Part shown: positions 1-64,000 of the stretch, in pieces
Layout of the letters: every line of letters begins with the position of its first letter
How positions within the stretch are numbered: the stretch's first letter is position 1
Origin: Desulfomonile tiedjei DSM 6799
Lineage (GTDB): Bacteria; Desulfobacterota; Desulfomonilia; Desulfomonilales; Desulfomonilaceae
Direction of reading: 5' to 3'
DNA length: 64,000 nucleotides
NCBI RefSeq assembly: GCF_000266945.1
Contig: NC_018025.1
Span: 2,108,001 to 2,172,000, forward strand
Notes under the pieces: generated by a model
Databases searched by the model: none
Seen by the model: only the letters and a program-made list of their open reading frames with translations
What the model was told of the DNA's origin: nothing
Translations under genes and position numbers: made by a program

Positions 1-157
1 GTTTGAGCGCTGATATCCTTTTGCCCTGTCACAACCGTATCGTGAAGAGTGGCGCTAATAAAATGATCAGGAATACTGTGGCACAGTGGGCTCCACTGCT
101 CGAATAAGGTAAAATTGTTCTCAACGCATACGGGAAGGTGGTTCGAGAGGAGCATTT

Positions 158-2083
158 ATGGGAAAGACAGTTGCGGAAAAGATAATTGAAGCTCATCTGG
201 TTGAAGGCGATCTGAAGCCTGGAAGCGAAATAGCCATAAAAATAGATCATACGCTGACACAGGACGCTACCGGTACCATGGTTTTTCTGGAGTTCATGGC
301 TATGGGAATTCCCAGAGTCAAAACCGAGGTCTCTGTCAGCTATGTTGACCACAATCTGTTGCAGACCGATTTCAAGAACGCTGACGATCACCGGTTTCTC
401 AGGTCTGTTGCTGCGAAATTCGGCGTAATTTACAGCCGCCCGGGAAACGGCATATCTCATCAGGTTCATCTGGAGCGTTTCAGCGTGCCGGGAAAGACTC
501 TCCTCGGCTCGGATAGCCATACGCCCACGAACGCCGGCAGCTCCATGCTGGCGATTGGCGCCGGCGGTCTCGATGTAGCAATGGCCATGGCAGGCCAGCC
601 TTTTTATTTCATCATGCCAAGGATTGTGGGCGTGAAGCTTACTGGAGCCCTTCAACCATGGGTATCCGGAAAAGACGTTATCCTGGAAATGCTCCGAAGA
701 TTGACGGTCAAAGGTGGAGTAGGGAAAATCTTCGAGTACTTTGGACCCGGAGTGGAAACACTTTCTGCCACCGATCGAGCCACGATTGGAAATATGGGGG
801 CGGAACTCGGAGCAACGAGCAGCATGTTTCCTTCCGATCGGCGCACTCGGGAATTCCTTGAGAGCCAGGGAAGAGGACATGTCTGGAGTGAGATTATAGC
901 GGACCCGGATGCCGAATACAGCGAGGTGATTGAAATCGATCTCAATACCCTCGAACCGTTGATCGCGTGCCCGAGTTCTCCCGACAATATCAAAAAAGTA
1001 AGTGAAGTCGAAGGAATACAGGTCGGTCAGGTCATTGTTGGGTCGTCCGTGAACTCCTCTTTTCGCGATTTGATGATCACCGCGAAAAGTCTCGAAGAGA
1101 GACATTGCCATCCGGATGTAAGTCTTGAAATAAACCCCGGAAGCAGTCAGGTTCTCCTGAATGTGTCCAAAGCGGGCGGTGTGTCCAATCTGATATTGGC
1201 AGGAGCCCGTATTCACCAGTCGGGGTGCCTCGGGTGCATCGGAATGGGGCAGGCTCCGGGAACCGGTACGGTTTCATTGAGAACGTTTCCCCGAAACTTC
1301 CCGGGAAGAAGCGGGACTTTTCCGGACCAGGTGTATCTCTGTTCACCGGAGACTGCTGTTGCGGCAGCAATATTCGGGAGCATCACAGACCCTCGGAAAT
1401 TGGGCGAATACCCGGTTGTGAAAGATCCCGAGCAGTACGCGGTGAATGACGACAATTTCATTTTCCCTCCGGAGGACTCTTCCGAAGTGGAAGTGCTGAT
1501 GGGCCCGAACATCAAACAATTCCCGATCTTCGGACCTCTGGATGACACGCTGGAAGGTCCAGTGATTCTGAAGGTGCCGGACAACATCACCACTGACGCG
1601 ATCATGCCAGCGGGAAGTAAAGTGCTTCCCTTTAGAAGCAATATCCCTGCTATCAGCGCATTCGTTTTCGAGATCATCGATCCCGGTTTCCATGTCCGCG
1701 CCGCGTCTGTTCCTGCCGGCTTGATTGTCGCGGGCGAGAATTACGGTCAGGGGTCTTCCCGGGAGCACGCGGCAATCGCTCCCCGGTATTTGAATATTCG
1801 AGCCAAGCTCGCGAAGAGCTTTGCGCGAATTCATAAAGCCAACTTGATCAATTTCGGTATACTGCCGCTGGTCTTCGCCAATCCCGAAGATTATGATGCG
1901 TTACAACAAGGCGAAACGATACGATTGGAGAACGTCCGGGCCGCAATTCAGGCCGGGAGCGAAACCATTATTGCCAAAATAAAAGAGACAGGCCGTGAGG
2001 TGCGGCTCAAATTGAATGTGACCGACAGGGAGCGGAAGATATTGCTGGCAGGCGGGTTGATAAACTTTGCTTCGACTTCGTGA
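158..2083 (+). CDS. acn: Aconitate hydratase
   Basis: Interconverts citrate and isocitrate with a [4Fe-4S] cluster in the cytoplasm. The 641-residue product shows the aconitase pattern throughout. GSDSHTPTNAGS lies near residue 120. A cluster-ligand region, QSGCLGCIGMGQ, lies near 355 and is followed by the FPRNFPGRSG stretch. The C-terminal swivel domain carries GENYGQGSSREHAA near 530. At about 640 residues it matches the short monomeric aconitases of anaerobic delta-proteobacteria and thermophiles, not the 890-residue AcnA. The ATG follows AGAGGAG at good spacing. No co-transcribed partner is visible. Whether it works in oxidative or biosynthetic citrate metabolism cannot be read from this window. 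Confidence 0.93.
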   Translation: MGKTVAEKIIEAHLVEGDLKPGSEIAIKIDHTLTQDATGTMVFLEFMAMGIPRVKTEVSVSYVDHNLLQTDFKNADDHRFLRSVAAKFGVIYSRPGNGISHQVHLERFSVPGKTLLGSDSHTPTNAGSSMLAIGAGGLDVAMAMAGQPFYFIMPRIVGVKLTGALQPWVSGKDVILEMLRRLTVKGGVGKIFEYFGPGVETLSATDRATIGNMGAELGATSSMFPSDRRTREFLESQGRGHVWSEIIADPDAEYSEVIEIDLNTLEPLIACPSSPDNIKKVSEVEGIQVGQVIVGSSVNSSFRDLMITAKSLEERHCHPDVSLEINPGSSQVLLNVSKAGGVSNLILAGARIHQSGCLGCIGMGQAPGTGTVSLRTFPRNFPGRSGTFPDQVYLCSPETAVAAAIFGSITDPRKLGEYPVVKDPEQYAVNDDNFIFPPEDSSEVEVLMGPNIKQFPIFGPLDDTLEGPVILKVPDNITTDAIMPAGSKVLPFRSNIPAISAFVFEIIDPGFHVRAASVPAGLIVAGENYGQGSSREHAAIAPRYLNIRAKLAKSFARIHKANLINFGILPLVFANPEDYDALQQGETIRLENVRAAIQAGSETIIAKIKETGREVRLKLNVTDRERKILLAGGLINFASTS

Positions 2084-2507
2084 TTTGGGGGAGGTTTTTG
2101 TAGGGATCGTGATTCAGAAATTCGTGCTACTGAATTTTATAGGCTGACGATCGCCTGTTACGGGCAATAGTCACGACGAATGAATGGAAAAAAGAGCTTA
2201 AAACCAGGCCAGGAAGCGTGAAGTTTATAGTTACGTCTGACGAAAGGAATGTTTCTACTCATAAATATTGCATAATTCCGGCCTGTTATTTTTCTCTTGA
2301 CCCCGGATTCTCTTGCCAATATAGTCCCCAGACGGGGCGGGGTTGAGTGAATTTTTTGCTCGATGTCCGTTGTTTCGTCTGTTCTCACTACCCTATTTTG
2401 CCCGACTGCCGGAAGTTCACCTGCAAAGAGCGGAACAATTCATAAGCGTTAGGGACCAACTGTACAAGTCCTGAACTTTGAAGCTCACTGCGAGCAGGGT
2501 GTACCGT
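2084..2507. other. Intergenic region between acn and the PAS gene
   Basis: No convincing gene is present; the 76-codon minus-strand frame here has no homology signal I recognise and no clear ribosome binding site. The only supported signal is the promoter listed separately at 2297-2325. Confidence 0.5.
2297..2325 (+). promoter_or_regulatory. Sigma-70-type promoter for the PAS gene
   Basis: TTGACC and TATAGT are separated by exactly 17 bases; each box matches the consensus at five of six positions. It would give a leader of roughly 175 bases before the ATG at 2508. Confidence 0.55.
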
Positions 2508-3788
2508 ATGGAAGAAAAGAAGCCCTCTACTCCTGCCGTGAATCCTCACGAGTATTCAGCAATACCGGAGCTGATGAATAAAATTTCTGTTACTACGCAG
2601 ACAATAGACCTCGATAGCATTTTTACAAAAGATGTAACGAATTCAGGTAGTTTCGATCTCAGGGACGTGAGGAAGATCACGTTCGGAAAGTTGCTGGAAT
2701 CCATCCCTATTCCCACCCTGCTGGTGGATATGTCCCATGCGATCGTTTTTGCCAACGAATCTGTTGGAAAAATAGGAGCCGATCCCGCGACCCTGGAAGG
2801 ACGGTGGTTTTCTTCGATTTTTTCTTCCAGCAGCGAACGCCAGAATGCCACAGCGGCTCTCAATCATGTGCTTGCAGATCGCAAAACCAATGTTTTCGAA
2901 GGGTTGATTCAGCTTGGAACCCGGATGTTATGGTGTCGGGTGAGCCTGAGATCGCTTCGTTTCAGAAAAAGGCGATCCGTGCTGGCAATCATAGAAGACC
3001 TTACCGCTGAGAAAAAACAGCTCATTATCAATCAGAAGTATCAGCAACTCGTTCAGGTGTTCCCTATCGGAATAGCCGAGTTTTCATTGACCCGGCCCAT
3101 TTCCGTCGAAAGGTCGGAAGATGACATGCTCGCCATGATCGCACAGGCGCAGCTTGTGAGCGGCAACTGCGAGTTTGCCAGAATGCAGGGACAGTCGACC
3201 ATCGAAGCGCTCAAAGGATCTTCTCTCAAGAGCTTGTTTCCGTTTGAGGTCGAACACCGCGCTCTGTTTATCACCTGGATAAGACGGGGTTTTCCTATTC
3301 AATCTTTTGAAAACAGAGAACTTACTTCCAGTCAAACCCCACGGTTTTTCGAGAATACGCTCGTTGGCAATGTGAAGAACGATTATCTGCTCGGGTTCTG
3401 GGGAATGCGCCAGGATATTACAAACAGGAAACAGACGGAGGAAGCCCTACGCGCAGCAAGGGACAGGCTGGAAGAAAAGGTGAAAGAACGGACGGCAGAG
3501 CTGCTCAGGACCAACCAGCATCTGGTTCAGGAGATCACGGAACGGGAAAAAGCTGAAATGGAATTGGCCAAACTTGTAGGAGATCTGCAGGAAGCCTTGG
3601 CTAAGGTGAAGACCCTTACCGGACTTTTGCCGATTTGTGCATCATGCAAGAAGATCCGTGATGATAAAGGATATTGGACGCAGGTCGAAGTATACGTGAG
3701 AGAACATACCGACGCGAATTTCACCCACAGTATTTGTCCGGAATGTGCATCAAAATTGTATCCTGATTTTTACCCGCCTCAATCTTGA
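2508..3788 (+). CDS. PAS-domain protein with C-terminal Cys motif
   Basis: A 426-residue cytoplasmic signalling protein with no kinase, cyclase or DNA-binding domain. Residues about 50-160 form a PAS domain (GKLLESIPIPTLLVD, VFANES) ending in IEDLTAEKK. A second PAS-like segment follows at about 175-315 and ends in a typical PAC tail (GMRQDITNRKQTEEAL). A coiled coil spans about 320-375. The C-terminus is LPICASCKKIRDDKGYW followed by CPEC, a Cys-rich tail I recognise from PAS proteins of delta-proteobacteria; metal binding is inferred. The N-terminal PAS unit is clearly paralogous to that of the kinase at 19781-21892. The ATG at 2508 is preferred over an upstream TTG (2478). Confidence 0.75.
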   Translation: MEEKKPSTPAVNPHEYSAIPELMNKISVTTQTIDLDSIFTKDVTNSGSFDLRDVRKITFGKLLESIPIPTLLVDMSHAIVFANESVGKIGADPATLEGRWFSSIFSSSSERQNATAALNHVLADRKTNVFEGLIQLGTRMLWCRVSLRSLRFRKRRSVLAIIEDLTAEKKQLIINQKYQQLVQVFPIGIAEFSLTRPISVERSEDDMLAMIAQAQLVSGNCEFARMQGQSTIEALKGSSLKSLFPFEVEHRALFITWIRRGFPIQSFENRELTSSQTPRFFENTLVGNVKNDYLLGFWGMRQDITNRKQTEEALRAARDRLEEKVKERTAELLRTNQHLVQEITEREKAEMELAKLVGDLQEALAKVKTLTGLLPICASCKKIRDDKGYWTQVEVYVREHTDANFTHSICPECASKLYPDFYPPQS

Positions 3789-4142
3789 TGACTTATAACG
3801 TTTCCCAGAAGTTTTAAGCGTAGCCAATGTAGGTGCGATGAACCCGCGATCCGCGCGGACGAATCGCATCAGTCGAGGTCTTTCGCGACCGATGCGATTC
3901 GCTTCGCTCATCACATCCTACGTGAGCTATCGATATCATTGATCATATTGAAAATGTGCCGGCACGGAGGCACGGCACCCACCAAATATTCCTATTTTCA
4001 ATCGGACACCAATTTTGGCAATTCCCATACAACTTTCGCTTATCAGACAAATTCTCGCGCTTTTCCCACAAGGACCCGCTCCTGGCAATGAAGTCTCCAG
4101 TTCCCGGCATGCGCATGATGCAGCATCCGGGAACAAGAAGAA
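3789..4142. other. Intergenic region with two inverted repeats
   Basis: Holds CGAATCGCATC (3860-3870) and its exact complement GATGCGATTCG (3891-3901), a stem with a 20-base loop, followed by the GC-hairpin repeat listed at 3931. No gene is supported. Confidence 0.5.
3931..3985 (+). repeat. GTGCCGGCAC hairpin repeat, copy 1
   Basis: Starts CGATATCATTGATCATATTG, continues into GTGCCGGCAC and GGCACGGCACC, and recurs almost base for base in reverse orientation at 18449-18502. Related GC hairpins lie at 30734-30817 and 39442-39524. It is a dispersed intergenic palindromic repeat of unknown function. Confidence 0.7.
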
Positions 4143-4799
4143 CTAATGGAGCGATCTCATTCTCTTGAGAAAGGCCACAATCTCCTGAGGATCAGGTCGT
4201 ATGGTGTAGTCGGGATCCACTTCTACGCTTCGGATAATCGACATTTCATCGATGATGAAGCTCCCGGGCATGGGGAGTGTCCACGAATCATCGCCGTTGT
4301 ATTTTTTCAGATCCGTCCCGAACTGCAAATAGAGTTCGCGCAGATCGTCCGGAAGCGTAAAGACTAATCCGAATTCCCGAGCGAGCTTGTTGCCGCGATC
4401 GCTCAGTATTTCGTAAGATAATCTGTGTTTACCGACCATTTCTCGGTTATATTCGGGAAGTTGGGGAGATATGGCTATCAGTGTGCCACCTGCTGACGTA
4501 ATTTCCGGTAAAGCCTGTTGCAGAGCTGACAGCTCTGCGTTGCAGTACGGTCACCACACGCCACGGTAAAAGGCTACAACAAGAGGTCCTTTCCGGAGCA
4601 GATCCGTTGACCGGACGATCTCATCTCGGGTGTTGGGAAGAGCAAACTCGGGCGCCTTGGCCCCGACCTTCAGCACATGTTCGAGAATACCTGAACTTCG
4701 AAGGTCTTCAGTAGCGCGATGCATAATGTTGATTGCCTCGGGCGCTGCTTTCGCTTCGAAATGGCTTTTGATGGAATTGAGTCTATCTTGAAGATTCAT
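4143..4799 (-). CDS. Selenocysteine peroxiredoxin-like protein (AhpC/TSA fold)
   Basis: Thioredoxin-fold peroxidase or thiol oxidoreductase of the peroxiredoxin-like family, 218 residues when the in-frame UGA at 4553-4551 is read as selenocysteine (residue 83). The reading frame continues without a break after the UGA into PYCNAELSALQQALPEI. This gives RGVW-Sec-PYC, where cysteine homologues have RGxWCPYC; Sec83 is therefore the predicted peroxidatic residue and Cys86 the resolving one. KAPEFALPN before it and PGSFIIDE after it are normal for the fold. A near-perfect hairpin with a GUC loop lies 12 bases after the UGA. Without recoding, the product would stop right at the active site. The reducing partner is not encoded nearby. 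Confidence 0.85.
4520..4538 (-). other. SECIS-like hairpin of the peroxiredoxin gene
   Basis: On the mRNA strand GCAGAGCU pairs perfectly with AGCUCUGC around a GUC loop, beginning 12 bases after the UGA and putting the loop about 20 bases after it. A short stem with G/U at the start of the apical loop, at this distance, is what bacterial SelB recognises. Confidence 0.7.
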
Positions 4800-4990
4800 A
4801 ATCGAGCCCCCGTTATTCTTTGGGATTAATTCGTACTGAGTTAGACATCATGTTCGGAGAAATTATCCATGATGCGCAGGATTACGATAATTCCAGGGGC
4901 ACGATCACGTTCAGTCGCAAGAAAGGTTCTCGACGTACTGCTCTTCGCCATGAGAATTGGTATGAAACCCTAAGCTTCGAAAAACTTGGA

Positions 4991-6313
4991 CTAAGCTGTC
5001 GATCCGGTGGGCTTCGCCGGTTTCCTGATCACACGGCACAAGACGACCGCAACAATTAATAATACAGCGGAAATATAAAACGATTGATCGTAAGAACCGG
5101 TGTAGTCTTTGATATAGCCCGCCATGAGAGGCATGAGAAAACCAAGGCCCCATCCGATGAATACGAAGCCGTAGTTGGCTCCCAGGTTTTTGGAACCGAA
5201 AAAGTCCGCCGTAAAGGCCGGCATCAATGCCAGGCCTCCGCCGTACTGCCAGTACGCAATGCCTACGGCAAGAAACAGTATCGGCACGTTCTCAGACGCA
5301 ATGATGAAAGGAGCCGCCAGAAGACACAAGGCAGAAATGGCTCCGTTAAGAACGTAAGCGTTAGACCGTCCGATTTTATCGGAATACATTCCGGTCCCCA
5401 CCCGTCCCAGAGCATTTACCGCTCCGCCGAACGCGGCAATGATCCACGCATTTGCGGCGAAAAATTCCAATTTGCCGGCAGTCTTCCCCAGGATAGGGGC
5501 TGCATTGGCAATGACCAGTAGACCGGATTGAGCGCTTCCAATGAACATGAGGACCAGCGCGTAGTACTGCCATCTCGACATCATTTCCGGCGGTAACCAA
5601 TCGGTAATGACATCGGGAGTCGGTCTGGCTGGATTACTCGATGGATTGGAAGCGGCGACTGCCGGCATCGGGGGCACATAATCCGACGGTGGGTTTGAAA
5701 GCAGTTGTCCTGCAAGGATGATCACCACAGCAAAGAAAATGCCCAGACCGATGAAGCTTGCCGAAATGCCGTAATTGTCAATCAGATATTGACCCAATGG
5801 GGCTATGTACAGGGCAGCGGCTCCATAACCCGCAACGACTATGCCTGAAATGAGGCCGCGTTTATGGGGCCCGAACCACTTCAAGGCCGCGGGTGTCGGT
5901 GCAGCGTACCCTATTCCCATGCCGATTCCGCCGAGAACACCAAATCCTATCATGAGTCCGAAATAACTCTTCATCAATCCTGCGATAATACAGCCGGTCG
6001 CAACACACAATCCTCCGAGGGTGGCTCCCACTTTAGGACCGTATTTGTCCTGAATTCTGCCGCCGGGGATCATAAAAAAAGCAAAGAACAGCCCACACAC
6101 GAAGTATGCGAAAGTTCCCTGGGAATCGGTCAAGTAAGGCCATCCGGCATTTAATCCGGTCATAACTTCATGTAGATCGGCTTTGGGCTTGTCCACCAAA
6201 GCCTTTTTCCAGATGCTCCAGGCATAGAGTATGCCCAAACACAAGTTACAGGCAGCACCTGCAAAAGTAACGATCCATGCCCTCGTGGGCACTTCTGAAG
6301 ACTGAGCCGACAT
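4991..6313 (-). CDS. MFS transporter, oxalate/formate antiporter (OFA) family
   Basis: A 440-residue inner-membrane carrier with about twelve hydrophobic segments. It opens with RAWIVTFAGAACNLCLGILYAWSI, shortened here to the diagnostic NLCLGILYAWSIWK motif of the OFA (OxlT) branch. A central charged loop at about 205-235 separates the two six-helix halves, and DKYGPK and DKIGRSN are the usual loop-2 and loop-8 motifs. Substrate is probably a small carboxylate such as formate, oxalate or lactate, but specificity cannot be read from sequence. The ATG at 6313 follows AGGAG by five bases; an in-frame GTG two codons upstream lies too close. It sits downstream of, and may be co-transcribed with, the symporter at 6392. 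Confidence 0.82.
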   Translation of the reverse strand: MSAQSSEVPTRAWIVTFAGAACNLCLGILYAWSIWKKALVDKPKADLHEVMTGLNAGWPYLTDSQGTFAYFVCGLFFAFFMIPGGRIQDKYGPKVGATLGGLCVATGCIIAGLMKSYFGLMIGFGVLGGIGMGIGYAAPTPAALKWFGPHKRGLISGIVVAGYGAAALYIAPLGQYLIDNYGISASFIGLGIFFAVVIILAGQLLSNPPSDYVPPMPAVAASNPSSNPARPTPDVITDWLPPEMMSRWQYYALVLMFIGSAQSGLLVIANAAPILGKTAGKLEFFAANAWIIAAFGGAVNALGRVGTGMYSDKIGRSNAYVLNGAISALCLLAAPFIIASENVPILFLAVGIAYWQYGGGLALMPAFTADFFGSKNLGANYGFVFIGWGLGFLMPLMAGYIKDYTGSYDQSFYISAVLLIVAVVLCRVIRKPAKPTGSTA

Positions 6314-6391
6314 CTTCACTCCTGTAATGTCATTCCCCCAGTGTGAAAGGGGACATGTTTTTCACGATTTTTGGATAAGAATGCGGAGTCG

Positions 6392-8353
6392 CTATTTTTC
6401 TTCAGTAAAATCGACAACCCGATATCCGGTCTGCTGACGTACTAAAAGCTCATCAAATCGATCTTCCTCTCTGGGGCTAGGGAATGCGAAGGCCACCAAT
6501 AAAGCTGCTAGAAAGCCGAGAGGAATCGAAGCTATACCAGGATTCTTGAGCGGGAACAAAGGCTCATCCAGGCCCACAATGGAAACGCCGTCCTTGTTCT
6601 TTTCGTAAGCGAGTTTCGCTTTGTCCAGGGATGACTTTTCTGCCGGGGTGAGAACAAAACCTTCAGCTTGCCTTTTCTCGAGCACGGAGACAACTTTCAT
6701 CGCATCGGCTGCCACGTGCTTCGGATAAACCATATTAGGGGAGACCAGCACCAGAACGATGCTGACAAGAGTACCGACAACCAGACCGGCCACTATACCT
6801 GCCGTATTGAACTGTCTCCAATAGAGACTCAGCACCACCACGGGAAAGTTTCCGGAAGCGGCTACGGCAAATGCAAGGGCAACGAGTTGAGCAACGTTTT
6901 GCCCCTCTGCCGCTATGCCGATCAATATTGCTCCTACACCAACTGCAAAGGCAGTCACCCGTGCAGCGGTCACCTGTTGCTTCTGGGTAGCTTTACCTCT
7001 CTTTATGAGTTGCACGTACACGTCATGCGCAATTGCCGCGGATGCGGCTAGTACCAGCCCCGAGACCACCGCTAGTATGGTTGCGAAAGCCACGGCGCAT
7101 AAAAAAGCAAGAAAGATGTCGCCAACCACATGTGCAATTTCGTTACCGAGCTTCTCAGCGAGGAGAATATTGGCCATATTTCCGCCCGCATCCGCAGCGG
7201 ATACTGTCTGAGGACTCACCAGAAGGGCAGATCCGAATCCGAGAAACGTGGTGAGTATATAGAAACAACCCAGTATGAACATGGCCACGATGACTGATTT
7301 ACGAGCCTCTTTGGCGTTGGGGACAGTGAAGAATCGCATGAGAATGTGCGGCATTCCTGCCGTCCCGAGCACAAGCGCCATTGCCAGCGAAAGCTGATCC
7401 AGAGGATTCCTCAGGAATAGACCGGGCTCCAGAAATCTCTGCCCGTAATCAAACCCCGGTTCAGGAATCGCGTGATGCAGAAGAGAGACTCTTACCCACT
7501 CCCACACTTGTTTGCTCCCGGCTACGTTTTCGAAGAAGGTGATGGGGTTGAATCCTGACTTCGCTGCCACAAGAATGCTCAACAGCACGGCCCCGACCAT
7601 GATGAGACCGGCCTTGATGATCTGTACCCAGGTAGTAGCCAACATCCCGCCAAACACCACGTACACGATCATGAGAATTCCCACCGTGCAGATCGAATAC
7701 GTAAAAGGAATCCCGAACAGAAGCTGCATCAGCTTGCCCGCTCCTACCATTTGGGCAATGAGATAAAATGTGGACACTGTTACCGTGGCCATGGCTCCAA
7801 CGGAACGAACCGGAATCGCAAAGGATCGGAATGCGAGTATGTCCCCCATAGTGTACTTGCCTGAATTCCGACACGGTTCCGCTACGAGGAGGAGTATGGT
7901 TACATACGCGACCAACCATCCAACCGAATACATGAAACCATCATATCCGTACAGGGATATGAGTCCGGCAATACCCAGGAACGATGCGGCCGACATGTAG
8001 TCTCCGGCCAATGCCCAACCATTCTGGGTGCCGGTGATTGCACTGTGAGCTACATAGAAATCGGCCGAAGTCTTGGTTCTGCCTGCTGCTTTATAGATCA
8101 GCAATGCAGTGATCCCAATAATCACCAAAAAAACAATAATACTCAGGGGCTTGCTCGCTCGGCCCTGCTCCGAAATTTCGGGACGAGGTCGGTCAGGTAT
8201 AGCCGAGTGCGGAGAGGCCGCATCGGGACGCGAGGCAAGTAAGATCGAGGGCTGAGGGGAAACCGTAAGCGTCTCAGCCTGCCCGATCCCGTCCGCCATG
8301 ATGAGAGTTCCTGCAAAGAAGGCTAGAATTAAGGTGATGAATAGTCTCCTCAT
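6392..8353 (-). CDS. Sodium:solute symporter, acetate-permease (ActP-like) type
   Basis: A 653-residue SSS-family cation/monocarboxylate symporter. A cleavable-looking N-terminal segment (MRRLFITLILAFFAGTLIMA) is followed by a periplasmic stretch and then about thirteen membrane helices. Family marks include TSADFYVAHSAITGTQNGWALAGDY, given here by its core GWALAGDYMSAASFLG, and GTAGMPHILMRFFTVPNAKEAR in the middle (core MPHILMRFFTVP). A soluble insertion of about 60 residues near 545-605 contains a KRQAEG/KLAYEK helix, as in some acetate/pyruvate members. Acetate uptake is the best guess, fitting an acetate-handling anaerobe. The ATG follows GGGAGGA by eight bases. Confidence 0.82.
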   Translation of the reverse strand: MRRLFITLILAFFAGTLIMADGIGQAETLTVSPQPSILLASRPDAASPHSAIPDRPRPEISEQGRASKPLSIIVFLVIIGITALLIYKAAGRTKTSADFYVAHSAITGTQNGWALAGDYMSAASFLGIAGLISLYGYDGFMYSVGWLVAYVTILLLVAEPCRNSGKYTMGDILAFRSFAIPVRSVGAMATVTVSTFYLIAQMVGAGKLMQLLFGIPFTYSICTVGILMIVYVVFGGMLATTWVQIIKAGLIMVGAVLLSILVAAKSGFNPITFFENVAGSKQVWEWVRVSLLHHAIPEPGFDYGQRFLEPGLFLRNPLDQLSLAMALVLGTAGMPHILMRFFTVPNAKEARKSVIVAMFILGCFYILTTFLGFGSALLVSPQTVSAADAGGNMANILLAEKLGNEIAHVVGDIFLAFLCAVAFATILAVVSGLVLAASAAIAHDVYVQLIKRGKATQKQQVTAARVTAFAVGVGAILIGIAAEGQNVAQLVALAFAVAASGNFPVVVLSLYWRQFNTAGIVAGLVVGTLVSIVLVLVSPNMVYPKHVAADAMKVVSVLEKRQAEGFVLTPAEKSSLDKAKLAYEKNKDGVSIVGLDEPLFPLKNPGIASIPLGFLAALLVAFAFPSPREEDRFDELLVRQQTGYRVVDFTEEK

Positions 8354-8650
8354 GTGGCTAGTCCTCCCTATTTTTTTTGGAAATTACGATACGGTCCTGA
8401 CATCTCGGAGTTTTTGCGCGGGTACCAAGTCACTGAACGGCTCCCTTACACGCGGAAAAGGGTTACTTAACAATAGTTGATAACGGCGAGACCCAAGCGA
8501 AGCTGATAAATGACTTTAGTTAGCCGTAAACTTACCTCGCCACAGTCCACTCGTCAAGCAGAACCTGCGGCAGGGTCAATTCTTCGTAACCATTTAGTCA
8601 TAGCCGGGCACGCCCTGGAAGGGCGGCCCGATAGTAGCCACGGGTGTCAG

Positions 8651-8833
8651 AGACTGTCTCAAAAGTCAAAAATTTATCCTGGATCGTGGCACGAAATTCT
8701 CACCATCTTCCCGGCCTGACTGTAGGGGCGGGCCTCGTGTCCGCCCAAATAAGGGTAGGCACTAGGCCTACCTCTACGAAGATGGCGAATCGTGGCACGA
8801 TTTGTTATGCGCTCGAGAATTTTGAGACAGTCT
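8651..8833 (+). repeat. MITE-like repeat family A, copy 1
   Basis: Bounded by AGACTGTCTCAAAA and its complement TTTTGAGACAGTCT. Internally it shares long stretches (GGGCGGGCCTCGTGTCCGCC; AAGATGGCGAATCGTG) with copies at 18527-18703 and 22797-22977. TGTCA occurs at both outer edges and may be a 5-base target duplication. No coding capacity. Confidence 0.75.
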
Positions 8834-8972
8834 TGTCAACCCGTGGACAGCGGCACGCCCCATGCATAATTGAGCGACTGAAAGGGTCCACCGATAGGCG
8901 ATAATTTTCAAATGTCGTGTAGAAACCTCTACCCCGTGTAACTGAATGGTTACAATTCTTCGGCATTTCTCC

Positions 8973-9000
8973 TTGACACTCTCCATGTTTCCGGTAAAAG
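8973..9000 (+). promoter_or_regulatory. Sigma-70-type promoter for the outer-membrane protein gene
   Basis: A perfect TTGACA box, 16 bases, then TAAAAG. The predicted start would leave a leader of about 50 bases before the ATG at 9057. Confidence 0.45.
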
Positions 9001-9056
9001 AAAATATTCACCAGAAATGTTCATAGCGATTGTCAGAATTCTTCAGGAGGATTGGG

Positions 9057-10022
9057 ATGGGTTATTTAGTCGTACCTCTTATCAGTATTCTGCTATTTGC
9101 GTCGGCTCCGGACCTGGCTGGCGCCCAGGGATTGTACTCCCCATCGGGAGTAGGCTTCTCTGCTTTGAGCGGTTTCGGGAATAGCGACGGGTGCACTCAC
9201 AGCGATCCCCGACTATCTGGCGGCATGACCTTTAATATGGGATATCTTGCCACAAACCGTGGAGCGGTGTTCGAACTGACGGCCGATCCACTGGTGGGGA
9301 CCGTGTCATCGGTGCGGCATGACTATCCAATAGACGGTCTGTGGCTTGCGCTTTCGGCAAGTGGCCAGATAGGAGATGGCGTCGGGATCTATGCCAGGGG
9401 ATCATGGCTCGTTCCATCGAATCGGCAATCAAGTAGGACCTTAGTATTCGGCGGTAATCCGGAACCAGGTACCTGGCGAACCAAGGTTCAGTGGTACAAT
9501 GCGGACATTGCGGGGACATGCTCCACTAGCGGGACCCTCACGGTAATTGGTGGTTTTCGCTTTGATTCCTTTGAAATCAAATTCCATGATCGCGATCTTG
9601 TCGACCCTGATGACCTTGCTACGGATGAGACTAATGTGACAATTATGTCTTACATCCCGTACGCGGGGGTGATGCTGAATTCAGGTTCTGCGCTGAAACT
9701 GGGGTTAATTGGATTTCCCTATGTGCCCGGCAACGTCGAGTACGATCACACGTGGGGTACCGCTGTGATAAGGCACGACGGCAAGGGCTCTTTTGGGAAT
9801 AGCGTTTTCCTCGAGGCCTTCGGAGAATACGGGCGCCAGCTCATGGGAGGACATGTCGGCATATTTGGGATATGGACGTACTTACACGGCAGCTCCAGCC
9901 TGGATGTTACCCGGACAATTGGTGGGGGAGCACCGACTCCGGGCCGTTACCGGTTCAGCACTGACCGCCAGAACTGGATAATTGGCGGTCAATTTGCAAT
10001 GAATTTCACGAGTCCGATGTAG
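9057..10022 (+). CDS. Putative outer-membrane beta-barrel protein
   Basis: A 321-residue exported protein with no family I can name. A signal peptide (MGYLVVPLISILLFASA, ending around AGAQG) is followed by alternating hydrophobic/polar strands rich in Gly, Tyr and Phe. Examples are MTFNMGYLA, FELTADPLVG, LTVIGGFRFDSFEIKF, AVFLEAFGEYGRQL-like segments and a final FAMNFTSPM. This is the look of a small porin-like barrel, and its C-terminal strand contains aromatic residues. The start is set at the ATG that follows AGGAGG by six bases; an upstream in-frame TTG has no such site. It is followed after six bases by a methyltransferase gene, so the two are probably one transcript. Confidence 0.55.
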   Translation: MGYLVVPLISILLFASAPDLAGAQGLYSPSGVGFSALSGFGNSDGCTHSDPRLSGGMTFNMGYLATNRGAVFELTADPLVGTVSSVRHDYPIDGLWLALSASGQIGDGVGIYARGSWLVPSNRQSSRTLVFGGNPEPGTWRTKVQWYNADIAGTCSTSGTLTVIGGFRFDSFEIKFHDRDLVDPDDLATDETNVTIMSYIPYAGVMLNSGSALKLGLIGFPYVPGNVEYDHTWGTAVIRHDGKGSFGNSVFLEAFGEYGRQLMGGHVGIFGIWTYLHGSSSLDVTRTIGGGAPTPGRYRFSTDRQNWIIGGQFAMNFTSPM

Positions 10023-10028
10023 GCGACC

Positions 10029-10871
10029 ATGGGAAAGCATGACGGTTATCTGGCCGACGGCTTCAGAGATGTCGACAACAACACTGACGTTAGCAAGTTT
10101 GAAGCATGTCTAAGATTTCTGGAGAAGCTCCCGTCGATCGAAACATACAAAAAGAAGAGTATAGAAAGGCTCAGATTAAAGCAGGGCGATACTGCGTTGG
10201 ATTTAGGTTGCGGCCTCGGATTTGATGTTCCGAAAATGGCACGATTGGTTTCTCCAGGCGGACGGAGTGTAGGCATAGATAGTAGTGAGAAGCTGCTGGA
10301 CTCTGCAAGAAGAGCATTCAGCGGTTGCGAAGGGGTCTCATTTGTACAAGGAGATATTCATGATTTGCAGATTCCTTCGAACTCTGTGAACGGCATCAGG
10401 GTGGATCGAACGCTCCAGCATGTCCGAGATCCGCAAAAAGTCATCTCCGAGATGGTGCGGGTCCTGAAGCCAGGTGGCTGGCTGGTCTGTGCAGAACCCG
10501 ATTGGTCGACATTTGTAATAGACGCTGATGATAATGAAGTGACTAACACAGTGGTCCGGACGTGGTCAGGTAGTTTTGAGAACCCCCATATCGGTCGTCA
10601 ACTGTTGAGAAGAGTCCGGTCCGAGGGGCTGGAGAACACATGGGCCGAAGGATTTGTTCTGTTGGCTGACGGCTTGACCGCAGTAGACACTGTGTATGAT
10701 CTCTATGCTACAGTACGAAGAGCAAAGACCGAAAATGAAGAAATGTCCAGTGCCATAGATGCTTGGCTAAATGGGCAAGTAAGAAGAGACGATCACGAGG
10801 GCGTGATCGCTTGTGTCACCATTTTCTTAGCTGGCGGCCAAAAATGCGAATACAAGGATTCTCGAAAGTAA
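10029..10871 (+). CDS. Class I SAM-dependent methyltransferase
   Basis: A 280-residue cytoplasmic methyltransferase of the UbiE/Methyltransf_11 type. Motif I is ALDLGCGLGFDVPKMA (about 57-72). The acidic end of strand 2 is VGIDSS, motif II is FVQGDIHDL, and the post-motif reads VLKPGGWLVCAEPDW. A C-terminal region of about 120 residues, with no motif I recognise, would hold the substrate pocket; the substrate is unknown. It lies six bases after the outer-membrane protein gene, so a lipid or envelope-related substrate is possible but not shown. Confidence 0.75.
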   Translation: MGKHDGYLADGFRDVDNNTDVSKFEACLRFLEKLPSIETYKKKSIERLRLKQGDTALDLGCGLGFDVPKMARLVSPGGRSVGIDSSEKLLDSARRAFSGCEGVSFVQGDIHDLQIPSNSVNGIRVDRTLQHVRDPQKVISEMVRVLKPGGWLVCAEPDWSTFVIDADDNEVTNTVVRTWSGSFENPHIGRQLLRRVRSEGLENTWAEGFVLLADGLTAVDTVYDLYATVRRAKTENEEMSSAIDAWLNGQVRRDDHEGVIACVTIFLAGGQKCEYKDSRK

Positions 10872-10906
10872 TCGCTGAGTTGTTACTCCTGGTTGACAGC
10901 TAAATT

Positions 10907-11980
10907 CTATTGTACCCATCCTAGTTTCTGCATCTTTGTATAAACCGCTTGAGCAGCTACTTCGTGTCCCAACTCATTCCAATGCCAATCCCATTTGCTT
11001 TCAAATCTCATTCCAAGCTTCTCGTAATGGGAGATGAACTGGTTTGTAAGGTCAAGATATTGTACGGAATTCTTTGCGCATACATCTCTCAAGAGTCTGT
11101 TCATCCATATCACTTCGCTTCTTTCCAATTGGCCTGAGTATATATCGTTCCTGGGGGCATCTATTACAAACATTGTTTTGCATCCACCGTTCTCCCGAAC
11201 CAGTGTTTCCACCACATAATTGCATGCTTTTTCTATTTGGGGCATACATTCATTTACCGAATGCACATCGACATTTTCCGAGTAACCTCTTCCTAAATAA
11301 TAGAACCAATTCAGATTGCCGACTTTTAGGTTATTGTAGAGGTATCTCACCAAAGCCGAGGTTGCGACATAGCGCCTGATCTGCGATGGCTGATACGGCT
11401 TCGGATTCCTTTCTTCAATCGATTCATCTGTCACTTCAATGCACATTCGTCCAAACCGCGATCGTACAGCGCAAAGACTCTCATCAAAGTCGTTGTAGAC
11501 AACATTGATTATCATGATGTCAGGTTTGAATGTTCTGCGAACATATCTTGACATGTGCAGGTAATCGGCTAAAGATGCACCTGATATGGCGAAACTGTAA
11601 ACATCAAATGCATTTTGTAAAGTACGTCTCAGATTTGCCGTAATATTCTTGTCTACATCCACATGAAACGCTTCGATGTATGAATCTCCTATTATGGCGA
11701 GTAGCGGTTTAGTGCGACCAATCGCTTGATAGTCAATTTCGTTGTTCCAACCGGCGTTATTGATATGCCATTTTCCCTTCTGTTGTGCGAAGGGTCCGAC
11801 TGTATGGATGCCATCCTTCGGATGCGGTTCAAAGCGGAGTACCTGGTCTGTTCGATCGTAATAACAAAATGGCCCTTCACAAGCTGGTATCACAAATCTA
11901 AAAAGCACTTCAAGAAACAAGAAAAGTCCCACCAAAACCGGTACCGTTAACAAGAAAAAATACTTAATTGTGTTACGCAT
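10907..11980 (-). CDS. Membrane-anchored SGNH/GDSL-type hydrolase
   Basis: A 357-residue protein with one N-terminal transmembrane anchor (TIKYFFLLTVPVLVGLFLFL) and an extracytoplasmic SGNH-hydrolase domain. Block I is AIIGDSYIEAF with the nucleophile Ser near residue 100. An oxyanion Gly/Asn region lies around FAISGASLADYLH and INVVYNDFDE. The C-terminal DWHWNELGHEVAA supplies the Asp/His pair. Such enzymes are esterases or acetyltransfer partners acting on polysaccharides. The ATG follows GGGAGG by six bases. It is convergent with the methyltransferase gene and has no partner on its strand. Confidence 0.7.
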   Translation of the reverse strand: MRNTIKYFFLLTVPVLVGLFLFLEVLFRFVIPACEGPFCYYDRTDQVLRFEPHPKDGIHTVGPFAQQKGKWHINNAGWNNEIDYQAIGRTKPLLAIIGDSYIEAFHVDVDKNITANLRRTLQNAFDVYSFAISGASLADYLHMSRYVRRTFKPDIMIINVVYNDFDESLCAVRSRFGRMCIEVTDESIEERNPKPYQPSQIRRYVATSALVRYLYNNLKVGNLNWFYYLGRGYSENVDVHSVNECMPQIEKACNYVVETLVRENGGCKTMFVIDAPRNDIYSGQLERSEVIWMNRLLRDVCAKNSVQYLDLTNQFISHYEKLGMRFESKWDWHWNELGHEVAAQAVYTKMQKLGWVQ

Positions 11981-12298
11981 AATTAGCCTCCCTCTAATGG
12001 ATAATTGTATCAGGACTATCAACTGTTTCCGGAATGAAAGGAAATTCTTAACTTATGGAGTACTCTATAGAAAATTCACTGAAGCCTCTCCTCATTCCTT
12101 CTAAAACGAACTTTCAAGATGTACTAACACTGAGACTTTCTGGAATGATTAATGTTCCCGAAGAAATCTCCTTTTGGTAACAATGCGAATCGAAAGAGGA
12201 ACGTCGAATATTTGTCAAAGAACGAGTGAGTATCTATCGTACTTGTCAGGGTTTGCACGTTGCCCTGAGAACACCTCTGCAATCAAAAGGAGATGATT
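11981..12298. other. Intergenic region before the rhodanese gene
   Basis: Divergent promoters are expected here. The only boxes I can point to are the TTGTCA/TATCGT pair listed at 12212. No repeat or gene is visible. Confidence 0.4.
12212..12240 (+). promoter_or_regulatory. Possible promoter of the rhodanese gene
   Basis: TTGTCA and TATCGT are separated by 17 bases, about 60 bases before the start codon; the -10 match is only four of six. Confidence 0.3.
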
Positions 12299-12892
12299 AT
12301 GGCAACTCGTAGGTTCTTTGTACTGTTTATCAGTGTGATACTTTTGGGATCGTTCCATCTTTTCGCTTATGCAGCTCAGGAACCTGAAAATCCCAAGAAA
12401 AGGACAACTCTGGGTAAGTATGTTACCGCACATGAAGCATTTGAAATGTGGCATGCAAAACCGCATGAGGTCAAAATTCTGGATGTTCGTACGCCCGAAG
12501 AATATGTCTTTGTCGGACACGCTCCCATGGCTCGGAACATTCCATTGAAGGCATGGACCGGAAAATGGAATCCTGAGAAGAAGAGTTTCCATCTGAGCGA
12601 AAACTCCGACTTTGTTGCTCAAGTCAAAAAATACTACGCCCCTACGGATACCCTGTTGATAATGTGCAGATCCGGTGACAGAGCCGCGGAGGCCGTGAAC
12701 GCTTTGGCCAAAGCGGGATTTACCAATGCGCACAGCATCGTGGATAGCTTCGAGGGCGACCCTGTTACGGAAGAAGACAGTTACCATAAGGGAAAAAGAG
12801 TAAAAAACGGCTGGAAAAATTCCAGGGCACCCTGGACCTATGAATTGGATCCCAATCTGATCTATCAGCAAGACGAACCCAAAAGCAAATGA
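12299..12892 (+). CDS. Periplasmic rhodanese-like sulfurtransferase
   Basis: A 197-residue exported single-domain rhodanese. A signal peptide (RRFFVLFISVILLGSFHLF, cleaved after AYA) is followed by the rhodanese fold: VKILDVRTPEEYVFVGH (about 56-72), then the active-site loop LLIMCRSGDRAAEA with catalytic Cys near 120. A lysine-rich tail ends in a PWTYELDPNLIYQ stretch outside the core domain. Likely carries sulfane sulfur in the periplasm; the acceptor is unknown. Of two in-frame ATGs six bases apart, the second is chosen because AGGAG sits six bases before it. Confidence 0.8.
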   Translation: MATRRFFVLFISVILLGSFHLFAYAAQEPENPKKRTTLGKYVTAHEAFEMWHAKPHEVKILDVRTPEEYVFVGHAPMARNIPLKAWTGKWNPEKKSFHLSENSDFVAQVKKYYAPTDTLLIMCRSGDRAAEAVNALAKAGFTNAHSIVDSFEGDPVTEEDSYHKGKRVKNGWKNSRAPWTYELDPNLIYQQDEPKSK

Positions 12893-13431
12893 GTTCGCGT
12901 TCGGAATGTAACTGAAATACGAATGTTCGATCTGAATTCGTTGTTCCCTTGTTGTATGTTTTGCGACTGAATCGACATTCGCTTTTACATAATTGTATGA
13001 TGATCCAACATATGTCAAATGTTTGGGAAACTCTTCCCATGGAAGAGTTTCCAAGCGCCAGTTTTTATACATTTATGTCAACCTGTAGCGTCATAATGTA
13101 CACTTCTGTTTGTTTCAAATTCTCCCCAATTTAAAGAGTAAACCAAGTCCTGCACGAGAGAAAAACAGGATCTCGCTGGAAAGGGAAGCTGTTTCTGTGT
13201 TCAACGGAAGTTTGCTCTGTGAGCGGCACGTTGCGTATGTTTGGATCTTGAGGACAGGATTTTCGGCTCCCTCGTAAAAAGAAATCTGAACAGAAAATTA
13301 ATGTGTCAGGCACGTGATCCTAATGGGTCACTGAAAAAATCTATCCGCACCTGAATATCTTTGGATCCATGTAATTTCGGAATGAGCGCTCCTGTCATTC
13401 TCCGGCAGTTGTTGCATGCTCGGCAGAGGTT
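12893..13431. other. Intergenic region upstream of the hybrid kinase
   Basis: AT-rich space with one perfect 12-base-pair hairpin (13026-13052). A long antisense frame runs across the rhodanese gene into this region but has no gene-like features. Promoter position for the kinase is not evident. Confidence 0.45.
13026..13052 (+). terminator. Hairpin, possible terminator
   Basis: GGAAACTCTTCC pairs perfectly with GGAAGAGTTTCC around a CAT loop; a short T run follows about eleven bases later. It is about 130 bases past the rhodanese stop, so its role is uncertain. Confidence 0.35.
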
Positions 13432-16400
13432 GTGGAGAGGAAATTGGGCCCGATTGTTGCCAATCTTGTATCTCGTACTCGTTCTAATCCCATTGTAATC
13501 CTCACAGTCAGTTGGATTGTCAGTCTGCTGCTTTTGCCTGCTCTCGGTGCGATCGTCTGGAGCATGTACAAGTCGTATACCCATGTAGCGACTCGCGAGT
13601 TTCGGCTTCAACAGCTCGTGGGAGATATCATGCTCCTCAATGAATTGCTTACGTCTTCGGCCCGTATGGCGGTCACCACAGGTGAGACCAAATGGGAGGA
13701 GGAATACAAGAAAGTTGAAATCAAGCTGGATAGTGCCATCACTGAGGCCGCATTGCTGGCAAAACACTCGTACGAGACCAATTACGCATCAAAAGCGAAA
13801 CTTGCCTATTCGAATCTCATCGAAATGGAGAGTTTAAGTCTGGCGCTCGTCAGAGGCGGCAGATTAAAGGAAGCGACAGAGATAATCTTCGGTGAGAAAT
13901 ATGAAGCTCAGAAGAGACTCTATTCCGAAAGTATCCAATCGCTTGCCTCAGCAATACAGGGTCGAGTGGAATTCAATCTCTCTTCACTGAGCAAGAGTCT
14001 GACCTATGCCAGTATTCTCGGATTTATCGTTGTTTTTTTGCTGCTTGCCTTGTGGCTGGCCGTTGTGATCGTAATTCGTATGCAATTGGCCAAACGTAAG
14101 GAAGCGGAAGACGCTTTACAACAAAGCGAGAGCAAATTCAGAAATTTAGTTCAAAGTGCTCCTCTCGGAATCTTTCTCTGTGATGCAACGGGAAATCTCG
14201 TGGAGGTCAACCCATCTCTCAGGCAAATCATTCCATCAATTTCCGTCCACCACGACTCCGAATCGAGTGACGTCCTTGCTGCTCCTTTTTTTGAGAGAAG
14301 CGGGATGAGGACGCACATTCTGAAGTGTATGAAAACGGGACTGCCGTTGGTTACGGAACTGCCCTATACAACCCGGGTGGGGGAATATCGGTACATAAGA
14401 GTTCATTTGAGCCCTTATTTGAATGATGCAAGTCGGGTTGAAGGGGTGCAGGGGCTAGTCGAGGACTTCACCGACCGAAAAAGAAACGAAATGCAATTGA
14501 ATCAAGCTCACGAAAGGGCTTCTGCGGAAGCTCAAAAGTTGAGGTCTTTGATTGAAGGCATTGAAGAAGGAGTGCTGTTTTTTGACAAGGACGACATCAT
14601 CACGGAGGCAAATAGCTGGAGTCTCGACAAGATCGGTTTGAGCAAGTCGGAAGCAATAGGAAAGAGTCTGAGCGTACTCAATATCGAAGCGCTCTTCGGG
14701 CCTGGATTCTCAGGAATTTTCAGGCATTACCACATGGGAACACGTACCGAACCATGGGAATGTACTCTCACCTGGAATAATATGCACGTGTTGGTCCGGA
14801 TTTATCCCATGTTCAAGAACGAAACCTATAATGGTTTGATTCTGAACGTGATTGACGTCACAGAACTGGAGCAATCTCGGGAGCGAGCCCAACAAGCGGA
14901 CCGCAGCAAGAGCCAGTTCCTGGCCAATATGAGCCATGAAATCAGGACGCCGATGAACGCCATTATCGGCATGGCTGAACTTGCACTGAATACGACACTT
15001 ACACAAGTGCAGCGAGAGTATATCGAGACCATCGAAATGTCGGCACATTCTCTCCTGGCACTCATAAACGACATTCTCGACTTTTCAAAAATCGAAGCAG
15101 GTAAACTCCAGTTATTACCCGGACCGTTCTGTTTTCGGGACCACGTCTGCAGCGTAGTGCAGACATTGAGTCTGCAGGCTCATTCCAAAGGCCTGGAACT
15201 TGCCTGCGGAATCGCACCCTCCATTCCGGCAAATTTGATAGGAGATCAGGACAGAATAGGACAAATTCTTTTGAACCTGGTGGGTAATGCTATCAAGTTC
15301 ACTGCCCATGGTGAAGTGCTGGTCCAGGTGGATATGGAATCCAGAAGCGAAGACCGGGTGTACTTGAGAATGGTCGTCAGCGATACGGGTATCGGTATCC
15401 CTTATGAAAAGCAAAAAACAATATTTTGCGAATTCGAACAGGCAGACGGCTCCACTTCACGGCAGTACGGGGGTACAGGTCTGGGCCTTGCCATTACCGC
15501 TCAGCTCGTGGAATTGATGGGCGGCAAAATCTGGGTCGAAAGCACATTAGGGAAGGGCAGTAAATTCCATGTGAATCTTCCTCTCCAGGTGCAGCATACG
15601 CCTGAAGAATCAATACCGAACAGCTTGGAAGGCATAAGCGTCCTGGTTGTGGATGACAATGCGACCAATCGCAGAATATTGGAGGAAGTTCTGACGCAAT
15701 GGGACATGCATCCTGTCGCGGTTTCGAGCGGGATGGAGGCTCTACGCTCTCTGCGAGAAAAACGCGATGCCGGAGAATCATTCGATCTTGCTATCGTAGA
15801 TTGCATGATGCCGGAAATGAACGGTTTTCAACTCTCGGCAGAAATCAGGAGCGAGCCGGATTTCGCTTCACTGAAGATTCTTATGCTCACGTCCGCGAGC
15901 CCGGATACTTCGGCTGAATCGCTTCAACTCCTCAATATAGATGCGTGTTTACTCAAACCCATACATCAGTCCAATCTTTACAATACCATAGTCAGAATAC
16001 TCCAGGGACCGAAAGACAGTTGCGCGCCCGAACCGGCCCAACTGAGATTACCTGTGGCCGATACTCCTTCCAGGATTCTCCTGGCTGAAGACAATGCCTT
16101 CAATCAAAAGGTCGCATTAGGCATGCTTACTCAGATGGGGCATTCCGTGAAAGTAGTCTCTAACGGTCAGGAGGTTCTGAATGCAATTGAAAACGAACGC
16201 TTCGATTTGATCCTGATGGACGTGCAAATGCCGCATATGGACGGGTTTGAGGCTACCAAGCGGATCAGGAGACTCGAAGAGCACGACGGGGGAGGTCGAA
16301 CCCCTATTATCGCCATGACTGCGTATGCAATGAAGGGTGATCGAGAAAAATGCCTGCAGACGGGCATGGACGGCTATCTGTCGAAACCTGTGAACAGCCG

Positions 16401-16821
16401 GGAACTGGCCAGCATGATTGAAAACATTTCAGCCAATGCAAACTCCATTGGTAGTGATGTGAGTGTGCCTACCCAAAAAGTACTCGATTTGCAGGTATTG
16501 TCTGAAAGCGTTGCCGGAAATCATGAACTCTTACATGAAATACTCGGGATCTTTCTCGAAGACTATCCCACGCTCTTGTCACAGATTACCGACGCAGTCA
16601 GGCGAAAGAATCCTGACGATCTGCGGATCGCGGCCCATTCGTTAAAGGGAATGGTGGCCGGTCTTGGGGCAAGCTTTGCCTACGAAGCTGCTCTCAGAAT
16701 GGAAAATATGGGACGTAATCTTGACATGTCCTATTCGGAAGAAGCACTGGTCTCGCTCGACCGGGAGCTCAGGAGAGTTGAAGAAATACTTCGCCTGCAG
16801 AGGAGTCTTCGAGCTTCATGA
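13432..16821 (+). CDS. Hybrid sensor histidine kinase with two receivers and an HPt domain
   Basis: A complete BarA/EvgS-style phosphorelay in one 1129-residue protein. Domain order: TM1 (about 20-45); a periplasmic helical sensor region (45-195); TM2 (about 195-217); PAS (235-350); a second PAS (368-485); HisKA with NMSHEIRTPMNAIIG (about 503); HATPase_c with NLVGNAIKF and GTGLGLAI; receiver 1 (VLVVDDN, phospho-Asp in IVDCMMPEMNG); receiver 2 (ILLAEDN, phospho-Asp in LMDVQMPHMDG); and HPt with AAHSLKGM near 1070. Start is GTG; no upstream ATG is in frame. The stop overlaps the next gene's ATG, so the relay probably ends on the GGDEF regulator encoded there. The signal is unknown. Confidence 0.9.
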   Translation: MERKLGPIVANLVSRTRSNPIVILTVSWIVSLLLLPALGAIVWSMYKSYTHVATREFRLQQLVGDIMLLNELLTSSARMAVTTGETKWEEEYKKVEIKLDSAITEAALLAKHSYETNYASKAKLAYSNLIEMESLSLALVRGGRLKEATEIIFGEKYEAQKRLYSESIQSLASAIQGRVEFNLSSLSKSLTYASILGFIVVFLLLALWLAVVIVIRMQLAKRKEAEDALQQSESKFRNLVQSAPLGIFLCDATGNLVEVNPSLRQIIPSISVHHDSESSDVLAAPFFERSGMRTHILKCMKTGLPLVTELPYTTRVGEYRYIRVHLSPYLNDASRVEGVQGLVEDFTDRKRNEMQLNQAHERASAEAQKLRSLIEGIEEGVLFFDKDDIITEANSWSLDKIGLSKSEAIGKSLSVLNIEALFGPGFSGIFRHYHMGTRTEPWECTLTWNNMHVLVRIYPMFKNETYNGLILNVIDVTELEQSRERAQQADRSKSQFLANMSHEIRTPMNAIIGMAELALNTTLTQVQREYIETIEMSAHSLLALINDILDFSKIEAGKLQLLPGPFCFRDHVCSVVQTLSLQAHSKGLELACGIAPSIPANLIGDQDRIGQILLNLVGNAIKFTAHGEVLVQVDMESRSEDRVYLRMVVSDTGIGIPYEKQKTIFCEFEQADGSTSRQYGGTGLGLAITAQLVELMGGKIWVESTLGKGSKFHVNLPLQVQHTPEESIPNSLEGISVLVVDDNATNRRILEEVLTQWDMHPVAVSSGMEALRSLREKRDAGESFDLAIVDCMMPEMNGFQLSAEIRSEPDFASLKILMLTSASPDTSAESLQLLNIDACLLKPIHQSNLYNTIVRILQGPKDSCAPEPAQLRLPVADTPSRILLAEDNAFNQKVALGMLTQMGHSVKVVSNGQEVLNAIENERFDLILMDVQMPHMDGFEATKRIRRLEEHDGGGRTPIIAMTAYAMKGDREKCLQTGMDGYLSKPVNSRELASMIENISANANSIGSDVSVPTQKVLDLQVLSESVAGNHELLHEILGIFLEDYPTLLSQITDAVRRKNPDDLRIAAHSLKGMVAGLGASFAYEAALRMENMGRNLDMSYSEEALVSLDRELRRVEEILRLQRSLRAS

Positions 16822-17750
16822 GAATACTTATCGCCGAAGACAATCGATTCTTCAGACGCCTGCTGGAAGCGAATCTCAAGCAATGGGGGCACGAAGTGGT
16901 CTCTTGCGAGGATGGTGCGGAAGCATGGGAAATCCTTCAGAAATCCGATTGTCCTCATCTTGCGATACTCGATTGGGAAATGCCCAGAATGCTGGGAATA
17001 GAAGTGTGCAAGGCTGTTCGTGAACAAAAGAATCAACCGTACATCTACTTGATATTATTGACTGCCAAGACCCAGAAAGACGACCTCGTCGTAGGGCTGG
17101 ATTCCGGAGCTGACGACTACTTGACCAAACCTTTTGAACCGGTTGAACTCCAGGTGAGGCTTCGAGCGGCAACAAGAATTATCCAGTTGCAGGAAGATCT
17201 GGTTTCCGCATTGAGAGCCGCCGAGGTCCGTGCAAAAGAAGATTCTCTGACCGGGCTGTGGAATCATTCCGCAATTGTGGAAATGTTGAAACGGGAAATA
17301 GAGCGATCGTTCCGGCAACAGCGGTCTCTCGGAATTATCATGTGCGATATAGACCATTTCAAACGAATCAACGATACCTTCGGTCATCTGGAGGGTGACA
17401 GAAGTCTGAAGAGAGTGGCTGAAATCATTCGAACAAACCTCCGCCAGTACGATTCGGTCGGTCGATACGGTGGAGAGGAGTTCCTCGTTATCTTGCCGGA
17501 TTGTAATGCGATCCAGACCGTTACTCTGGCTGAACGTTTGCGTGAGATGGTGAGCTGCGACGTGAGACTCGTCATGCACGATGATGTGCACCTCACTGTT
17601 AGTTTTGGAGCAACATCCATTGAGGCAGGATCGAATATCAATTGGGAAGCTGCAATTCGCATAGCGGATGAAGCTCTCTATGAGGCTAAGAGAAATGGAA
17701 GAAATAGAGTTGTTCTACGGGTACTCAAGGACGTCAACCGCACGAATTGA
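16818..17750 (+). CDS. Response regulator with GGDEF diguanylate cyclase
   Basis: A 310-residue output protein: receiver domain (1-125; ILIAEDN, phospho-Asp in ILDWEMPRM, Lys in LTKPFEP), a short linker helix, then a GGDEF domain (about 145-305). The catalytic loop reads RYGGEEF, an active variant. An RxxD inhibitory site (RQYD) sits exactly five residues before it, so the enzyme should show product feedback. DSLTGLWN and CDIDHFKRIND are intact. Predicted to make cyclic di-GMP when phosphorylated by the upstream kinase's HPt domain. Its ATG overlaps the kinase stop (ATGA), indicating translational coupling. Confidence 0.92.
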   Translation: MRILIAEDNRFFRRLLEANLKQWGHEVVSCEDGAEAWEILQKSDCPHLAILDWEMPRMLGIEVCKAVREQKNQPYIYLILLTAKTQKDDLVVGLDSGADDYLTKPFEPVELQVRLRAATRIIQLQEDLVSALRAAEVRAKEDSLTGLWNHSAIVEMLKREIERSFRQQRSLGIIMCDIDHFKRINDTFGHLEGDRSLKRVAEIIRTNLRQYDSVGRYGGEEFLVILPDCNAIQTVTLAERLREMVSCDVRLVMHDDVHLTVSFGATSIEAGSNINWEAAIRIADEALYEAKRNGRNRVVLRVLKDVNRTN

Positions 17751-18375
17751 TCCTGTGAGTCTTCATGACTCCAGGATAACCGTCAGTTCCGAGACGAGGG
17801 ACAGACTTCACAGATTGGCCTTGGACGCAGAAATGAAGGATAACTGCACAGGGTTCCACATGGCGCGAACCGGATTGCTCAGCGCGCTATTAGCCGAAAA
17901 ACTCGGACTGAAACCTGACGTTGTTCATCAAATATATCTGGCAGCGCCCATGCATGACATCGGTAAGATCGCAATACCTGATTCAATTCTGCTGAAGCCA
18001 GGCCCATTGACCCCGGATGAATTCGAGATTATGAAAAGCCACACGATCATAGGTGCAAGGATTTTTCAGTCTTTCAACGATAAGACCCTGCGAGTGGCGC
18101 ATTCCATCGCGCTTTGCCATCATGAGAAATGGGATGGAACCGGATATCCCGCGGGTCTCAAAGGGTACGATATTCCTATCGCCGGCCGAATAGTGGCATT
18201 GGCCGATGCTTGTGATGCAATGTGTTCCTTGAGACCGTATCGCGAACCCTTACCCCTCCAGACAGCCTGTGAATCGATCGAAGAAGGACGGGGCAGCCAT
18301 TTCGACCCCTCTATCGTGGACACGTTTTTCGAATACCTTCCTCTGGTTCGTGAAATTCAACAACGTATTTCGTAA
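17668..18375 (+). CDS. HD-GYP cyclic di-GMP phosphodiesterase
   Basis: A 235-residue stand-alone HD-GYP domain. It has MHDIGKIAIPDSILLKPG, a His in MKSHTIIGARI, the HH pair in ALCHHEKWDGTGYPAG and the downstream DACDAM, so all metal-binding positions look present. It would hydrolyse the product of the preceding cyclase, making the operon a kinase/cyclase/phosphodiesterase set. The start is uncertain. The longest frame begins at an ATG 83 bases inside the cyclase gene, another ATG lies at 17698, and a GTG just after the cyclase stop (17755) is also possible. The conserved part begins around RDRLHRLAL, well after all of these. Confidence 0.85.
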   Translation: MKLSMRLREMEEIELFYGYSRTSTARIDPVSLHDSRITVSSETRDRLHRLALDAEMKDNCTGFHMARTGLLSALLAEKLGLKPDVVHQIYLAAPMHDIGKIAIPDSILLKPGPLTPDEFEIMKSHTIIGARIFQSFNDKTLRVAHSIALCHHEKWDGTGYPAGLKGYDIPIAGRIVALADACDAMCSLRPYREPLPLQTACESIEEGRGSHFDPSIVDTFFEYLPLVREIQQRIS

Positions 18376-18448
18376 AGGGGGGAGGGGGGACTTTGATCCA
18401 GACAGAGTTTTGGACAACGCCATGATGTGCGATTGAAGATAGGGAGTA

Positions 18449-18502
18449 TTGGTAGGTGCCGGCCTCCGTGCCGGCACATCTTCAATATGATCAATGATAT
18501 CG
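18449..18502 (-). repeat. GTGCCGGCAC hairpin repeat, copy 2
   Basis: Reverse complement of the element at 3931-3985, sharing the hairpin and the CAATATGATCAATGATATCG flank, so the two are copies of a roughly 54-base unit and not just similar hairpins. Confidence 0.7.
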
Positions 18503-18526
18503 ATAGAATGGACCGGCAGGGAGAAG

Positions 18527-18703
18527 GTGTCTCAAAAGTCGAAATTTATCCCGGATCGTGGCACGAAGTTCTCATGGTCCCGCTGGCCTGATTGTAGGGG
18601 CGGGCCTCGTGTCCGCCCAAATAAGGGTAGGCACTAGACCTACCTCTACGAAGATGGCGAATCGTGCCACGATTTCTTATACATTCGAGACTTTTGAGAC
18701 ACT
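18527..18703 (+). repeat. MITE-like repeat family A, copy 2
   Basis: Begins GGTGTCTCAAAA and ends TTTTGAGACACT; its interior matches the copies at 8651 and 22797, with a few substitutions. It has the more diverged ends of the three, and no flanking direct repeat is clear. Confidence 0.7.
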
Positions 18704-18779
18704 TTCGAGACGCCGGCCCCCACTAAGATCGTGTATTCGAGCGAGGGATAAACGTCAGAATTCTTGAGGATTGCCTCGA

Positions 18780-19448
18780 TTAAGCACCAGCGAGCGCGAA
18801 TTCATTGGCAAGAACAGTCTTAAGGACGCCCAACGTTTCCGGCGACATGGATGTGATTTCAAATCCTGCTTTGGGAGTGTTCTGCGAGAATTGAGTTGAA
18901 GTCCAGCGACACTTGCACTCTAACGGAAGCGGGTCAGCTTCCTTGAAATCACTGATCTTGAAGAAGAGAAGCTTTCCTTCACCTGGCCGTCCGTGTATAC
19001 CCTGAGTGCTCAGACCGTTTTCAGACAAGTCGAGAAGTGTTCCAGTCTGTTCAGGTGCATCGATTTCATAGATCTTGGTTACCAATACCGGACAGAGCAG
19101 TCTCGGTGATGAGCGTCTCTCTTGAGACAAAGGAATTGCGGTATTTTCGTTTTCAGGCATAGATTCATCTGATGAAAGAAGTCCCATATTTTTCAATGTA
19201 TTCAGGATCTTTGCAAAAACTTCGACTCTAAAGCCATTTTCTTTGGCAATATCTTCGAAAGCAATTCCCGATTTCAGGCTATCTGCAATTTTCAGAGCAC
19301 GGCGATGTCTTTCAGATGACAGTTGTTCAATAATAGAATCAACGGAGCTATAAGAGAATCCGAACTTGTCCATGAGCTCCTGTCTGGTGGTCCTTGCGGA
19401 AATGGCTCGCACAAGCTCCAGCGCCGATATCTTCCTGATTCTCTTCAT
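18780..19448 (-). CDS. HTH-module/PilZ-domain protein
   Basis: A 222-residue protein in two parts. Residues 1-95 hold two copies of a roughly 35-residue helix-turn-helix-like module (SARTTRQELMDKFGFSYSSV and KSGIAFEDIAKENGFRVEVF). Residues about 118-222 form a PilZ domain: RRSSPR (arginine cluster) and DLSENG, matching the D/NxSxxG cyclic di-GMP site. It should sense cyclic di-GMP and is encoded convergently to the cyclase/phosphodiesterase operon. The module also occurs in the proteins at 22285 and 23215. Output (DNA or protein binding) is unknown. The ribosome binding site is weak. Confidence 0.75.
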   Translation of the reverse strand: MKRIRKISALELVRAISARTTRQELMDKFGFSYSSVDSIIEQLSSERHRRALKIADSLKSGIAFEDIAKENGFRVEVFAKILNTLKNMGLLSSDESMPENENTAIPLSQERRSSPRLLCPVLVTKIYEIDAPEQTGTLLDLSENGLSTQGIHGRPGEGKLLFFKISDFKEADPLPLECKCRWTSTQFSQNTPKAGFEITSMSPETLGVLKTVLANEFALAGA

Positions 19449-19464
19449 CTGCCGGACCGCTCCA

Positions 19465-19674
19465 TTACCACTGGCCGACGCCCGTTCGCGGGGTACTTCC
19501 CATAAGGCCTTGTTCCACGCAGGTAAGTTCGCTACTGATAGATTCCATGACAGAGACTATTTCTTTCCATGTATCAGGCAGAATACCTCTTTCCACCAGG
19601 AATTTCAGAATTTCCTGGACATCGCCCAGGTTGTCGATAGCTCGACCGAGCAAAATGATCTCCTTGTCATTCAT
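19465..19674 (-). CDS. Small hypothetical protein
   Basis: A 69-residue frame (MNDKEIILLGRAIDNLGDVQ at the start) with AGAGGA seven bases before its ATG. It ends 16 bases before the PilZ gene on the same strand. It looks helical in its first 50 residues and has no family I recognise. Position and ribosome binding site favour a real gene co-transcribed with the PilZ protein; the low-complexity C-terminus argues for caution. Confidence 0.5.
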   Translation of the reverse strand: MNDKEIILLGRAIDNLGDVQEILKFLVERGILPDTWKEIVSVMESISSELTCVEQGLMGSTPRTGVGQW

Positions 19675-19780
19675 GGCGAATTCCTCTCACAACGGAATCA
19701 ATCCGTTCCATAACTCAAAATCCCGGCCCATACATCTGACTAAGACCGAATAAACAACTGTATCAAAGGGCCAAACGCAC

Positions 19781-21892
19781 TCAGTCCTGCGAAGAAGCTT
19801 TGGAGCCAGTCACCTTTCGCAGGATGTCACCGAGTTCCAATGCATTGTATGGTTTCGCAATGACCCCGACTAAACCGTAGTGCTGAAAATCAATCATGAT
19901 TGGTTCATCCAGATGGCCGCTGCTGAGAATTATCTTTGCATTCTGATCGATTTCCAGGAGTCTCCGAGTAGCTTCTCTTCCGCCCATTCCTCCCGGCACA
20001 GTCAAATCCATGATCACCACGTCAAAGGGATCGCCGGAGCGCATGGCTTTCTGATATTTCGCTATTGCTCGTGTGCCGTTCTCCGCGGTTTCCACTGTGT
20101 ATCCCAGGATTGACAACAAATCTTTGGCCGCGTCTCGAATGTCCTCTTCATCATCCATAATCAAAATGTTGCCACTACCGCGGTAGGGTGCTCGGTCCGA
20201 ATTTTCAACGGGTTCGGCGGATCGATCTGAAGCTGGAAGATAAATAAAAAAGCTTGTACCCGATCCTTCTCGCGATTCCACTTCTATGCGGCCGCCGTGT
20301 TTCTTCACCACAGCATACGAAGTTGCCAAACCGAGACCGCTGCCCGCTGCTTTTGTCGTGAAATAGGGATCGAAAATTTTAGCGAGATTCTGCTCGGAAA
20401 TTCCGGAACCCGTATCCTTGATCATAATCCTCACATATCGTCCGCGAGGCGACTGACTCTCATCGGGCCGAGGTTCGGCGCCTACAACCAGGTTTTCCGC
20501 TTTGATCAATACAAGGCCGCCTTCAGGCATTGCCTGTTTGGCGTTTATGATAAGGTTCTGAAATACTGTGCCGATCTGATATGGCTCTATTTCCGCAGGC
20601 CAGAGATTCTCCCCCACTCTCAATCTGAATTTTACGTTCGAACCGCTCAGAGCCAAGACAGCGGCCTCCTGTAACAATGGAGTCAAGAGGGTGGGTTTTT
20701 TGATAAGGGGTCTGCCTTTTGCGAATGTCAGAAGCTGTCTGGTTAACTCCCGAGCTTTTGTTGACGCTCTTTCGGCTCTGGTAAGGGCATCGTACACGGG
20801 AGACTCACGATTGCTGCGTATCTTGGCCAGGGAGATGTTTGCAATGTTGGCGGTCAACAGGTTATTGAAATCGTGAGCTAAACCCCCGGCGATCAGCTCC
20901 AGGGTTTCCAATTTTTGGCTTCTCTGGAGTTCTTGTTCCGTTCGCTTTCGATCGGTAATATCTCTGAATACAATGAGAAAGGAGGGTTTTCCGTCCCATT
21001 GGGTGCGACTTAGCTGAATTTCGGCAGTTCCCGGTTGTCCGTTCGGCCGCACTATGCTGGTCTCGGCAATCTGCCCTGGTCCGAGTGCTATAGCGAGCCG
21101 TTCGCCCCGCAAGGATTCCGGAGTCTTTCCGAGGAAGAGTGCTGCAGCACGGTTAACGTAGAGAATTGTGCCTTCGCAGTCCAGAATCGCAATGCCGTCG
21201 GAAGATCTTTCTACAATGCTGTTAAAACTGTCTCGACTTTTTTCAAGTGCCGACTGAGTTTTCGATCTCTCTTCGATTTCCTGTCGAAGCCGCTCATTTG
21301 TTAATTTCAGCTCTGCAGTCTGCTCGTGAAACTGCCGTTCATATTTTTCTTTTGCCTGCCGCATAATTTCTTTGCTGGTTTCGATTAACAGGACCTGCTT
21401 TTTCTCCAGAGTCAAATCCTCAATCAGTACCAGTATGAGGCGCGTTTTTCCGAGTCTCAGAGAGCGAAAATTCAGACGCCCCCACATTCTGTTCGTTCCA
21501 ATCTCCACCAGTCCTTCGCTCACCTGGAGTTTGCGTATCGTGAACACTTTTTCAAGTATTCCCTGGAAAGCCGCGGCGTCTCTCGAACGAGGAAACAAGG
21601 AAGAGAACGGTGCCGATACGAGTTTCGTTGTAGTGTCGCCCAGTTTTTCAGATGACTCGTTTGCGAAGACAATGGAAAAACTGCCGTCCACAACTAATGC
21701 CGGCATAGGTAAAGCGCTGAGAAGCTTGCCTAAAGAAGTCAGACGAAAGCCCGTGAGATCGAAACTTCCCGATTCGGTCAACTGGTTGGGAAACTGGCCG
21801 TTAATTTCTATGGTTTCGGTCAGCAGTCCGAGCTGTGCGGCATTTGTGGAATTCGATATCTCTTCCGGGAATTGTGACTTGTCTTTGGTCAT
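19781..21892 (-). CDS. PAS hybrid histidine kinase with C-terminal receiver
   Basis: A 703-residue soluble kinase with no membrane segment. PAS1 (about 45-165) carries GKLLSALPMPALVVD and VFANES, a coiled coil follows, and PAS2 (about 220-335) carries NSIVERSSDGIAILD and ends in FRDITDRKRTEQEL. HisKA is of the NtrB-like type (AGGLAHDFNNLLT, near 350). HATPase_c shows NLIINAKQAMP and GSGLGLA. The receiver (about 575-695) has MDDEED and phospho-Asp in VIMDLTVPGG. The N-terminal 150 residues are paralogous to the kinase-less protein at 2508-3788. No separate regulator is adjacent, so the receiver may signal to a diffusible partner. The ribosome binding site is weak. Confidence 0.88.
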   Translation of the reverse strand: MTKDKSQFPEEISNSTNAAQLGLLTETIEINGQFPNQLTESGSFDLTGFRLTSLGKLLSALPMPALVVDGSFSIVFANESSEKLGDTTTKLVSAPFSSLFPRSRDAAAFQGILEKVFTIRKLQVSEGLVEIGTNRMWGRLNFRSLRLGKTRLILVLIEDLTLEKKQVLLIETSKEIMRQAKEKYERQFHEQTAELKLTNERLRQEIEERSKTQSALEKSRDSFNSIVERSSDGIAILDCEGTILYVNRAAALFLGKTPESLRGERLAIALGPGQIAETSIVRPNGQPGTAEIQLSRTQWDGKPSFLIVFRDITDRKRTEQELQRSQKLETLELIAGGLAHDFNNLLTANIANISLAKIRSNRESPVYDALTRAERASTKARELTRQLLTFAKGRPLIKKPTLLTPLLQEAAVLALSGSNVKFRLRVGENLWPAEIEPYQIGTVFQNLIINAKQAMPEGGLVLIKAENLVVGAEPRPDESQSPRGRYVRIMIKDTGSGISEQNLAKIFDPYFTTKAAGSGLGLATSYAVVKKHGGRIEVESREGSGTSFFIYLPASDRSAEPVENSDRAPYRGSGNILIMDDEEDIRDAAKDLLSILGYTVETAENGTRAIAKYQKAMRSGDPFDVVIMDLTVPGGMGGREATRRLLEIDQNAKIILSSGHLDEPIMIDFQHYGLVGVIAKPYNALELGDILRKVTGSKASSQD

Positions 21893-22284
21893 GATGGTTC
21901 TAGAGCCAGCACATGATATCCGTGCAAACGCAAGACAAAAGCTGTTCGGATGTTGGTTCCTACAGGCACAACGGTCCTACCTGCCCGAGAATCTCGGTGC
22001 ACACTGATGAAGCCCCCCTCGAGCAGGAATCATCTATCGCTTTTTCAGATCAGTGTCAATTTTTTATCTGATTCATGAAGCATACGAAATGCTGCTGGGC
22101 TGGTGGCAGACCGGTCTTTTACTCGCAGCGGCAGTTCACTCGGCAGGAATGAAAAGCTGTCGAAGCAATGCATTTTCTCTGGCAGAAATTTTCAGTTTGC
22201 TCATGAACTTTGAGATTCGTCCTGTGGCTGAATTCTGCAGGCATCCACAACCGCATGGTTCACGAGCAGTTCATGTCCATCACG
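21893..22284. other. Intergenic region, possible short reading frame
   Basis: No clear gene. On the minus strand a stop-bounded stretch of about 45 codons encodes a PCGCGCLQ motif followed by a basic helical tail (ISKFMSKLKISARENALL). It starts after a stop and has no good start codon, so it may be a gene remnant. Confidence 0.3.
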
Positions 22285-22671
22285 TTATTTTTCGATTCTC
22301 GGTCGAGATCGATTTGAAGACGCCACTTCGGCTTCTCCGGATACGTCTGAAGCCAAACATGCTCCCTTGGTTACATCAATGGTCTGGCAGAAAATGCATT
22401 CGTCTCCCTGTTCAGATAGCGCTTGACCGCAATTCGGACATTTGATCACTTCGCTTGAGTGATCTGAAAAAGCCCTAAAGACTTCACTCTCAGTCAATTT
22501 GGATCGTTCGAAGAATTCCAGGTCAGTCATCAAGCCTGTTTGGACCAGTTTTCTGAAGATATACTGCAAACCGCGAGACGTTAGGCCGTACTTTTCAATG
22601 AGCTGGCTATCACTCAGACCTTCCCGGATATCGTGAACCATATCCTTGGCCCTGATTTTTCGCTTTGCCAT
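22285..22671 (-). CDS. HTH-module/zinc-ribbon protein
   Basis: A 128-residue protein. Residues about 8-45 are a single copy of the HTH-like module also found at 18780 and 23215 (DIREGLSDSQLIEKYGLTSR). This is followed by a linker and a zinc ribbon with CPNCG and CIFC pairs (about 82-102). The end is an acidic/serine-rich tail. The zinc ribbon replaces the PilZ domain found in its two relatives. Start taken at the ATG after GGTGGGG; longer in-frame extensions have no family resemblance. Function unknown; nucleic-acid or protein binding is plausible. Confidence 0.65.
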   Translation of the reverse strand: MAKRKIRAKDMVHDIREGLSDSQLIEKYGLTSRGLQYIFRKLVQTGLMTDLEFFERSKLTESEVFRAFSDHSSEVIKCPNCGQALSEQGDECIFCQTIDVTKGACLASDVSGEAEVASSNRSRPRIEK

Positions 22672-23214
22672 GTTCCCCACCCTTAATGGACAAAAGTCGT
22701 TGAAATTGCATGTTTTGGTTGGACCGGGATGATGCTGATCTGCGCTTATCCGGGAGCACAACAGTATACAAAAGGGGCCCCGGTGCGCTTCCAGGAGGCT
22801 GTCTCAAAAGTCGAAATTTATCCCAGATCGTGGCACGAAGTTCTCATGGTCCTGCTGACCTGATTGTAGGGGCGGGCCTCGTGTCCGCCCAAATAAGGGT
22901 AGGCACTAGGCCTACCCCTACGAAGATGGCGAATTGTGGCACGATTTGTCATGCATTCGAGAATTTTGAGACAGTCTCCCAGGTCCGATCCGTCGACTGA
23001 TGATGCTATTTCGATTCAGAGCGTGCAGTGTTACAGTCCGACTTCGCCGGCACCCTCGGAAGGTGTTCATCCAAAGGAACCCGGTCTCGCGCTCCCTTTG
23101 CTGTCGATCGGATGCTGGTGCTCGCCTTAGATGTTGATTCTCTTCACCGTTGGACAGGTCGCTCACCACGTCCAAAACATCGGATATGCTCCGATGGGTC
23201 CGCAACGAATACTG
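22672..23214. other. Intergenic region with MITE copy 3
   Basis: Holds MITE-like copy 3 (22797-22977). The remaining 230 bases before the next gene show no repeat or reading frame I would call. Confidence 0.5.
22797..22977 (+). repeat. MITE-like repeat family A, copy 3
   Basis: Bounded by AGGCTGTCTCAAAA (from about 22797) and TTTTGAGACAGTCT; interior matches the copies at 8651 and 18527. CCAGG lies just outside both ends and could be a 5-base target duplication. Confidence 0.75.
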
Positions 23215-24057
23215 CTATTCGAACGTCAGAGTCATGAGTTGAACCAGTTCTCTGATTGCCGCAGCGTTCTTGTCGTTCAGATTCTGTATTTGAAATCCTG
23301 CAGAATGGAGTCCTTTTGCTTCATCAGATCTAAACCATCGACAGACGACCTGAAGTGTCATCGCATTCAGATCCATAAATTCATCAGGAACGAGAACAAT
23401 CTTCTTTACCTCACCGACACAAGCTTCCATCCCGGTGATGCCAAGGCCTGTTTCCGAAAGGTCCCGCAATTTTCCCTGATTCTGCGGATTGTCTTCTTCG
23501 TACACTTTAACAGATAAGATCGGATAACTTCGGATATTTCTCCGGATGAGCTGTAGGGTGACAGATTCTTCCAAGTTGGGAAAATTATTAAGAATCTCTT
23601 CCCATGTAAGGGCCCCGGAACGCACCAGTTTCCAGAAAGCGCTCTGAAGTCCCCGAGAAGAGAGTCCGTATTTATCCATTATCGCCAACTCGGACATGCC
23701 AGACCGGATGTCCCCCACGATTTCAATGGTTTTAATCCTGAGTTTTTCCCTGGGTTGACGGTTTTCTCTGAAGAAATGTATACCGACATCAGTCATTTCT
23801 TCAAGAACTCTCTTGAGGGCTTTTCTCGAAAGATTGTGTTTTTTCATTAACTCGCTGTTAGTAATTCCCGATCTAATATCCTTGAGCAATTCTGCGGCAT
23901 TAACTCGCTTGATGGCGCCCAATTGAGCCAATTTCAGGAGCAACCTCTCCAAACCCCTGGGAGATAGATTGTATTTTGCCATGAGCACGGAATCACTGAG
24001 TCCTGAGCGAATGTCACCAAGTATCTTTTGGGCATTTACGACGGTCTTAGTTTCCAT
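23215..24057 (-). CDS. Triple HTH-module/PilZ-domain protein
   Basis: A 280-residue protein with three tandem copies of the HTH-like module at about 13-50, 53-92 and 100-140 (DIRSGLSDSVLMAKYNLSPR, DIRSGITNSELMKKHNLSRK, DIRSGMSELAIMDKYGLSSR). A PilZ-type domain follows at about 168-275, containing DLSETG and a CRWFRSDE strand. The arginine cluster is RRNIRS, less standard than in the relative at 18780, so cyclic di-GMP binding is likely but less certain. The start is the ATG just after GGGAGG. An insertion sequence sits about 50 bases upstream and has probably displaced its native promoter. Confidence 0.72.
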   Translation of the reverse strand: METKTVVNAQKILGDIRSGLSDSVLMAKYNLSPRGLERLLLKLAQLGAIKRVNAAELLKDIRSGITNSELMKKHNLSRKALKRVLEEMTDVGIHFFRENRQPREKLRIKTIEIVGDIRSGMSELAIMDKYGLSSRGLQSAFWKLVRSGALTWEEILNNFPNLEESVTLQLIRRNIRSYPILSVKVYEEDNPQNQGKLRDLSETGLGITGMEACVGEVKKIVLVPDEFMDLNAMTLQVVCRWFRSDEAKGLHSAGFQIQNLNDKNAAAIRELVQLMTLTFE

Positions 24058-24106
24058 TCCCTCCCACCTGCGGCACAACGCGAAATATATTTTATGAGCT
24101 TCATAT

Positions 24107-25469
24107 CTATAGTTTCGCGATTCTTGCATGGTCGAGTCCGCGCGTGGAGCGCGGGCCGTTGAGTTTTTCGAACTTATTGATTCGGCTGGCTTTCGAATAA
24201 ATTCTCAGCGAGAAATGACTCCTTCGAGCTGCTGCCAGCATGTCTGAAAAGGTGAACGACTTTTTCCGGCAGTACCAGGGAGCCGGGTCGGCAACGAGGT
24301 TCTTTGCAGTGACGAATTGCCCAACGAACCAAAGCACTACAAAGCAGTAGGCCCAGTAAGCAAACATAGGGGCACGGGTTACCGAGGTCTCTTTCCGACA
24401 CTGAGGTTCAGCCGCACCCAGGAGGTTCTTGGTCTCTCGATTGGTCATCTCAATGCTAAAGCGTGCAGCGTAGCGCTCGATAATCTGCTGTGGTGCAGCC
24501 TGAGGGTCCGTATCGAAAAACACCATATTGGCATGGTGGCCGGCCGGGTCATGGCACAACACGATCGAAAGAGGCTGTTGCCCCTGCGCTATGATACCAT
24601 AGCGCCGTGAACTGATGTATCAGGAGCTTAGTTCGTTTTCCATAGCAGAAGACCCTAATCTCATTCCACCCCAGATTGGGGTCCTGGAACATCGTTTCCA
24701 GGGAGGGCAGTCGAGCGCCTCTCTTGCGAGGTCTGCCCATCACTGTAAATGGAGCAGGTTCCAGCACAGCGAACAAAGCTGCATCCTTTCTCAGCCTCCC
24801 TGTAATGTGCACATTCTTGGGTCGTGCTTTGAGGATGGTATCGCAGCAGTATCCCAGGTCGAACACAATTCTCAGTCTTTCTCCCTCTTGGAGCCATGAA
24901 TGAGTCAGATTTATAAGATCCAATCCAAGTTCGGGTTTTGTCTTGTAGGGCAGGCTCTTGGGATTAAACTTGGCCTTTGGCGGCCACCAAAGGCGGGCAG
25001 CGTATGGCAGACAAAACATGCGATCGCTGATGCCGGGAAGGCGAATCGCCAGTCCTATGATGACAAAGCACACTCCATACCCCTTTTGCTTAGTATGCTT
25101 TGGGAGTGAACCATCATGCTGCCAGCCCGCGCCACAGATCTTCTTGCCAGTGTGCTTGTTCAAGGTGTCGTCAATCACCACAAGGATCTCGATCCCTTCT
25201 GCAATCAGCGTTTCTACCAACATTCTGAAGACGAAATAGGAGACAAAGTCAGTCTCCCATCGTCCCTTGCCGAGGAATCGGTAGATGCTGGCGAAGTGCT
25301 TGGATTCATGGAGTCTCATGGTCAGAATCACCTGGCTGATAGTGTGCTTGCCCATAGTGAGCACCCAACCGACCACCAGCGCAACGAAGATACGGAAACT
25401 CGGTGCGCTGAAACACGCTCTGAAATGAATCTCGTCAATCCCGAACGGATCTGGTATAGATCTCTTCAA
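24107..25469 (-). pseudogene. Frameshifted DDE transposase
   Basis: About 450 residues in two overlapping frames. The first part has VVIDDTLNKHTGKK (first catalytic Asp), IVFDLGYC (second Asp) and a Lys/Arg-rich middle, and ends prematurely after TALWYHSAGATAS. The second part resumes as QQPLSIVLCHDPAGHH and carries RFSIEMTNRETKNLLG with the catalytic Glu. Removing one base from the CCCC run at 24581-24584 (GGGG on the coding strand) restores ALWYHSAGQQPLSIVLCHDP, so the lesion is a single-base homopolymer insertion. The start is a TTG eight bases after AAGGAGG. It may be a recent inactivation, programmed slippage or a sequencing error. Confidence 0.8.
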
Positions 25470-25587
25470 CTGGCGTTCCTCCTTCCCAGAATCTTTACAC
25501 AAAACCGGGTATGTGCGGAACGCCTTATTTTTTCAAGGATTATCTCACCATCTAACCGTCCAGAATACAAAAAGGGCGAAACTATAG
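24107..25587 (-). mobile_element. Insertion sequence, IS701/IS4-like
   Basis: A 1481-base element with precise ends. The inverted repeat CTATAGTTTCGC (24107-24118) matches GCGAAACTATAG (25576-25587), with weaker matching for about ten more bases inward. The sequence TTCATAT directly abuts both ends (24100-24106 and 25588-25594), a 7-base target duplication showing insertion as a unit. One transposase gene fills it, on the minus strand, and its TAG stop lies inside the left inverted repeat. Confidence 0.85.
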
Positions 25588-25845
25588 TTCATATTAGAAA
25601 ATTGAAAAGTCGCTGGCAACAAAATTCCTCCATAAGTCTATCATTATTCCAAATGAAACCGCCCCTTCTCACAGCTTACTTACTACAATATGGCGAAGTT
25701 TCGTCTCTCCAGCGCGTAATCAACGTTTTGAAGGCGGATGTGTTGTGTCCACAAACATTTTTTGACTTCGGAGTATTGCGAAGCATCGACAAGAGAAGCG
25801 TCAGCGGTGATAATGCTTATATAATTGATCGATAGGGGGACGTGA

Positions 25846-27189
25846 ATGAGAAGCAAAATTGATGAACTAGATATTTTCCCTATTCCTCTAAAGACAATAC
25901 CTGCAGACGAATCAGCGAGCCCTCGTCAAAGCTTTTTTCAGATGCAGGTGGAATGCCTTGCCGGCGAATTCGCAGACAAATACGCAAAGATGCTTGGATT
26001 GAGCAGACGTGAATTCCTGTCCGGAGCTTGCGGAAGCGCTGTTGTCTTCATGGCCATGAATTCCGTTTTCGGAGATTGCTTCTCGGTGGACGTTGCGGAA
26101 GCAGCGGATCCAGCCAAAGCTCAGGACCGACAGAAGGCTTTGACCGGCCAGTTCATCTTCGATATCCAAACACATTTTGTCAGTCCCGAGTTCGACTCAA
26201 CATGGATGCTGCAACTTAGAGAAAGAGGGAAGAAATGGAATCCGGAGCTACAAGGCGAAAAAGTGGATATGGAGAAAATACGATTTGAAAACTTCTACAG
26301 AGAGATCTTCGAAGGCAGCGATACGAAAATGGCTGTCCTGAGTAGCGCTCCGGATGACGATCCCAAGAAATGGTTTCTTCACAATGATGAAATGGCTAAA
26401 GCAAGGGAACGGGTGAATCAGCGAGCAGGGCGCAAAGTGTTCCTCACTCACGCGCTTGTTACCCCGGGACATCCCAACTGGTTGGAGGAAATAGATCGCG
26501 CCGTTTCAGAATATAAGCCGGATGCCTGGAAGGGCTACACCGTAGGATCTCCGTTCAAGGAATCCAAATATCCCTGGCGACTCGATGATGAAAAGCTCAT
26601 GTATCCGGCGTACGAGAAAATGGTCAAATCCGGGATAACAAATTTATGTATCCACAAAGGGCTTCTCCCAGGCGGGTACGAATCAAAGATGTCAAAAACC
26701 TGGCAATACGCTAAAGTCGATGATCTGAGCAAAGCTGCCAAAGATTGGCCGCAACTGAATTTCCTCATTTATCATTCAGCCCTTAAGTCCGGCGAGGAAC
26801 CGTCGCAGCAGGATATCCAGGAATTTGAAAAGACAGGCTACATTCCGTGGATAACGGAACTCGCTGCAATGCCGGAAAAGACCGGTGTTACCAACGTATA
26901 TGCGGAGCTTGGTTCTGTTTTCGCTATTACCGCGGTCAGCGCACCGAAATATTGCGCGGGCATTTTGGGAACTCTGATCAAAGGACTTGGGGCAGATCAT
27001 GTGCTCTGGGGGACAGACTCCGTCTGGTATGGATCGCCCCAATGGCAGATTGAGGCTTTTCGACGCCTGGAAATACCCGAAGATCTTCAGCAGAAATTCG
27101 GCTTTACACCATTGGGACCGGCTGATGGGAAAACGAAGACCATGATTTTCGGTGAAACCTCGGCCAAACTGTACAAGGTCAAAGTGTAA
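25846..27189 (+). CDS. Amidohydrolase-family protein with internal Tat-type motif
   Basis: A 447-residue metal-dependent hydrolase of the amidohydrolase_2 (ACMSD-like) type. The fold begins near 105 with FIFDIQTHFVSPEF; the HxH site is reduced to QTH here. NLCIHKG, FLIYHSALKSGE and VLWGTDSVWYG supply later metal and active-site positions. Before this lies SRREFLSG, a twin-arginine motif, near residue 53 with a hydrophobic stretch behind it. A signal that far from the N-terminus is unusual and suggests either a long n-region or a later true start. AGGGGGA precedes the ATG. It is upstream of nothing obviously related; substrate unknown. Confidence 0.7.
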   Translation: MRSKIDELDIFPIPLKTIPADESASPRQSFFQMQVECLAGEFADKYAKMLGLSRREFLSGACGSAVVFMAMNSVFGDCFSVDVAEAADPAKAQDRQKALTGQFIFDIQTHFVSPEFDSTWMLQLRERGKKWNPELQGEKVDMEKIRFENFYREIFEGSDTKMAVLSSAPDDDPKKWFLHNDEMAKARERVNQRAGRKVFLTHALVTPGHPNWLEEIDRAVSEYKPDAWKGYTVGSPFKESKYPWRLDDEKLMYPAYEKMVKSGITNLCIHKGLLPGGYESKMSKTWQYAKVDDLSKAAKDWPQLNFLIYHSALKSGEEPSQQDIQEFEKTGYIPWITELAAMPEKTGVTNVYAELGSVFAITAVSAPKYCAGILGTLIKGLGADHVLWGTDSVWYGSPQWQIEAFRRLEIPEDLQQKFGFTPLGPADGKTKTMIFGETSAKLYKVKV

Positions 27190-27777
27190 AGAAGAGACTC
27201 TCGACACTCGTTTCAAAGATTGGACGCACGCAGACACCGCCTATCTTCAGTAGAACATGTGGAAAGAAAAGCCAGACTTACAGGACTCGGGAGGAACACA
27301 GATATAGATTAGGATGTGACAATCAACTTTCAGATCTCAATTAACCGCATCTATTATCCGGCTTTACCATAGCTAGCCTTGAGTAGATCTGTGTCTGGAA
27401 ATCGCTGAAGAGAGAAAAGCCGCGTCTAAGCCGACGATACGAGAAAAGACGTTGTGCTTTCGCAATATTTCTTGTAACAGACTCATCGGAGGTCATGCGA
27501 TGGCCGAAAACCGGTCATTGAGGTGGACAATGGGAGAAGATGGGTCTATCGATTTCCCCATCAAGTCCCAGGCTCCAGAAGGAGCGCGTCCGCCTGTGGA
27601 CGATCGTGTTTGTCTGGAGGGTACTTGCTGAATTCTCAAGACTGGCGATAGGTGGGAGATCTTCTTGCCGAGTCTCTCAACCCGTCCATGTCTTGCTGGC
27701 GTCCTAGGCGATTACACAGTCTGTCGTCCTGTCGGTGAACCTTCCTCTGATTCTCTCGATGAGGAACCAAAAGAGTA
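27190..27777. other. Intergenic region with one short reading frame
   Basis: About 590 bases between the amidohydrolase and the O-acetylation pair. Apart from the 43-codon frame at 27500 I see no gene, repeat or convincing terminator. Confidence 0.4.
27500..27631 (+). CDS. Possible small protein, 43 residues
   Basis: ATG preceded by GGAGG at seven bases. The product begins MAENRSLRWTMGEDG and ends VCLEGTC, with two Cys near the C-terminus. No family recognised. The ribosome binding site is the only positive evidence, so this is tentative. Confidence 0.3.
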   Translation: MAENRSLRWTMGEDGSIDFPIKSQAPEGARPPVDDRVCLEGTC

Positions 27778-28998
27778 ATGCCTCCCTTCTTTGAACGTCT
27801 CAGAGCAGGAGCGTTGTCGTATGCCTTGTTTTCACGTGACAAGACTTCTGCAAAGATGATTAGGAAAGACAGCGGTTACGTTCATTCTCTGTACTTGGCC
27901 ATCCCGCTCGCAGTCGGGTTCACTCTGGGCGCTATGCTGCTGCTATGGATTTCCGGTCAAACCAAGATCAAGTTTGAGGAATTCGCTCTGCCTGTGGGAA
28001 CTTCCTCATATTTTGCAGAGTATGATGGACACAAGATTCATGGCACGGGAATTTGTGATGCAGATGATTGCATTGAAGGTTGGCGGAAGCGAGGATCTCG
28101 TGAAGCAGCACTGTGGATGGGCAATTCACAAATTCACGCAGTAAATCAGTTAAAACCCGGCCAAGAAAACGCTTCACCTTTGTTGTTTCGAGCCTTGAAC
28201 AAGAAAGGACTGGATTTTCTGACGTTCAGCTTTCCAAATTCGAATTTTCAAGAGTACTATGTTTTTTTCGAATATCTGAGGCCGAGGCTCAATCTGAAAG
28301 TATTGATCCTTCCCGTAGTCTTTATCAGCTTTCGTGAGACAGGGATTCGTGATGACATAGCGAAAGCGCTTAATGACCCGGATGTAAAGAATTCTTTAAA
28401 ACGCACAAAGATAGGCGAGCGCATTTTGAAAGAATGCGGCTCCAAAGAATCCTCTAAAGAATCCCCGGAAGATGGAGAGTTGGCAGCTCTGCGCGGTACG
28501 ATCCAGGAGCATTCAGAAAAATTCCTGAATTCATGGCTCAAGAACAATATGTCGCTCTGGGAAGCGAGACCTCAGGTGAGAGGCTGGTTGACAATATCCC
28601 TCTACCGTCTGCGTAACACTGTTCTCGGGATCGATCCGCAGACTAAACGCAAGATGATAGGGGGGCGATATGAGGATAATATGGCTGCTCTGAAAGCTGT
28701 TGTGGATCACGCAATCACCGAGAAGATTAAGGTTGTGCTCTACACGGCTCCAATACGTCGCGATGTTGAATTGCCATATATACTCGAAGAATACCAAGCC
28801 TGTAAGAATCAGGTGAAGGAATTGGCTCAGGAAAGCGGGGCGATATATGCTGACCTGGAATCTATAGTACCTGGTGAATTTTGGGGCCAAAAGGAATCCA
28901 CTGCATTGAACAGCAAATTGGAACTGGATTTCTTTCATTTCCAGGCAGCCGGACATTCCATTCTGGCAGAAGCACTGACCAAGCTGATACGACAGTGA
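27778..28998 (+). CDS. SGNH-like O-acetylation partner protein (AlgJ/DltD-like role)
   Basis: A 406-residue protein with one membrane anchor near the N-terminus (YLAIPLAVGFTLGAMLLLWI, about 42-61) and a large extracytoplasmic domain. ALWMGNSQIHAVNQ (about 110) resembles block I of SGNH enzymes with Ser next to Gly-Asn. LDFFHFQAAGHSILAEAL near the end supplies the Asp/His-type block. Its stop lies 16 bases before an MBOAT gene, the classical pairing for moving acetyl groups from the cytoplasm onto an exported polysaccharide or lipid. The start is uncertain: an ATG 26 codons downstream is also possible. Confidence 0.65.
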   Translation: MPPFFERLRAGALSYALFSRDKTSAKMIRKDSGYVHSLYLAIPLAVGFTLGAMLLLWISGQTKIKFEEFALPVGTSSYFAEYDGHKIHGTGICDADDCIEGWRKRGSREAALWMGNSQIHAVNQLKPGQENASPLLFRALNKKGLDFLTFSFPNSNFQEYYVFFEYLRPRLNLKVLILPVVFISFRETGIRDDIAKALNDPDVKNSLKRTKIGERILKECGSKESSKESPEDGELAALRGTIQEHSEKFLNSWLKNNMSLWEARPQVRGWLTISLYRLRNTVLGIDPQTKRKMIGGRYEDNMAALKAVVDHAITEKIKVVLYTAPIRRDVELPYILEEYQACKNQVKELAQESGAIYADLESIVPGEFWGQKESTALNSKLELDFFHFQAAGHSILAEALTKLIRQ

Positions 28999-29014
28999 AT
29001 GCGACAGGTGCGCA

Positions 29015-30472
29015 ATGATCTTTAATTCCGTCACGTACGTCGTCTTTCTCGTTACAGTAGTCTTACTCTACTGGGTGCTGCCGCAAAAGCCCCGACGTTG
29101 GTTGTTGTTGCTGTCGGGATTGACGTTCTATGGATTCTGGCGTTTGGAATATATCCCCGTAATGCTGTTTCAAACAGTGACGGATTATACGTTGGCACGT
29201 ATGATTTATGGGACGGCTGACCCGCGAAGGAGGAAGCTGCTACTCGTTATCACCTTGATAACCAATCTTGGATTGTTGGCGTATTTCAAATATAGTATGT
29301 TTGCTTTAGATAATGCTGTCAATTTATTGAACTTGTTTGGATTAGACTTGCATATCAAACCTTGGAATATTCTCCTTCCGTTAGGTATAAGTTTTTACAC
29401 ATTTCATTCACTCAGTTACACCATCGATGTGTACAGAGGGTTCATAAAACCCGAGCGTGATTTTGTGATTATGGCGACGTTTGTCAGCTTTTTCCCTCAA
29501 CTTGTCGCAGGACCCATCCTTCGAGCGAGGGAAGTCATACCACAGTTGGAGCATCGACCGCGATTCCAACTGGATTCAGTGTTAATCGGTATTCGCAGAA
29601 TACTCTTTGGGCTTTTTCTTAAGGTGGTACTGGCTGACAACATTGCTCCTTTGGTGGATTCGGGGTTTGCTCAGGCATCCGGCACTCTGAGTGCACTGGA
29701 CGTCTGGACTCTGGCTTTCTTGTTCGGTTTCCAGATATATTTCGATTTCTCAGCCTATTCTCATATTGCTATCGGGTCCGCCCTATTGATGGGAATCCGG
29801 TTTCCGGAAAACTTCAACTTTCCCTATATGGCACGATCTCCTCGGGATTTTTGGCGACGATGGCACATATCTCTTTCAAGTTGGGTACGAGACTACGTTT
29901 ATCTGCCTCTGACCGGTTCGAAACTGCAGGACACCTCGAAAGGCGGCTTGGCTCTGGCGGCTGACGCAGAGAACACAAGGAGTAAGACCCTCGCTCTTTT
30001 CCTGACCTGGGCAATCATGGGGCTCTGGCATGGAGCTAATTGGACATTTATGATCTGGGGTCTGTACCACGCTTCACTGATTTTTCTGTATCGTTTGTTA
30101 CATAATTCTGTTGGAATGCTTGACAGTTGGAGATCCAAGATTGCCGGGTGGATGGTCACATTGCCGCTGGTCATGTTGGGCTGGATTTTCTTCAGAGCTG
30201 AAACCCTCGATCAGGCCTTCGGCATGATATCTAAGGTCTTCAATCCTCTGGGATATTTAAGTCTTGGGCTGCGGGAATCTACGTATCTCATTGCCGCTGC
30301 ACTTCTGGTAGCGATAATTGCTGCATACTTCGTCGATTCCTTGCCGGCACCTCGGCGTACGGGCGAGCGAATAGCGTGGGTCGCAGGCGAGAGTATTGCC
30401 ATTACGGTGGCTGTAGTTCTCGTTTTTGTATACCTCAGGCCGATCAGCCAATTCATCTATTTCCAGTTTTGA
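29015..30472 (+). CDS. MBOAT-family O-acyltransferase (AlgI/DltB-like)
   Basis: A 485-residue polytopic inner-membrane acyltransferase with about ten to twelve hydrophobic segments. MBOAT marks are FYTFHSLSYTIDVYRG, FFPQLVAGPILR, DFWRRWHISLSSWVRDY (the conserved WRRWHIS block) and the catalytic His in LWHGANWTFMIWG. It would pass acetyl groups across the membrane to the SGNH-like partner encoded just upstream. The substrate may be a capsule, exopolysaccharide or cell-wall glycan; none is encoded alongside. The ATG is preceded by ACAGG. Confidence 0.88.
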   Translation: MIFNSVTYVVFLVTVVLLYWVLPQKPRRWLLLLSGLTFYGFWRLEYIPVMLFQTVTDYTLARMIYGTADPRRRKLLLVITLITNLGLLAYFKYSMFALDNAVNLLNLFGLDLHIKPWNILLPLGISFYTFHSLSYTIDVYRGFIKPERDFVIMATFVSFFPQLVAGPILRAREVIPQLEHRPRFQLDSVLIGIRRILFGLFLKVVLADNIAPLVDSGFAQASGTLSALDVWTLAFLFGFQIYFDFSAYSHIAIGSALLMGIRFPENFNFPYMARSPRDFWRRWHISLSSWVRDYVYLPLTGSKLQDTSKGGLALAADAENTRSKTLALFLTWAIMGLWHGANWTFMIWGLYHASLIFLYRLLHNSVGMLDSWRSKIAGWMVTLPLVMLGWIFFRAETLDQAFGMISKVFNPLGYLSLGLRESTYLIAAALLVAIIAAYFVDSLPAPRRTGERIAWVAGESIAITVAVVLVFVYLRPISQFIYFQF

Positions 30473-30476
30473 TGCC

Positions 30477-30553
30477 GATTCGCTTTCTTTTCATAATCCG
30501 GGGGGGGGTGGAGGTGTCCCTCGCTTCGGAGGACGTAGAGCCGTCTAATACGG
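30477..30553 (+). repeat. Repeat family B, truncated copy
   Basis: Matches the first two-thirds of the repeats at 50884 and 55578: CCGATTCGCTTTC, TCATAATC, a GAGGTGTCC block and GCCGTCTAAT. It is diverged and interrupted by a G run. Confidence 0.5.
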
Positions 30554-30733
30554 ACTTGCAATCAAGATAGTTCTTACAGAGGCGGAAGCACGGACCTGCA
30601 GGGCAGGTCCGTGGCACCCAAGACACAACCTTGGCCTTTTGCTGAATGTCGGCACAAGACGCGAAAACTTTTGAGAACCGTTATATACCGATTCTCGAAA
30701 GTAATCACGGATTGTGAAGAGCAGTTCCCAGCA

Positions 30734-30817
30734 ATTGGTAGCGCCGGCCTCCGTGCCGGCGAACAATTCACCAAACAAAGCAATAAGTTATCGCCGGCAG
30801 GGACGCCGGCGCTACTG
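30734..30817 (+). repeat. Paired GCCGGC hairpins
   Basis: GCCGGCCTCCGTGCCGGC and GCCGGCAGGGACGCCGGC are two self-complementary blocks about 40 bases apart. Their outer edges (TTGGTAGCGCCGGC and GCCGGCGCTACTGATT) also complement each other, so this is a larger nested palindrome. Confidence 0.55.
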
Positions 30818-30896
30818 ATTCTTCCCATTGCAGGCATTGGATTCCGTCAAGACTTTCGATAACAGCTATAATCACTCCGGTCAGGACCATGGAACA

Positions 30897-30930
30897 GAAA
30901 GGAAGCCGCACAGAGTGCGGCATTCCTTTC
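30897..30930. terminator. Hairpin between converging genes
   Basis: GAAAGGAA-GCCGCAC pairs with GTGCGGC-A-TTCCTTTC around an AGA loop, 15 base pairs with one bulge. It lies between the convergent MBOAT and surface-protein genes, so a two-way terminator is likely, though neither side has a strong T run. Confidence 0.5.
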
Positions 30931-30968
30931 TCGTGAGTTGACCTGTTTTTCATCGCAGGGCAGCGAGC

Positions 30969-33900
30969 TTAGTACCCCAAATAAGTGTAATTATCATAGT
31001 CGTAGTTGCCTTCGACTATATCCAGGTAACCGTCACCATTCAAGTTAGCGACTACTAGCGAATGGGTGTTTATCGTTGCACTACTGAGAGGGGTTCCGGT
31101 AGTCCCAGAAAAATCTCCGCTACCATTGCCCAGATAATAGTAGTTTATCTGACCGCCGTTTCCTTCAACGATGTCGAGAAAACCGTCTCCATTCAAATCT
31201 CCCACGGCTATGGACCATGTGTCGTTTGTTCCGCTACCGATCGCTGTGCCGGTCACTGCAGAAAAATCGCCAGTACCGGTGCCGAGATAAACAAAGTTTT
31301 GTTGACCGTAATTTCCTTGAATGACATCAAGGAAAGTGTCCCCGTTCACGTCGGCAAGCGCCAAGGAGTTGGTATTGTATATCCCACTGCCAATCGCTGA
31401 ACCGGTCACTGCGGAGAAATCGCCACTTCCGGTACCAAGATATACATAATTCGGTTGACCGTCATTTCCTTCAAGAATGTCAAGGAATGTGTCGTTGTTC
31501 ACGTCCGCAACGATCATGGAGCTCGTGTTATATATCCCATTGCCGATCGCAACTCCGGTGACCGCTGAAAAGTCACCACTACCAGTACCGAGATATACGT
31601 AGCTTTGTTGACCGTAATTTCCTTGAATGACATCAAGGTAAGTGTCTCCATTCAGGTCTGCAACAGTTATGGATTGGGTATTGTACGTGCCGCTACCGAT
31701 GGCTGTACCGGTCACTGCGGAGAAGTCGCCACTACCATTGCCGAGATATACGTAGCTTTGTTGACCGTAATTTCCTTGAATGATATCAAGGTAAGTATCG
31801 CCATTCACGTCTGCAACAGTTATGGATCGGGTATTGTAAGTGCCGATTCCAATCTGGAAACTGACACACGTGGAAAAATTCCCGGTTCCGTCACCCAGAT
31901 ACACGTAACTAGCTTGACCGTAGTTGCCCTCAATAAAGTCTAGCTTGCCATCACCGTTAATATCTGCAACCACGAGAGACATGGTATTTCCATTACCGTC
32001 CCAGGAATGCGAGGAAAAACCATCGAATACTGGAGTGACATCGACGGTCATGTGATACGTAGCGGTGCTGAAGTCGGTACCATCAGACACTCTGAACTCG
32101 AAAGTAGCGTATCCCGTGCCGTTTGCGTTAGCTGCGGGAATGAATGAGAGTTTGCCGTCATTGATATCGGTGATACTAATCAGGTCATTCAGATTTACAT
32201 CAACCCCATTCAACTGCAACTGCCCTGCGAGAGGCAACGAAGTAATCTGAACTGCCTGCAACTGATCCCCTATGTCGATATCACTGAATCCGAATTCGCC
32301 GGCTATAAACGTGTGCGGAGTGTCCTCATCCGTCGTGATGGTGTTATCTGCGCCGCTAGGAGCATCATTCACCGGTGTGACGTCAATTGTCATGGTGTAA
32401 TTGGTGCTGTATTCAGTCCCGTCAAAGACCTTGAACTCGAAAGTAGCGTATCCCGTACCGTTTGCGTTAACTGCGGGAATGAATGAGAGTTTGCCGTCAT
32501 TGATATCGGTGATACTAATCAGGTCATTCAGATTTACATCAACCCCATTCAACTGCAACTGCCCTGCCAGAGGCAACGAAGTAATCTGAACTGCCTGCAA
32601 CTGGTCCCCTGCGTCGACGTCACTGAATCCGAATTCGCCGGCTACAAACGCGTGCGTAGTGTCTTCATCGGTCGTAATGGTGTTATCTGCGCCGGTAGGG
32701 GCATCATTGACCGGTGTGACGTTAACTGTCATGGTGTAATTAGTGCTATATTCAGTCCCGTCGAAGACCCTGAACTCGAAAGTAGCGTATCCCGTGCCGT
32801 TTGCGTCAGGTGCGGGAATGAATGAGAGCTTGCCGTCATTGATATCGGTGATGCTAATCACGTGATCCAGATTTACATCAACTCCATTCAACTGCAACTG
32901 GCCTGCCAGAGGCAACGAAGCAATCTGAACTGCCTGCAACTGGTCCCCTGCGTCGACATCACTGAATCCGAATTCGTCGGCTATAAAGGTGTGCGCAGTG
33001 TCCTCTTCGGTCGTGACGGTGTTATCTGTGCCGGTAGGAACATCATTCACCGGAGTCACCGTGAACGTGAATGTTTGAGATGTTGTATTCTGACCGTCAC
33101 TGGCAATAACCTGGACATCAACCGAACCGTTTGCATTCGGTGCACTTGAGAAACTCACAATTCCGGAACTTGAGATCGACAAGTCTGCAAGGGTGAGCCC
33201 GCCGTAATACGTTAGAGATCCGAGACTGTATTCCAGAATGCTATCGATGTCGTGGAAGTATGAGCTGACGTTGTAATCAAAGATCCCGAAGTCCTCAGCA
33301 GTAGAGGCACCAGGGATGGGATCCGAAGTCGGCGCCTGGTTCCCTGATGTGACGGTTATCGCTACCGATTCAGAGATCGTCTGATTACCGCCGGAACCGG
33401 AATTTCCTAGATCGTCCACAACAATGGACAAGGAGTCAGAACCGCCGAAGTTGCTGTCCGGCCGGTAAACGATATCATGCAGCGCGGTATTGAGCTGGCT
33501 CCAGGTTCCCTGAAAAACCATTTGGGTATCTTGCGTGCCGTCTCCTGACACCCAGGAAATTTGGGTTGTATCGGCAAGCGTCAGCGTGCCGTGAGTCACG
33601 GAGAGCGTTACCTGAAGGGGATTGTTTCCTGAATCCACGTCGAATACGTAGATTGCGGGAATTGTGAGATCCGTATCTTCATTCACGGTCTGAGCCCCAG
33701 GCACTGACGCTACAGGAGCATCGTTCACATATGAAGACGTGTGTTGTTGAATATAATGGAAATCGTTGCCCCAGATGTACTCGCTGGAATGCCAGTCGTT
33801 AAACACCTGTATCCCGGAGCCGTCCGTGTACCATGAGAAAGCGGTCTCCCATACGCCATCATTGACAGTATCATACCAATACCATGCTCCGCCGCTATGG

Positions 33901-34394
33901 TCTTGGTAGAAGTAATTGAGGTCGTCAGTGTAATAGTGGCTCCCGTTACAATCGTTAAGAACCCACATCCACTCTGAATTGACCTGGTCTGCGAACCATG
34001 TAAATGCCGGTTCCCATTCCTGATCGTTCATGTCGTCAAACCACAACCAGTCACCTGTAGCAGTATCCTCAGCGAAGAACTGATGGTCGCCGTGATACCA
34101 CCAGGTGTAACCGTCGGCAGTTGTCACCCACCAGCCGGTGTTTTCATTCCAGAACCAGCCACTGGATTCCTCCCACCACCAGCCGCTGCCATTATCTTCC
34201 TGCCACCAGCCATTGTCGACGTACACCCAGCCGAGACTGTCAACCTGACCGCCATCGGCTGCATGGTCTTGAACATCCTGTACGTCAGTCACCGCTCCAT
34301 CCAGAACAATTCGTTCCTCCAATTGCTCAAGAACGAGCGAGCGGCCGCTTTCCTCTGTCGATCTCCAGTTTTGTAGCTTTGGCATAATTCTCAT
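30969..34394 (-). CDS. Large repeat-containing surface protein (VCBS/FG-GAP, cadherin-like)
   Basis: A 1141-residue predicted extracellular protein. An N-terminal LEQLEERIVLDGA matches the LEPRxLLDGA-type motif of large exported repetitive proteins. Residues about 50-215 are extremely tryptophan-rich (GWWQEDNGSGWWWEESSGWF), with about two dozen Trp. Then come cadherin-like/VCBS domains, including three nearly identical units of about 112 residues (PVNDAPTGADNTITTDEDT). The C-terminus has about seven FG-GAP-like units of roughly 51 residues (DVNGDTYLDIIQGNYGQ), each with a DxNGDxxxD calcium-loop pattern, as in integrin-type propellers. Likely an adhesin or matrix protein. The start at 34394 follows GGAGGG. 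No secretion genes are adjacent. Confidence 0.8.
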   Translation of the reverse strand: MRIMPKLQNWRSTEESGRSLVLEQLEERIVLDGAVTDVQDVQDHAADGGQVDSLGWVYVDNGWWQEDNGSGWWWEESSGWFWNENTGWWVTTADGYTWWYHGDHQFFAEDTATGDWLWFDDMNDQEWEPAFTWFADQVNSEWMWVLNDCNGSHYYTDDLNYFYQDHSGGAWYWYDTVNDGVWETAFSWYTDGSGIQVFNDWHSSEYIWGNDFHYIQQHTSSYVNDAPVASVPGAQTVNEDTDLTIPAIYVFDVDSGNNPLQVTLSVTHGTLTLADTTQISWVSGDGTQDTQMVFQGTWSQLNTALHDIVYRPDSNFGGSDSLSIVVDDLGNSGSGGNQTISESVAITVTSGNQAPTSDPIPGASTAEDFGIFDYNVSSYFHDIDSILEYSLGSLTYYGGLTLADLSISSSGIVSFSSAPNANGSVDVQVIASDGQNTTSQTFTFTVTPVNDVPTGTDNTVTTEEDTAHTFIADEFGFSDVDAGDQLQAVQIASLPLAGQLQLNGVDVNLDHVISITDINDGKLSFIPAPDANGTGYATFEFRVFDGTEYSTNYTMTVNVTPVNDAPTGADNTITTDEDTTHAFVAGEFGFSDVDAGDQLQAVQITSLPLAGQLQLNGVDVNLNDLISITDINDGKLSFIPAVNANGTGYATFEFKVFDGTEYSTNYTMTIDVTPVNDAPSGADNTITTDEDTPHTFIAGEFGFSDIDIGDQLQAVQITSLPLAGQLQLNGVDVNLNDLISITDINDGKLSFIPAANANGTGYATFEFRVSDGTDFSTATYHMTVDVTPVFDGFSSHSWDGNGNTMSLVVADINGDGKLDFIEGNYGQASYVYLGDGTGNFSTCVSFQIGIGTYNTRSITVADVNGDTYLDIIQGNYGQQSYVYLGNGSGDFSAVTGTAIGSGTYNTQSITVADLNGDTYLDVIQGNYGQQSYVYLGTGSGDFSAVTGVAIGNGIYNTSSMIVADVNNDTFLDILEGNDGQPNYVYLGTGSGDFSAVTGSAIGSGIYNTNSLALADVNGDTFLDVIQGNYGQQNFVYLGTGTGDFSAVTGTAIGSGTNDTWSIAVGDLNGDGFLDIVEGNGGQINYYYLGNGSGDFSGTTGTPLSSATINTHSLVVANLNGDGYLDIVEGNYDYDNYTYLGY
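31000..31980 (-). repeat. Tandem FG-GAP coding repeats
   Basis: About seven units of roughly 153 bases within the surface-protein gene. Adjacent units share long identical stretches such as TTGACCGTAATTTCCTTGAA, so the array can recombine or be misassembled. Confidence 0.7.
32040..33050 (-). repeat. Tandem cadherin-like coding repeats
   Basis: Three units of about 336 bases encoding near-identical domains; blocks such as CATTCAACTGCAACTGCCCT recur. They are similar enough at DNA level to indicate recent duplication or gene conversion. Confidence 0.7.
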
Positions 34395-34471
34395 CAAATG
34401 TCCCTCCATGTAGTAATTCGTAAAAGTATTTCCTGAGGAGGTTAATTTACCTCCGGCTTCCCCCGTACATC

Positions 34472-34631
34472 ACTAATACCAATGCGCTTCATGCAAGTAA
34501 CATCGAGAAGCTTGTTCATTGCCCCTGGCAAATCTCCTCCGCTACGAACGGCGCAGTCTGACTTCGCTTCGGAGACCTGCCAAGGCCGGCTTCATCCAAT
34601 GTCACTTCTTGGGACGCGCATTGGTATTAGT
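34472..34631. repeat. 160-base palindromic element
   Basis: Ends are a perfect 16-base inverted repeat, ACTAATACCAATGCGC and GCGCATTGGTATTAGT. The interior continues as an imperfect palindrome (CCTGGCAAATCTCC against GGAGACCTGCCAAGG), so the whole element can fold into one long hairpin. No coding capacity. Confidence 0.65.
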
Positions 34632-35220
34632 AGTCTGGCCCCCCCTATCGACAAAACATCCCCCCTTGGTAATTCACAAGAGAATCCCTCGTAACGCTTA
34701 TGAGCGCTCGGATTTCCTCACTATTGTTCATCTCTACAGCTTAGATGGAATACTCATAGACGAGCTTCTCCATACAATAGAGTAAAAGCTGCACTCTGAG
34801 ATTGCCTACTGGCATCCCAGATTTCTTTAAACAAACCGATTACTTCTTGAAGTTGGATAATGTATTCATGAACGCCTCTCGGTATCAATTATAGAGAATT
34901 GGTATCCCTAAAAAGTGAAATTAGTCGAATGTTCACCACACTAGCAACTTATATAAGCCAAGTAATACGCCGATAAATCGCCTCCAATATCAATTGGACA
35001 AACAGCACTTCCGGATAACGGTCATTACAATCCCATCTCCTTAGTAATGAGCATACAAAAAAAGCTATTTCGTTGCAAGAGACAAAATAAAATTTTAGTA
35101 ATTTTTCATGGTGAGGCAGATATTTCTTGTAAAAGGCCCGTGGCAGAGCCAATACGGCCGGGGACGATGCGATGTCGGCAGCAGGTGAGAGGTGCATTGA
35201 TATCAATTTGCATTCAAAAT

Positions 35221-35260
35221 CCCCTCATTCCCCCCTTTGATAAAGGGGGGTAGAGGGGAT
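35221..35260. repeat. CCCCCTTT/AAAGGGGG hairpin repeat
   Basis: CCCCCCTTTGAT followed by AAAGGGGGG, with AAATCCCCTC and GAGGGGATTTT as outer arms. Related elements lie at 48560-48592 and 61681-61782. Confidence 0.6.
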
Positions 35261-35311
35261 TTTCGTCCAACTTTGAAAGCAAATTGCTGTAACCTGAACG
35301 CGAATGACTCC

Positions 35312-36457
35312 TCATCTAATGAGCTCATTAACCAGAGACGGAGCCGAGGACAGCAGGTTTTCTATGGGAGTTCCCAGAGTTTTTTCGATGCGCCCTTTTA
35401 TATTCAAGATGTTCAACAATCGTCGGTCCTGGGCAGCCGCCAGATGTGATTTCTCCCAGAGCTTGTCTTTGAATCGTTCTTCCACAGCAACAATTCGGTC
35501 GTCCTGAACGATTTTGTCTGCAAGGCAAACGATTTCCTGCGGAGAGATTGGCTCCTCTGGAGTTGGACGAACATCCATATGCAGACTCACAACCCAGCCC
35601 AGTGTATCGTACCCGAGTTCTCTCAGGATTTTCGCCGCTTCTTCTGCATGGTTGGGGCGATCTTTCGCAATGTCGTGTAACAATGCGGCGGCTTCAATCA
35701 ACTTCATGTTCAGGCTGCAATTTCTTTCATTCAGGGCACGAGCCAAAAGGACCGCCACTTGGGCGACTTTCATCGAGTGTGCCAGAGTGTGCGAGTCCAC
35801 TCGAATTTTCCTGGTGAGCAACACCTTGCACTCGGAATTGGAAGGGAAATCATACTCCGTCAATTTCGCAAGAGCGGCCTTATAGTGTTCCGGTGAATCC
35901 ATATCAATGAGAATGTGCTCGTCAGCTACTTCCACATCAACGGTCCGAGGGTGTTGTTCTGCAAGGAAAGCTCGTAATCCGCCTTCGCCTCCCCATACGA
36001 GGAGAGCGGACCGGAATTTCGTCGAAATGAGAGGAGGATGCCCTCGTCTCCCCATGAAGGTGGGATGCCAGACGTCTCCTTCCTCTGTTCTGAAGGCCTG
36101 CAACAGGTCCAGCACCGTGGTCTTCCGAATGAGTGGAATGTCCACAGGAAGCATGAAGAATGCTTTCCTGGAGGACTCAAGATCGTGGGCTCCCGCTTGC
36201 ACTGAGGAGAACATTCCTTCTTGGAAACGGTTGTTCACAATCCAACGAACACCCAGACGTTCCAGGTGCGGTATCAGATCATCCGCCCTGTGTCCGACTA
36301 CCACTCTGATGTCGCAGATTCCCGCGTCCCGGAACAGCTTCACGCACCGTTCCACCACTGTAGTCGGCCCCAAAGGGAGCAGTGGTTTGAAACGCTTCAT
36401 TCGTGAAGAGAGTCCGGCTGCAAGCACAAGCGCTGCTATATCATCGGGCTGTGTCAT
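35312..36457 (-). CDS. NTP transferase/HD-domain fusion (MocA-like)
   Basis: A 381-residue two-domain protein. Residues 1-195 form a MobA/MocA-type nucleotidyltransferase: ALVLAAGLSSRMKRFKPLLPLG, shown by its core LAAGLSSRM, then VVGHRAD, LPVDIPLIRK and GRRGHPPLIS. Residues about 225-360 form an HD domain with ALLHDIAKDRPNHAEEA. The transferase part is the type that adds CMP to molybdopterin. D. gigas-type aldehyde oxidoreductase uses the cytosine dinucleotide cofactor, so supplying Mop (43206) is the natural role; the HD substrate is unknown. It resembles the DVU_1551-type gene of Desulfovibrio. Overlaps the preceding gene by 17 bases; last gene of the block. Confidence 0.8.
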   Translation of the reverse strand: MTQPDDIAALVLAAGLSSRMKRFKPLLPLGPTTVVERCVKLFRDAGICDIRVVVGHRADDLIPHLERLGVRWIVNNRFQEGMFSSVQAGAHDLESSRKAFFMLPVDIPLIRKTTVLDLLQAFRTEEGDVWHPTFMGRRGHPPLISTKFRSALLVWGGEGGLRAFLAEQHPRTVDVEVADEHILIDMDSPEHYKAALAKLTEYDFPSNSECKVLLTRKIRVDSHTLAHSMKVAQVAVLLARALNERNCSLNMKLIEAAALLHDIAKDRPNHAEEAAKILRELGYDTLGWVVSLHMDVRPTPEEPISPQEIVCLADKIVQDDRIVAVEERFKDKLWEKSHLAAAQDRRLLNILNIKGRIEKTLGTPIENLLSSAPSLVNELIR

Positions 36458-37505
36458 GAGTTCCGTTCCGACTCAATTTATAATCGGGGCAGGCATGCAT
36501 TCTTTCCATTCTCGGCAGGACAGTCCCGCATGGGCAGGGTTCCTTGAGAAATCTGCCGAAGTGACCCGTTCGGTAACGAACCAGCGGCATACCTCTTCGC
36601 GTCAATGTGGTAAACGTGATTTCGCCCAATTCGCCCTGCGGAACTGTCCGCGCTGAATTCGGATCGATAATTTCAAAATACAGATCTGCTTCCCGAACAT
36701 GGTATCCGCTGCACGCCCGGCATTCGACTCCTCCGCCGAATCCCATTTCAGTTGTACCATAGTGGCAGAATACGGGACAATCCCAGGTCCTTTGCAGCTC
36801 TTCAATAATGGCATCCGGGACATAGGGGGATCTCAGGCATGCGTCGGGTGCGACCAAAAGCCCCTTCATTTGCGCAGAAGGAATGTCCTTTGCAGCATGA
36901 TGTTTCGCAATGGATAATACCTGACCGGGAAGGCCGACAAGGAACTCGATTTCGGACTGCAAAATTGCATGAACCGCTTTTAATGGATCTTCAACCAGAC
37001 CGTGTACAATACCTTTCACACCCATGCGACTCAATCCCCTTGCAAGGAGATTGCCTACGGAATCAGGCCTCGGCCCCGGCAAGAGAATGAGTACCTTCTG
37101 TCCCGTTTCAACCAGGGCGGACATCCCGTGATGAAAGAAATCAACCGTGAGCTCAAGATCTTGTCGAGTAAAATGCAGACGCCTCGGCTGCTCGGCTGCA
37201 TCGGGAACCATGAGCGTTACGACTCGCTCGATTTCGCTTTGCGATACACACGGGAATTGCGGACCTTTGTCCCGAATGTCCTGAGGAGTAGTGAAGGGGA
37301 ACTGCTCCAGATCGTCCAGAGTCCGAAGATCCGTCGCAGAAAAGCCCCGAAGTAATCCACGGTAAAACGGGCTCTTCTCGGCAACGTACTCAATTGTCTC
37401 TCGCAGACGTTCAAGCTGGTATTCACGCATATCGCTTTCAGTGAAGTTGCCTGTGCTCAATCCCATCCTATAGGCGATCCAATTTTCCAGGGGCGTTTTC
37501 TGCAT
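36441..37505 (-). CDS. AMP-dependent ligase of the phenylacetate-CoA ligase type
   Basis: A 354-residue adenylate-forming enzyme, clearly shorter than PaaK (about 435). It has QFPFTTPQDIRDKGP and the FCHYGTTEMGFGG adenylation motif. The C-terminal part ends soon after GEITFTTLTRRGMPLVRYRTGHFGRF, with CPCGTVLPRMERM, a Cys pair seen in PaaK-type ligases. The usual SGTTG-type P-loop is replaced by a degenerate segment (LMVPDAAEQPRRLHFT), so full CoA-ligase activity is doubtful. Lies between the radical SAM gene (3 bases upstream) and the NTP transferase. It resembles the DVU_1553-type ligase. Its carboxylate substrate is unknown. Confidence 0.72.
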   Translation of the reverse strand: MQKTPLENWIAYRMGLSTGNFTESDMREYQLERLRETIEYVAEKSPFYRGLLRGFSATDLRTLDDLEQFPFTTPQDIRDKGPQFPCVSQSEIERVVTLMVPDAAEQPRRLHFTRQDLELTVDFFHHGMSALVETGQKVLILLPGPRPDSVGNLLARGLSRMGVKGIVHGLVEDPLKAVHAILQSEIEFLVGLPGQVLSIAKHHAAKDIPSAQMKGLLVAPDACLRSPYVPDAIIEELQRTWDCPVFCHYGTTEMGFGGGVECRACSGYHVREADLYFEIIDPNSARTVPQGELGEITFTTLTRRGMPLVRYRTGHFGRFLKEPCPCGTVLPRMERMHACPDYKLSRNGTHDTAR

Positions 37506-37508
37506 TTC

Positions 37509-38876
37509 TCACCGTTCCCTTTCAAACAGGGGACGTCCGGATGAACTGGTGAGGTTGTGGGCGCAGAAAGGAATGATCCTGCCATCTCGGGCAACCACAT
37601 GAATGCAACAATCTCTCAGTCGCTCCAGATCGATGTTCCAAACGTCTTGAAACGCCATTCCTGAGATGCACAGCTTATGGGTGAGGGCTCGTTCCAGCAG
37701 AACGTCCCATTCGCCCATGGAAAACACATCATCCTGGACGCTTGATGCGGTTGCAGTCCCACTCTGAGCCCAGTTTTGAGCTACAAAACGACGTGCTTTT
37801 GCCGCACCTTCTGCAGCATTTTCGGAACTACATGTGCATGGAATCTCATGACTTGTCAAAGCTTGCACGCGGTTATCAGGCATGAGGACAAACGTACCGT
37901 GAAACGAACACAGTGCATTTTCACATCCAGGTGGCTTGAAATGGTGAGTCTTCAGGCGTCCGTCGGTCTGGATCTCGAGATTCCGGATGATCTCGGGTAT
38001 GGTGATACGGTCATTATCGGATGGAATCGCCGGATATCTCCCGAAATAGCTCACTGGTTGAAAATGCACACCCCGGACAACGTCAAGATTCTTAAACGCA
38101 AATTCGACAATAGCGCCCAATTCCTGATCGTTCACGCCTGGAACTACTGTCGGAACGAGCACCACACCGATTCCCTCCTGACGGCACGATTCGATTGCAG
38201 CTAATTTAGATGCGAGAAAAGCTCCACCTCTTAATGTGACGTAAGTGGCTTCGAAAACCCCGTCGAACTGCAGGAATGCAGATGCAAGACCGGCATTTCT
38301 AAGTCGCTTGACATAAGCGGGATCGGTTCCGAACCTGAGCCCATTGGTGTTCACCTGAATAAAACCGAATCCCATGGACTGACCAAGCGCGATAATGTCT
38401 GGAAGATCGTCACGGAGAGTCGGTTCTCCACCGGAAATCTGGACATTGCAGGGGTGCCCGGTTGCGAGCAGTGCTTCGTACCAACGTTTGATCGTTGCCA
38501 TATCCGGATCTGAAGCCTGAGATGTGCCCGCTTTCGCGAAACAAAAGGCGCAGCGCATATTGCATCGGTATGTCACCTCCAATAATGCCGTGCACGTCTG
38601 CTGGCGATGGTCGGGACAGAGGCCGCAATCGAAGGGGCAGCCTTCGCGAACGCTGGTACCTGGTCGCTCAGGGTAGGTTGGAATCTTCGGTCGTACCCAG
38701 CTCTGGTAGGATGGATCGCCGCGCCAGAGGATTACTTGAAATTCTCCGTGATCGGGACATGTCTTTCTCAAATAGACGTCACTTCCATCCACAACTCGGA
38801 TTGCGGGTATCCGTGCCAGGCATTCGGGGCAGAGGCTTTCCGTCCGGAATGGATGAGGGGCATCCTGAAGGGACAT
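37509..38876 (-). CDS. Radical SAM protein of the Mop-associated cassette
   Basis: A 455-residue iron-sulfur enzyme. An N-terminal Cys-rich segment (CPECLAR, CPDHGEF, CPFDCGLCPDHRQQTC; about 16-95) precedes the SAM-cluster motif CNMRCAFCF (about 102). Then come a PTLRDD segment inside the usual ISGGEP SAM-binding strand and a C-terminal extension with further Cys (CENALCSFHG, CTCSS). The fold resembles the MoaA/AstB-type proteins with accessory clusters. Reaction unknown. Partners are a methyltransferase, a ligase and a C-GCAxxG-C-C protein, the same company kept in Desulfovibrio around DVU_1554. The start overlaps the stop of the preceding gene by one base. Confidence 0.82.
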   Translation of the reverse strand: MSLQDAPHPFRTESLCPECLARIPAIRVVDGSDVYLRKTCPDHGEFQVILWRGDPSYQSWVRPKIPTYPERPGTSVREGCPFDCGLCPDHRQQTCTALLEVTYRCNMRCAFCFAKAGTSQASDPDMATIKRWYEALLATGHPCNVQISGGEPTLRDDLPDIIALGQSMGFGFIQVNTNGLRFGTDPAYVKRLRNAGLASAFLQFDGVFEATYVTLRGGAFLASKLAAIESCRQEGIGVVLVPTVVPGVNDQELGAIVEFAFKNLDVVRGVHFQPVSYFGRYPAIPSDNDRITIPEIIRNLEIQTDGRLKTHHFKPPGCENALCSFHGTFVLMPDNRVQALTSHEIPCTCSSENAAEGAAKARRFVAQNWAQSGTATASSVQDDVFSMGEWDVLLERALTHKLCISGMAFQDVWNIDLERLRDCCIHVVARDGRIIPFCAHNLTSSSGRPLFERER

Positions 38877-39316
38877 TACCGACCCTCGGAAAGGTCGAAG
38901 TCATTCTCAAGCAGGAGCGACTTCACCTTTTCGTACGTTCGAGTGACAAGTTGGGGACAACGCGAAGTCTGGTTCCTCGGATCGTCTGCGAGGATCTCTC
39001 GACAATGAATCCCGCCGTAACATTCGGAGAATTCCTGGGTAAACCATGCAAATAATTCGTTGATCATATCGTTGAGTCTCGGGTCTGCTTCATCATCCGG
39101 GTTACCTCTTCCCGCGTACAGGGCCAACAAGCAGGCGCCGCCTGTCAAAGCGCCACAGATGTCGCCGCAGAAACCCATTCCGCCAGCGAGCCCTTCCATC
39201 GACCGTATAAGGTCAGGATTTGTCTTACCCTGAGCGTCCAATCCGAGCGAAAGCAGAATCTGGCTGCAATGAAAACCCTGTCCTGCCAACTCCAACATGC
39301 GAAAGATCTCGTCCAT
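38876..39316 (-). CDS. C-GCAxxG-C-C family protein
   Basis: A 146-residue small redox-type protein. The family pattern is visible: HCSQ (Cys near 18), FCGDICGALTGGAC (Cys at about 50, 54 and 62), and later Cys in SECYGGIHCREIL and SRCPQL. Such proteins are thought to hold a metal cluster or act as thiol redox partners; no reaction is established. It is directly coupled to the radical SAM gene by a one-base overlap. It resembles the DVU_1555-type protein. The ribosome binding site is weak, and a 326-base repeat-containing gap separates it from the upstream methyltransferase gene. Confidence 0.8.
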   Translation of the reverse strand: MDEIFRMLELAGQGFHCSQILLSLGLDAQGKTNPDLIRSMEGLAGGMGFCGDICGALTGGACLLALYAGRGNPDDEADPRLNDMINELFAWFTQEFSECYGGIHCREILADDPRNQTSRCPQLVTRTYEKVKSLLLENDFDLSEGR

Positions 39317-39642
39317 TATTGTGAACCGTGTACAAAAGTTTTCTTTTTGTGCTCATTTGAGAATACATTATCCAATGGAGTCCCCGTTATAGCAGATGAC
39401 ATAATTTCTGACCTTTTGAACACATTGTGCTTTAAATGAACAGTAGGGGCCGGCGTCCTGCCGGCCGGAACCGCTTGATTTGTATTTGAAAAATGTGCCG
39501 GCACAGAGGCACGGCACCTACCAAGTGCCGAGAAGTGCTTTTCGCAATTGGACACAGTTTTATACACTTGCTATAACTCGTGGTTCCGTGAATCGTTGCC
39601 GCCTCCGCGGCGGTCAATTGGGAATCATAAGCGAACTCAGAA
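39317..39642. other. Repeat-containing gap inside the accessory block
   Basis: A 326-base interruption of an otherwise tightly packed run of genes, occupied largely by the GC hairpins at 39442-39524. It may contain a second promoter for the downstream four genes. No gene. Confidence 0.45.
39442..39524. repeat. GC-hairpin repeats, copy 3
   Basis: GGCCGGCGTCCTGCCGGCC, then AAAATGTGCCGGCAC and GGCACGGCACC, the latter shared with the elements at 3931 and 18449. Confidence 0.6.
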
Positions 39643-40383
39643 TCATGTTGTCTTCTGAGCAATGAGCAGGAAATAGCCTGGTTTTGCTTCTGATATTGTT
39701 CGATTCATCTCGTTAAGATCGACCGACTTCAAGCCCATTCTTGACCAAAATTCGTCCATGGAACCATAAGAAAAGACCAGGTGGACAACAAATCGTGTGA
39801 GCAGATCGGAATGGTCTTCCCAGAGATCGATTCTGAAATCACGACATGACAATCTCTCCAGAAGATTCGTGCGAGAAACAGCGCCTTTGAGGCAGCATTC
39901 CACTGGCATGCAGGATAACTGACCACTGCTTTCCGCATTCCTCGCATACACGTCGGTAATAATCAATTTGCCGCCAATCTTGAGGAGCCGCTGAAATTCG
40001 TCCAGTGCCCGTTCCGGGTCATTCATCGTCGAGAGACTACACTCGGCAAAAATGCCGTCTGCGAATGCGTCAGGGAAGGGGAGCCTTTCAGCGATGCTCC
40101 GAACGAACAGCAAATCATGGTTCTCAAAACAGGCTTGATGCAAAAGATGGGAAGATGCGTCTACTCCAATTGCCGAGAAACGATGGACGCCGGTCAGATG
40201 CCTCAGGGTGACTCCGGTCCCGCAGCCCACGTCGACGATTCTTGACCCCTGCGGGAACCCGCATAGAGCCACAGCTCGTTCCGTGAGTGCAAGGCCGCCC
40301 GGCCTGATTCCTTCGGCGGCACATTCGGTTTCAGCCAAGCGTTCGTATACTCTGCAGGAGTTTAGGGAACTCATCTGTATCAC
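39643..40383 (-). CDS. SAM-dependent methyltransferase of the Mop-associated cassette
   Basis: A 246-residue class I methyltransferase. Motif I is IVDVGCGTGVTLRHL (about 57-71), then AIGVDASSHLL, the acidic FADGIFAECSLSTMND, and LLKIGGKLIITDVYAR. The C-terminal half holds a substrate cap with two Cys (SCMPVECC) and ends ...PGYFLLIAQKTT. The substrate is unknown and may be a product of the neighbouring radical SAM enzyme. It resembles the DVU_1556-type gene. Its start overlaps the stop of the small redox gene by four bases. Confidence 0.8.
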   Translation of the reverse strand: MIQMSSLNSCRVYERLAETECAAEGIRPGGLALTERAVALCGFPQGSRIVDVGCGTGVTLRHLTGVHRFSAIGVDASSHLLHQACFENHDLLFVRSIAERLPFPDAFADGIFAECSLSTMNDPERALDEFQRLLKIGGKLIITDVYARNAESSGQLSCMPVECCLKGAVSRTNLLERLSCRDFRIDLWEDHSDLLTRFVVHLVFSYGSMDEFWSRMGLKSVDLNEMNRTISEAKPGYFLLIAQKTT

Positions 40384-40592
40384 TTGTCTTCAAGCAGCTT
40401 CTCGACTTCTGCCATCTTGCCCAGGGCCAATTGCTCCGGAACGAACACCAAACCGCAGCGAGGGCATTTGGGCAAGTTCACGGGATACTTGCTTCCCCGG
40501 TATGCCACTTCAACTTTTGCCATTTCGAGAGGTATGCTGCATCTGGCGCATATCCACTCTGCAGCTTCCTGAGGATCTGCATACTCGCTCAC
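40380..40592 (-). CDS. Small CxxC redox/zinc protein
   Basis: A 70-residue protein with two Cys pairs: WICARCSIPL (about 14-19) and KCPRCGLVFVPE (about 42-47). This spacing fits a rubredoxin-like or zinc-ribbon knuckle. The rest is a short strand (MAKVEVAYRGSKYPVNLP) and a C-terminal helix. It is coupled on both sides by four-base overlaps and matches the DVU_1557-type redox protein by size, motif and position. Confidence 0.78.
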   Translation of the reverse strand: MSEYADPQEAAEWICARCSIPLEMAKVEVAYRGSKYPVNLPKCPRCGLVFVPEQLALGKMAEVEKLLEDK

Positions 40593-42910
40593 GGTTTCAA
40601 TTCCTCCATAATCTCCATGCGGTGGCTGTACGCATTATGGACGACGAAGCCGTCCTCTGCCGGCGAATACTCGACCCAATAGGTGACGGTGGTCGGCGTA
40701 TGATGAGCGAGAAAATGGCCCGAATGACTGTTCACAAGCTTGAATCCCGTCCTTTCGGCCCATTCGATTATTTCCTGAATGTCTTCCGTCAGGATCATGC
40801 GACGTTCCATGAGGTCTCGAACCTGCTCGGAAATCTGCAATTTTACCGGTTGACGACCTTCGGCCACATCTTCACCCCAAAGATCCTTCAATAAGGAATG
40901 TTTCAGTCTTGCACGATTCTCACGTCGTTGCGAATAATCAGGTCCCTTTTGCGCTGCATGCTCGAAATCTCCGGGGCCAAAAATGAAATCCAGCAAGTGC
41001 CAGGCAGGTTTGCCCTCAAAGCTGAATTGATCCCTGCACATTGCGCAGTATGCCAAGTATTGGAGAGGGCTTTCCGAAATTCTGCGTCTCACCGTTTTTT
41101 CCGCCAGCTCCCGGTTCGCAAAATACATAAGACCTCCAAAACCACAGCATTCGGTTGTGTTGCGGCTGAGAGGGAGTTCGTGAATTTCGTACCCGAGGCG
41201 ACGAAGGATATTTCTGACGCTGTCCTGTATACTGTCATGGTGTCTGGAAGTGCAGGGGTCGTGGACAGCTACGGCAAAAGTTTCCATGCGAGGGACATCA
41301 GGTAAACCGAGCGTATCTATCGTTTCCCAGAGAGACTGCACCTTCACATGGGGAAGGTGGGCTTTAAATACGGAATAACAGGTGGAGCATGCCACGATCA
41401 ATTCGGGTTTGCCCATTTCCAGCCATTGAGCCTCAAATCCGGAAACAACGCGAGCAAACTCCTCCTTACGGCCCGCCCAATCCGCGGGAGCTCCGCAGCA
41501 TCGCAACATGAGCCCGACTCCGCCCGTTAGCCGTTCAGCAAGGTAAGAATAGGTTCGCTTTACATTGATGGGACTGGAAGCGCAAAGCTGGCAACCCGGA
41601 AAGAACAGGAATCTGCTGGAATCCATCCCGGGTTGATGACGATGGAGAGCAAACTTGTCGCTGTTGCTGAACTCCATGTCCCTCAGCGCGAATTCATGAG
41701 CGGAGGGAGGCATTTTCCCCTGTTCCACCATGGTTTCCCGGGCAGCTATGCATATTTCTCCCATGTGGAGGTCTTCCGGACAAACCTCTTTGCACAAACC
41801 ACAATTGCTGCACGAATTAATGAGCTTGTTTCCGTGCCGTTGGCCCATAACGATGGAGAGATTGTTGTAGATCTGTCTGATGTACTTTTTGGGGTAACCT
41901 TTGAAGCTCGCCAGAAATTCACACACTTTGACGCATTCCATGCATTCGCATTGGAGACAGCGTTTTGCCTCTTGCACCGCCTCCTCTGCGGAGTATCCTT
42001 CGGGAGCATTCGACAGAGGCACTTCGGGAAGAGCTTCAATTCCCTCCAAACTGGTGTACAGCCGTGTCTCGTACGAGCCTTCGTTTTCACGGGAAGCGGT
42101 AAGAGAGACTTTTTGCAGGAACCGGTCAATGGAAATCGCCGTGCGCCTGCCATCGGAAATGGAACGAATAGGTGAGCGCTCTTTAGCGCCTCTGACCAGG
42201 GTTCCCCCCGCAAATACTCCCGGCTCATTCGTTTCAAAGGTCTCTTGCGTAACAGGAACGAGAGCATCTGCAGTAACGTTCAGTTCGCCTTCGTTCCGGC
42301 TCCCGAATCCAGAGCCCAAATAGACCGCATCAAATTCCTTTTGAAGATCCGAAAGGGGTATGTCTTGACCGACACTGGTTTTCAAACGGATTTCGACCGA
42401 AAGATCTGCCAGTATATCGAAGTCCCTGAGGATAGCCTCGCGCGGAAGCTCTGTTTCAGGGTAGTCCCACAAGCTTCCTCCCAGCCTGTCGGTGGCTTCG
42501 AAAAGAACGATCTGATATCCCTTCTTCGCCAGATCGAGAGAGGCAGTCAGGCCACTCAATCCACCGCCGACGACTGCAACCCGTTTGTCCTTTCGAGGCA
42601 GAGGTGTCACTCTGGCTTTTGTCACAGGAGCCTGAGCGAAAGCTGCACGTTCCAGCGCACGAATCGAAATGGTCGATCCGGCATCTCCTCGTTTGCACGA
42701 ATCCTGACACGGATGGTCGCAAACACGACTGATGATTCCAGGAAAGGGGACTGATTTGGTGAAGATTTTGAGCGCAGCAGCAAAATCTCCCTTGGCGATG
42801 GCAGCGTTCATGGCACGAACGTCTACGTGCACCGGGCATGCAGCGCTACACCAGGGGGCACATTCTTGGATACAGCGGCTTTCGAGTTCCCTTAATTCTT
42901 GTTGATCCAT
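40589..42910 (-). CDS. FAD/NAD oxidoreductase with two [4Fe-4S] sites and CCG domains
   Basis: A 773-residue fused redox protein. Residues 1-90 are a GltD-like Cys-rich N-terminus (CAPWCSAACPVHVD, CDHPCQDSCKRG). Residues 105-270 form an FAD/pyridine-nucleotide fold (VAVVGGGLSGLTA). About 315-395 is a dicluster ferredoxin (CLQCECMECVKVCE and CSNCGLCKEVCPED). About 435-640 holds two CCG (heterodisulfide reductase B-like) domains with CCGAPADW and CCGFGGLMYF. A C-terminal 100-residue domain of unknown kind follows. It probably passes electrons between NAD(P)H or ferredoxin and Mop or a thiol partner. First gene of the accessory operon; it matches the DVU_1558-type protein. Confidence 0.85.
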   Translation of the reverse strand: MDQQELRELESRCIQECAPWCSAACPVHVDVRAMNAAIAKGDFAAALKIFTKSVPFPGIISRVCDHPCQDSCKRGDAGSTISIRALERAAFAQAPVTKARVTPLPRKDKRVAVVGGGLSGLTASLDLAKKGYQIVLFEATDRLGGSLWDYPETELPREAILRDFDILADLSVEIRLKTSVGQDIPLSDLQKEFDAVYLGSGFGSRNEGELNVTADALVPVTQETFETNEPGVFAGGTLVRGAKERSPIRSISDGRRTAISIDRFLQKVSLTASRENEGSYETRLYTSLEGIEALPEVPLSNAPEGYSAEEAVQEAKRCLQCECMECVKVCEFLASFKGYPKKYIRQIYNNLSIVMGQRHGNKLINSCSNCGLCKEVCPEDLHMGEICIAARETMVEQGKMPPSAHEFALRDMEFSNSDKFALHRHQPGMDSSRFLFFPGCQLCASSPINVKRTYSYLAERLTGGVGLMLRCCGAPADWAGRKEEFARVVSGFEAQWLEMGKPELIVACSTCYSVFKAHLPHVKVQSLWETIDTLGLPDVPRMETFAVAVHDPCTSRHHDSIQDSVRNILRRLGYEIHELPLSRNTTECCGFGGLMYFANRELAEKTVRRRISESPLQYLAYCAMCRDQFSFEGKPAWHLLDFIFGPGDFEHAAQKGPDYSQRRENRARLKHSLLKDLWGEDVAEGRQPVKLQISEQVRDLMERRMILTEDIQEIIEWAERTGFKLVNSHSGHFLAHHTPTTVTYWVEYSPAEDGFVVHNAYSHRMEIMEELKP

Positions 42911-43205
42911 AGCGTTTCATATCAAGCGAAAAGATTTCGTAAATTATACCACGCACTTCAAAGCGAGCAAAATGGAGGAAACATCGTTCATATTTAATGC
43001 GCATTCAAAGCAGCAAGATTCGGGGAAACCCTTCTTGTAAGAAGTGTTTCCCCGAGCCCCTTCCCAAGAATTTCTAGCATTTGTCTAAGTCACAGTTTTT
43101 CCGAAGGAAAAACTGTGACTTAGACAAATGTTAAAAGTTTTTTGGAAGGGTTTGGGGAACCTTTTCTACAGAAAAGGTTCCCCAATTTTACTGCCTTGAG
43201 TGCGG
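42911..43205. other. Intergenic region with three nested hairpins
   Basis: Separates mop from the accessory operon downstream of it. Most of it is the compound palindrome at 43022-43185; an AT-rich stretch at about 42911-42965 probably holds the accessory-operon promoter. Confidence 0.5.
43022..43185. repeat. Compound palindromic element, three hairpins
   Basis: Hairpin 1 (43022-43053): GGGGAAAC to GTTTCCCC. Hairpin 2 (43078-43130): 25-base arms, perfectly complementary, starting CATTTGTCTAAGTCAC, around a GAA loop. Hairpin 3 (43152-43185): TTGGGGAACCTTTTCT with its complement. The outer hairpins and linkers also mirror each other (CCCCTTCCC against GGAAGGGTTTGGGG), so the whole is one imperfect palindrome. 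Hairpin 1 recurs exactly, inverted, at 63133-63165. Hairpin 3, 21 bases past the mop stop, probably serves as its terminator. Confidence 0.75.
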
Positions 43206-45920
43206 TTACTTGAGGCCGGCCAGCACCTTTTCGGGTAGTGCGGGCAAGCTTCTGATTCTCACGCCTGTAGCATTGTAGATCGCATTTGCCACCGCGGCGT
43301 GCGGGGAGGTGAGGGGCAGTTCGCCCACGCCCGCTGCTCCGAATGGTCCATGCTCCCTCGGGGATTCCACGTAAATAATGTCTATATTGTCGGGTATGTC
43401 CTTTGCGAAAGGAAGACCGCAATTGATCAGACTCGTATGTTTCTTCAAGTCCTCGAAGTCTTCCGACAGAGCCAACCCGATACCCTGAGCGATTCCACCG
43501 TAGATCTGGCCGTCTACGACCAGCCTGTTGTTGATTTTGCCGATATCCGCCACGATAGTGAACTTCTCCACCTGTGTTTTGCCGGTCTTGGTGTCAACGG
43601 CCACTTCAGCCATAAACACGCCGTACATATAGACTGCGAAGGGACTTCCCTGGGCGTTTTCATCGCACGGGGTGCACATGGAAGCGGTCCATTTCCCTGA
43701 ATACTTCAGGGGGATGTTTTCGGCCACCATTTCGTCGTACGTGCGGTATGATCCGTCTGATTTCCGCATCGCGTTGATGAGCATCTCGCAGCCGTTCTTG
43801 ATGGCATTGCCTGTCATAACCTGCTGGCGGCTTCCACCGGAAGGTCCGCTATTCGGAGTGATTGCCGTATCGTTCATGACCAGTTGGATCTTGTCGGGAG
43901 TGATAGCCAGCGGACGAAGAGCTTCATGGCACGTTCCCAGTGCACCCATGTCGGCTCCTTGACCGTGATCCTCCCACGCGCTGATCAACTTTACTCCGTT
44001 GGGGATAAGCTCAACGGTCACCTCGGACGAATCCGGCCCGTCGAGACCGCAACCGTACACGCCGATTGATATTCCGACGCCTTTTTTCTTCTCGGGCGTG
44101 GATTCCATTTTCGCCTTTTTCAGGGCTTCCTGATACAGAGGTCGGAGCTTGTCGATCATCTCGGGGAAACTGTAAACTTCCGGCGCTTGTCCGGTCGGTG
44201 ACGTATCTCCGGGACGATACACGTTCAGGTACCTCAATTCCAATGGGTCTTTGCCCATTTTTTCGGCAAGCTCGTCCATTAGACATTCAGAAGCCAAGAA
44301 GCTCTGAGGGGAACCATAGGCACGAAAAGCAGAGCCCCACGCATGGTTGGTGCATACGGTTTGACCGAGACCCCTGATATTGGGGATTCCATAGCCGGCG
44401 CCTATGAACTGGGCACCACGAAGGGTGAGCAGATCGCCGAACTCCGAATAGGGACCGTGGTCAACGATCCAATCGCCTTCCATGGCAACGATCTTGCCGT
44501 CTTTGTCTGCACCGTATTTGAGCTTAATGAAGAATGGAGAGCGCTTTCCGGTGTACGTTATGTGCTGATAATAATCGTATTTCAGAGCCACCGGCTTTCC
44601 TGTCGCAATTGCAGCGACGCCCACAAGTGCCTCCATGGTCGGGCTGAATTTGTATCCGAACGTGCCGCCGGCAGGATTCTGAACAAGCCGAAGTTTCTCG
44701 GGCTCCGTTCCCAGTCCTGCGCATATCATGGCATGGTGGAGATGGATACCGATGCTCTTGGAATGGATCGTGAGGCGGCTTTCTTCATCAAAATAGGCAA
44801 AACCCACATCCGGCTCCATTGTCAGATGGGGTTGCCTCTGGAGATAATACTCTCCTTCCACCACATATGCAGCGGATTCCATAAGCGGCTTTGTATCCTG
44901 ACCTTTAGCCCGTTTCTGCTCGTAATAGATGTTCGGTGTTCCTGGGTGAATTTCAATCGCATCATCAGCCATTGCTGCAGGTGCGCTCATGTATGCGGGA
45001 AGTTCCTCGAGCAATACATTGACCTTCTCCGCTGCAGCTTTCGCATTGGCTTCAGTGTCGGCGCACACGATGGCTATCGCGTCTCCGAATTGAAAAACTT
45101 TCTCATCGCACAGAATCGGCCGATCCCATCCATCCCCTTTGTTTGTAGGGAAGGTGATAAGGCCGGTGATTCGGTTCTTTCCCTTGACATCCTTGTGTGT
45201 GACAATTTTGGCCACACCGGGCATTTTCTCTGCCTCGGCGGTATCGATTGAGAGAATCTTCGCATGGGACACTTTAGCTTGAACCAGCGCGAGATGCAGG
45301 GTTCCCGGAGGCATCTTGCAGATGAGGTCTGCCCCATAATCCGTGGTACCTGTGACTTTGGCAACAGCGGAGGGGCGCGGGTAATTGGTTCCCCAGATTC
45401 TTCCATCCGCGGGTAGCTGAAAAGCCAATTCCGCTGCAGTTATCTCTCCGCGAAGAACTTTCGCTGCATCCATTACGGCGTCAACCAGCGGCTTGTATCC
45501 TGTGCATCGGCATGCATTTCTATTTTTCTGGAACCAATCCCTCACCTGTTCCCTTGTAGGATTCAGGTTTTCGTCCAGGAGCGCTTTGGCGGACACTATG
45601 AAACCGGGCGAGCAGAATCCGCATTGGGCCCCGCCGTGAACAGTCCAGGACAACTGCAGAGCGTGGAGATTGTCGGGCGTCCCGATACCCTCGATGGTGA
45701 GGATATTGGCACCCTCCTGTACTCTTTTCATCTTAGTCATGCAGGACTTTATCAGTTTGCCGTCCATAATGACGGAACACGAGCCACACTGGCCGGTTCC
45801 GCATCCTATTTTCGTGCCTGTCAGACCCAATTGGCCTCGTACGACGTCAGCCAACGAAGCCTCAGGGTCTGCAACTACTATTTTGTTTACGCCATTAAGA
45901 GTGACATTCCTTTTGATCAT
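43206..45920 (-). CDS. mop: Molybdenum aldehyde oxidoreductase
   Basis: Oxidises aldehydes to acids in the cytoplasm. At 904 residues it matches the D. gigas enzyme closely in length and layout. [2Fe-2S] cluster II ligands are in GCGTGQCGSCSVIMDGK and the later Cys in SCMTK; cluster I ligands are in GAQCGFCSPGF and NACRCTGY. The molybdopterin domain starts near 190 (GTTDYGADLICKMP). GTFGYKFSPTMEALVG lies near the Mo pocket, and GVGELPLTSPHAAV near 870 holds the catalytic Glu. There are no separate FAD or FeS subunits, unlike xanthine dehydrogenases. AAAAGGAGG precedes the ATG. It has its own promoter region with paired operators about 340 bases upstream. Confidence 0.95.
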   Translation of the reverse strand: MIKRNVTLNGVNKIVVADPEASLADVVRGQLGLTGTKIGCGTGQCGSCSVIMDGKLIKSCMTKMKRVQEGANILTIEGIGTPDNLHALQLSWTVHGGAQCGFCSPGFIVSAKALLDENLNPTREQVRDWFQKNRNACRCTGYKPLVDAVMDAAKVLRGEITAAELAFQLPADGRIWGTNYPRPSAVAKVTGTTDYGADLICKMPPGTLHLALVQAKVSHAKILSIDTAEAEKMPGVAKIVTHKDVKGKNRITGLITFPTNKGDGWDRPILCDEKVFQFGDAIAIVCADTEANAKAAAEKVNVLLEELPAYMSAPAAMADDAIEIHPGTPNIYYEQKRAKGQDTKPLMESAAYVVEGEYYLQRQPHLTMEPDVGFAYFDEESRLTIHSKSIGIHLHHAMICAGLGTEPEKLRLVQNPAGGTFGYKFSPTMEALVGVAAIATGKPVALKYDYYQHITYTGKRSPFFIKLKYGADKDGKIVAMEGDWIVDHGPYSEFGDLLTLRGAQFIGAGYGIPNIRGLGQTVCTNHAWGSAFRAYGSPQSFLASECLMDELAEKMGKDPLELRYLNVYRPGDTSPTGQAPEVYSFPEMIDKLRPLYQEALKKAKMESTPEKKKGVGISIGVYGCGLDGPDSSEVTVELIPNGVKLISAWEDHGQGADMGALGTCHEALRPLAITPDKIQLVMNDTAITPNSGPSGGSRQQVMTGNAIKNGCEMLINAMRKSDGSYRTYDEMVAENIPLKYSGKWTASMCTPCDENAQGSPFAVYMYGVFMAEVAVDTKTGKTQVEKFTIVADIGKINNRLVVDGQIYGGIAQGIGLALSEDFEDLKKHTSLINCGLPFAKDIPDNIDIIYVESPREHGPFGAAGVGELPLTSPHAAVANAIYNATGVRIRSLPALPEKVLAGLK

Positions 45921-46344
45921 TTCTGCCTCCTTTTAGAACCGACAGTCTTTCAAAAAAACTCGCAGGCCGATCCAGCAACTGAAGACGTTTCAAATTGTGG
46001 AACGGGAACTCGCACTTCCCATATGGGTGCGAAGCTCCGGTGTCCTCGAATAAATAAATCCCCGACACATTGGCATCTCCTGGATTCCAAAAGATTTTTC
46101 GCCATTGTGGTGCCTTCCCTCGGAAACGTACTAAATGAATGCAGTAGTTGCGTTTGTACGAGTCGTATGACTCGTCGTGATATGCCTGGATGAAAGAAGA
46201 AACGTACGAGGACACTTAAAGCGTAGCTTTGTACCTCAAGGCTGTCAAGATTTTTTTATGTCGGTCAAGACATATATGTCAATTGTGACGTAATTCGTCC
46301 GTGTCAGTTATTAAGACAGTGAATGCTTCGTCGTTTAAAACCGA
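45921..46344. other. mop promoter region and long leader
   Basis: The operators at 46257-46292 are about 337 bases from the mop start, which implies a long untranslated leader. On the mop strand this leader can form ACGAGTC/GACTCGT (46158-46175 region) and CGCAC/GUGCG enclosing CCCATATGGG. A 106-codon frame on the same strand overlaps the mop start and has no family signal. Confidence 0.5.
46257..46292. promoter_or_regulatory. Paired TATGTC-N6-GACATA operators upstream of mop
   Basis: TATGTC-GGTCAA-GACATA (46257-46274) is followed directly by TATGTC-AATTGT-GACgTA (46275-46292), the second with one mismatch. Same inverted repeat and spacer as at 50737 and 55442. Confidence 0.65.
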
Positions 46345-47034
46345 TTATCTGGTGTGCTCCAGTTGGACTGACCAATCGGAAACAACTTTTCCTAGTTCTT
46401 CCAAAACATCTTTGTCAGTTCGGCCTGATCTCTTGGGAACGTGAAATCCATGATCTGCACCATCAATGACATGGAGTACCGTTTTGCCTTGTGCCTGCAA
46501 TCGATCGCAAACAGGACGCAAAAGACTGAGGTCGGCCAGACTGTCGCGCGTCCCCTGGAGAAACAACATAGGTACGCCGACCTTGAATAGATGTTCGCTG
46601 CGATGGTTTGACGGCTTTCCCGGAGCATGCAGTGGGAACCCCAGGAAGACAATGCCCTTAACACCGGGCAATGTTGCCTCGGATGCGGCAATTGACGTCA
46701 TGCGACCGCCGAGCGATTTGCCTCCGGCCAATAAGGGCAAGTTGTCCGAGTGCTCCTGAGCGGCTGAAACCGCAGAACGAACAGTTTCCACGAGAACCGA
46801 CTGGGGGTTGGGGGCTGTCTTTCTCTGTTCCATGTAAGGAAAATTATACCTGAGACTGGCAATACCGTGGTTCGCCAGACTTAGGGCTATGTCAGTCATG
46901 AATTCACTACGGACCCCGGCTCCGGCTCCATGTCCCAGCACCAGAAGCCAGCGTACGTCTTCGGGCCGCATGAGGAGAGCGCTGACTTCGCCTAAATCCC
47001 TACCTGCCGCGAAACGAATCTCGTGCTCGATCAT
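46345..47034 (-). CDS. Alpha/beta hydrolase (KANL3/Tex30-like)
   Basis: A 229-residue cytoplasmic hydrolase. LLVLGHGAGAGVRSEFM is the oxyanion strand. LAGGKSLGGRM holds the nucleophile (GxSxG, Ser near 107), LFLQGTRDSLAD the acid and VIDGADHGFHVPKR the catalytic His. The family is close to dienelactone hydrolases, and its natural substrate is generally unknown. Start set at the ATG 11 codons inside a longer GTG-initiated frame, because the upstream residues are not typical of the family. Neither flanking gene suggests a pathway. Confidence 0.75.
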   Translation of the reverse strand: MIEHEIRFAAGRDLGEVSALLMRPEDVRWLLVLGHGAGAGVRSEFMTDIALSLANHGIASLRYNFPYMEQRKTAPNPQSVLVETVRSAVSAAQEHSDNLPLLAGGKSLGGRMTSIAASEATLPGVKGIVFLGFPLHAPGKPSNHRSEHLFKVGVPMLFLQGTRDSLADLSLLRPVCDRLQAQGKTVLHVIDGADHGFHVPKRSGRTDKDVLEELGKVVSDWSVQLEHTR

Positions 47035-47211
47035 CCTGACCACCCATCCGCCGGGAACGCCCGGCACGTTCGCGAATGCGTTTCTTGCGCATCAGACCTT
47101 CTAATGCTTTCCCCCAAAATTATCTTTATATTAAACGAATCACGAATCTGTGGCTACCGGTTGATAGTCGCTGCGGAGCGGGCCTCGGTTTAGATGAAAT
47201 GAGCAAGAAGA

Positions 47212-47919
47212 TCATCTACTGCGTGCCGCAATCTCCAGAAACTGTTTCGCCAATAGTGGAGCAGTCGGTTCATCTTCATGCTTGAAGAAAACATACGCTG
47301 TCTGCCAATTCTGGGACTTGATTTTGCGTGCCCACTGGAGAAGCTCTTCTTCCGAATAATTCGCCTTACGCAAACGAAGATAGCCCCAATTAGCGGTAAC
47401 CACGAATCGGCTGATTTCTTCATTTTCCACATCCGAACAGCAAACTGCATAACCTTTTTTGCGCAACAATTCGTAGAGTTCGTCATCAAACCAGGATGGG
47501 TGCCGGAATTCGAATGCAATTCTGGGGCTTGACGGCAGCAGACCTGTAAAATCTGAAAGCAGTTGGATATTCTTCCTCAAGTAGGGCGGCAATTGAAATA
47601 AAACCGCCCCAAGCTTTTCGCCAAGCGTGGCAGAGACTTTGAACAGATAATCGACCTCATCGTTTTTCTGTTTGAGTGGACTGCTGTGAGTTATCTTTCG
47701 AGGGGCCTTCAGAACAAAACGAAAGTCGGGAGGAACCTGTTGAGCCCATGCTTCCAACGTAGTTGTCCCGGGCATGCGGTAGAATGTATTATTGATCTCC
47801 ACCCCAGGTAAATTCTCCCCGTAAAATCGTAGCATATCTTTGTCAGGGTGATTTTTCGGATAAAAGGATCCCTTCCATTCCTTATAACTATAACCGCTGG
47901 TACCGACATATAATTGCAT
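47212..47919 (-). CDS. DUF72 family protein
   Basis: A 235-residue TIM-barrel protein of unknown function (YecE-like). Family marks are VGTSGYSYKEWKGSFYP at the N-terminus, FRFVLKAPRKITH, LGAVLFQLPPYLRKN, IAFEFRHPSW and AYVFFKHEDEPTAPLLAKQ. Length is normal. No enzymatic activity is established for the family. It has no co-transcribed neighbour. Confidence 0.88.
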   Translation of the reverse strand: MQLYVGTSGYSYKEWKGSFYPKNHPDKDMLRFYGENLPGVEINNTFYRMPGTTTLEAWAQQVPPDFRFVLKAPRKITHSSPLKQKNDEVDYLFKVSATLGEKLGAVLFQLPPYLRKNIQLLSDFTGLLPSSPRIAFEFRHPSWFDDELYELLRKKGYAVCCSDVENEEISRFVVTANWGYLRLRKANYSEEELLQWARKIKSQNWQTAYVFFKHEDEPTAPLLAKQFLEIAARSR

Positions 47920-48274
47920 CGGATGCTCCCGTCCCCGTGTTGTTCAACGGGACAGAACCGCGGCGCCTATACTATTAGATCCGGTCACAAACTAGAGTAT
48001 TTCAATTGTGCAGGCATAATAGGCGCAGCAGTTTCTCCAAGAAATCGTTACACTTCTGACAAATTATCTCTGTCCGAGTTCTTCAATATCCCACCTCCAT
48101 GTAACAATTTAAATTAATATTAGTACTGAAGTGATGAAAGGTCCATCTGATTCATCTCATGGGAAAAGTCCACGATGGGCGAAGGTTTCTGCCGTGAGAG
48201 AGCATTTTTCGCTGTCATCGTGGTTTATGGTGTTTGCCAAATGTTTTGTCCGATTCAAATCCCCCCAAGCCCCC

Positions 48275-48554
48275 ATAGGCGTTAAAATAAGAGCATCTTG
48301 CCCATCTTGATGGGTCTGGCCCCAGGCCTGACCGAAGATGCGTTTACGAATTCACAGGCATAAACCATCAAATAAAACAGATAATTGTCATTGCGAGGAG
48401 CGCAGCGACGTGGCAATCGCCTGGGAATATGGCGCTTAATTCCAGGCGATTGCTTCGCTTCGCTCGCAATGACAGTCATTCAGACACCTTGGCAAAAAAG
48501 ATGCGGTTCGTTTTGGTCATCAATCCTACGCCGGATCCTTATTTTAACGCCTAT
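48275..48554. mobile_element. 280-base non-coding element with 17-base terminal inverted repeats
   Basis: ATAGGCGTTAAAATAAG and its exact complement CTTATTTTAACGCCTAT bound the element. CCCCAAGCCCCC occurs immediately outside the left end (48263-48274) and one base outside the right end (48556-48567), like a 12-base target duplication of a C/G-tract repeat. Nested inside (about 48388-48475) is a TCATTGCGAGGAGCGCAGCG palindrome of a kind common in delta-proteobacterial genomes. No reading frame of note. Confidence 0.6.
48388..48475. repeat. GTCATTGCGAGGAGCG-type palindromic repeat
   Basis: GTCATTGCGAGGAGCGCAGC at one side and GCTTCGCTCGCAATGAC at the other, with GGCAATCGCCTGG and CCAGGCGATTGC inside, form an almost complete hairpin of about 88 bases. 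The type is recognised from many anaerobe genomes. Confidence 0.65.
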
Positions 48555-48559
48555 GCCCC

Positions 48560-48592
48560 AAGCCCCCCTTTACGAAAGGGGGGGAGGGGGAT
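48560..48592. repeat. CCCCCTTT/AAAGGGGG hairpin repeat
   Basis: GCCCCCCTTTACG followed by AAAGGGGGGGAGGGGG; same family as 35221 and 61681. Confidence 0.55.
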
Positions 48593-48654
48593 TTCTCGAC
48601 CAACATCTGCACCGAGTTTCAGTCATTTATTTGGGCAATGATTATAAGCCGGTC

Positions 48655-50688
48655 CTAGGCTTTCTCAATCCTCACGGCGCACACCTTGTAATCGGGAGTC
48701 TTGGATACCGGATCCAATGACGTCCCCAGAAGCTCGTTCGGATTGGCTTTTGCAAAATGGAAATCCATAAAAATTGCGCCTTCGGGCACAATGTCCCCAG
48801 GTCGCACCGGCGTGAATATCTCTCCTCTGCGGGAAGTCACCCGAATCACATCGCCGTCTCGTAATCCGAGGCGCTCGGCATCGAGATGGTTGATCTGAGC
48901 AAATGGCTCAGGAAACTCCTTGTGTAGCGAAGAGCATCTGCCTGTCATGGTTCGTGTATGATAATGCGCATACCTCCGTCCTGTCGTGAGCAGGTACGGG
49001 TATTCGGCATCAGGTAGTTCTTCCGGAGGTCGGAAATCGATCACGTGAAACTGGCCTCGCCCTCGGGTAAATTTTCCCTGATGAAGGAACTGAGTTCCCG
49101 GGTGGTCCGGGGAAGGACAGGGCCACTGGATACCTCCTTTGTCCAGTCGCTCATGGCTCATTCCTGCGAAGGAAGGAGCCAGGCTCGCCAGCTCATCGAA
49201 GATTTGCGAAGGCGATTCATAATCCATGGAAAGACCAAGCCGCTTGCCTAATTCGCAGATGATCTTCCAGTCAGCCATGGAACCTTCCGGGTTTTCTACA
49301 GCTTTGCGTACCCGCTGAAATTTACGTTCCGTATTACTGAAAGTGCCTTCCTTTTCGGCCCAGCAGGCTCCGGGAAAGACAACATGGGCCAATTGGGCCG
49401 TCTCGGTAAGGAAGATGTCCTGAACGATCAAGAATTCCGCTGACTTCAGTGCATGAGTCACGTGATGAGTGTTCGGGTCGCTCAATACCGAATTTTCCCC
49501 CAATATGTACAAGCATTTGAGCGAGCCATCAATCAGGCGGTCCATCATGTCCGGAATCGTGTATCCGACCCGATTAGACAGCTTTGCCTGCCAAGCCTGC
49601 TCGAATTTTTGCCTTACCGCATCATCCGTGACTACTTGATACCCGTGGTACACATTGGGAAGTCCGCCCATATCACAGGCGCCTTGAACGTTATTCTGGC
49701 CCCGCATGGGATTCACGCCGGTGGACACCCTACCGATCTGGCCGGTCAACATCGCGAGATTGGCCAGGGTTTTGACATTATCGACTCCGTGGGAGTGTTC
49801 CGTGATTCCCAGGGTATAGCAAATAGAAGACCGCTCCGCCGTGGCGTACATTTCGGCTATACGCATGATATCTTCAGGAGGAACTCCGCAGATTTCAGAT
49901 GCCTTTTCAGGGGTATATTTTTTCAGATGCTCCTGAAGCTCGGCAAAGCCTTCGGTTCGTTCCTCGACGAAAGATGGGTTGTGCCAATTGTTGGCAAGAA
50001 TGGCATGCATTACACCATTGAATAAGGCTACATCCGTGCCAAAATTCAGGCGAACATGCATATCCGCCTGGAGCGACATCTGAATTTTGCGCGGATCCAC
50101 AACGATGAGCTTGGCGCCTTTCAGCTTGGCTCGGTACATGCGATGCGATATCAACGGGTGAGCTTCCGTGGTATTTGAACCCACGACCAGGAGACAGTCC
50201 GTGTCTTCGATCTCAGGGATCGAGTTCGTCATTGCTCCACTTCCGAAAGCGGCGGCAAGACCTGCCACCGTGGGAGCGTGTCAGAGACGTGCGCAATGAT
50301 CGATGTTGTTCGTACCGAATCCAGCCCTGCAGAATTTTTGCAGCACGTAATTGTCTTCATTGGTGCAACGGGCTGAAGCGAAAAAACCTATACTATCGCC
50401 ACCGTAAGTTTCTTTGATCTCTTTGAGGCGTGATACCGTGAAATCAAAAGCCTCTTCCCACGAGGCCTCTTCCAGCTTCCCATTCTTCCGAATCAATGGC
50501 GTTGTCAGCCTGTCCGGGCTGTGGACAAACTGATGCGCATTCCATCCCTTGATGCAAAGCTTGCCCTGATTCATAGGAGCCGTCTTGACAGGTGTGGTCC
50601 CGATGAGGCGGCCGTCCATGACCTCCAGAAGCATCTGACAGCCGCAGCCACAATAAGGACACGTGGTTTGTACAAATCGATAATCCAT
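48655..50688 (-). CDS. fdhF: Selenocysteine formate dehydrogenase, FdhF-like catalytic protein
   Basis: A 677-residue molybdopterin bis-MGD enzyme when the UGA at 50283-50281 is read as selenocysteine (residue 136). The sequence around it, IDHCARL-Sec-HAPTVAGLAAAFGSGAMTN, is the hallmark of formate dehydrogenases, and the N-terminal CPYCGCGC plus CIKGWN holds the [4Fe-4S] cluster. The C-terminal MGD-binding domain has LTTGRRYAHYHTRTMTGR. There is no signal peptide, so it is cytoplasmic; size and Sec position resemble E. coli FdhF (715 residues, Sec140). No small subunit is adjacent; the electron acceptor is unknown. Start ATG follows GGAG by nine bases. An operator lies about 50 bases upstream. 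Confidence 0.9.
50250..50270 (-). other. SECIS hairpin of the fdhF-like gene
   Basis: On the mRNA strand CGGUGGCA pairs with UGCCGCCG around a GGUCU loop, beginning 10 bases after the UGA. GGUCU is the same loop core as in the well-studied E. coli fdhF element (recalled). Confidence 0.8.
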
Positions 50689-50734
50689 TCTCACATTCTC
50701 CAACTCTGACGCTTTAGTGCAGGGTCTTCATTCA

Positions 50735-50756
50735 CTTATGTCTCGTTTGACATAAG
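50735..50756. promoter_or_regulatory. TATGTC-N6-GACATA operator upstream of fdhF-like gene
   Basis: CTTATGTC-TCGTTT-GACATAAG, a perfect 8-base inverted repeat with a 6-base spacer, 47 bases from the start codon. The position suits a repressor or a promoter-proximal activator. Confidence 0.7.
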
Positions 50757-50883
50757 TTATCGCAAACGTCTCCCTTCCAGTCAACGAAAAGAAACATCGT
50801 TCCGTTATTTTGCCGAACTCAAATTGTAGAACCAAGGCGCAATAACATTCTCTCCTTGGGCAAATCTTACGAAAAACTTATAC

Positions 50884-50999
50884 CGATTCGCTTTTGTTTT
50901 TATAATCTGGCAGGCTTGAGGTATCCTTCGCTCCGGACGACGCAAGGCCGTCTAATCACTCCGCTCAGAACACCTCAGCCTTCGCCATCTTATATGCAT
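50884..50999 (+). repeat. Repeat family B, copy 1
   Basis: A roughly 115-base unit (GATTCGCTTTTG ... GGTATCCTTCGCTCCGGACG ... TTATATGCA). It recurs in the same orientation at 55578-55692 with about 85% identity by eye, and the ends GGCTTGAGGT/ACCTCAGCC are inverted repeats. The two copies flank the ModE-like gene and fdhAB operon. Confidence 0.7.
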
Positions 51000-51019
51000 G
51001 ATTGCGAAATGGTATTACA

Positions 51020-51406
51020 TCATGCGGGACGCTTCCGCTTCACGTTCCGCCGCCGTGAATACTCGTTCTTGGGAAAAAGTTTCCTGAATTTCGCATTTGC
51101 GTAACGATTACACACGCGATGAAGTTCAGCATATCTTCTCAGCAATTTCTCTCCTTCAGAAGTCAGCGTGGTTCCTTTGTTGCTCGTCTCGACGAGTTTG
51201 ATGCCGGATTGAGTCTCGGCATCTTTCACTCTCGCCCAGACTCGCCTGAATGGCTGGCCCACTTTGAGAGCGGCTTTGCTGATGGAACCTGTTTCACTTA
51301 TGGCTTTCAGGATTTTGAATCGACCTTCGCCGATCACGGTCTCGCCGATGGTGTTCTCGATCCAAACTTTCGATTTCACCTTGAGATTCATGGTACAATG
51401 ATCCAT
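51020..51406 (-). CDS. ModE-type winged-helix DNA-binding protein
   Basis: A 128-residue protein equivalent to the N-terminal DNA-binding domain of ModE. Family features: IGEGRFKILKAISETGSISKAALKVGQPFRRVWARVKDAE, cited here by its helix-turn-helix core SISKAALKVGQPFRRVW, then TNKGTTLTSEGEKLLRRY-type wing (NKGTTLTSEGEKLL). No molybdate-binding (TOBE) domain follows; the end is a basic tail (SRRRNVKRKRPA). It therefore cannot sense molybdate in the ModE way and may respond to another cue or a partner. Encoded between the two formate dehydrogenase units, after a hairpin that separates it from fdhB. Start uncertain (51406 or 51391); neither has a strong ribosome binding site. Confidence 0.78.
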   Translation of the reverse strand: MDHCTMNLKVKSKVWIENTIGETVIGEGRFKILKAISETGSISKAALKVGQPFRRVWARVKDAETQSGIKLVETSNKGTTLTSEGEKLLRRYAELHRVCNRYANAKFRKLFPKNEYSRRRNVKRKRPA

Positions 51407-51468
51407 GTATTATTTTTTCAACGTGAAAGAGGAAAGGGAAATCCATAGGTGCAATTCTGGATACGAAG

Positions 51469-51504
51469 CGGCCGTTCATTCCATCAATTCGGACTGAACG
51501 GCCG
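51469..51504. terminator. Hairpin between fdhB and the ModE-like gene
   Basis: CGGCCGTTCA pairs with TGAACGGCCG across a 16-base loop. It lies 24 bases past the fdhB stop on the minus strand; some transcripts may read through to the ModE-like gene. Confidence 0.55.
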
Positions 51505-51527
51505 TCTTTCGTAAAAGGCAGCTCGGG

Positions 51528-52175
51528 TTATTTACCCGCTGCGTACTGGTAGTACTTCTTCGGATCCTCTTTCACAACGTAGATGACCCGAACATCATCT
51601 ACGTTCAGGGCCTGAGCTTGAGGAAAATCCTTCTTGAGCTCCTGAACCCTCTTTTTTGCCATGTCCACGATCTTGTCGCGTTCTCCGAAAACCATAGTTC
51701 CTGTAGGACACGATTTGACGCAGGCCGGTATCTGATTGTTCGAGATCCGGTCAAAGCACATCGTGCACTTGAAGAGCTGCTTGTTTTTGGGATCTTGCCG
51801 AGGAATGTTGTAGGGACATCCCTCCAAGGTGGCTTTAAAATCCAGATCTTTGGTATTGGGCGTGAAGATAACAGCCCCTGTTTTTTCGTCCTGAACTATT
51901 TCATCTTTTTCCACCGCTGCCATACAGCCCGGAGACAGGCAATGTCGGCACTGGTCCGTAAAGAAATGCCAGTACACTTTGCCATTCCCGTTTACGCCGT
52001 CGGCAAACCTCACGACTTTCCAGGTCTCGGCAGAAAGGTCTTTGGGGTTCTGATAGCTACCCCAGTTCGTGGTCTTTGTAGCAGGCAATTGATTCCATTG
52101 CTTGCAGGCTACCTGACAGCCTCGGCACGCAGTGCATTTGGAGGTGTCAACGAGTATCGAATATCCATTTGACAT
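51528..52175 (-). CDS. fdhB: Formate dehydrogenase iron-sulfur subunit
   Basis: A 215-residue electron-transfer subunit with four [4Fe-4S] cluster motifs: CTACRGCQVACKQW (near 13), CRHCLSPGCMAAV (near 77), CPYNIP, and CTMCFDRISNNQIPACVKSCPTG (near 138). No C-terminal membrane anchor and no cytochrome gene downstream, so the enzyme is a soluble FdhAB pair as in D. gigas, presumably handing electrons to a periplasmic cytochrome. It lacks its own signal and would be co-exported with the Tat-targeted large subunit. Starts 13 bases after the fdhA stop. Confidence 0.93.
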   Translation of the reverse strand: MSNGYSILVDTSKCTACRGCQVACKQWNQLPATKTTNWGSYQNPKDLSAETWKVVRFADGVNGNGKVYWHFFTDQCRHCLSPGCMAAVEKDEIVQDEKTGAVIFTPNTKDLDFKATLEGCPYNIPRQDPKNKQLFKCTMCFDRISNNQIPACVKSCPTGTMVFGERDKIVDMAKKRVQELKKDFPQAQALNVDDVRVIYVVKEDPKKYYQYAAGK

Positions 52176-52188
52176 AGTTTACACCTCC

Positions 52189-55100
52189 TCATACTTTCTT
52201 CACATTGACCATGAACGCCTTATATTCAGGGCACATGGTGTTGGCATCTCCCACTGCTGGTGTCAGGAGATTGGTCGCATAGTTCTTGTCGGTTTTTGGC
52301 ATAAGCCACCCGAAACAGTAGGGCATTGCCACCTGATGGATGGTCTTACCGGCGATTTTGAAAGGCCTGATGCGTGGGGTCACCATGGCAACACATTCCA
52401 CTTCACCTCTGATTGAAGCCACCTTCACTCGATCACCGTTCTTGATTCCGATTTCGCCAGCCAGTTGAGGGCTTATTTCCACGTACAGCTCGGGCTGCAT
52501 CTCCAGGAGCCAGGGTTGCCATCGAGTAAAGGAACCCGAGCACCAGTGCTCAGTGATACCATTGGTGCTGCACACGTAGGGGAAGTTGGGATCGGCCGAA
52601 GCAACCTTATCCATGTCGCTCTTGAAGATCTTGATTGCAGGATTGCTCACCTGCGCAGACATGGGGTTTTTCCCCAGCGGGTTCTCGTACGGTTCATAGT
52701 GCTCTGGAAAAGGACCGTCCGCCATACCGGGCCCGAACAAAGAAGAGACTCCATCCGGCTTCATGATGAAGGGGAGTTTGCCCTTTTCTTTGTCGCTCAT
52801 GGGAGGCCATGGGCCATCAGGAACGTCGCCAACCCATTTGCCGCCTTCCCATTTCACCACGACCCTCTTGGGATTCCACGGTTGGCCGCTGGGGTCGCAG
52901 GATGCGCGGTTATAAAGGATTCTGCGGTTCACGGGCCAGCACCATGCCCAATTGGGATAGAGGCCCAGGCCGGTGGGATCTTCCGTTCCTCTGCGGGCCA
53001 TCATGTTTCCCGCATTGGTGTAGCTTGCGCAATAGAGCCAATTTCCGCATGAAGTGCTGCCGTCGGCCTGCAGTAACCCGAAGGTGGGAACAAGATCGCC
53101 CTTCTTGAAGTTGAGGTCTTTCCCCGTGGGATCTTTGAGCGTCACATCCTTCACGAAATAGCCGTTGGTCTCCTTGGCTGTCTTGTGGGGATCGAACCTG
53201 CCCTTGTCGTCTCCATAGTCCCAATGCAAGTTCAAAATCGGCTCAGGACACTTGCCCCCTTCCTTCTTGTAAAGCTCTTTCAGTTTCCGGACCAGGCGAT
53301 ATACCATTTCGCCGTCGGGCATTGCTTCGCCCGCAGGCTCAACAGCCTTGTAGCGCCACTGGGCAACTCGTCCGCTGTTGCTGAGGCTCCCCTCTCTCTC
53401 TACCGAACAGGCAGCGGGCAAGAGAAACACCTCGGTTTTGATCTTCTTGGGATCCAATCCCGGGCCGTGCCAGAAGGATGCAGTCTCATTGTTGAAGATG
53501 TTGGCATGGACGAGCCAGTCGAGGTTGCTCAGGGCTTTTACCACTTTATTGACATTGGGATGGCTCCCTGCAGGGTTTTGGCTCCATATGAACATGCCAT
53601 TGATCTTACCCGAGTACATCACGTCGCACATGTCAAGCCACGAATACGTCTTGCCGTCGTCTGCTTTGGGCAGCCAGGCATAGCCGAAGTCGTTTTCCTT
53701 GGTGGCCTTGTCGCCGAAGAACGTTTTGAGCAAGCTCACCGTGTACTTGGGGGTATTTTGCCACCAGTTCGCGGATTGGGGCTCACCCGTCTTGGGCGTG
53801 TACGCTTTCAGATATGCTTCCAGGGTTTGCTGAGACCCTCTGGGAACCTTCAGGTATCCCGGAAGGATATGGAACAACAGACATCCGTCCGTTGACCCCT
53901 GAACGTTCGGTTGCCCGCGAAGGGCGTTGATGCCTCCACCCGCTATTCCAATGTTGCCCAGGAGCAACTGGACGATGGCGCTTGTGCGGATGATCTGCGC
54001 CCCAATCGTGTGGTGGGTCCAACCCAAAGCGTACAGGACGCTGCCGGCTTTGTCTCGAGTCCCTGTGGAAGAATACATCTCGTATACTTTCAGCAAATCT
54101 TCCACGGGAGTACCCGTAATCTCGGATACCTTTTCAGGCGTGTATCTGGAATAGTGCTTTTTAAGAAGTTGAAACACGCACCGCGGATTCTGCAAAGTCG
54201 GGTCTTTTTCGGCGACCCCTTTGTCGTCCCGTTTAAGGGCCCAGTTAGAAGCGTCGTATTTCCCGGTCTCTTTGTTGTATCCGGAAAATAGACCATCGTT
54301 GAAATCGAACTTGTCCCCAACAATGTGCGATGCGTTCGTGTAGTTTTCGACGTACTCTTTGAAATACTTATTTTTTTCCAGAATGTAGTTGATCATGCCG
54401 CCGAGGAAGGCTATGTCGGTTCCGGAACGTAAGGCGGCATAATAGTCGGAAATGGCCGATGTTCTCGTGTACCGGGGATCAACGGATATTACTTTGGCAC
54501 CGTGCTCTTTGGCCTTCATCACCCATCTCATGCTGATGGGGTGGTTTTCGGCAGCATTGCTGCCCATGATGAGGAGGCAATCACTGTTTTCCAGATCCAC
54601 CCAGTGATTGGTCATTGCGCCGCGCCCGAACGACTCTCCCAGAGCCGCAACAGTCGGACTGTGTCAGACTCGGGCCTGGTGGTCGATGTAAACCAGGCCC
54701 AGTGCCCTGACCATTAAATTGAGAACCGCAACTTCTTCGTTGTCGATGTTCGAGCTGCCCAGGTGCGCTATGTTCTCCACGCGATTCACTACCTGGCCTT
54801 TGTCGTTCTTTTCTATGAAACCCGCGTCACGAGTCTTCTTCGCACGCTTGGCGATTTCGGCGATTGCCCAGTCCCAGCTTTTCTCTTGCCATTTGTCGCT
54901 GTACGGGGCGCGATAGAGCACCTTGGTAAGGCGGTTGGGATTGGCAGCAGTTGTTTGATACACCGATGCGCCTTTTGCGCAGAGTGAGCCCCCGTTAACG
55001 GGATGATCGGGATCACCCTCGATGTTGATGATCTTTCCGGCTTTCGTGTCAGTGCTTACGATCAGACCGCACCCCACAGAGCAGTACGGACAGATCGATG

Positions 55101-55248
55101 TGGTGCGTTTTGCTGTCTTCATCTTGTCGATCTTGAGCTCTTTCGCATATGCGTTCGTCGCTCCAAGATCGAGCCCCAAAGATGAGAGCGCCGCACCGGC
55201 TCCCAACGCGCCGGATATAACAAGGAACTCCCGGCGAGTCACATCCAT
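52189..55248 (-). CDS. fdhA: Tat-exported selenocysteine formate dehydrogenase, large subunit
   Basis: A 1019-residue Mo/W bis-MGD formate dehydrogenase when the UGA at 54666-54664 is read as selenocysteine (residue 195; E. coli FdnG has Sec196). MDVTRREFLVISG is a twin-arginine signal, so it is periplasmic. CPYCSVGCGL and CAKGASVYQ hold the [4Fe-4S] cluster. IDHQARV-Sec-HSPTVAALGESFGRGAMTN surrounds the active site. The C-terminal region (ITEHWCSGSFTRWQPWLLEM in part) is typical of the FdnG branch. Start is the second of two adjacent ATGs, six bases after GGAGG; a longer upstream frame lacks a site. Operon with fdhB. Oxidises formate, or reduces CO2, in the periplasm. Confidence 0.94.
54631..54647 (-). 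other. SECIS-like hairpin of fdhA
   Basis: On the mRNA strand CGGCUCU pairs with AGAGUCG (one G-U) around a GGG loop, beginning 16 bases after the UGA. Confidence 0.65.
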
Positions 55249-55416
55249 CATTGGCCTCCTTCCGTCTAATGTCTGTTGCGTCAAATCTCCCGAATCTTCA
55301 AAAGCGTAACTTGAAGATCGGAAGCCGTTTCCTCCTCTTCGAATGAAGGTGCACCCTCGCATCGTTTCCCGAATGTGCGTAAACCAGAATACATCTCAAC
55401 CGGAGAGCAGAAGTGT

Positions 55417-55459
55417 TGTGTCGGAAATGACATAACTAGCCTATGTCATGAATGACATA
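55417..55459. promoter_or_regulatory. Paired TATGTC-N6-GACATA operators upstream of fdhAB
   Basis: TgTGTC-GGAAAT-GACATA (55417-55434, one mismatch) and a perfect TATGTC-ATGAAT-GACATA (55442-55459), extended to a 9-base arm each side. They lie about 170-210 bases from the fdhA start. Confidence 0.7.
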
Positions 55460-55577
55460 GCAGTGCAAATTTGTCAACATATCATTTTTGCTAGAGTTTT
55501 ATGTTGCTGAAATATAGAATGTTTGTTTGAGAGCAGTGGAGATTTAGCTATGACTGATTTTGCATAGGCTTTATGCA

Positions 55578-55692
55578 GACTCGCTTTCTTTTTCATAATC
55601 TGAGAGGCTGAAGGTATCCTTCGCTCCGGACGACGCAAAGCCGTCTAATCATTCCGCTCAGGACACCCCAGCCTTCGCTATGTTATATGCGA
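55578..55692 (+). repeat. Repeat family B, copy 2
   Basis: Same unit and orientation as 50884-50999 (GACTCGCTTTC ... GGTATCCTTCGCTCCGGACG ... TTATATGC). Confidence 0.7.
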
Positions 55693-55750
55693 GGGGATGC
55701 GTTCACAGGCGACGAGTAAAAAATCTCTGTGCCTGAAGAAAGCCTTACGA

Positions 55751-56233
55751 TCAATACATGTATGGTGGATTTCTGGGCTTACCGATATTCTCCCAGGTAA
55801 GTCCGAGTCTATCACGAAAGAAGGGACCCAAGCGCTCGAACAAACGCCTCCAATGGCTCTTTCCCTGAAGGAGCCCCTCAAAAATATCGGTAACATGCTC
55901 CGGCAGGTTGGCCAGCTCGTCTTTTGGCAAGAAGGAGATAGCGCCGAGACTCATCGCTTTGTTCACACTCTCGGCAGTAATGGAGTGAGCTGTAAGCATT
56001 GCCGCGGGCAATTGTTTTTCCGTGCAGTGTTCCAGTAAATCGAATCCCTTTACCCCCATGATGTCAAGGAGGGCCAAATCAAAGGTTTTCTCGAAGAGTA
56101 ACTCTTTGGCCTCGTCATAGCCTCCTGCTGTCGTGACTTCACATGTCTCAAGCTGTTCCCGAACCATTTCAAGCACATCGGGCTCGTCGTCCACAGCAAG
56201 AATTCTTTTGCCTCTCAATATCTCACTGGTCAT
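55751..56233 (-). CDS. Single-domain response regulator
   Basis: A 160-residue receiver with no output domain. ILAVDDEPDVLEMV supplies the acidic pair, LALLDIMGVKGFDLL the phospho-Asp (about 56), AMLTAHS the Thr/Ser position and SFLPKDEL the Lys. The C-terminal 40 residues (WRRLFERLGPFFRDRLG) are an amphipathic extension. Its ATG overlaps the stop of the GntR regulator gene (TAATG), so the two are translationally coupled. This receiver type, with the same C-terminal extension, recurs in catabolic clusters of delta-proteobacteria, but I know no function. Confidence 0.8.
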   Translation of the reverse strand: MTSEILRGKRILAVDDEPDVLEMVREQLETCEVTTAGGYDEAKELLFEKTFDLALLDIMGVKGFDLLEHCTEKQLPAAMLTAHSITAESVNKAMSLGAISFLPKDELANLPEHVTDIFEGLLQGKSHWRRLFERLGPFFRDRLGLTWENIGKPRNPPYMY

Positions 56234-57018
56234 TATTTCACTTTCTCGTTCAGTATTGAGGAACTGGATTCTCCGGGAATCTTCACAGTGAAACCGGGCA
56301 TCATGTTTTGCCGAAATCTTTTTTCCATTTCAATCATTATTTCGCCGAACTCAATTGCATGGAGCCTCATGGCCTCTGCTGCTTCATCCGGTTTTCCTGC
56401 GAGCACGGCTTCGACGATTGGCCTGTGCATACCAGCCGGATGCAGTGATTCCGAACTTTGATGCACTGTTGCGACAACCTGGCGAGTAACCCTCATGAGA
56501 GACTTCACAAGGGCTTCGATAAAACGGTTACCGCAGATCTCCACCAGAATGGTATGTACCGTGGTTTTGGTCTCTAAATCGTCAAACAGGGTTCTTACAG
56601 GCTTTTCCTCGTCTTCCAGAGCAGCGATCAGCATCTTGGAATATTCCGGAGTAATCTTCATCGCTGCAACACGGGCCACTTCCGGTTCTATGATCTGTCG
56701 TGCCTGGCATAATTCGGGCATGGAGATTTTGTCCACAAGGAATAAATCGAGAAATGCATCTGCAAGACGTTCGAAGGAAAGCTCGGTAACGTAAGCGCCG
56801 CCGGAAGCCCCCTGTCGAGTGGCGAGGAAACCGGCATTCTCTAAATTCCTTATAGCCTCTCGCACGGTAACCCGGCTGACTTGGAACTGCTCCATCAACT
56901 CATGCTCTGAAGGCAGTTTGTCACCTGCTTTGAAATCACCGAGAAGAATGGATTGCTTTATCTGTTCGGTAACTTCATCGGAGACTCTCGTCTGTCTGAT
57001 AGGTTTAAATTTCGGCAT
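56233..57018 (-). CDS. GntR-family regulator, FCD type
   Basis: A 261-residue transcription factor. Residues 8-75 are the GntR winged helix (DKLPSEHELMEQFQVSRVTVREAIRNLE, core VSRVTVREAI). Residues about 95-235 are the helical FCD ligand-binding domain with the metal/acid-binding residues in ARQIIEPEVARVAA and H in MHRPIVEAV and LHAIEFG. Divergent from the CoA-ligase operon, which it most likely controls in response to the acid or its CoA thioester. Start is the ATG four bases after GAGGAG. Confidence 0.88.
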   Translation of the reverse strand: MPKFKPIRQTRVSDEVTEQIKQSILLGDFKAGDKLPSEHELMEQFQVSRVTVREAIRNLENAGFLATRQGASGGAYVTELSFERLADAFLDLFLVDKISMPELCQARQIIEPEVARVAAMKITPEYSKMLIAALEDEEKPVRTLFDDLETKTTVHTILVEICGNRFIEALVKSLMRVTRQVVATVHQSSESLHPAGMHRPIVEAVLAGKPDEAAEAMRLHAIEFGEIMIEMEKRFRQNMMPGFTVKIPGESSSSILNEKVK

Positions 57019-57165
57019 AGTTCTCCTCTGTGAACAGATGTACCAAAAAAAAAGGATTTTTCCAAGATTAATCATCATCATGGTGAATTATTGTTGACGT
57101 TATTTATTCACAAATGATAAACATCAGACAATTCGTCCTCGATACGCGTTCCCTCCGAGGTACAC
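57019..57165. promoter_or_regulatory. Divergent control region of the catabolic operon
   Basis: A 147-base region between the GntR gene and the ligase gene, expected to hold both promoters and the regulator's operator. TGAT-AAAC-ATCA (about 57115-57126) is a small palindrome and the only candidate I can point to; it is not a known GntR/FCD consensus. Confidence 0.35.
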
Positions 57166-58668
57166 ATGAACATTGCCAAGCATTTGGATCGAGCCGCTTT
57201 CTTCTTCCCGCATCGACCGGCGGTAAGTTACGGCCAATTCGAGATTACTTACCGTGACTTGGATCGCATGGCGAATCGCATAGCAGGGGGGCTTACGGGG
57301 TTAGGCATGATGCCTGGGGATCTCGTCGGCCTATGCGCTCCCAATTCGGTGGAATGGATTGCGTTCTATTTTGGCGTGCTCAAGGCAGGGGGGATCGCAG
57401 TAACGTTCTCCAGTTCCTTACAGAATGAAGAACTGCAGCTTTTGCTCGATCACAGCAGACCGCGTTTCTTCGTGACCGTCGATGCGAAGCTGGATCAAAT
57501 CGGGAATTTGCAGGACCGGGCCGGCATCGAAAAGATTATTTCCGAAACCGGAGAGACTTCCCTTCGCAGCATTATTGAAAGCGGTAAGGACTCGTTCAGG
57601 ACTGTTGAGAGAAAGAGAGACGACACTGCCGCAATTCTCTATACCGGCGGCACTACCGGTACACCCAAAGGGGTGATGTTAACGCACGAAAACATCACAG
57701 TGTCGAGTCATAACGTAGCATTTTCCGAGCACTCGTCGGAAATCGATCGATCCCTTTGTTTCCTGCCCCTGAACCATGTTTTCGGCCAGATACACATAAT
57801 GAATGCCACCATTTTCAGTTGCGGGTGTTTGGAGCTTTTTCCCGGGTACGACCTGGAGCAGGTCCTGGCTAAGACCGCTTCAGGAAAAGTCACGAAGCTG
57901 TACGCGGTTCCGACAATTTATACTCGCTTACTGACACTCGAGGGATTGAAGGAAAAGTTGGGGAATGTCCGATACTGTTTTTCGGCAGCAGCCAGCATGG
58001 CCGCGGAAATCGTGCGGCAGTGGAAGGATCGAACCGACCTGACCATCTTTGAAGGTTACGGCATGACGGAATCTGCGTCAGCCGTTACGTATAATCATTA
58101 CTACAGGCACGTTATAGGATCGGTGGGAACCACGGTCCCGGGCATAGAGGTGCAAATCCGGGATCAGGAGGGGAATCAGGTCCCGGAAGGACAGGAAGGT
58201 GAGATCTGTATTCGCGGGCGCAACATCATGAAAGGATACCTGAACAACCCTACTGACACCAAAAACGCTTTCTGGGAGGAGGGGTGGTTCCGTTCAGGAG
58301 ACATCGGGCTACTTGACGAAAACGACTACCTGTTCATCGTGGATCGCCTCAAAGACATGATCATTACAGGGGGAGAAAACGTGTACCCCCGCGAGGTAGA
58401 AGAAATCATCTATTCCCGATCCGATGTTCAGGAATGCGCCGTAGTAGGGCTCCCCGATCGTGAGTGGGGAGAACGGGTTACCGCTTTTATTGTTCCCAGA
58501 CCGGGAAACGAAGTCTCTTCAGAGGACCTGAAAACATACCTGAAGCAGCATCTCTCTGCATTTAAGATTCCGAAGAGATATGTCGTGTTGGAAGAAATGC
58601 CCAAGAGCCCGGCAGGGAAGATCCTGAAACGGGAACTCAGGAAACAATTCTCGGGCGAAGACCGATAA
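57166..58668 (+). CDS. Acyl-CoA synthetase (AMP-dependent CoA ligase)
   Basis: A 500-residue adenylate-forming ligase. AILYTGGTTGTPKGVMLTH is the AMP-binding signature (about 163-181), FEGYGMTESA the A5 motif, and GWFRSGDIGLLDE and DRLKDMIITGGENVYPREVEE the hinge and A8 region. PKSPAGKILKRELR holds the catalytic Lys. Length and the early FFPHRPAV opening fit medium-chain or aromatic acyl-CoA synthetases. It should activate the acid imported by the TRAP system encoded next. Substrate not determinable here. GAGG lies five bases before the ATG. Confidence 0.9.
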   Translation: MNIAKHLDRAAFFFPHRPAVSYGQFEITYRDLDRMANRIAGGLTGLGMMPGDLVGLCAPNSVEWIAFYFGVLKAGGIAVTFSSSLQNEELQLLLDHSRPRFFVTVDAKLDQIGNLQDRAGIEKIISETGETSLRSIIESGKDSFRTVERKRDDTAAILYTGGTTGTPKGVMLTHENITVSSHNVAFSEHSSEIDRSLCFLPLNHVFGQIHIMNATIFSCGCLELFPGYDLEQVLAKTASGKVTKLYAVPTIYTRLLTLEGLKEKLGNVRYCFSAAASMAAEIVRQWKDRTDLTIFEGYGMTESASAVTYNHYYRHVIGSVGTTVPGIEVQIRDQEGNQVPEGQEGEICIRGRNIMKGYLNNPTDTKNAFWEEGWFRSGDIGLLDENDYLFIVDRLKDMIITGGENVYPREVEEIIYSRSDVQECAVVGLPDREWGERVTAFIVPRPGNEVSSEDLKTYLKQHLSAFKIPKRYVVLEEMPKSPAGKILKRELRKQFSGEDR

Positions 58669-58714
58669 CAATGTGTGGATTTCAAGGGGAACATCCCAAG
58701 TAAAGGAGAGTAGA

Positions 58715-59737
58715 ATGAGAAAGATTGTGGCTGTCCATGGTATCTCTATTTTGCTGGTTGTCCTTTTCATCGCCTTGGCAGGATCCGTTCAAGCGGACGA
58801 AAAGGTGATAAAGCTCAAGTACTCCAACTTTTTTCCCCCATCCCACAAAAACAGCATTCTTTCGGAACAATGGGGCAAAGAAATCGAAAAAAGGACTAAC
58901 GGAAGAATCAAAGTCACTTACTTTGCCGGGAACACGCTGACCCCTCCCACTCAGACCTACGACAGTGTGGTCAAGGGAATAGCCGACGTCGGGCAGAGCC
59001 TTGTGGGGTACGCTCCCGGCAGATTTCCGCTGACCGAAGTGCTCGCGTTACCTCTGGGATATTCAAGCGGCATCCAGGCGACGAACTTGTGCAACGAATT
59101 CTACAAGAAATTCAAGCCAAAAGAGTTCGAGGATTCCCAGGTCATGTACCTTCATGGACACGGCCCCGGTCTTTTCAACACCAAGAAAGTGATATCGGGC
59201 ATTGATGACGTCAAAGGGCTGAGAATCAAAGCCAACGCAGAAAATGCGGCAATCGTCTCGGCTATGAATGGGGCTCCGGTAAGTCTTCCTATCACTGAAA
59301 CATACGACGGTCTGCAGAAGGGTTTAATAGATGGAGTTCTGCTGCCCATAGAACCTATCAAAGGATGGAAATTCTTTGAAATGATCAAAACCACGGTGGA
59401 AAATTACGCTATGGCGTACACTGCACCGATTTTCGTGGTGATGAACAAAGATAAGTGGAATTCACTTCCCAAGGATATTCAAGAAATTATTACACAGGTA
59501 AATCTTGAATGGGTTGAGAAACAAGGGAAACAGTGGACGGAACTGGATGCAGAATCAAAAGAGTTCTGCAGCAAAAAGGGGATTAAATTCGTAAAAGCAA
59601 GTCCTGAAGACGAGGCCAAAACTGCCGAAAAGATGAAACCCATTCTCGCCGAATACGTCAAGGCGACTATGGCCAAGGGGTTACCAGGAGACGAGTCGCT
59701 GCAGTTCTGTGTGGAATACATCAAGTCGCATCCATAA
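58715..59737 (+). CDS. dctP: TRAP transporter solute-binding protein, DctP type
   Basis: A 340-residue periplasmic receptor. Signal peptide MRKIVAVHGISILLVVLFIALA, cleaved around VQA. Then the DctP fold: KLKYSNFFPPSHKNS, LPLGYSSGIQ, the signature GLRIKANAENAAIVSAMNGAPVSLP, and GLIDGVLLP. The arginine in LRIKAN is the one that usually pairs with a substrate carboxylate, which supports an organic-acid ligand. Start is the ATG after AAAGGAGAG; it begins 46 bases past the ligase stop. Confidence 0.92.
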   Translation: MRKIVAVHGISILLVVLFIALAGSVQADEKVIKLKYSNFFPPSHKNSILSEQWGKEIEKRTNGRIKVTYFAGNTLTPPTQTYDSVVKGIADVGQSLVGYAPGRFPLTEVLALPLGYSSGIQATNLCNEFYKKFKPKEFEDSQVMYLHGHGPGLFNTKKVISGIDDVKGLRIKANAENAAIVSAMNGAPVSLPITETYDGLQKGLIDGVLLPIEPIKGWKFFEMIKTTVENYAMAYTAPIFVVMNKDKWNSLPKDIQEIITQVNLEWVEKQGKQWTELDAESKEFCSKKGIKFVKASPEDEAKTAEKMKPILAEYVKATMAKGLPGDESLQFCVEYIKSHP

Positions 59738-59748
59738 TTCCACCCGGT

Positions 59749-59781
59749 GAGTGTCTGTCAACCTCCTTGCGGCAGACACTC
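59749..59781 (+). other. Intercistronic hairpin between dctP and dctQ
   Basis: GAGTGTCTG and CAGACACTC form a 9-base-pair stem with a 15-base loop, 12 bases after the dctP stop. Such hairpins can lower downstream expression so that the binding protein is made in excess over the permease. Confidence 0.55.
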
Positions 59782-59803
59782 TTCCCTGAAAGGAACGACG
59801 ATC

Positions 59804-60289
59804 GTGAAGAGGTTCAAAGCTGCAGTTCTGAAAGCCGATTTCTCGCTCTTTTCCATTTCGGGAATCGCTCTCGTATGTATGATGGGCATAACCCTGGTAG
59901 ATGTGACAATGAGGTCCATTGGCAGGCCGATTGTGGGTAGTGTGGAGCTCATTTCCTTTCTGGGTGCCATAGCTATCGGGTTTGCGGTACCTTACACCAC
60001 CTGGACAAAGGGACATATTCTCGTGGACTTCGTACTTGAGAAGCTTTCACCCAAGTCCCGTAGGATACTTCTGGCACTCACAAGATCTGCCGGTATCATG
60101 CTGTTTCTTCTGGCAGGGTACAATTTCATCCTTTATGGAATGGATCTCATGAGATCGAATCAGATAAGCGGAGCCTTCAAGCTGCCACTATATCCAATCG
60201 CATTCGGTCTTGCGATTAGCTGTTTCATGCAAGTGGCGACCCTGTTTTGCGACCTGGTGAACGTGGTCTACGGAGAAAAGCATGAGTGA
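59804..60289 (+). CDS. dctQ: TRAP transporter small permease, DctQ type
   Basis: A 161-residue four-helix membrane protein. LVCMMGITLVDVTMRSIGRPIVGSVELI is the DctQ signature, given by its core DVTMRSIGRPIVGSVEL, and YTTWTKGHILVDFV follows. The start is set at GTG 59804, preceded by AAAGGA, since upstream residues from an earlier GTG (59747) run through the intercistronic hairpin and are not DctQ-like. Its end overlaps dctM by eight bases. Confidence 0.88.
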   Translation: MKRFKAAVLKADFSLFSISGIALVCMMGITLVDVTMRSIGRPIVGSVELISFLGAIAIGFAVPYTTWTKGHILVDFVLEKLSPKSRRILLALTRSAGIMLFLLAGYNFILYGMDLMRSNQISGAFKLPLYPIAFGLAISCFMQVATLFCDLVNVVYGEKHE

Positions 60290-61586
60290 AATTGCCACCG
60301 GAATCTTGGCGCTCTTTGTACTGATACTCCTCTTCCTGACAGGATTTGAACTGGCGTTTGCCATGGCTTTTCTCGGTTTTATTGGATTCAGCTATCTCGT
60401 TTCATTCAGTGCTGCGTCAAATCTGCTCGTCAAGGATTTCTTTGAAACGTTTTCATCGTACGGATTTACGGTAATCCCGCTCTTTGTACTAATGGGACAG
60501 ATTGCATCCAATTCGAATATTGCGAAGCGACTGTACGTGGCAACGCATAAATTCGTGGGGCATATCCCTGGTGGAATCGCTATGACTACGGTCGCCGGAG
60601 CGACGCTGTTCAAGGCCATGTGCGGCTCCACCCTGGCAACTGCAGCAACTTTCGCTGGAATAGCCATCCCGGAAATGGATCGTTACGGGTATGACAAAAA
60701 ATTGTCCACCGGCGTGGTTGCCTCGGTAGGCACTCTGGGAATGCTTATTCCGCCCAGCATCGTGCTCATCATCTATTCCATTATCGTAGAGGAATCCATA
60801 GGCAAGATGTTCCTGGCGGGGATTATTCCCGGGCTCCTCATTTCCTGCTTCTTCATGATGGTCATCTGCGGTTGGGTGACAATCAATCCTGCTATTGCTC
60901 CCCGTGCAGAGAGGGTCCCTTGGGCCCTCAGGTTGAGAGCTTTACCGGAATTTTTCTGGGTCGCCATGATATTCCTGGTCGTGATCGGCGGGCTCATGTG
61001 GGGGTGGTTTTCTCCTACCGAGGCAGGCAGCATGGGCACCTTTGCAGTACTGCTGCTAGCGGGTTCAAGAAGAGAGTTGACGCTTAAGGGATTTCTCAAA
61101 TCCATAGACGAATCGCTCCGTACTGCATGCATGGTGCTACTCTTAATTGCCGGTTCAACGGTGCTCGGCCATTTTCTTACCGTTACGGAGATCCCGCTCG
61201 TTGCGGCCGACTGGATAACCGGGCTTCCTCTGCATCCTGCTCTTGTCATGATGCTCATTATCATTGTATATCTTATCGGAGGATCGTTTATCGACGATCT
61301 TGCATTCATGATCCTTGCGACTCCCATCTTCTATCCGGCAGTGATAAAGCTGGGGTACGATCCCATGTGGTTCGGCATTATGATCGCGATTACCGTCATG
61401 ATCGGTGTCATCATTCCGCCGGTGGCGATTTGCGTTTTTGTGGTAAAAAGCATTACGGGTGTTCCAATGAGCGTGATTTACAAGGGCTGTTTACCGTTTC
61501 TTCTGAGTCTGTTTGCCTGTGCGGCGATTCTCTTTCTTTTTCCTGATATCGTAACGTTTCTTCCGAACCTGCTGATGGGCGGATAG
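60282..61586 (+). CDS. dctM: TRAP transporter large permease, DctM type
   Basis: A 434-residue inner-membrane protein with about twelve helices, the transport channel of the TRAP system. Family marks: TVIPLFVLMGQIA, VAGATLFKAMCGSTLATAATFA (core MCGSTLATAATFA), GTLGMLIPPSIVLIIY and VGVIIPPVAICVFV-like MIGVIIPPVAICVFVVKS near the C-terminus. Works with the binding protein and small permease encoded just before, driven by a sodium gradient in known members. Confidence 0.93.
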   Translation: MSEIATGILALFVLILLFLTGFELAFAMAFLGFIGFSYLVSFSAASNLLVKDFFETFSSYGFTVIPLFVLMGQIASNSNIAKRLYVATHKFVGHIPGGIAMTTVAGATLFKAMCGSTLATAATFAGIAIPEMDRYGYDKKLSTGVVASVGTLGMLIPPSIVLIIYSIIVEESIGKMFLAGIIPGLLISCFFMMVICGWVTINPAIAPRAERVPWALRLRALPEFFWVAMIFLVVIGGLMWGWFSPTEAGSMGTFAVLLLAGSRRELTLKGFLKSIDESLRTACMVLLLIAGSTVLGHFLTVTEIPLVAADWITGLPLHPALVMMLIIIVYLIGGSFIDDLAFMILATPIFYPAVIKLGYDPMWFGIMIAITVMIGVIIPPVAICVFVVKSITGVPMSVIYKGCLPFLLSLFACAAILFLFPDIVTFLPNLLMGG

Positions 61587-61932
61587 TGGAGAGTTTGGAG
61601 GCAGCGGTTGCGGAGCATAGGCGCCGGTCCAAGACCGGTCAGTACCTGAGTAGACAGAGGTGAGTCAAGATAGCAGCCAATGTCCCCCTTTCATAAAGGG
61701 GGATTCAGGGGGATTTTCACTATTTACAGAGGTTTAGCTTAAAATCCCCCCGGCCCCCCTTTAAAAAAGGGGGGTGAGGGACGAGATGGTGAGTAGATGC
61801 CGATGCTTTTTTTCACTCTTAATGAAGAGGACACATGCCTTAGCGTCAGTCGCTCATAGAGTGAAGTCAACCTCTCGGTTTATCACAATAACCAGTGATT
61901 ACGCATATATCAAGAGACGACTGTGAGGACTT
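61587..61932. other. Intergenic region with C/G-tract hairpins
   Basis: Contains a GCGCCGGTCCAAGACCGGTC hairpin (about 61620-61640) and two C/G-tract repeats at 61681-61782. No gene. The downstream dehydrogenase may have its own promoter here. Confidence 0.5.
61681..61782. repeat. Two CCCCCTTT/AAAGGGGG hairpin repeats
   Basis: CCCCCTTTCATAAAGGGGG with GGGATTCAGGGGGATTTT, then AAAATCCCCCCGGCCCCCC and AAAAAAGGGGGG. The two halves are also inverted relative to each other, forming a larger palindrome. Confidence 0.6.
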
Positions 61933-63105
61933 ATGGAACATATAGAGCGATTCGGTCTGACCGAAGAAGAAAGAATCCTGCAGCAGACGGTCAGACGCCT
62001 GGCCAAAGAGAAAGTAGCCCCTGGTGCCGCCCAGAGAGATATAGACGGGGAATTTGCGCCAGACATGGTGGAACTCATGGTGCAAAACGGTCTCATGGGC
62101 ATCGACTTTCCCTCGGAATACGGGGGCATGGAAGCGGGACTGCTGGCGCTCTGTATGGTTATCGAAGAATTTGCCAAGGTGGACATGGCCACGGCAATGA
62201 TACCTTCCACCCAGGAATTGGGCAGTCTCCCCATTATTCTTGCCGGAAATCACGAGCAGAAGCAGAAATATCTCGAACCCCTTTCGGTAGGCGAGAAACT
62301 GTCGGCTTTTGCCTTGACTGAAGCGAAAGGCGGCTCGGATGTTGCGGCGCTCAAAACGCGAGCTGTGCGAAAAGGAGACTCGTACATTTTGAACGGCACC
62401 AAAATGTTCATAACCAATGGCGGTGTGGCAGATATTCTCACGGTGTATGCCGTTACCAATCCGGACGAGAAATCGCATCGGGCCGCAAGTGTCTTTGTCG
62501 TGGAAAAAGGTATGCCAGGGTTCACGGTAGGTAAGAAAGAAAGCAAAATGGGAATCCGTTCGTCGGAAACCCGGGAACTCATCTTCGACAATGTGGAAGT
62601 TCCTGTCGAGAACCGTCTAGGGGAGGAAGGTGACGGTTTCCATATCATGATGAAAACCCTGGACTTCACTCGACCTGCTGTGGCGGCACAGGCACTCGGA
62701 GTCGCACAAGGAGCTTTCGAGTACGCAACGCAATACGCCAAAGAACGCGAGACGTTTGGGAAACCAATCATCAAGCATCAAGCCATAGCTTCCAAACTCG
62801 CGGACATGGCAATGAAAATCGCGGCTGCTCGACAACTACTCTACAGAACCTGCGACCTTCTCCAGACGTATGCTCGCAAAGATCTTTCGAGATTGTCGCC
62901 GGAAATCATACGATACTCGTCCATGTCCAAGGCGTTTTGCTCGGATGTGGCTATGGAAACTGCAATCGAGGCGGTTCAAATTCTGGGAGGATACGGCTAT
63001 ATGATGGAGTATCCCGTAGAACGCTTCATGCGTGATGCCAAAATCACCCAAATATACGAAGGAACAAACGAAATACAACGCATAGTAATCGCCTCAACCC
63101 TATGA
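61933..63105 (+). CDS. Acyl-CoA dehydrogenase
   Basis: A 390-residue flavoprotein that introduces a double bond into an acyl-CoA. Family marks: ALTEAKGGSDVAALKT (FAD contact), NGTKMFITNGGVADI, KMGIRSSETRELIFDNV, RETFGKPIIKHQAI, and AIEAVQILGGYGYMMEYPVERFMRDAKI (core GGYGYMMEYPVER). IYEGTNEIQR holds the catalytic Glu. Full normal length. It follows the ligase/TRAP genes and precedes a molybdenum hydroxylase, so it should act on the same imported acid after CoA activation. Confidence 0.93.
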   Translation: MEHIERFGLTEEERILQQTVRRLAKEKVAPGAAQRDIDGEFAPDMVELMVQNGLMGIDFPSEYGGMEAGLLALCMVIEEFAKVDMATAMIPSTQELGSLPIILAGNHEQKQKYLEPLSVGEKLSAFALTEAKGGSDVAALKTRAVRKGDSYILNGTKMFITNGGVADILTVYAVTNPDEKSHRAASVFVVEKGMPGFTVGKKESKMGIRSSETRELIFDNVEVPVENRLGEEGDGFHIMMKTLDFTRPAVAAQALGVAQGAFEYATQYAKERETFGKPIIKHQAIASKLADMAMKIAAARQLLYRTCDLLQTYARKDLSRLSPEIIRYSSMSKAFCSDVAMETAIEAVQILGGYGYMMEYPVERFMRDAKITQIYEGTNEIQRIVIASTL

Positions 63106-63132
63106 AATACCCCTGCGCTCTGAAGGCAGTAG

Positions 63133-63165
63133 AATTTGGGGAAACACTTCTTACAAGAAGGGTTT
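63133..63165 (-). repeat. GGGGAAAC hairpin repeat, second copy
   Basis: Exact reverse complement of hairpin 1 of the compound element (43021-43053): GGGGAAACACTTCTTAC ... AAGAAGGGTTTCCCCG. Here it stands alone, between the acyl-CoA dehydrogenase and the hydroxylase genes. Confidence 0.75.
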
Positions 63166-63235
63166 CCCCGAATTTACTTCTTCCAGTGCACAAGGGATGG
63201 TGATCGTGAGTGTTTGGACAGAGGTGGAAGGAAAA

Positions 63236-63733
63236 ATGAAGCATCGAATCAGATTCAAGGTAAATGGAGACGAGTATTCATTGGCGGTGGACCCGTGGAA
63301 GACTCTGAATGAAATGTTGCGGGACGACCTCAATCTTACGGGGACGAAGTTGGGGTGTGGGACAGGTGACTGCGGAGCCTGCACGGTAATCGTGGACGAC
63401 CGAAGTGTAAGCTCGTGTTTAACTTTGGCCGTTTCGGTCGATGGGAAATCCATTCGAACCGTGGAAGGTCTTGCGCCTTCCGGTGAAGAGCTTCACCCCA
63501 TCCAGGAAGCCTTTGTCAAGACGGGAGCGATTCAATGCGGCTTTTGCACTTCCGGCATGGAGATGTCGGCTCTTCATCTCTTGAGTCACAATCCCACGCC
63601 AACTGAGAAGGAAATTAGAGCGGGTCTTTCAGGAAATCTGTGTAGATGCACGGGGTACAACCAGATTGTGGAAGCGATTTCCGTCGCGGCAGAAAAAATG
63701 CGAGCCGATGAATCGGAAGAGGTTGAATCATGA
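63236..63733 (+). CDS. Molybdenum hydroxylase [2Fe-2S] subunit (CoxS/HcrC type)
   Basis: A 165-residue small subunit of a xanthine dehydrogenase-family enzyme. Plant-type cluster ligands lie in GCGTGDCGACTVIVDD and the following Cys of SSCLTL. The second cluster ligands are in AIQCGFCTSGMEM and GNLCRCTGYNQI. It feeds electrons from the Mo site to the FAD subunit. The size matches CO dehydrogenase CoxS and 4-hydroxybenzoyl-CoA reductase HcrC. Start at the ATG after GGAAGGA; an earlier in-frame start adds 13 unmatched residues. Its stop overlaps the next gene's ATG. Confidence 0.9.
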   Translation: MKHRIRFKVNGDEYSLAVDPWKTLNEMLRDDLNLTGTKLGCGTGDCGACTVIVDDRSVSSCLTLAVSVDGKSIRTVEGLAPSGEELHPIQEAFVKTGAIQCGFCTSGMEMSALHLLSHNPTPTEKEIRAGLSGNLCRCTGYNQIVEAISVAAEKMRADESEEVES

Positions 63734-64000
63734 GATTACCCAGATTCGAATACTTTGCTCCGACCACACTGGAATCTGCTCTGAAACTGCTCACGGAACA
63801 GGGTGAGGGCGCTTATGTTATGGCAGGAGGAACAGACGTCCTGGTAAAGATGACCCATGGTCGTCTCAAACCCACGGCGATTATCAGCCTCCAAGCGGTT
63901 GAAGATTTAAGTACCATACACTTTGACGCCGATCGGGGATTGACCGTCGGCGCGACCGCCCGAATCGCCGAAGTTGTCTCCCATCCCGATATCCTGAAGT
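63730..64000 (+). CDS. Molybdenum hydroxylase FAD-binding subunit (partial)
   Basis: Open to the window end; 90 codons are visible. It begins MRLPRFEYFAPTTLESALKL and continues with MAGGTDVLVKMTHG, the FAD-pyrophosphate loop of the CoxM/HcrB family, and LTVGATARIAEVVSHP. The ATG overlaps the stop of the iron-sulfur subunit (ATGA). The large Mo subunit should follow outside the window. Order S-M matches some CO dehydrogenase-like and aromatic hydroxylase operons. Confidence 0.88.
   Translation, partial: MRLPRFEYFAPTTLESALKLLTEQGEGAYVMAGGTDVLVKMTHGRLKPTAIISLQAVEDLSTIHFDADRGLTVGATARIAEVVSHPDILK

Follow-up and report, generated by a model that had tools for sequence, protein, structure and literature searches.

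A probable Prx-like UxxC selenoprotein encoded through an in-frame UGA in Desulfomonile tiedjei

Introduction

The Sargasso Sea survey (PMC1088965) described a Prx-like selenoprotein with a UxxC motif where Sec-peroxiredoxins have TxxU. Geobacter, Syntrophus and Desulfotalea were also counted among the bacteria that encode this Prx-like UxxC selenoprotein (PMC1794560), the GOS survey lists 225 Sec sequences of it under the name Prx-like 1 (PMC2398784), and it was recorded again in 2026 (PMC13188914). Here we analysed a minus-strand gene within a 64,000-nucleotide stretch of the Desulfomonile tiedjei DSM 6799 genome (hereafter the window). Among the papers searched, none named Desulfomonile and 'selenoprotein' together.

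The window's protein shares with the Prx-like UxxC family (PF00578; thiol:disulfide oxidoreductase) the AhpC/TSA domain, the UxxC motif and the exchange between Sec and Cys, together with a SECIS element directly downstream and a frequent occurrence in Deltaproteobacteria (PMC1088965, PMC1794560, PMC2398784, PMC13188914). Compared by domain and motif, it has both the PF00578 match and the UxxC by which the Prx-like family is defined (PMC13188914, PMC2398784), and placed on this basis it fits the published 'Prx-like UxxC' selenoprotein kind. An earlier note on this DNA had considered the UxxC form worth recording; it holds as a selenoprotein but not as something newly recorded, given that the family was named in surveys of 2005, 2006, 2008 and 2026.

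Other described groups have some of these features. The Sec-peroxiredoxins (TxxU) resemble the window's protein in their peroxiredoxin-like fold and active-site Sec; however, TxxU puts Sec in the peroxidatic column, where the window's protein has Cys86. The corresponding PrxU model (NF040737) was rejected, scoring 24.7 bits against a cut-off of 270. SelL and SelL-related proteins likewise have a Prx-like fold and a redox motif derived from CxxC, but the motif of SelL is UxxU, whereas that of the window's protein is UxxC. The model for the SelL-related redox protein (NF040769) matched weakly, with 40 bits where its cut-off is 120, and was also discarded. No NCBIfam model reaches its cut-off for the window's protein.

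Results

The gene, for which the earlier note had named no strand, extends on the minus strand from an ATG at 4799 to a TAG at 4145–4143 and encodes 218 residues with TGA translated as Sec. In this translation it forms one uninterrupted frame, the sole odd codon of which is the UGA at codon 83 (4553–4551), surrounded by the sequence VAFYRGVW-U-PYCNAEL. The list of table-11 ORFs contains the gene exactly as two half-genes, 4799–4551 and 4439–4143, in agreement with the description in the earlier note of two half-genes in one frame split by a UGA. The features of the locus are as follows.

4143–4799, minus strand: complete coding sequence of the putative Prx-like selenoprotein with Sec83 (translation with TGA as U; full-length homologues with TGA or Cys in column 83)
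4668–4799, minus strand: N-terminal helical extension, residues 1–44, conserved among family members and not covered by the Pfam AhpC-TSA match, which begins at residue 45
4227–4667, minus strand: AhpC-TSA domain (PF00578), residues 45–191 (E=1.4e-26, 93.3 bits against a cut-off of 26)
4551–4553, minus strand: UGA codon of Sec83 in RGVW-U-PYC (TGA in 38 and TGC/TGT in 11 family rows)
4542–4544, minus strand: codon of Cys86, the second residue of UxxC, invariant across the family
4520–4538, minus strand: SECIS hairpin with a perfect 8-bp stem GCAGAGCU/AGCUCUGC and a 3-nt loop GUC (folding, recoding test and SECIS model)

Homologues were collected from relatives of the host genome, from named genome contigs and from 395 genomes of the phylum. 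The resulting family rows come from the window's phylum, Myxococcota, Pseudomonadota, Bacteroidota, Planctomycetota and others. The codon in column 83 is TGA in 38 of the 49 protein rows and TGC or TGT in the other 11 (window's copy counted), and thus the UGA/Cys column is retained in all 49. The comparison with cysteine homologues proposed in the earlier note therefore placed the UGA, as claimed there, at the column of the active-site redox cysteine. In the survey of the phylum, the protein is present in 29 of 395 genomes with TGA in nearly all matches, and the sole full-length match without TGA carries TGT in column 83. A 25-row alignment, all members of which match PF00578, revealed that R79, G80, W82, C/U83, P84 and C86 are invariant. 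Columns 83 and 86 are the only invariant Cys/Sec columns of the family, and Sec83 and Cys86 are also all the Cys or Sec present in the window's protein. Mapping the Sec/Cys label on the maximum-likelihood tree needs six changes (4–7 in bootstraps), suggesting that several Sec/Cys exchanges likely occurred in the family, only one of which is forced by strongly supported branches. The window's copy does not fall among those of its own family; it joins, weakly, copies found in other families (support 81/82 and 87/79).

Upstream of the gene in the window lie genes of a major-facilitator transporter and a sodium:solute symporter, and the other strand carries PAS-domain and aconitase genes. In an all-against-all comparison of ORFs in flanks of 1.5–4 kb, synteny was lineage-specific only, and apart from chance relatives such as parts of ABC transporters no gene was found repeatedly beside homologues of different lineages. 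The gene neighbourhood thus points to no partner.

The AlphaFold2 model, computed with 25 homologues, has a mean pLDDT of 95.6 and a pTM of 0.92, and predicts a peroxiredoxin fold in which residue 83 just precedes a helix spanning residues 84–102. Among solved structures, AhpE and BCP-type peroxiredoxins (BCP/PrxQ) are the nearest, with a Z score of about 23 and an rmsd of 1.5–1.9 over about 152 residues. These matches cover residues 41–216 of the model, leaving outside the N-terminal 40 residues, where two helices (3–17 and 20–35) are predicted with pLDDT >90. Despite this likeness to AhpE and BCP/PrxQ, the window's protein is without PxxxT/SxxC and has a UxxC with no other thiol. ResA-type oxidoreductases are also present in the Foldseek list. 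The CxxC of ResA/TlpA aligns column for column with UxxC; however, the predicted fold of the window's protein is nearer to peroxiredoxins overall and has in addition the N-terminal helical extension.

The earlier note had assigned Sec to the peroxidatic position, an assignment that the alignments do not bear out. In a profile alignment to the solved peroxiredoxins 2ywn, 2cx3 and 5epf, residue 83 corresponds to the Thr/Ser of PxxxT/SxxC, and Cys86 to the peroxidatic Cys. Three AhpC/TSA paralogues of the same genome agree with this placement, their ADTSGC, DWSPVC and AWTPVC aligning with VWUPYC. The canonical PxxxT/SxxC signature is absent from the window's protein, its Pro being replaced by Arg79 and its Thr/Ser by Sec83, and both columns are invariant in the aligned family. 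In the alignment to ResA, both cysteines of CxxC match U83 and C86. Given this match and the position of Cys86 in the peroxidatic column, the centre is, as judged from the alignments, a thioredoxin-type UxxC on a peroxiredoxin fold. Moreover, a resolving thiol, if it belongs to the same chain, can only be Cys86, since the protein has no Cys or Sec besides residues 83 and 86. Alternatively, the protein might be a true peroxiredoxin with a peroxidatic Sec and Cys86 as the resolving residue. Its fold is indeed nearest to the AhpE/BCP peroxiredoxins, and Sec83 could have peroxidase activity, given how well Sec serves as a nucleophile towards peroxides. However, the replaced signature residues and the location of Cys86 in the peroxidatic column speak against it, as does the fact that known Sec-peroxiredoxins are TxxU and not UxxC (PMC1088965); on balance we consider a true peroxiredoxin unlikely.

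The hairpin GCAGAGCU-GUC-AGCUCUGC at 4538–4520 begins 12 nt past the UGA, with a UGA-to-loop distance of 20 nt, confirming the strong hairpin with a GUC loop that the earlier note had pointed out. Folded in context it has a z of −2.19, and the energy of the upper hairpin is −11.7 kcal/mol. Against synonymous recodings of the same peptide, the hairpin is significant in the window's gene (p=0.007) and at p<0.05 in most TGA homologues, whereas the Cys homologues gave no signal, save one weak hit of −3.3 kcal/mol (L048b). According to the published model, a bacterial SECIS has a loop of 3–9 nt with a G in its first two positions, an upper stem of 4–16 bp, a distance of 16–37 nt from the UGA, and an MFE of −7.5 or lower. 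The window's hairpin agrees with all four terms (GUC loop, 8 bp, 20 nt, −11.7 kcal/mol). The same model is passed by 40 of 40 TGA copies versus 1 of 11 Cys copies, for which Fisher's test gives p of about 9e-10 on rows that are related to each other. A search against Rfam gave no match in the window at gathering thresholds and, around the gene, no relevant one at E values up to 10.

Among nine homologues of one register, 92% of the stem cells are paired, compared with 29%–48% when the partner is slid; covariation of the stem in these nine copies is weak, with a two-sided change in one pair only. In the relatives from the window's own family (L014–L020), the hairpin has a GUCAU-type loop and lies about 4 nt further from the UGA. 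The stem is thus, by this comparison, not one homologous structure throughout, and the SECIS element appears to be kept in kind rather than in exact register. The different register of L014–L020, along with their separate position in the tree, suggests either a transfer or an old duplication.

The host genome encodes the complete selenium machinery, as the earlier note had advised confirming: selA (599 bits), selB (404 bits), a tRNA-Sec with the anticodon UCA (69.5 bits), and selD, which is above cut-off (L011, G000:C1:3873142-3874065). Close to its start, selD also contains an in-frame TGA (SSG-U-ASKIGP), and thus probably encodes a selenoprotein too. None of the observations that the earlier note had named as refuting its reading holds, among them a genome devoid of sel genes and homologues devoid of Cys at this column. 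In the window, UGA is the stop codon of 14 of the 28 large ORFs, and a global reassignment of UGA was rejected because half of these ORFs end in TGA. The recoding signals, the Sec/Cys column and the machinery are all read directly from the DNA. The conserved TGA/Cys column, the SECIS element, the sel genes and the use of UGA as a stop elsewhere together indicate that the gene very probably encodes a genuine selenoprotein, in which UGA is read as Sec to yield an oxidoreductase with a UxxC centre and a peroxiredoxin-like fold.

A second selB (291 bits) is located directly downstream of a tRNA-Sec-shaped tRNA with the anticodon GCA (G000:C1:3562734-3564838; L085:9735-11875), the tRNA itself occupying G000:C1:3562734-3562821. 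This is the same arrangement as the selC*/selB* described for Syntrophobacterales and Desulfobacterales (PMC7609411). Its presence lends some weight to a reading of UGA83 as cysteine by a selC*-type tRNA-Cys and SelB*, as has been proposed for some Desulfobacterales. However, the GCA anticodon of the selC*-like tRNA does not pair with UGA, which led us to reject this pair as the decoder of UGA83, and the canonical UCA tRNA-Sec, selA and selD are present; decoding as cysteine is thus highly improbable. As a separate observation, the minus strand beside this pair (L085:12141-14307) encodes a protein resembling the D-component of 2-hydroxyglutaryl-CoA dehydratase (PF06050) with a C-terminal CSTCRCS, as well as a BadF/BadG-type ATPase (PF01869).

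A pseudogene or sequencing error, with the UGA being a newly arisen nonsense mutation or a UGG/UGC read wrongly, would account for the two fragments that a standard annotation would give, but it is refuted by the recurrence of TGA in independent genomes, in the same column of 37 other family rows about 33%–54% identical to the window's protein, and is further opposed by the family-wide conservation and similar third-position GC of both halves and by the presence of a SECIS hairpin and complete Sec machinery, leaving it next to no credence.

Discussion

The reading of the gene as a selenoprotein enables us to propose a putative model for its expression and catalysis. With the hairpin 12 nt downstream as the directing signal, SelB and Sec-tRNA-Sec(UCA) would decode the UGA at 4553–4551 as Sec. 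The product would be a thiol/selenol oxidoreductase of 218 residues, with a peroxiredoxin-like fold and a thioredoxin-type UxxC centre. By analogy with thioredoxin-fold chemistry, we infer a catalytic cycle in which Sec83 most likely attacks a hydroperoxide or a disulfide. Afterwards, Cys86 would resolve Sec83 as an internal Se–S bond, which a thioredoxin-type reductant would finally reopen. The position of Sec83, of the thioredoxin type as the alignments show, alters the chemistry to be expected of the protein.

Compared with the Prx-like UxxC family, the N-terminal two-helix extension and the RGxWUPYC motif of the window's protein may mark a subfamily. We tentatively raise the idea, which we regard as rather doubtful, that RGxWUPYC proteins with this extension constitute their own subfamily of Prx-fold selenoproteins, for which no model has yet been built, acting on a dedicated substrate that other Prx-like selenoproteins do not share. 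Within the window's phylum its members would mostly have Sec, and in other groups either Sec or Cys.

Automatic annotation would either split this gene or label it a pseudogene, an error that the analysis puts right, and the family set of 38 rows with Sec and 11 with Cys, taken together with their SECIS elements, suffices to build a model of the NCBIfam type. In addition, a genome of the window's family contains a second copy (L118, G006:C12:27377-28015), which has WUVFC instead of WUPYC, along with a TGA and a hairpin.
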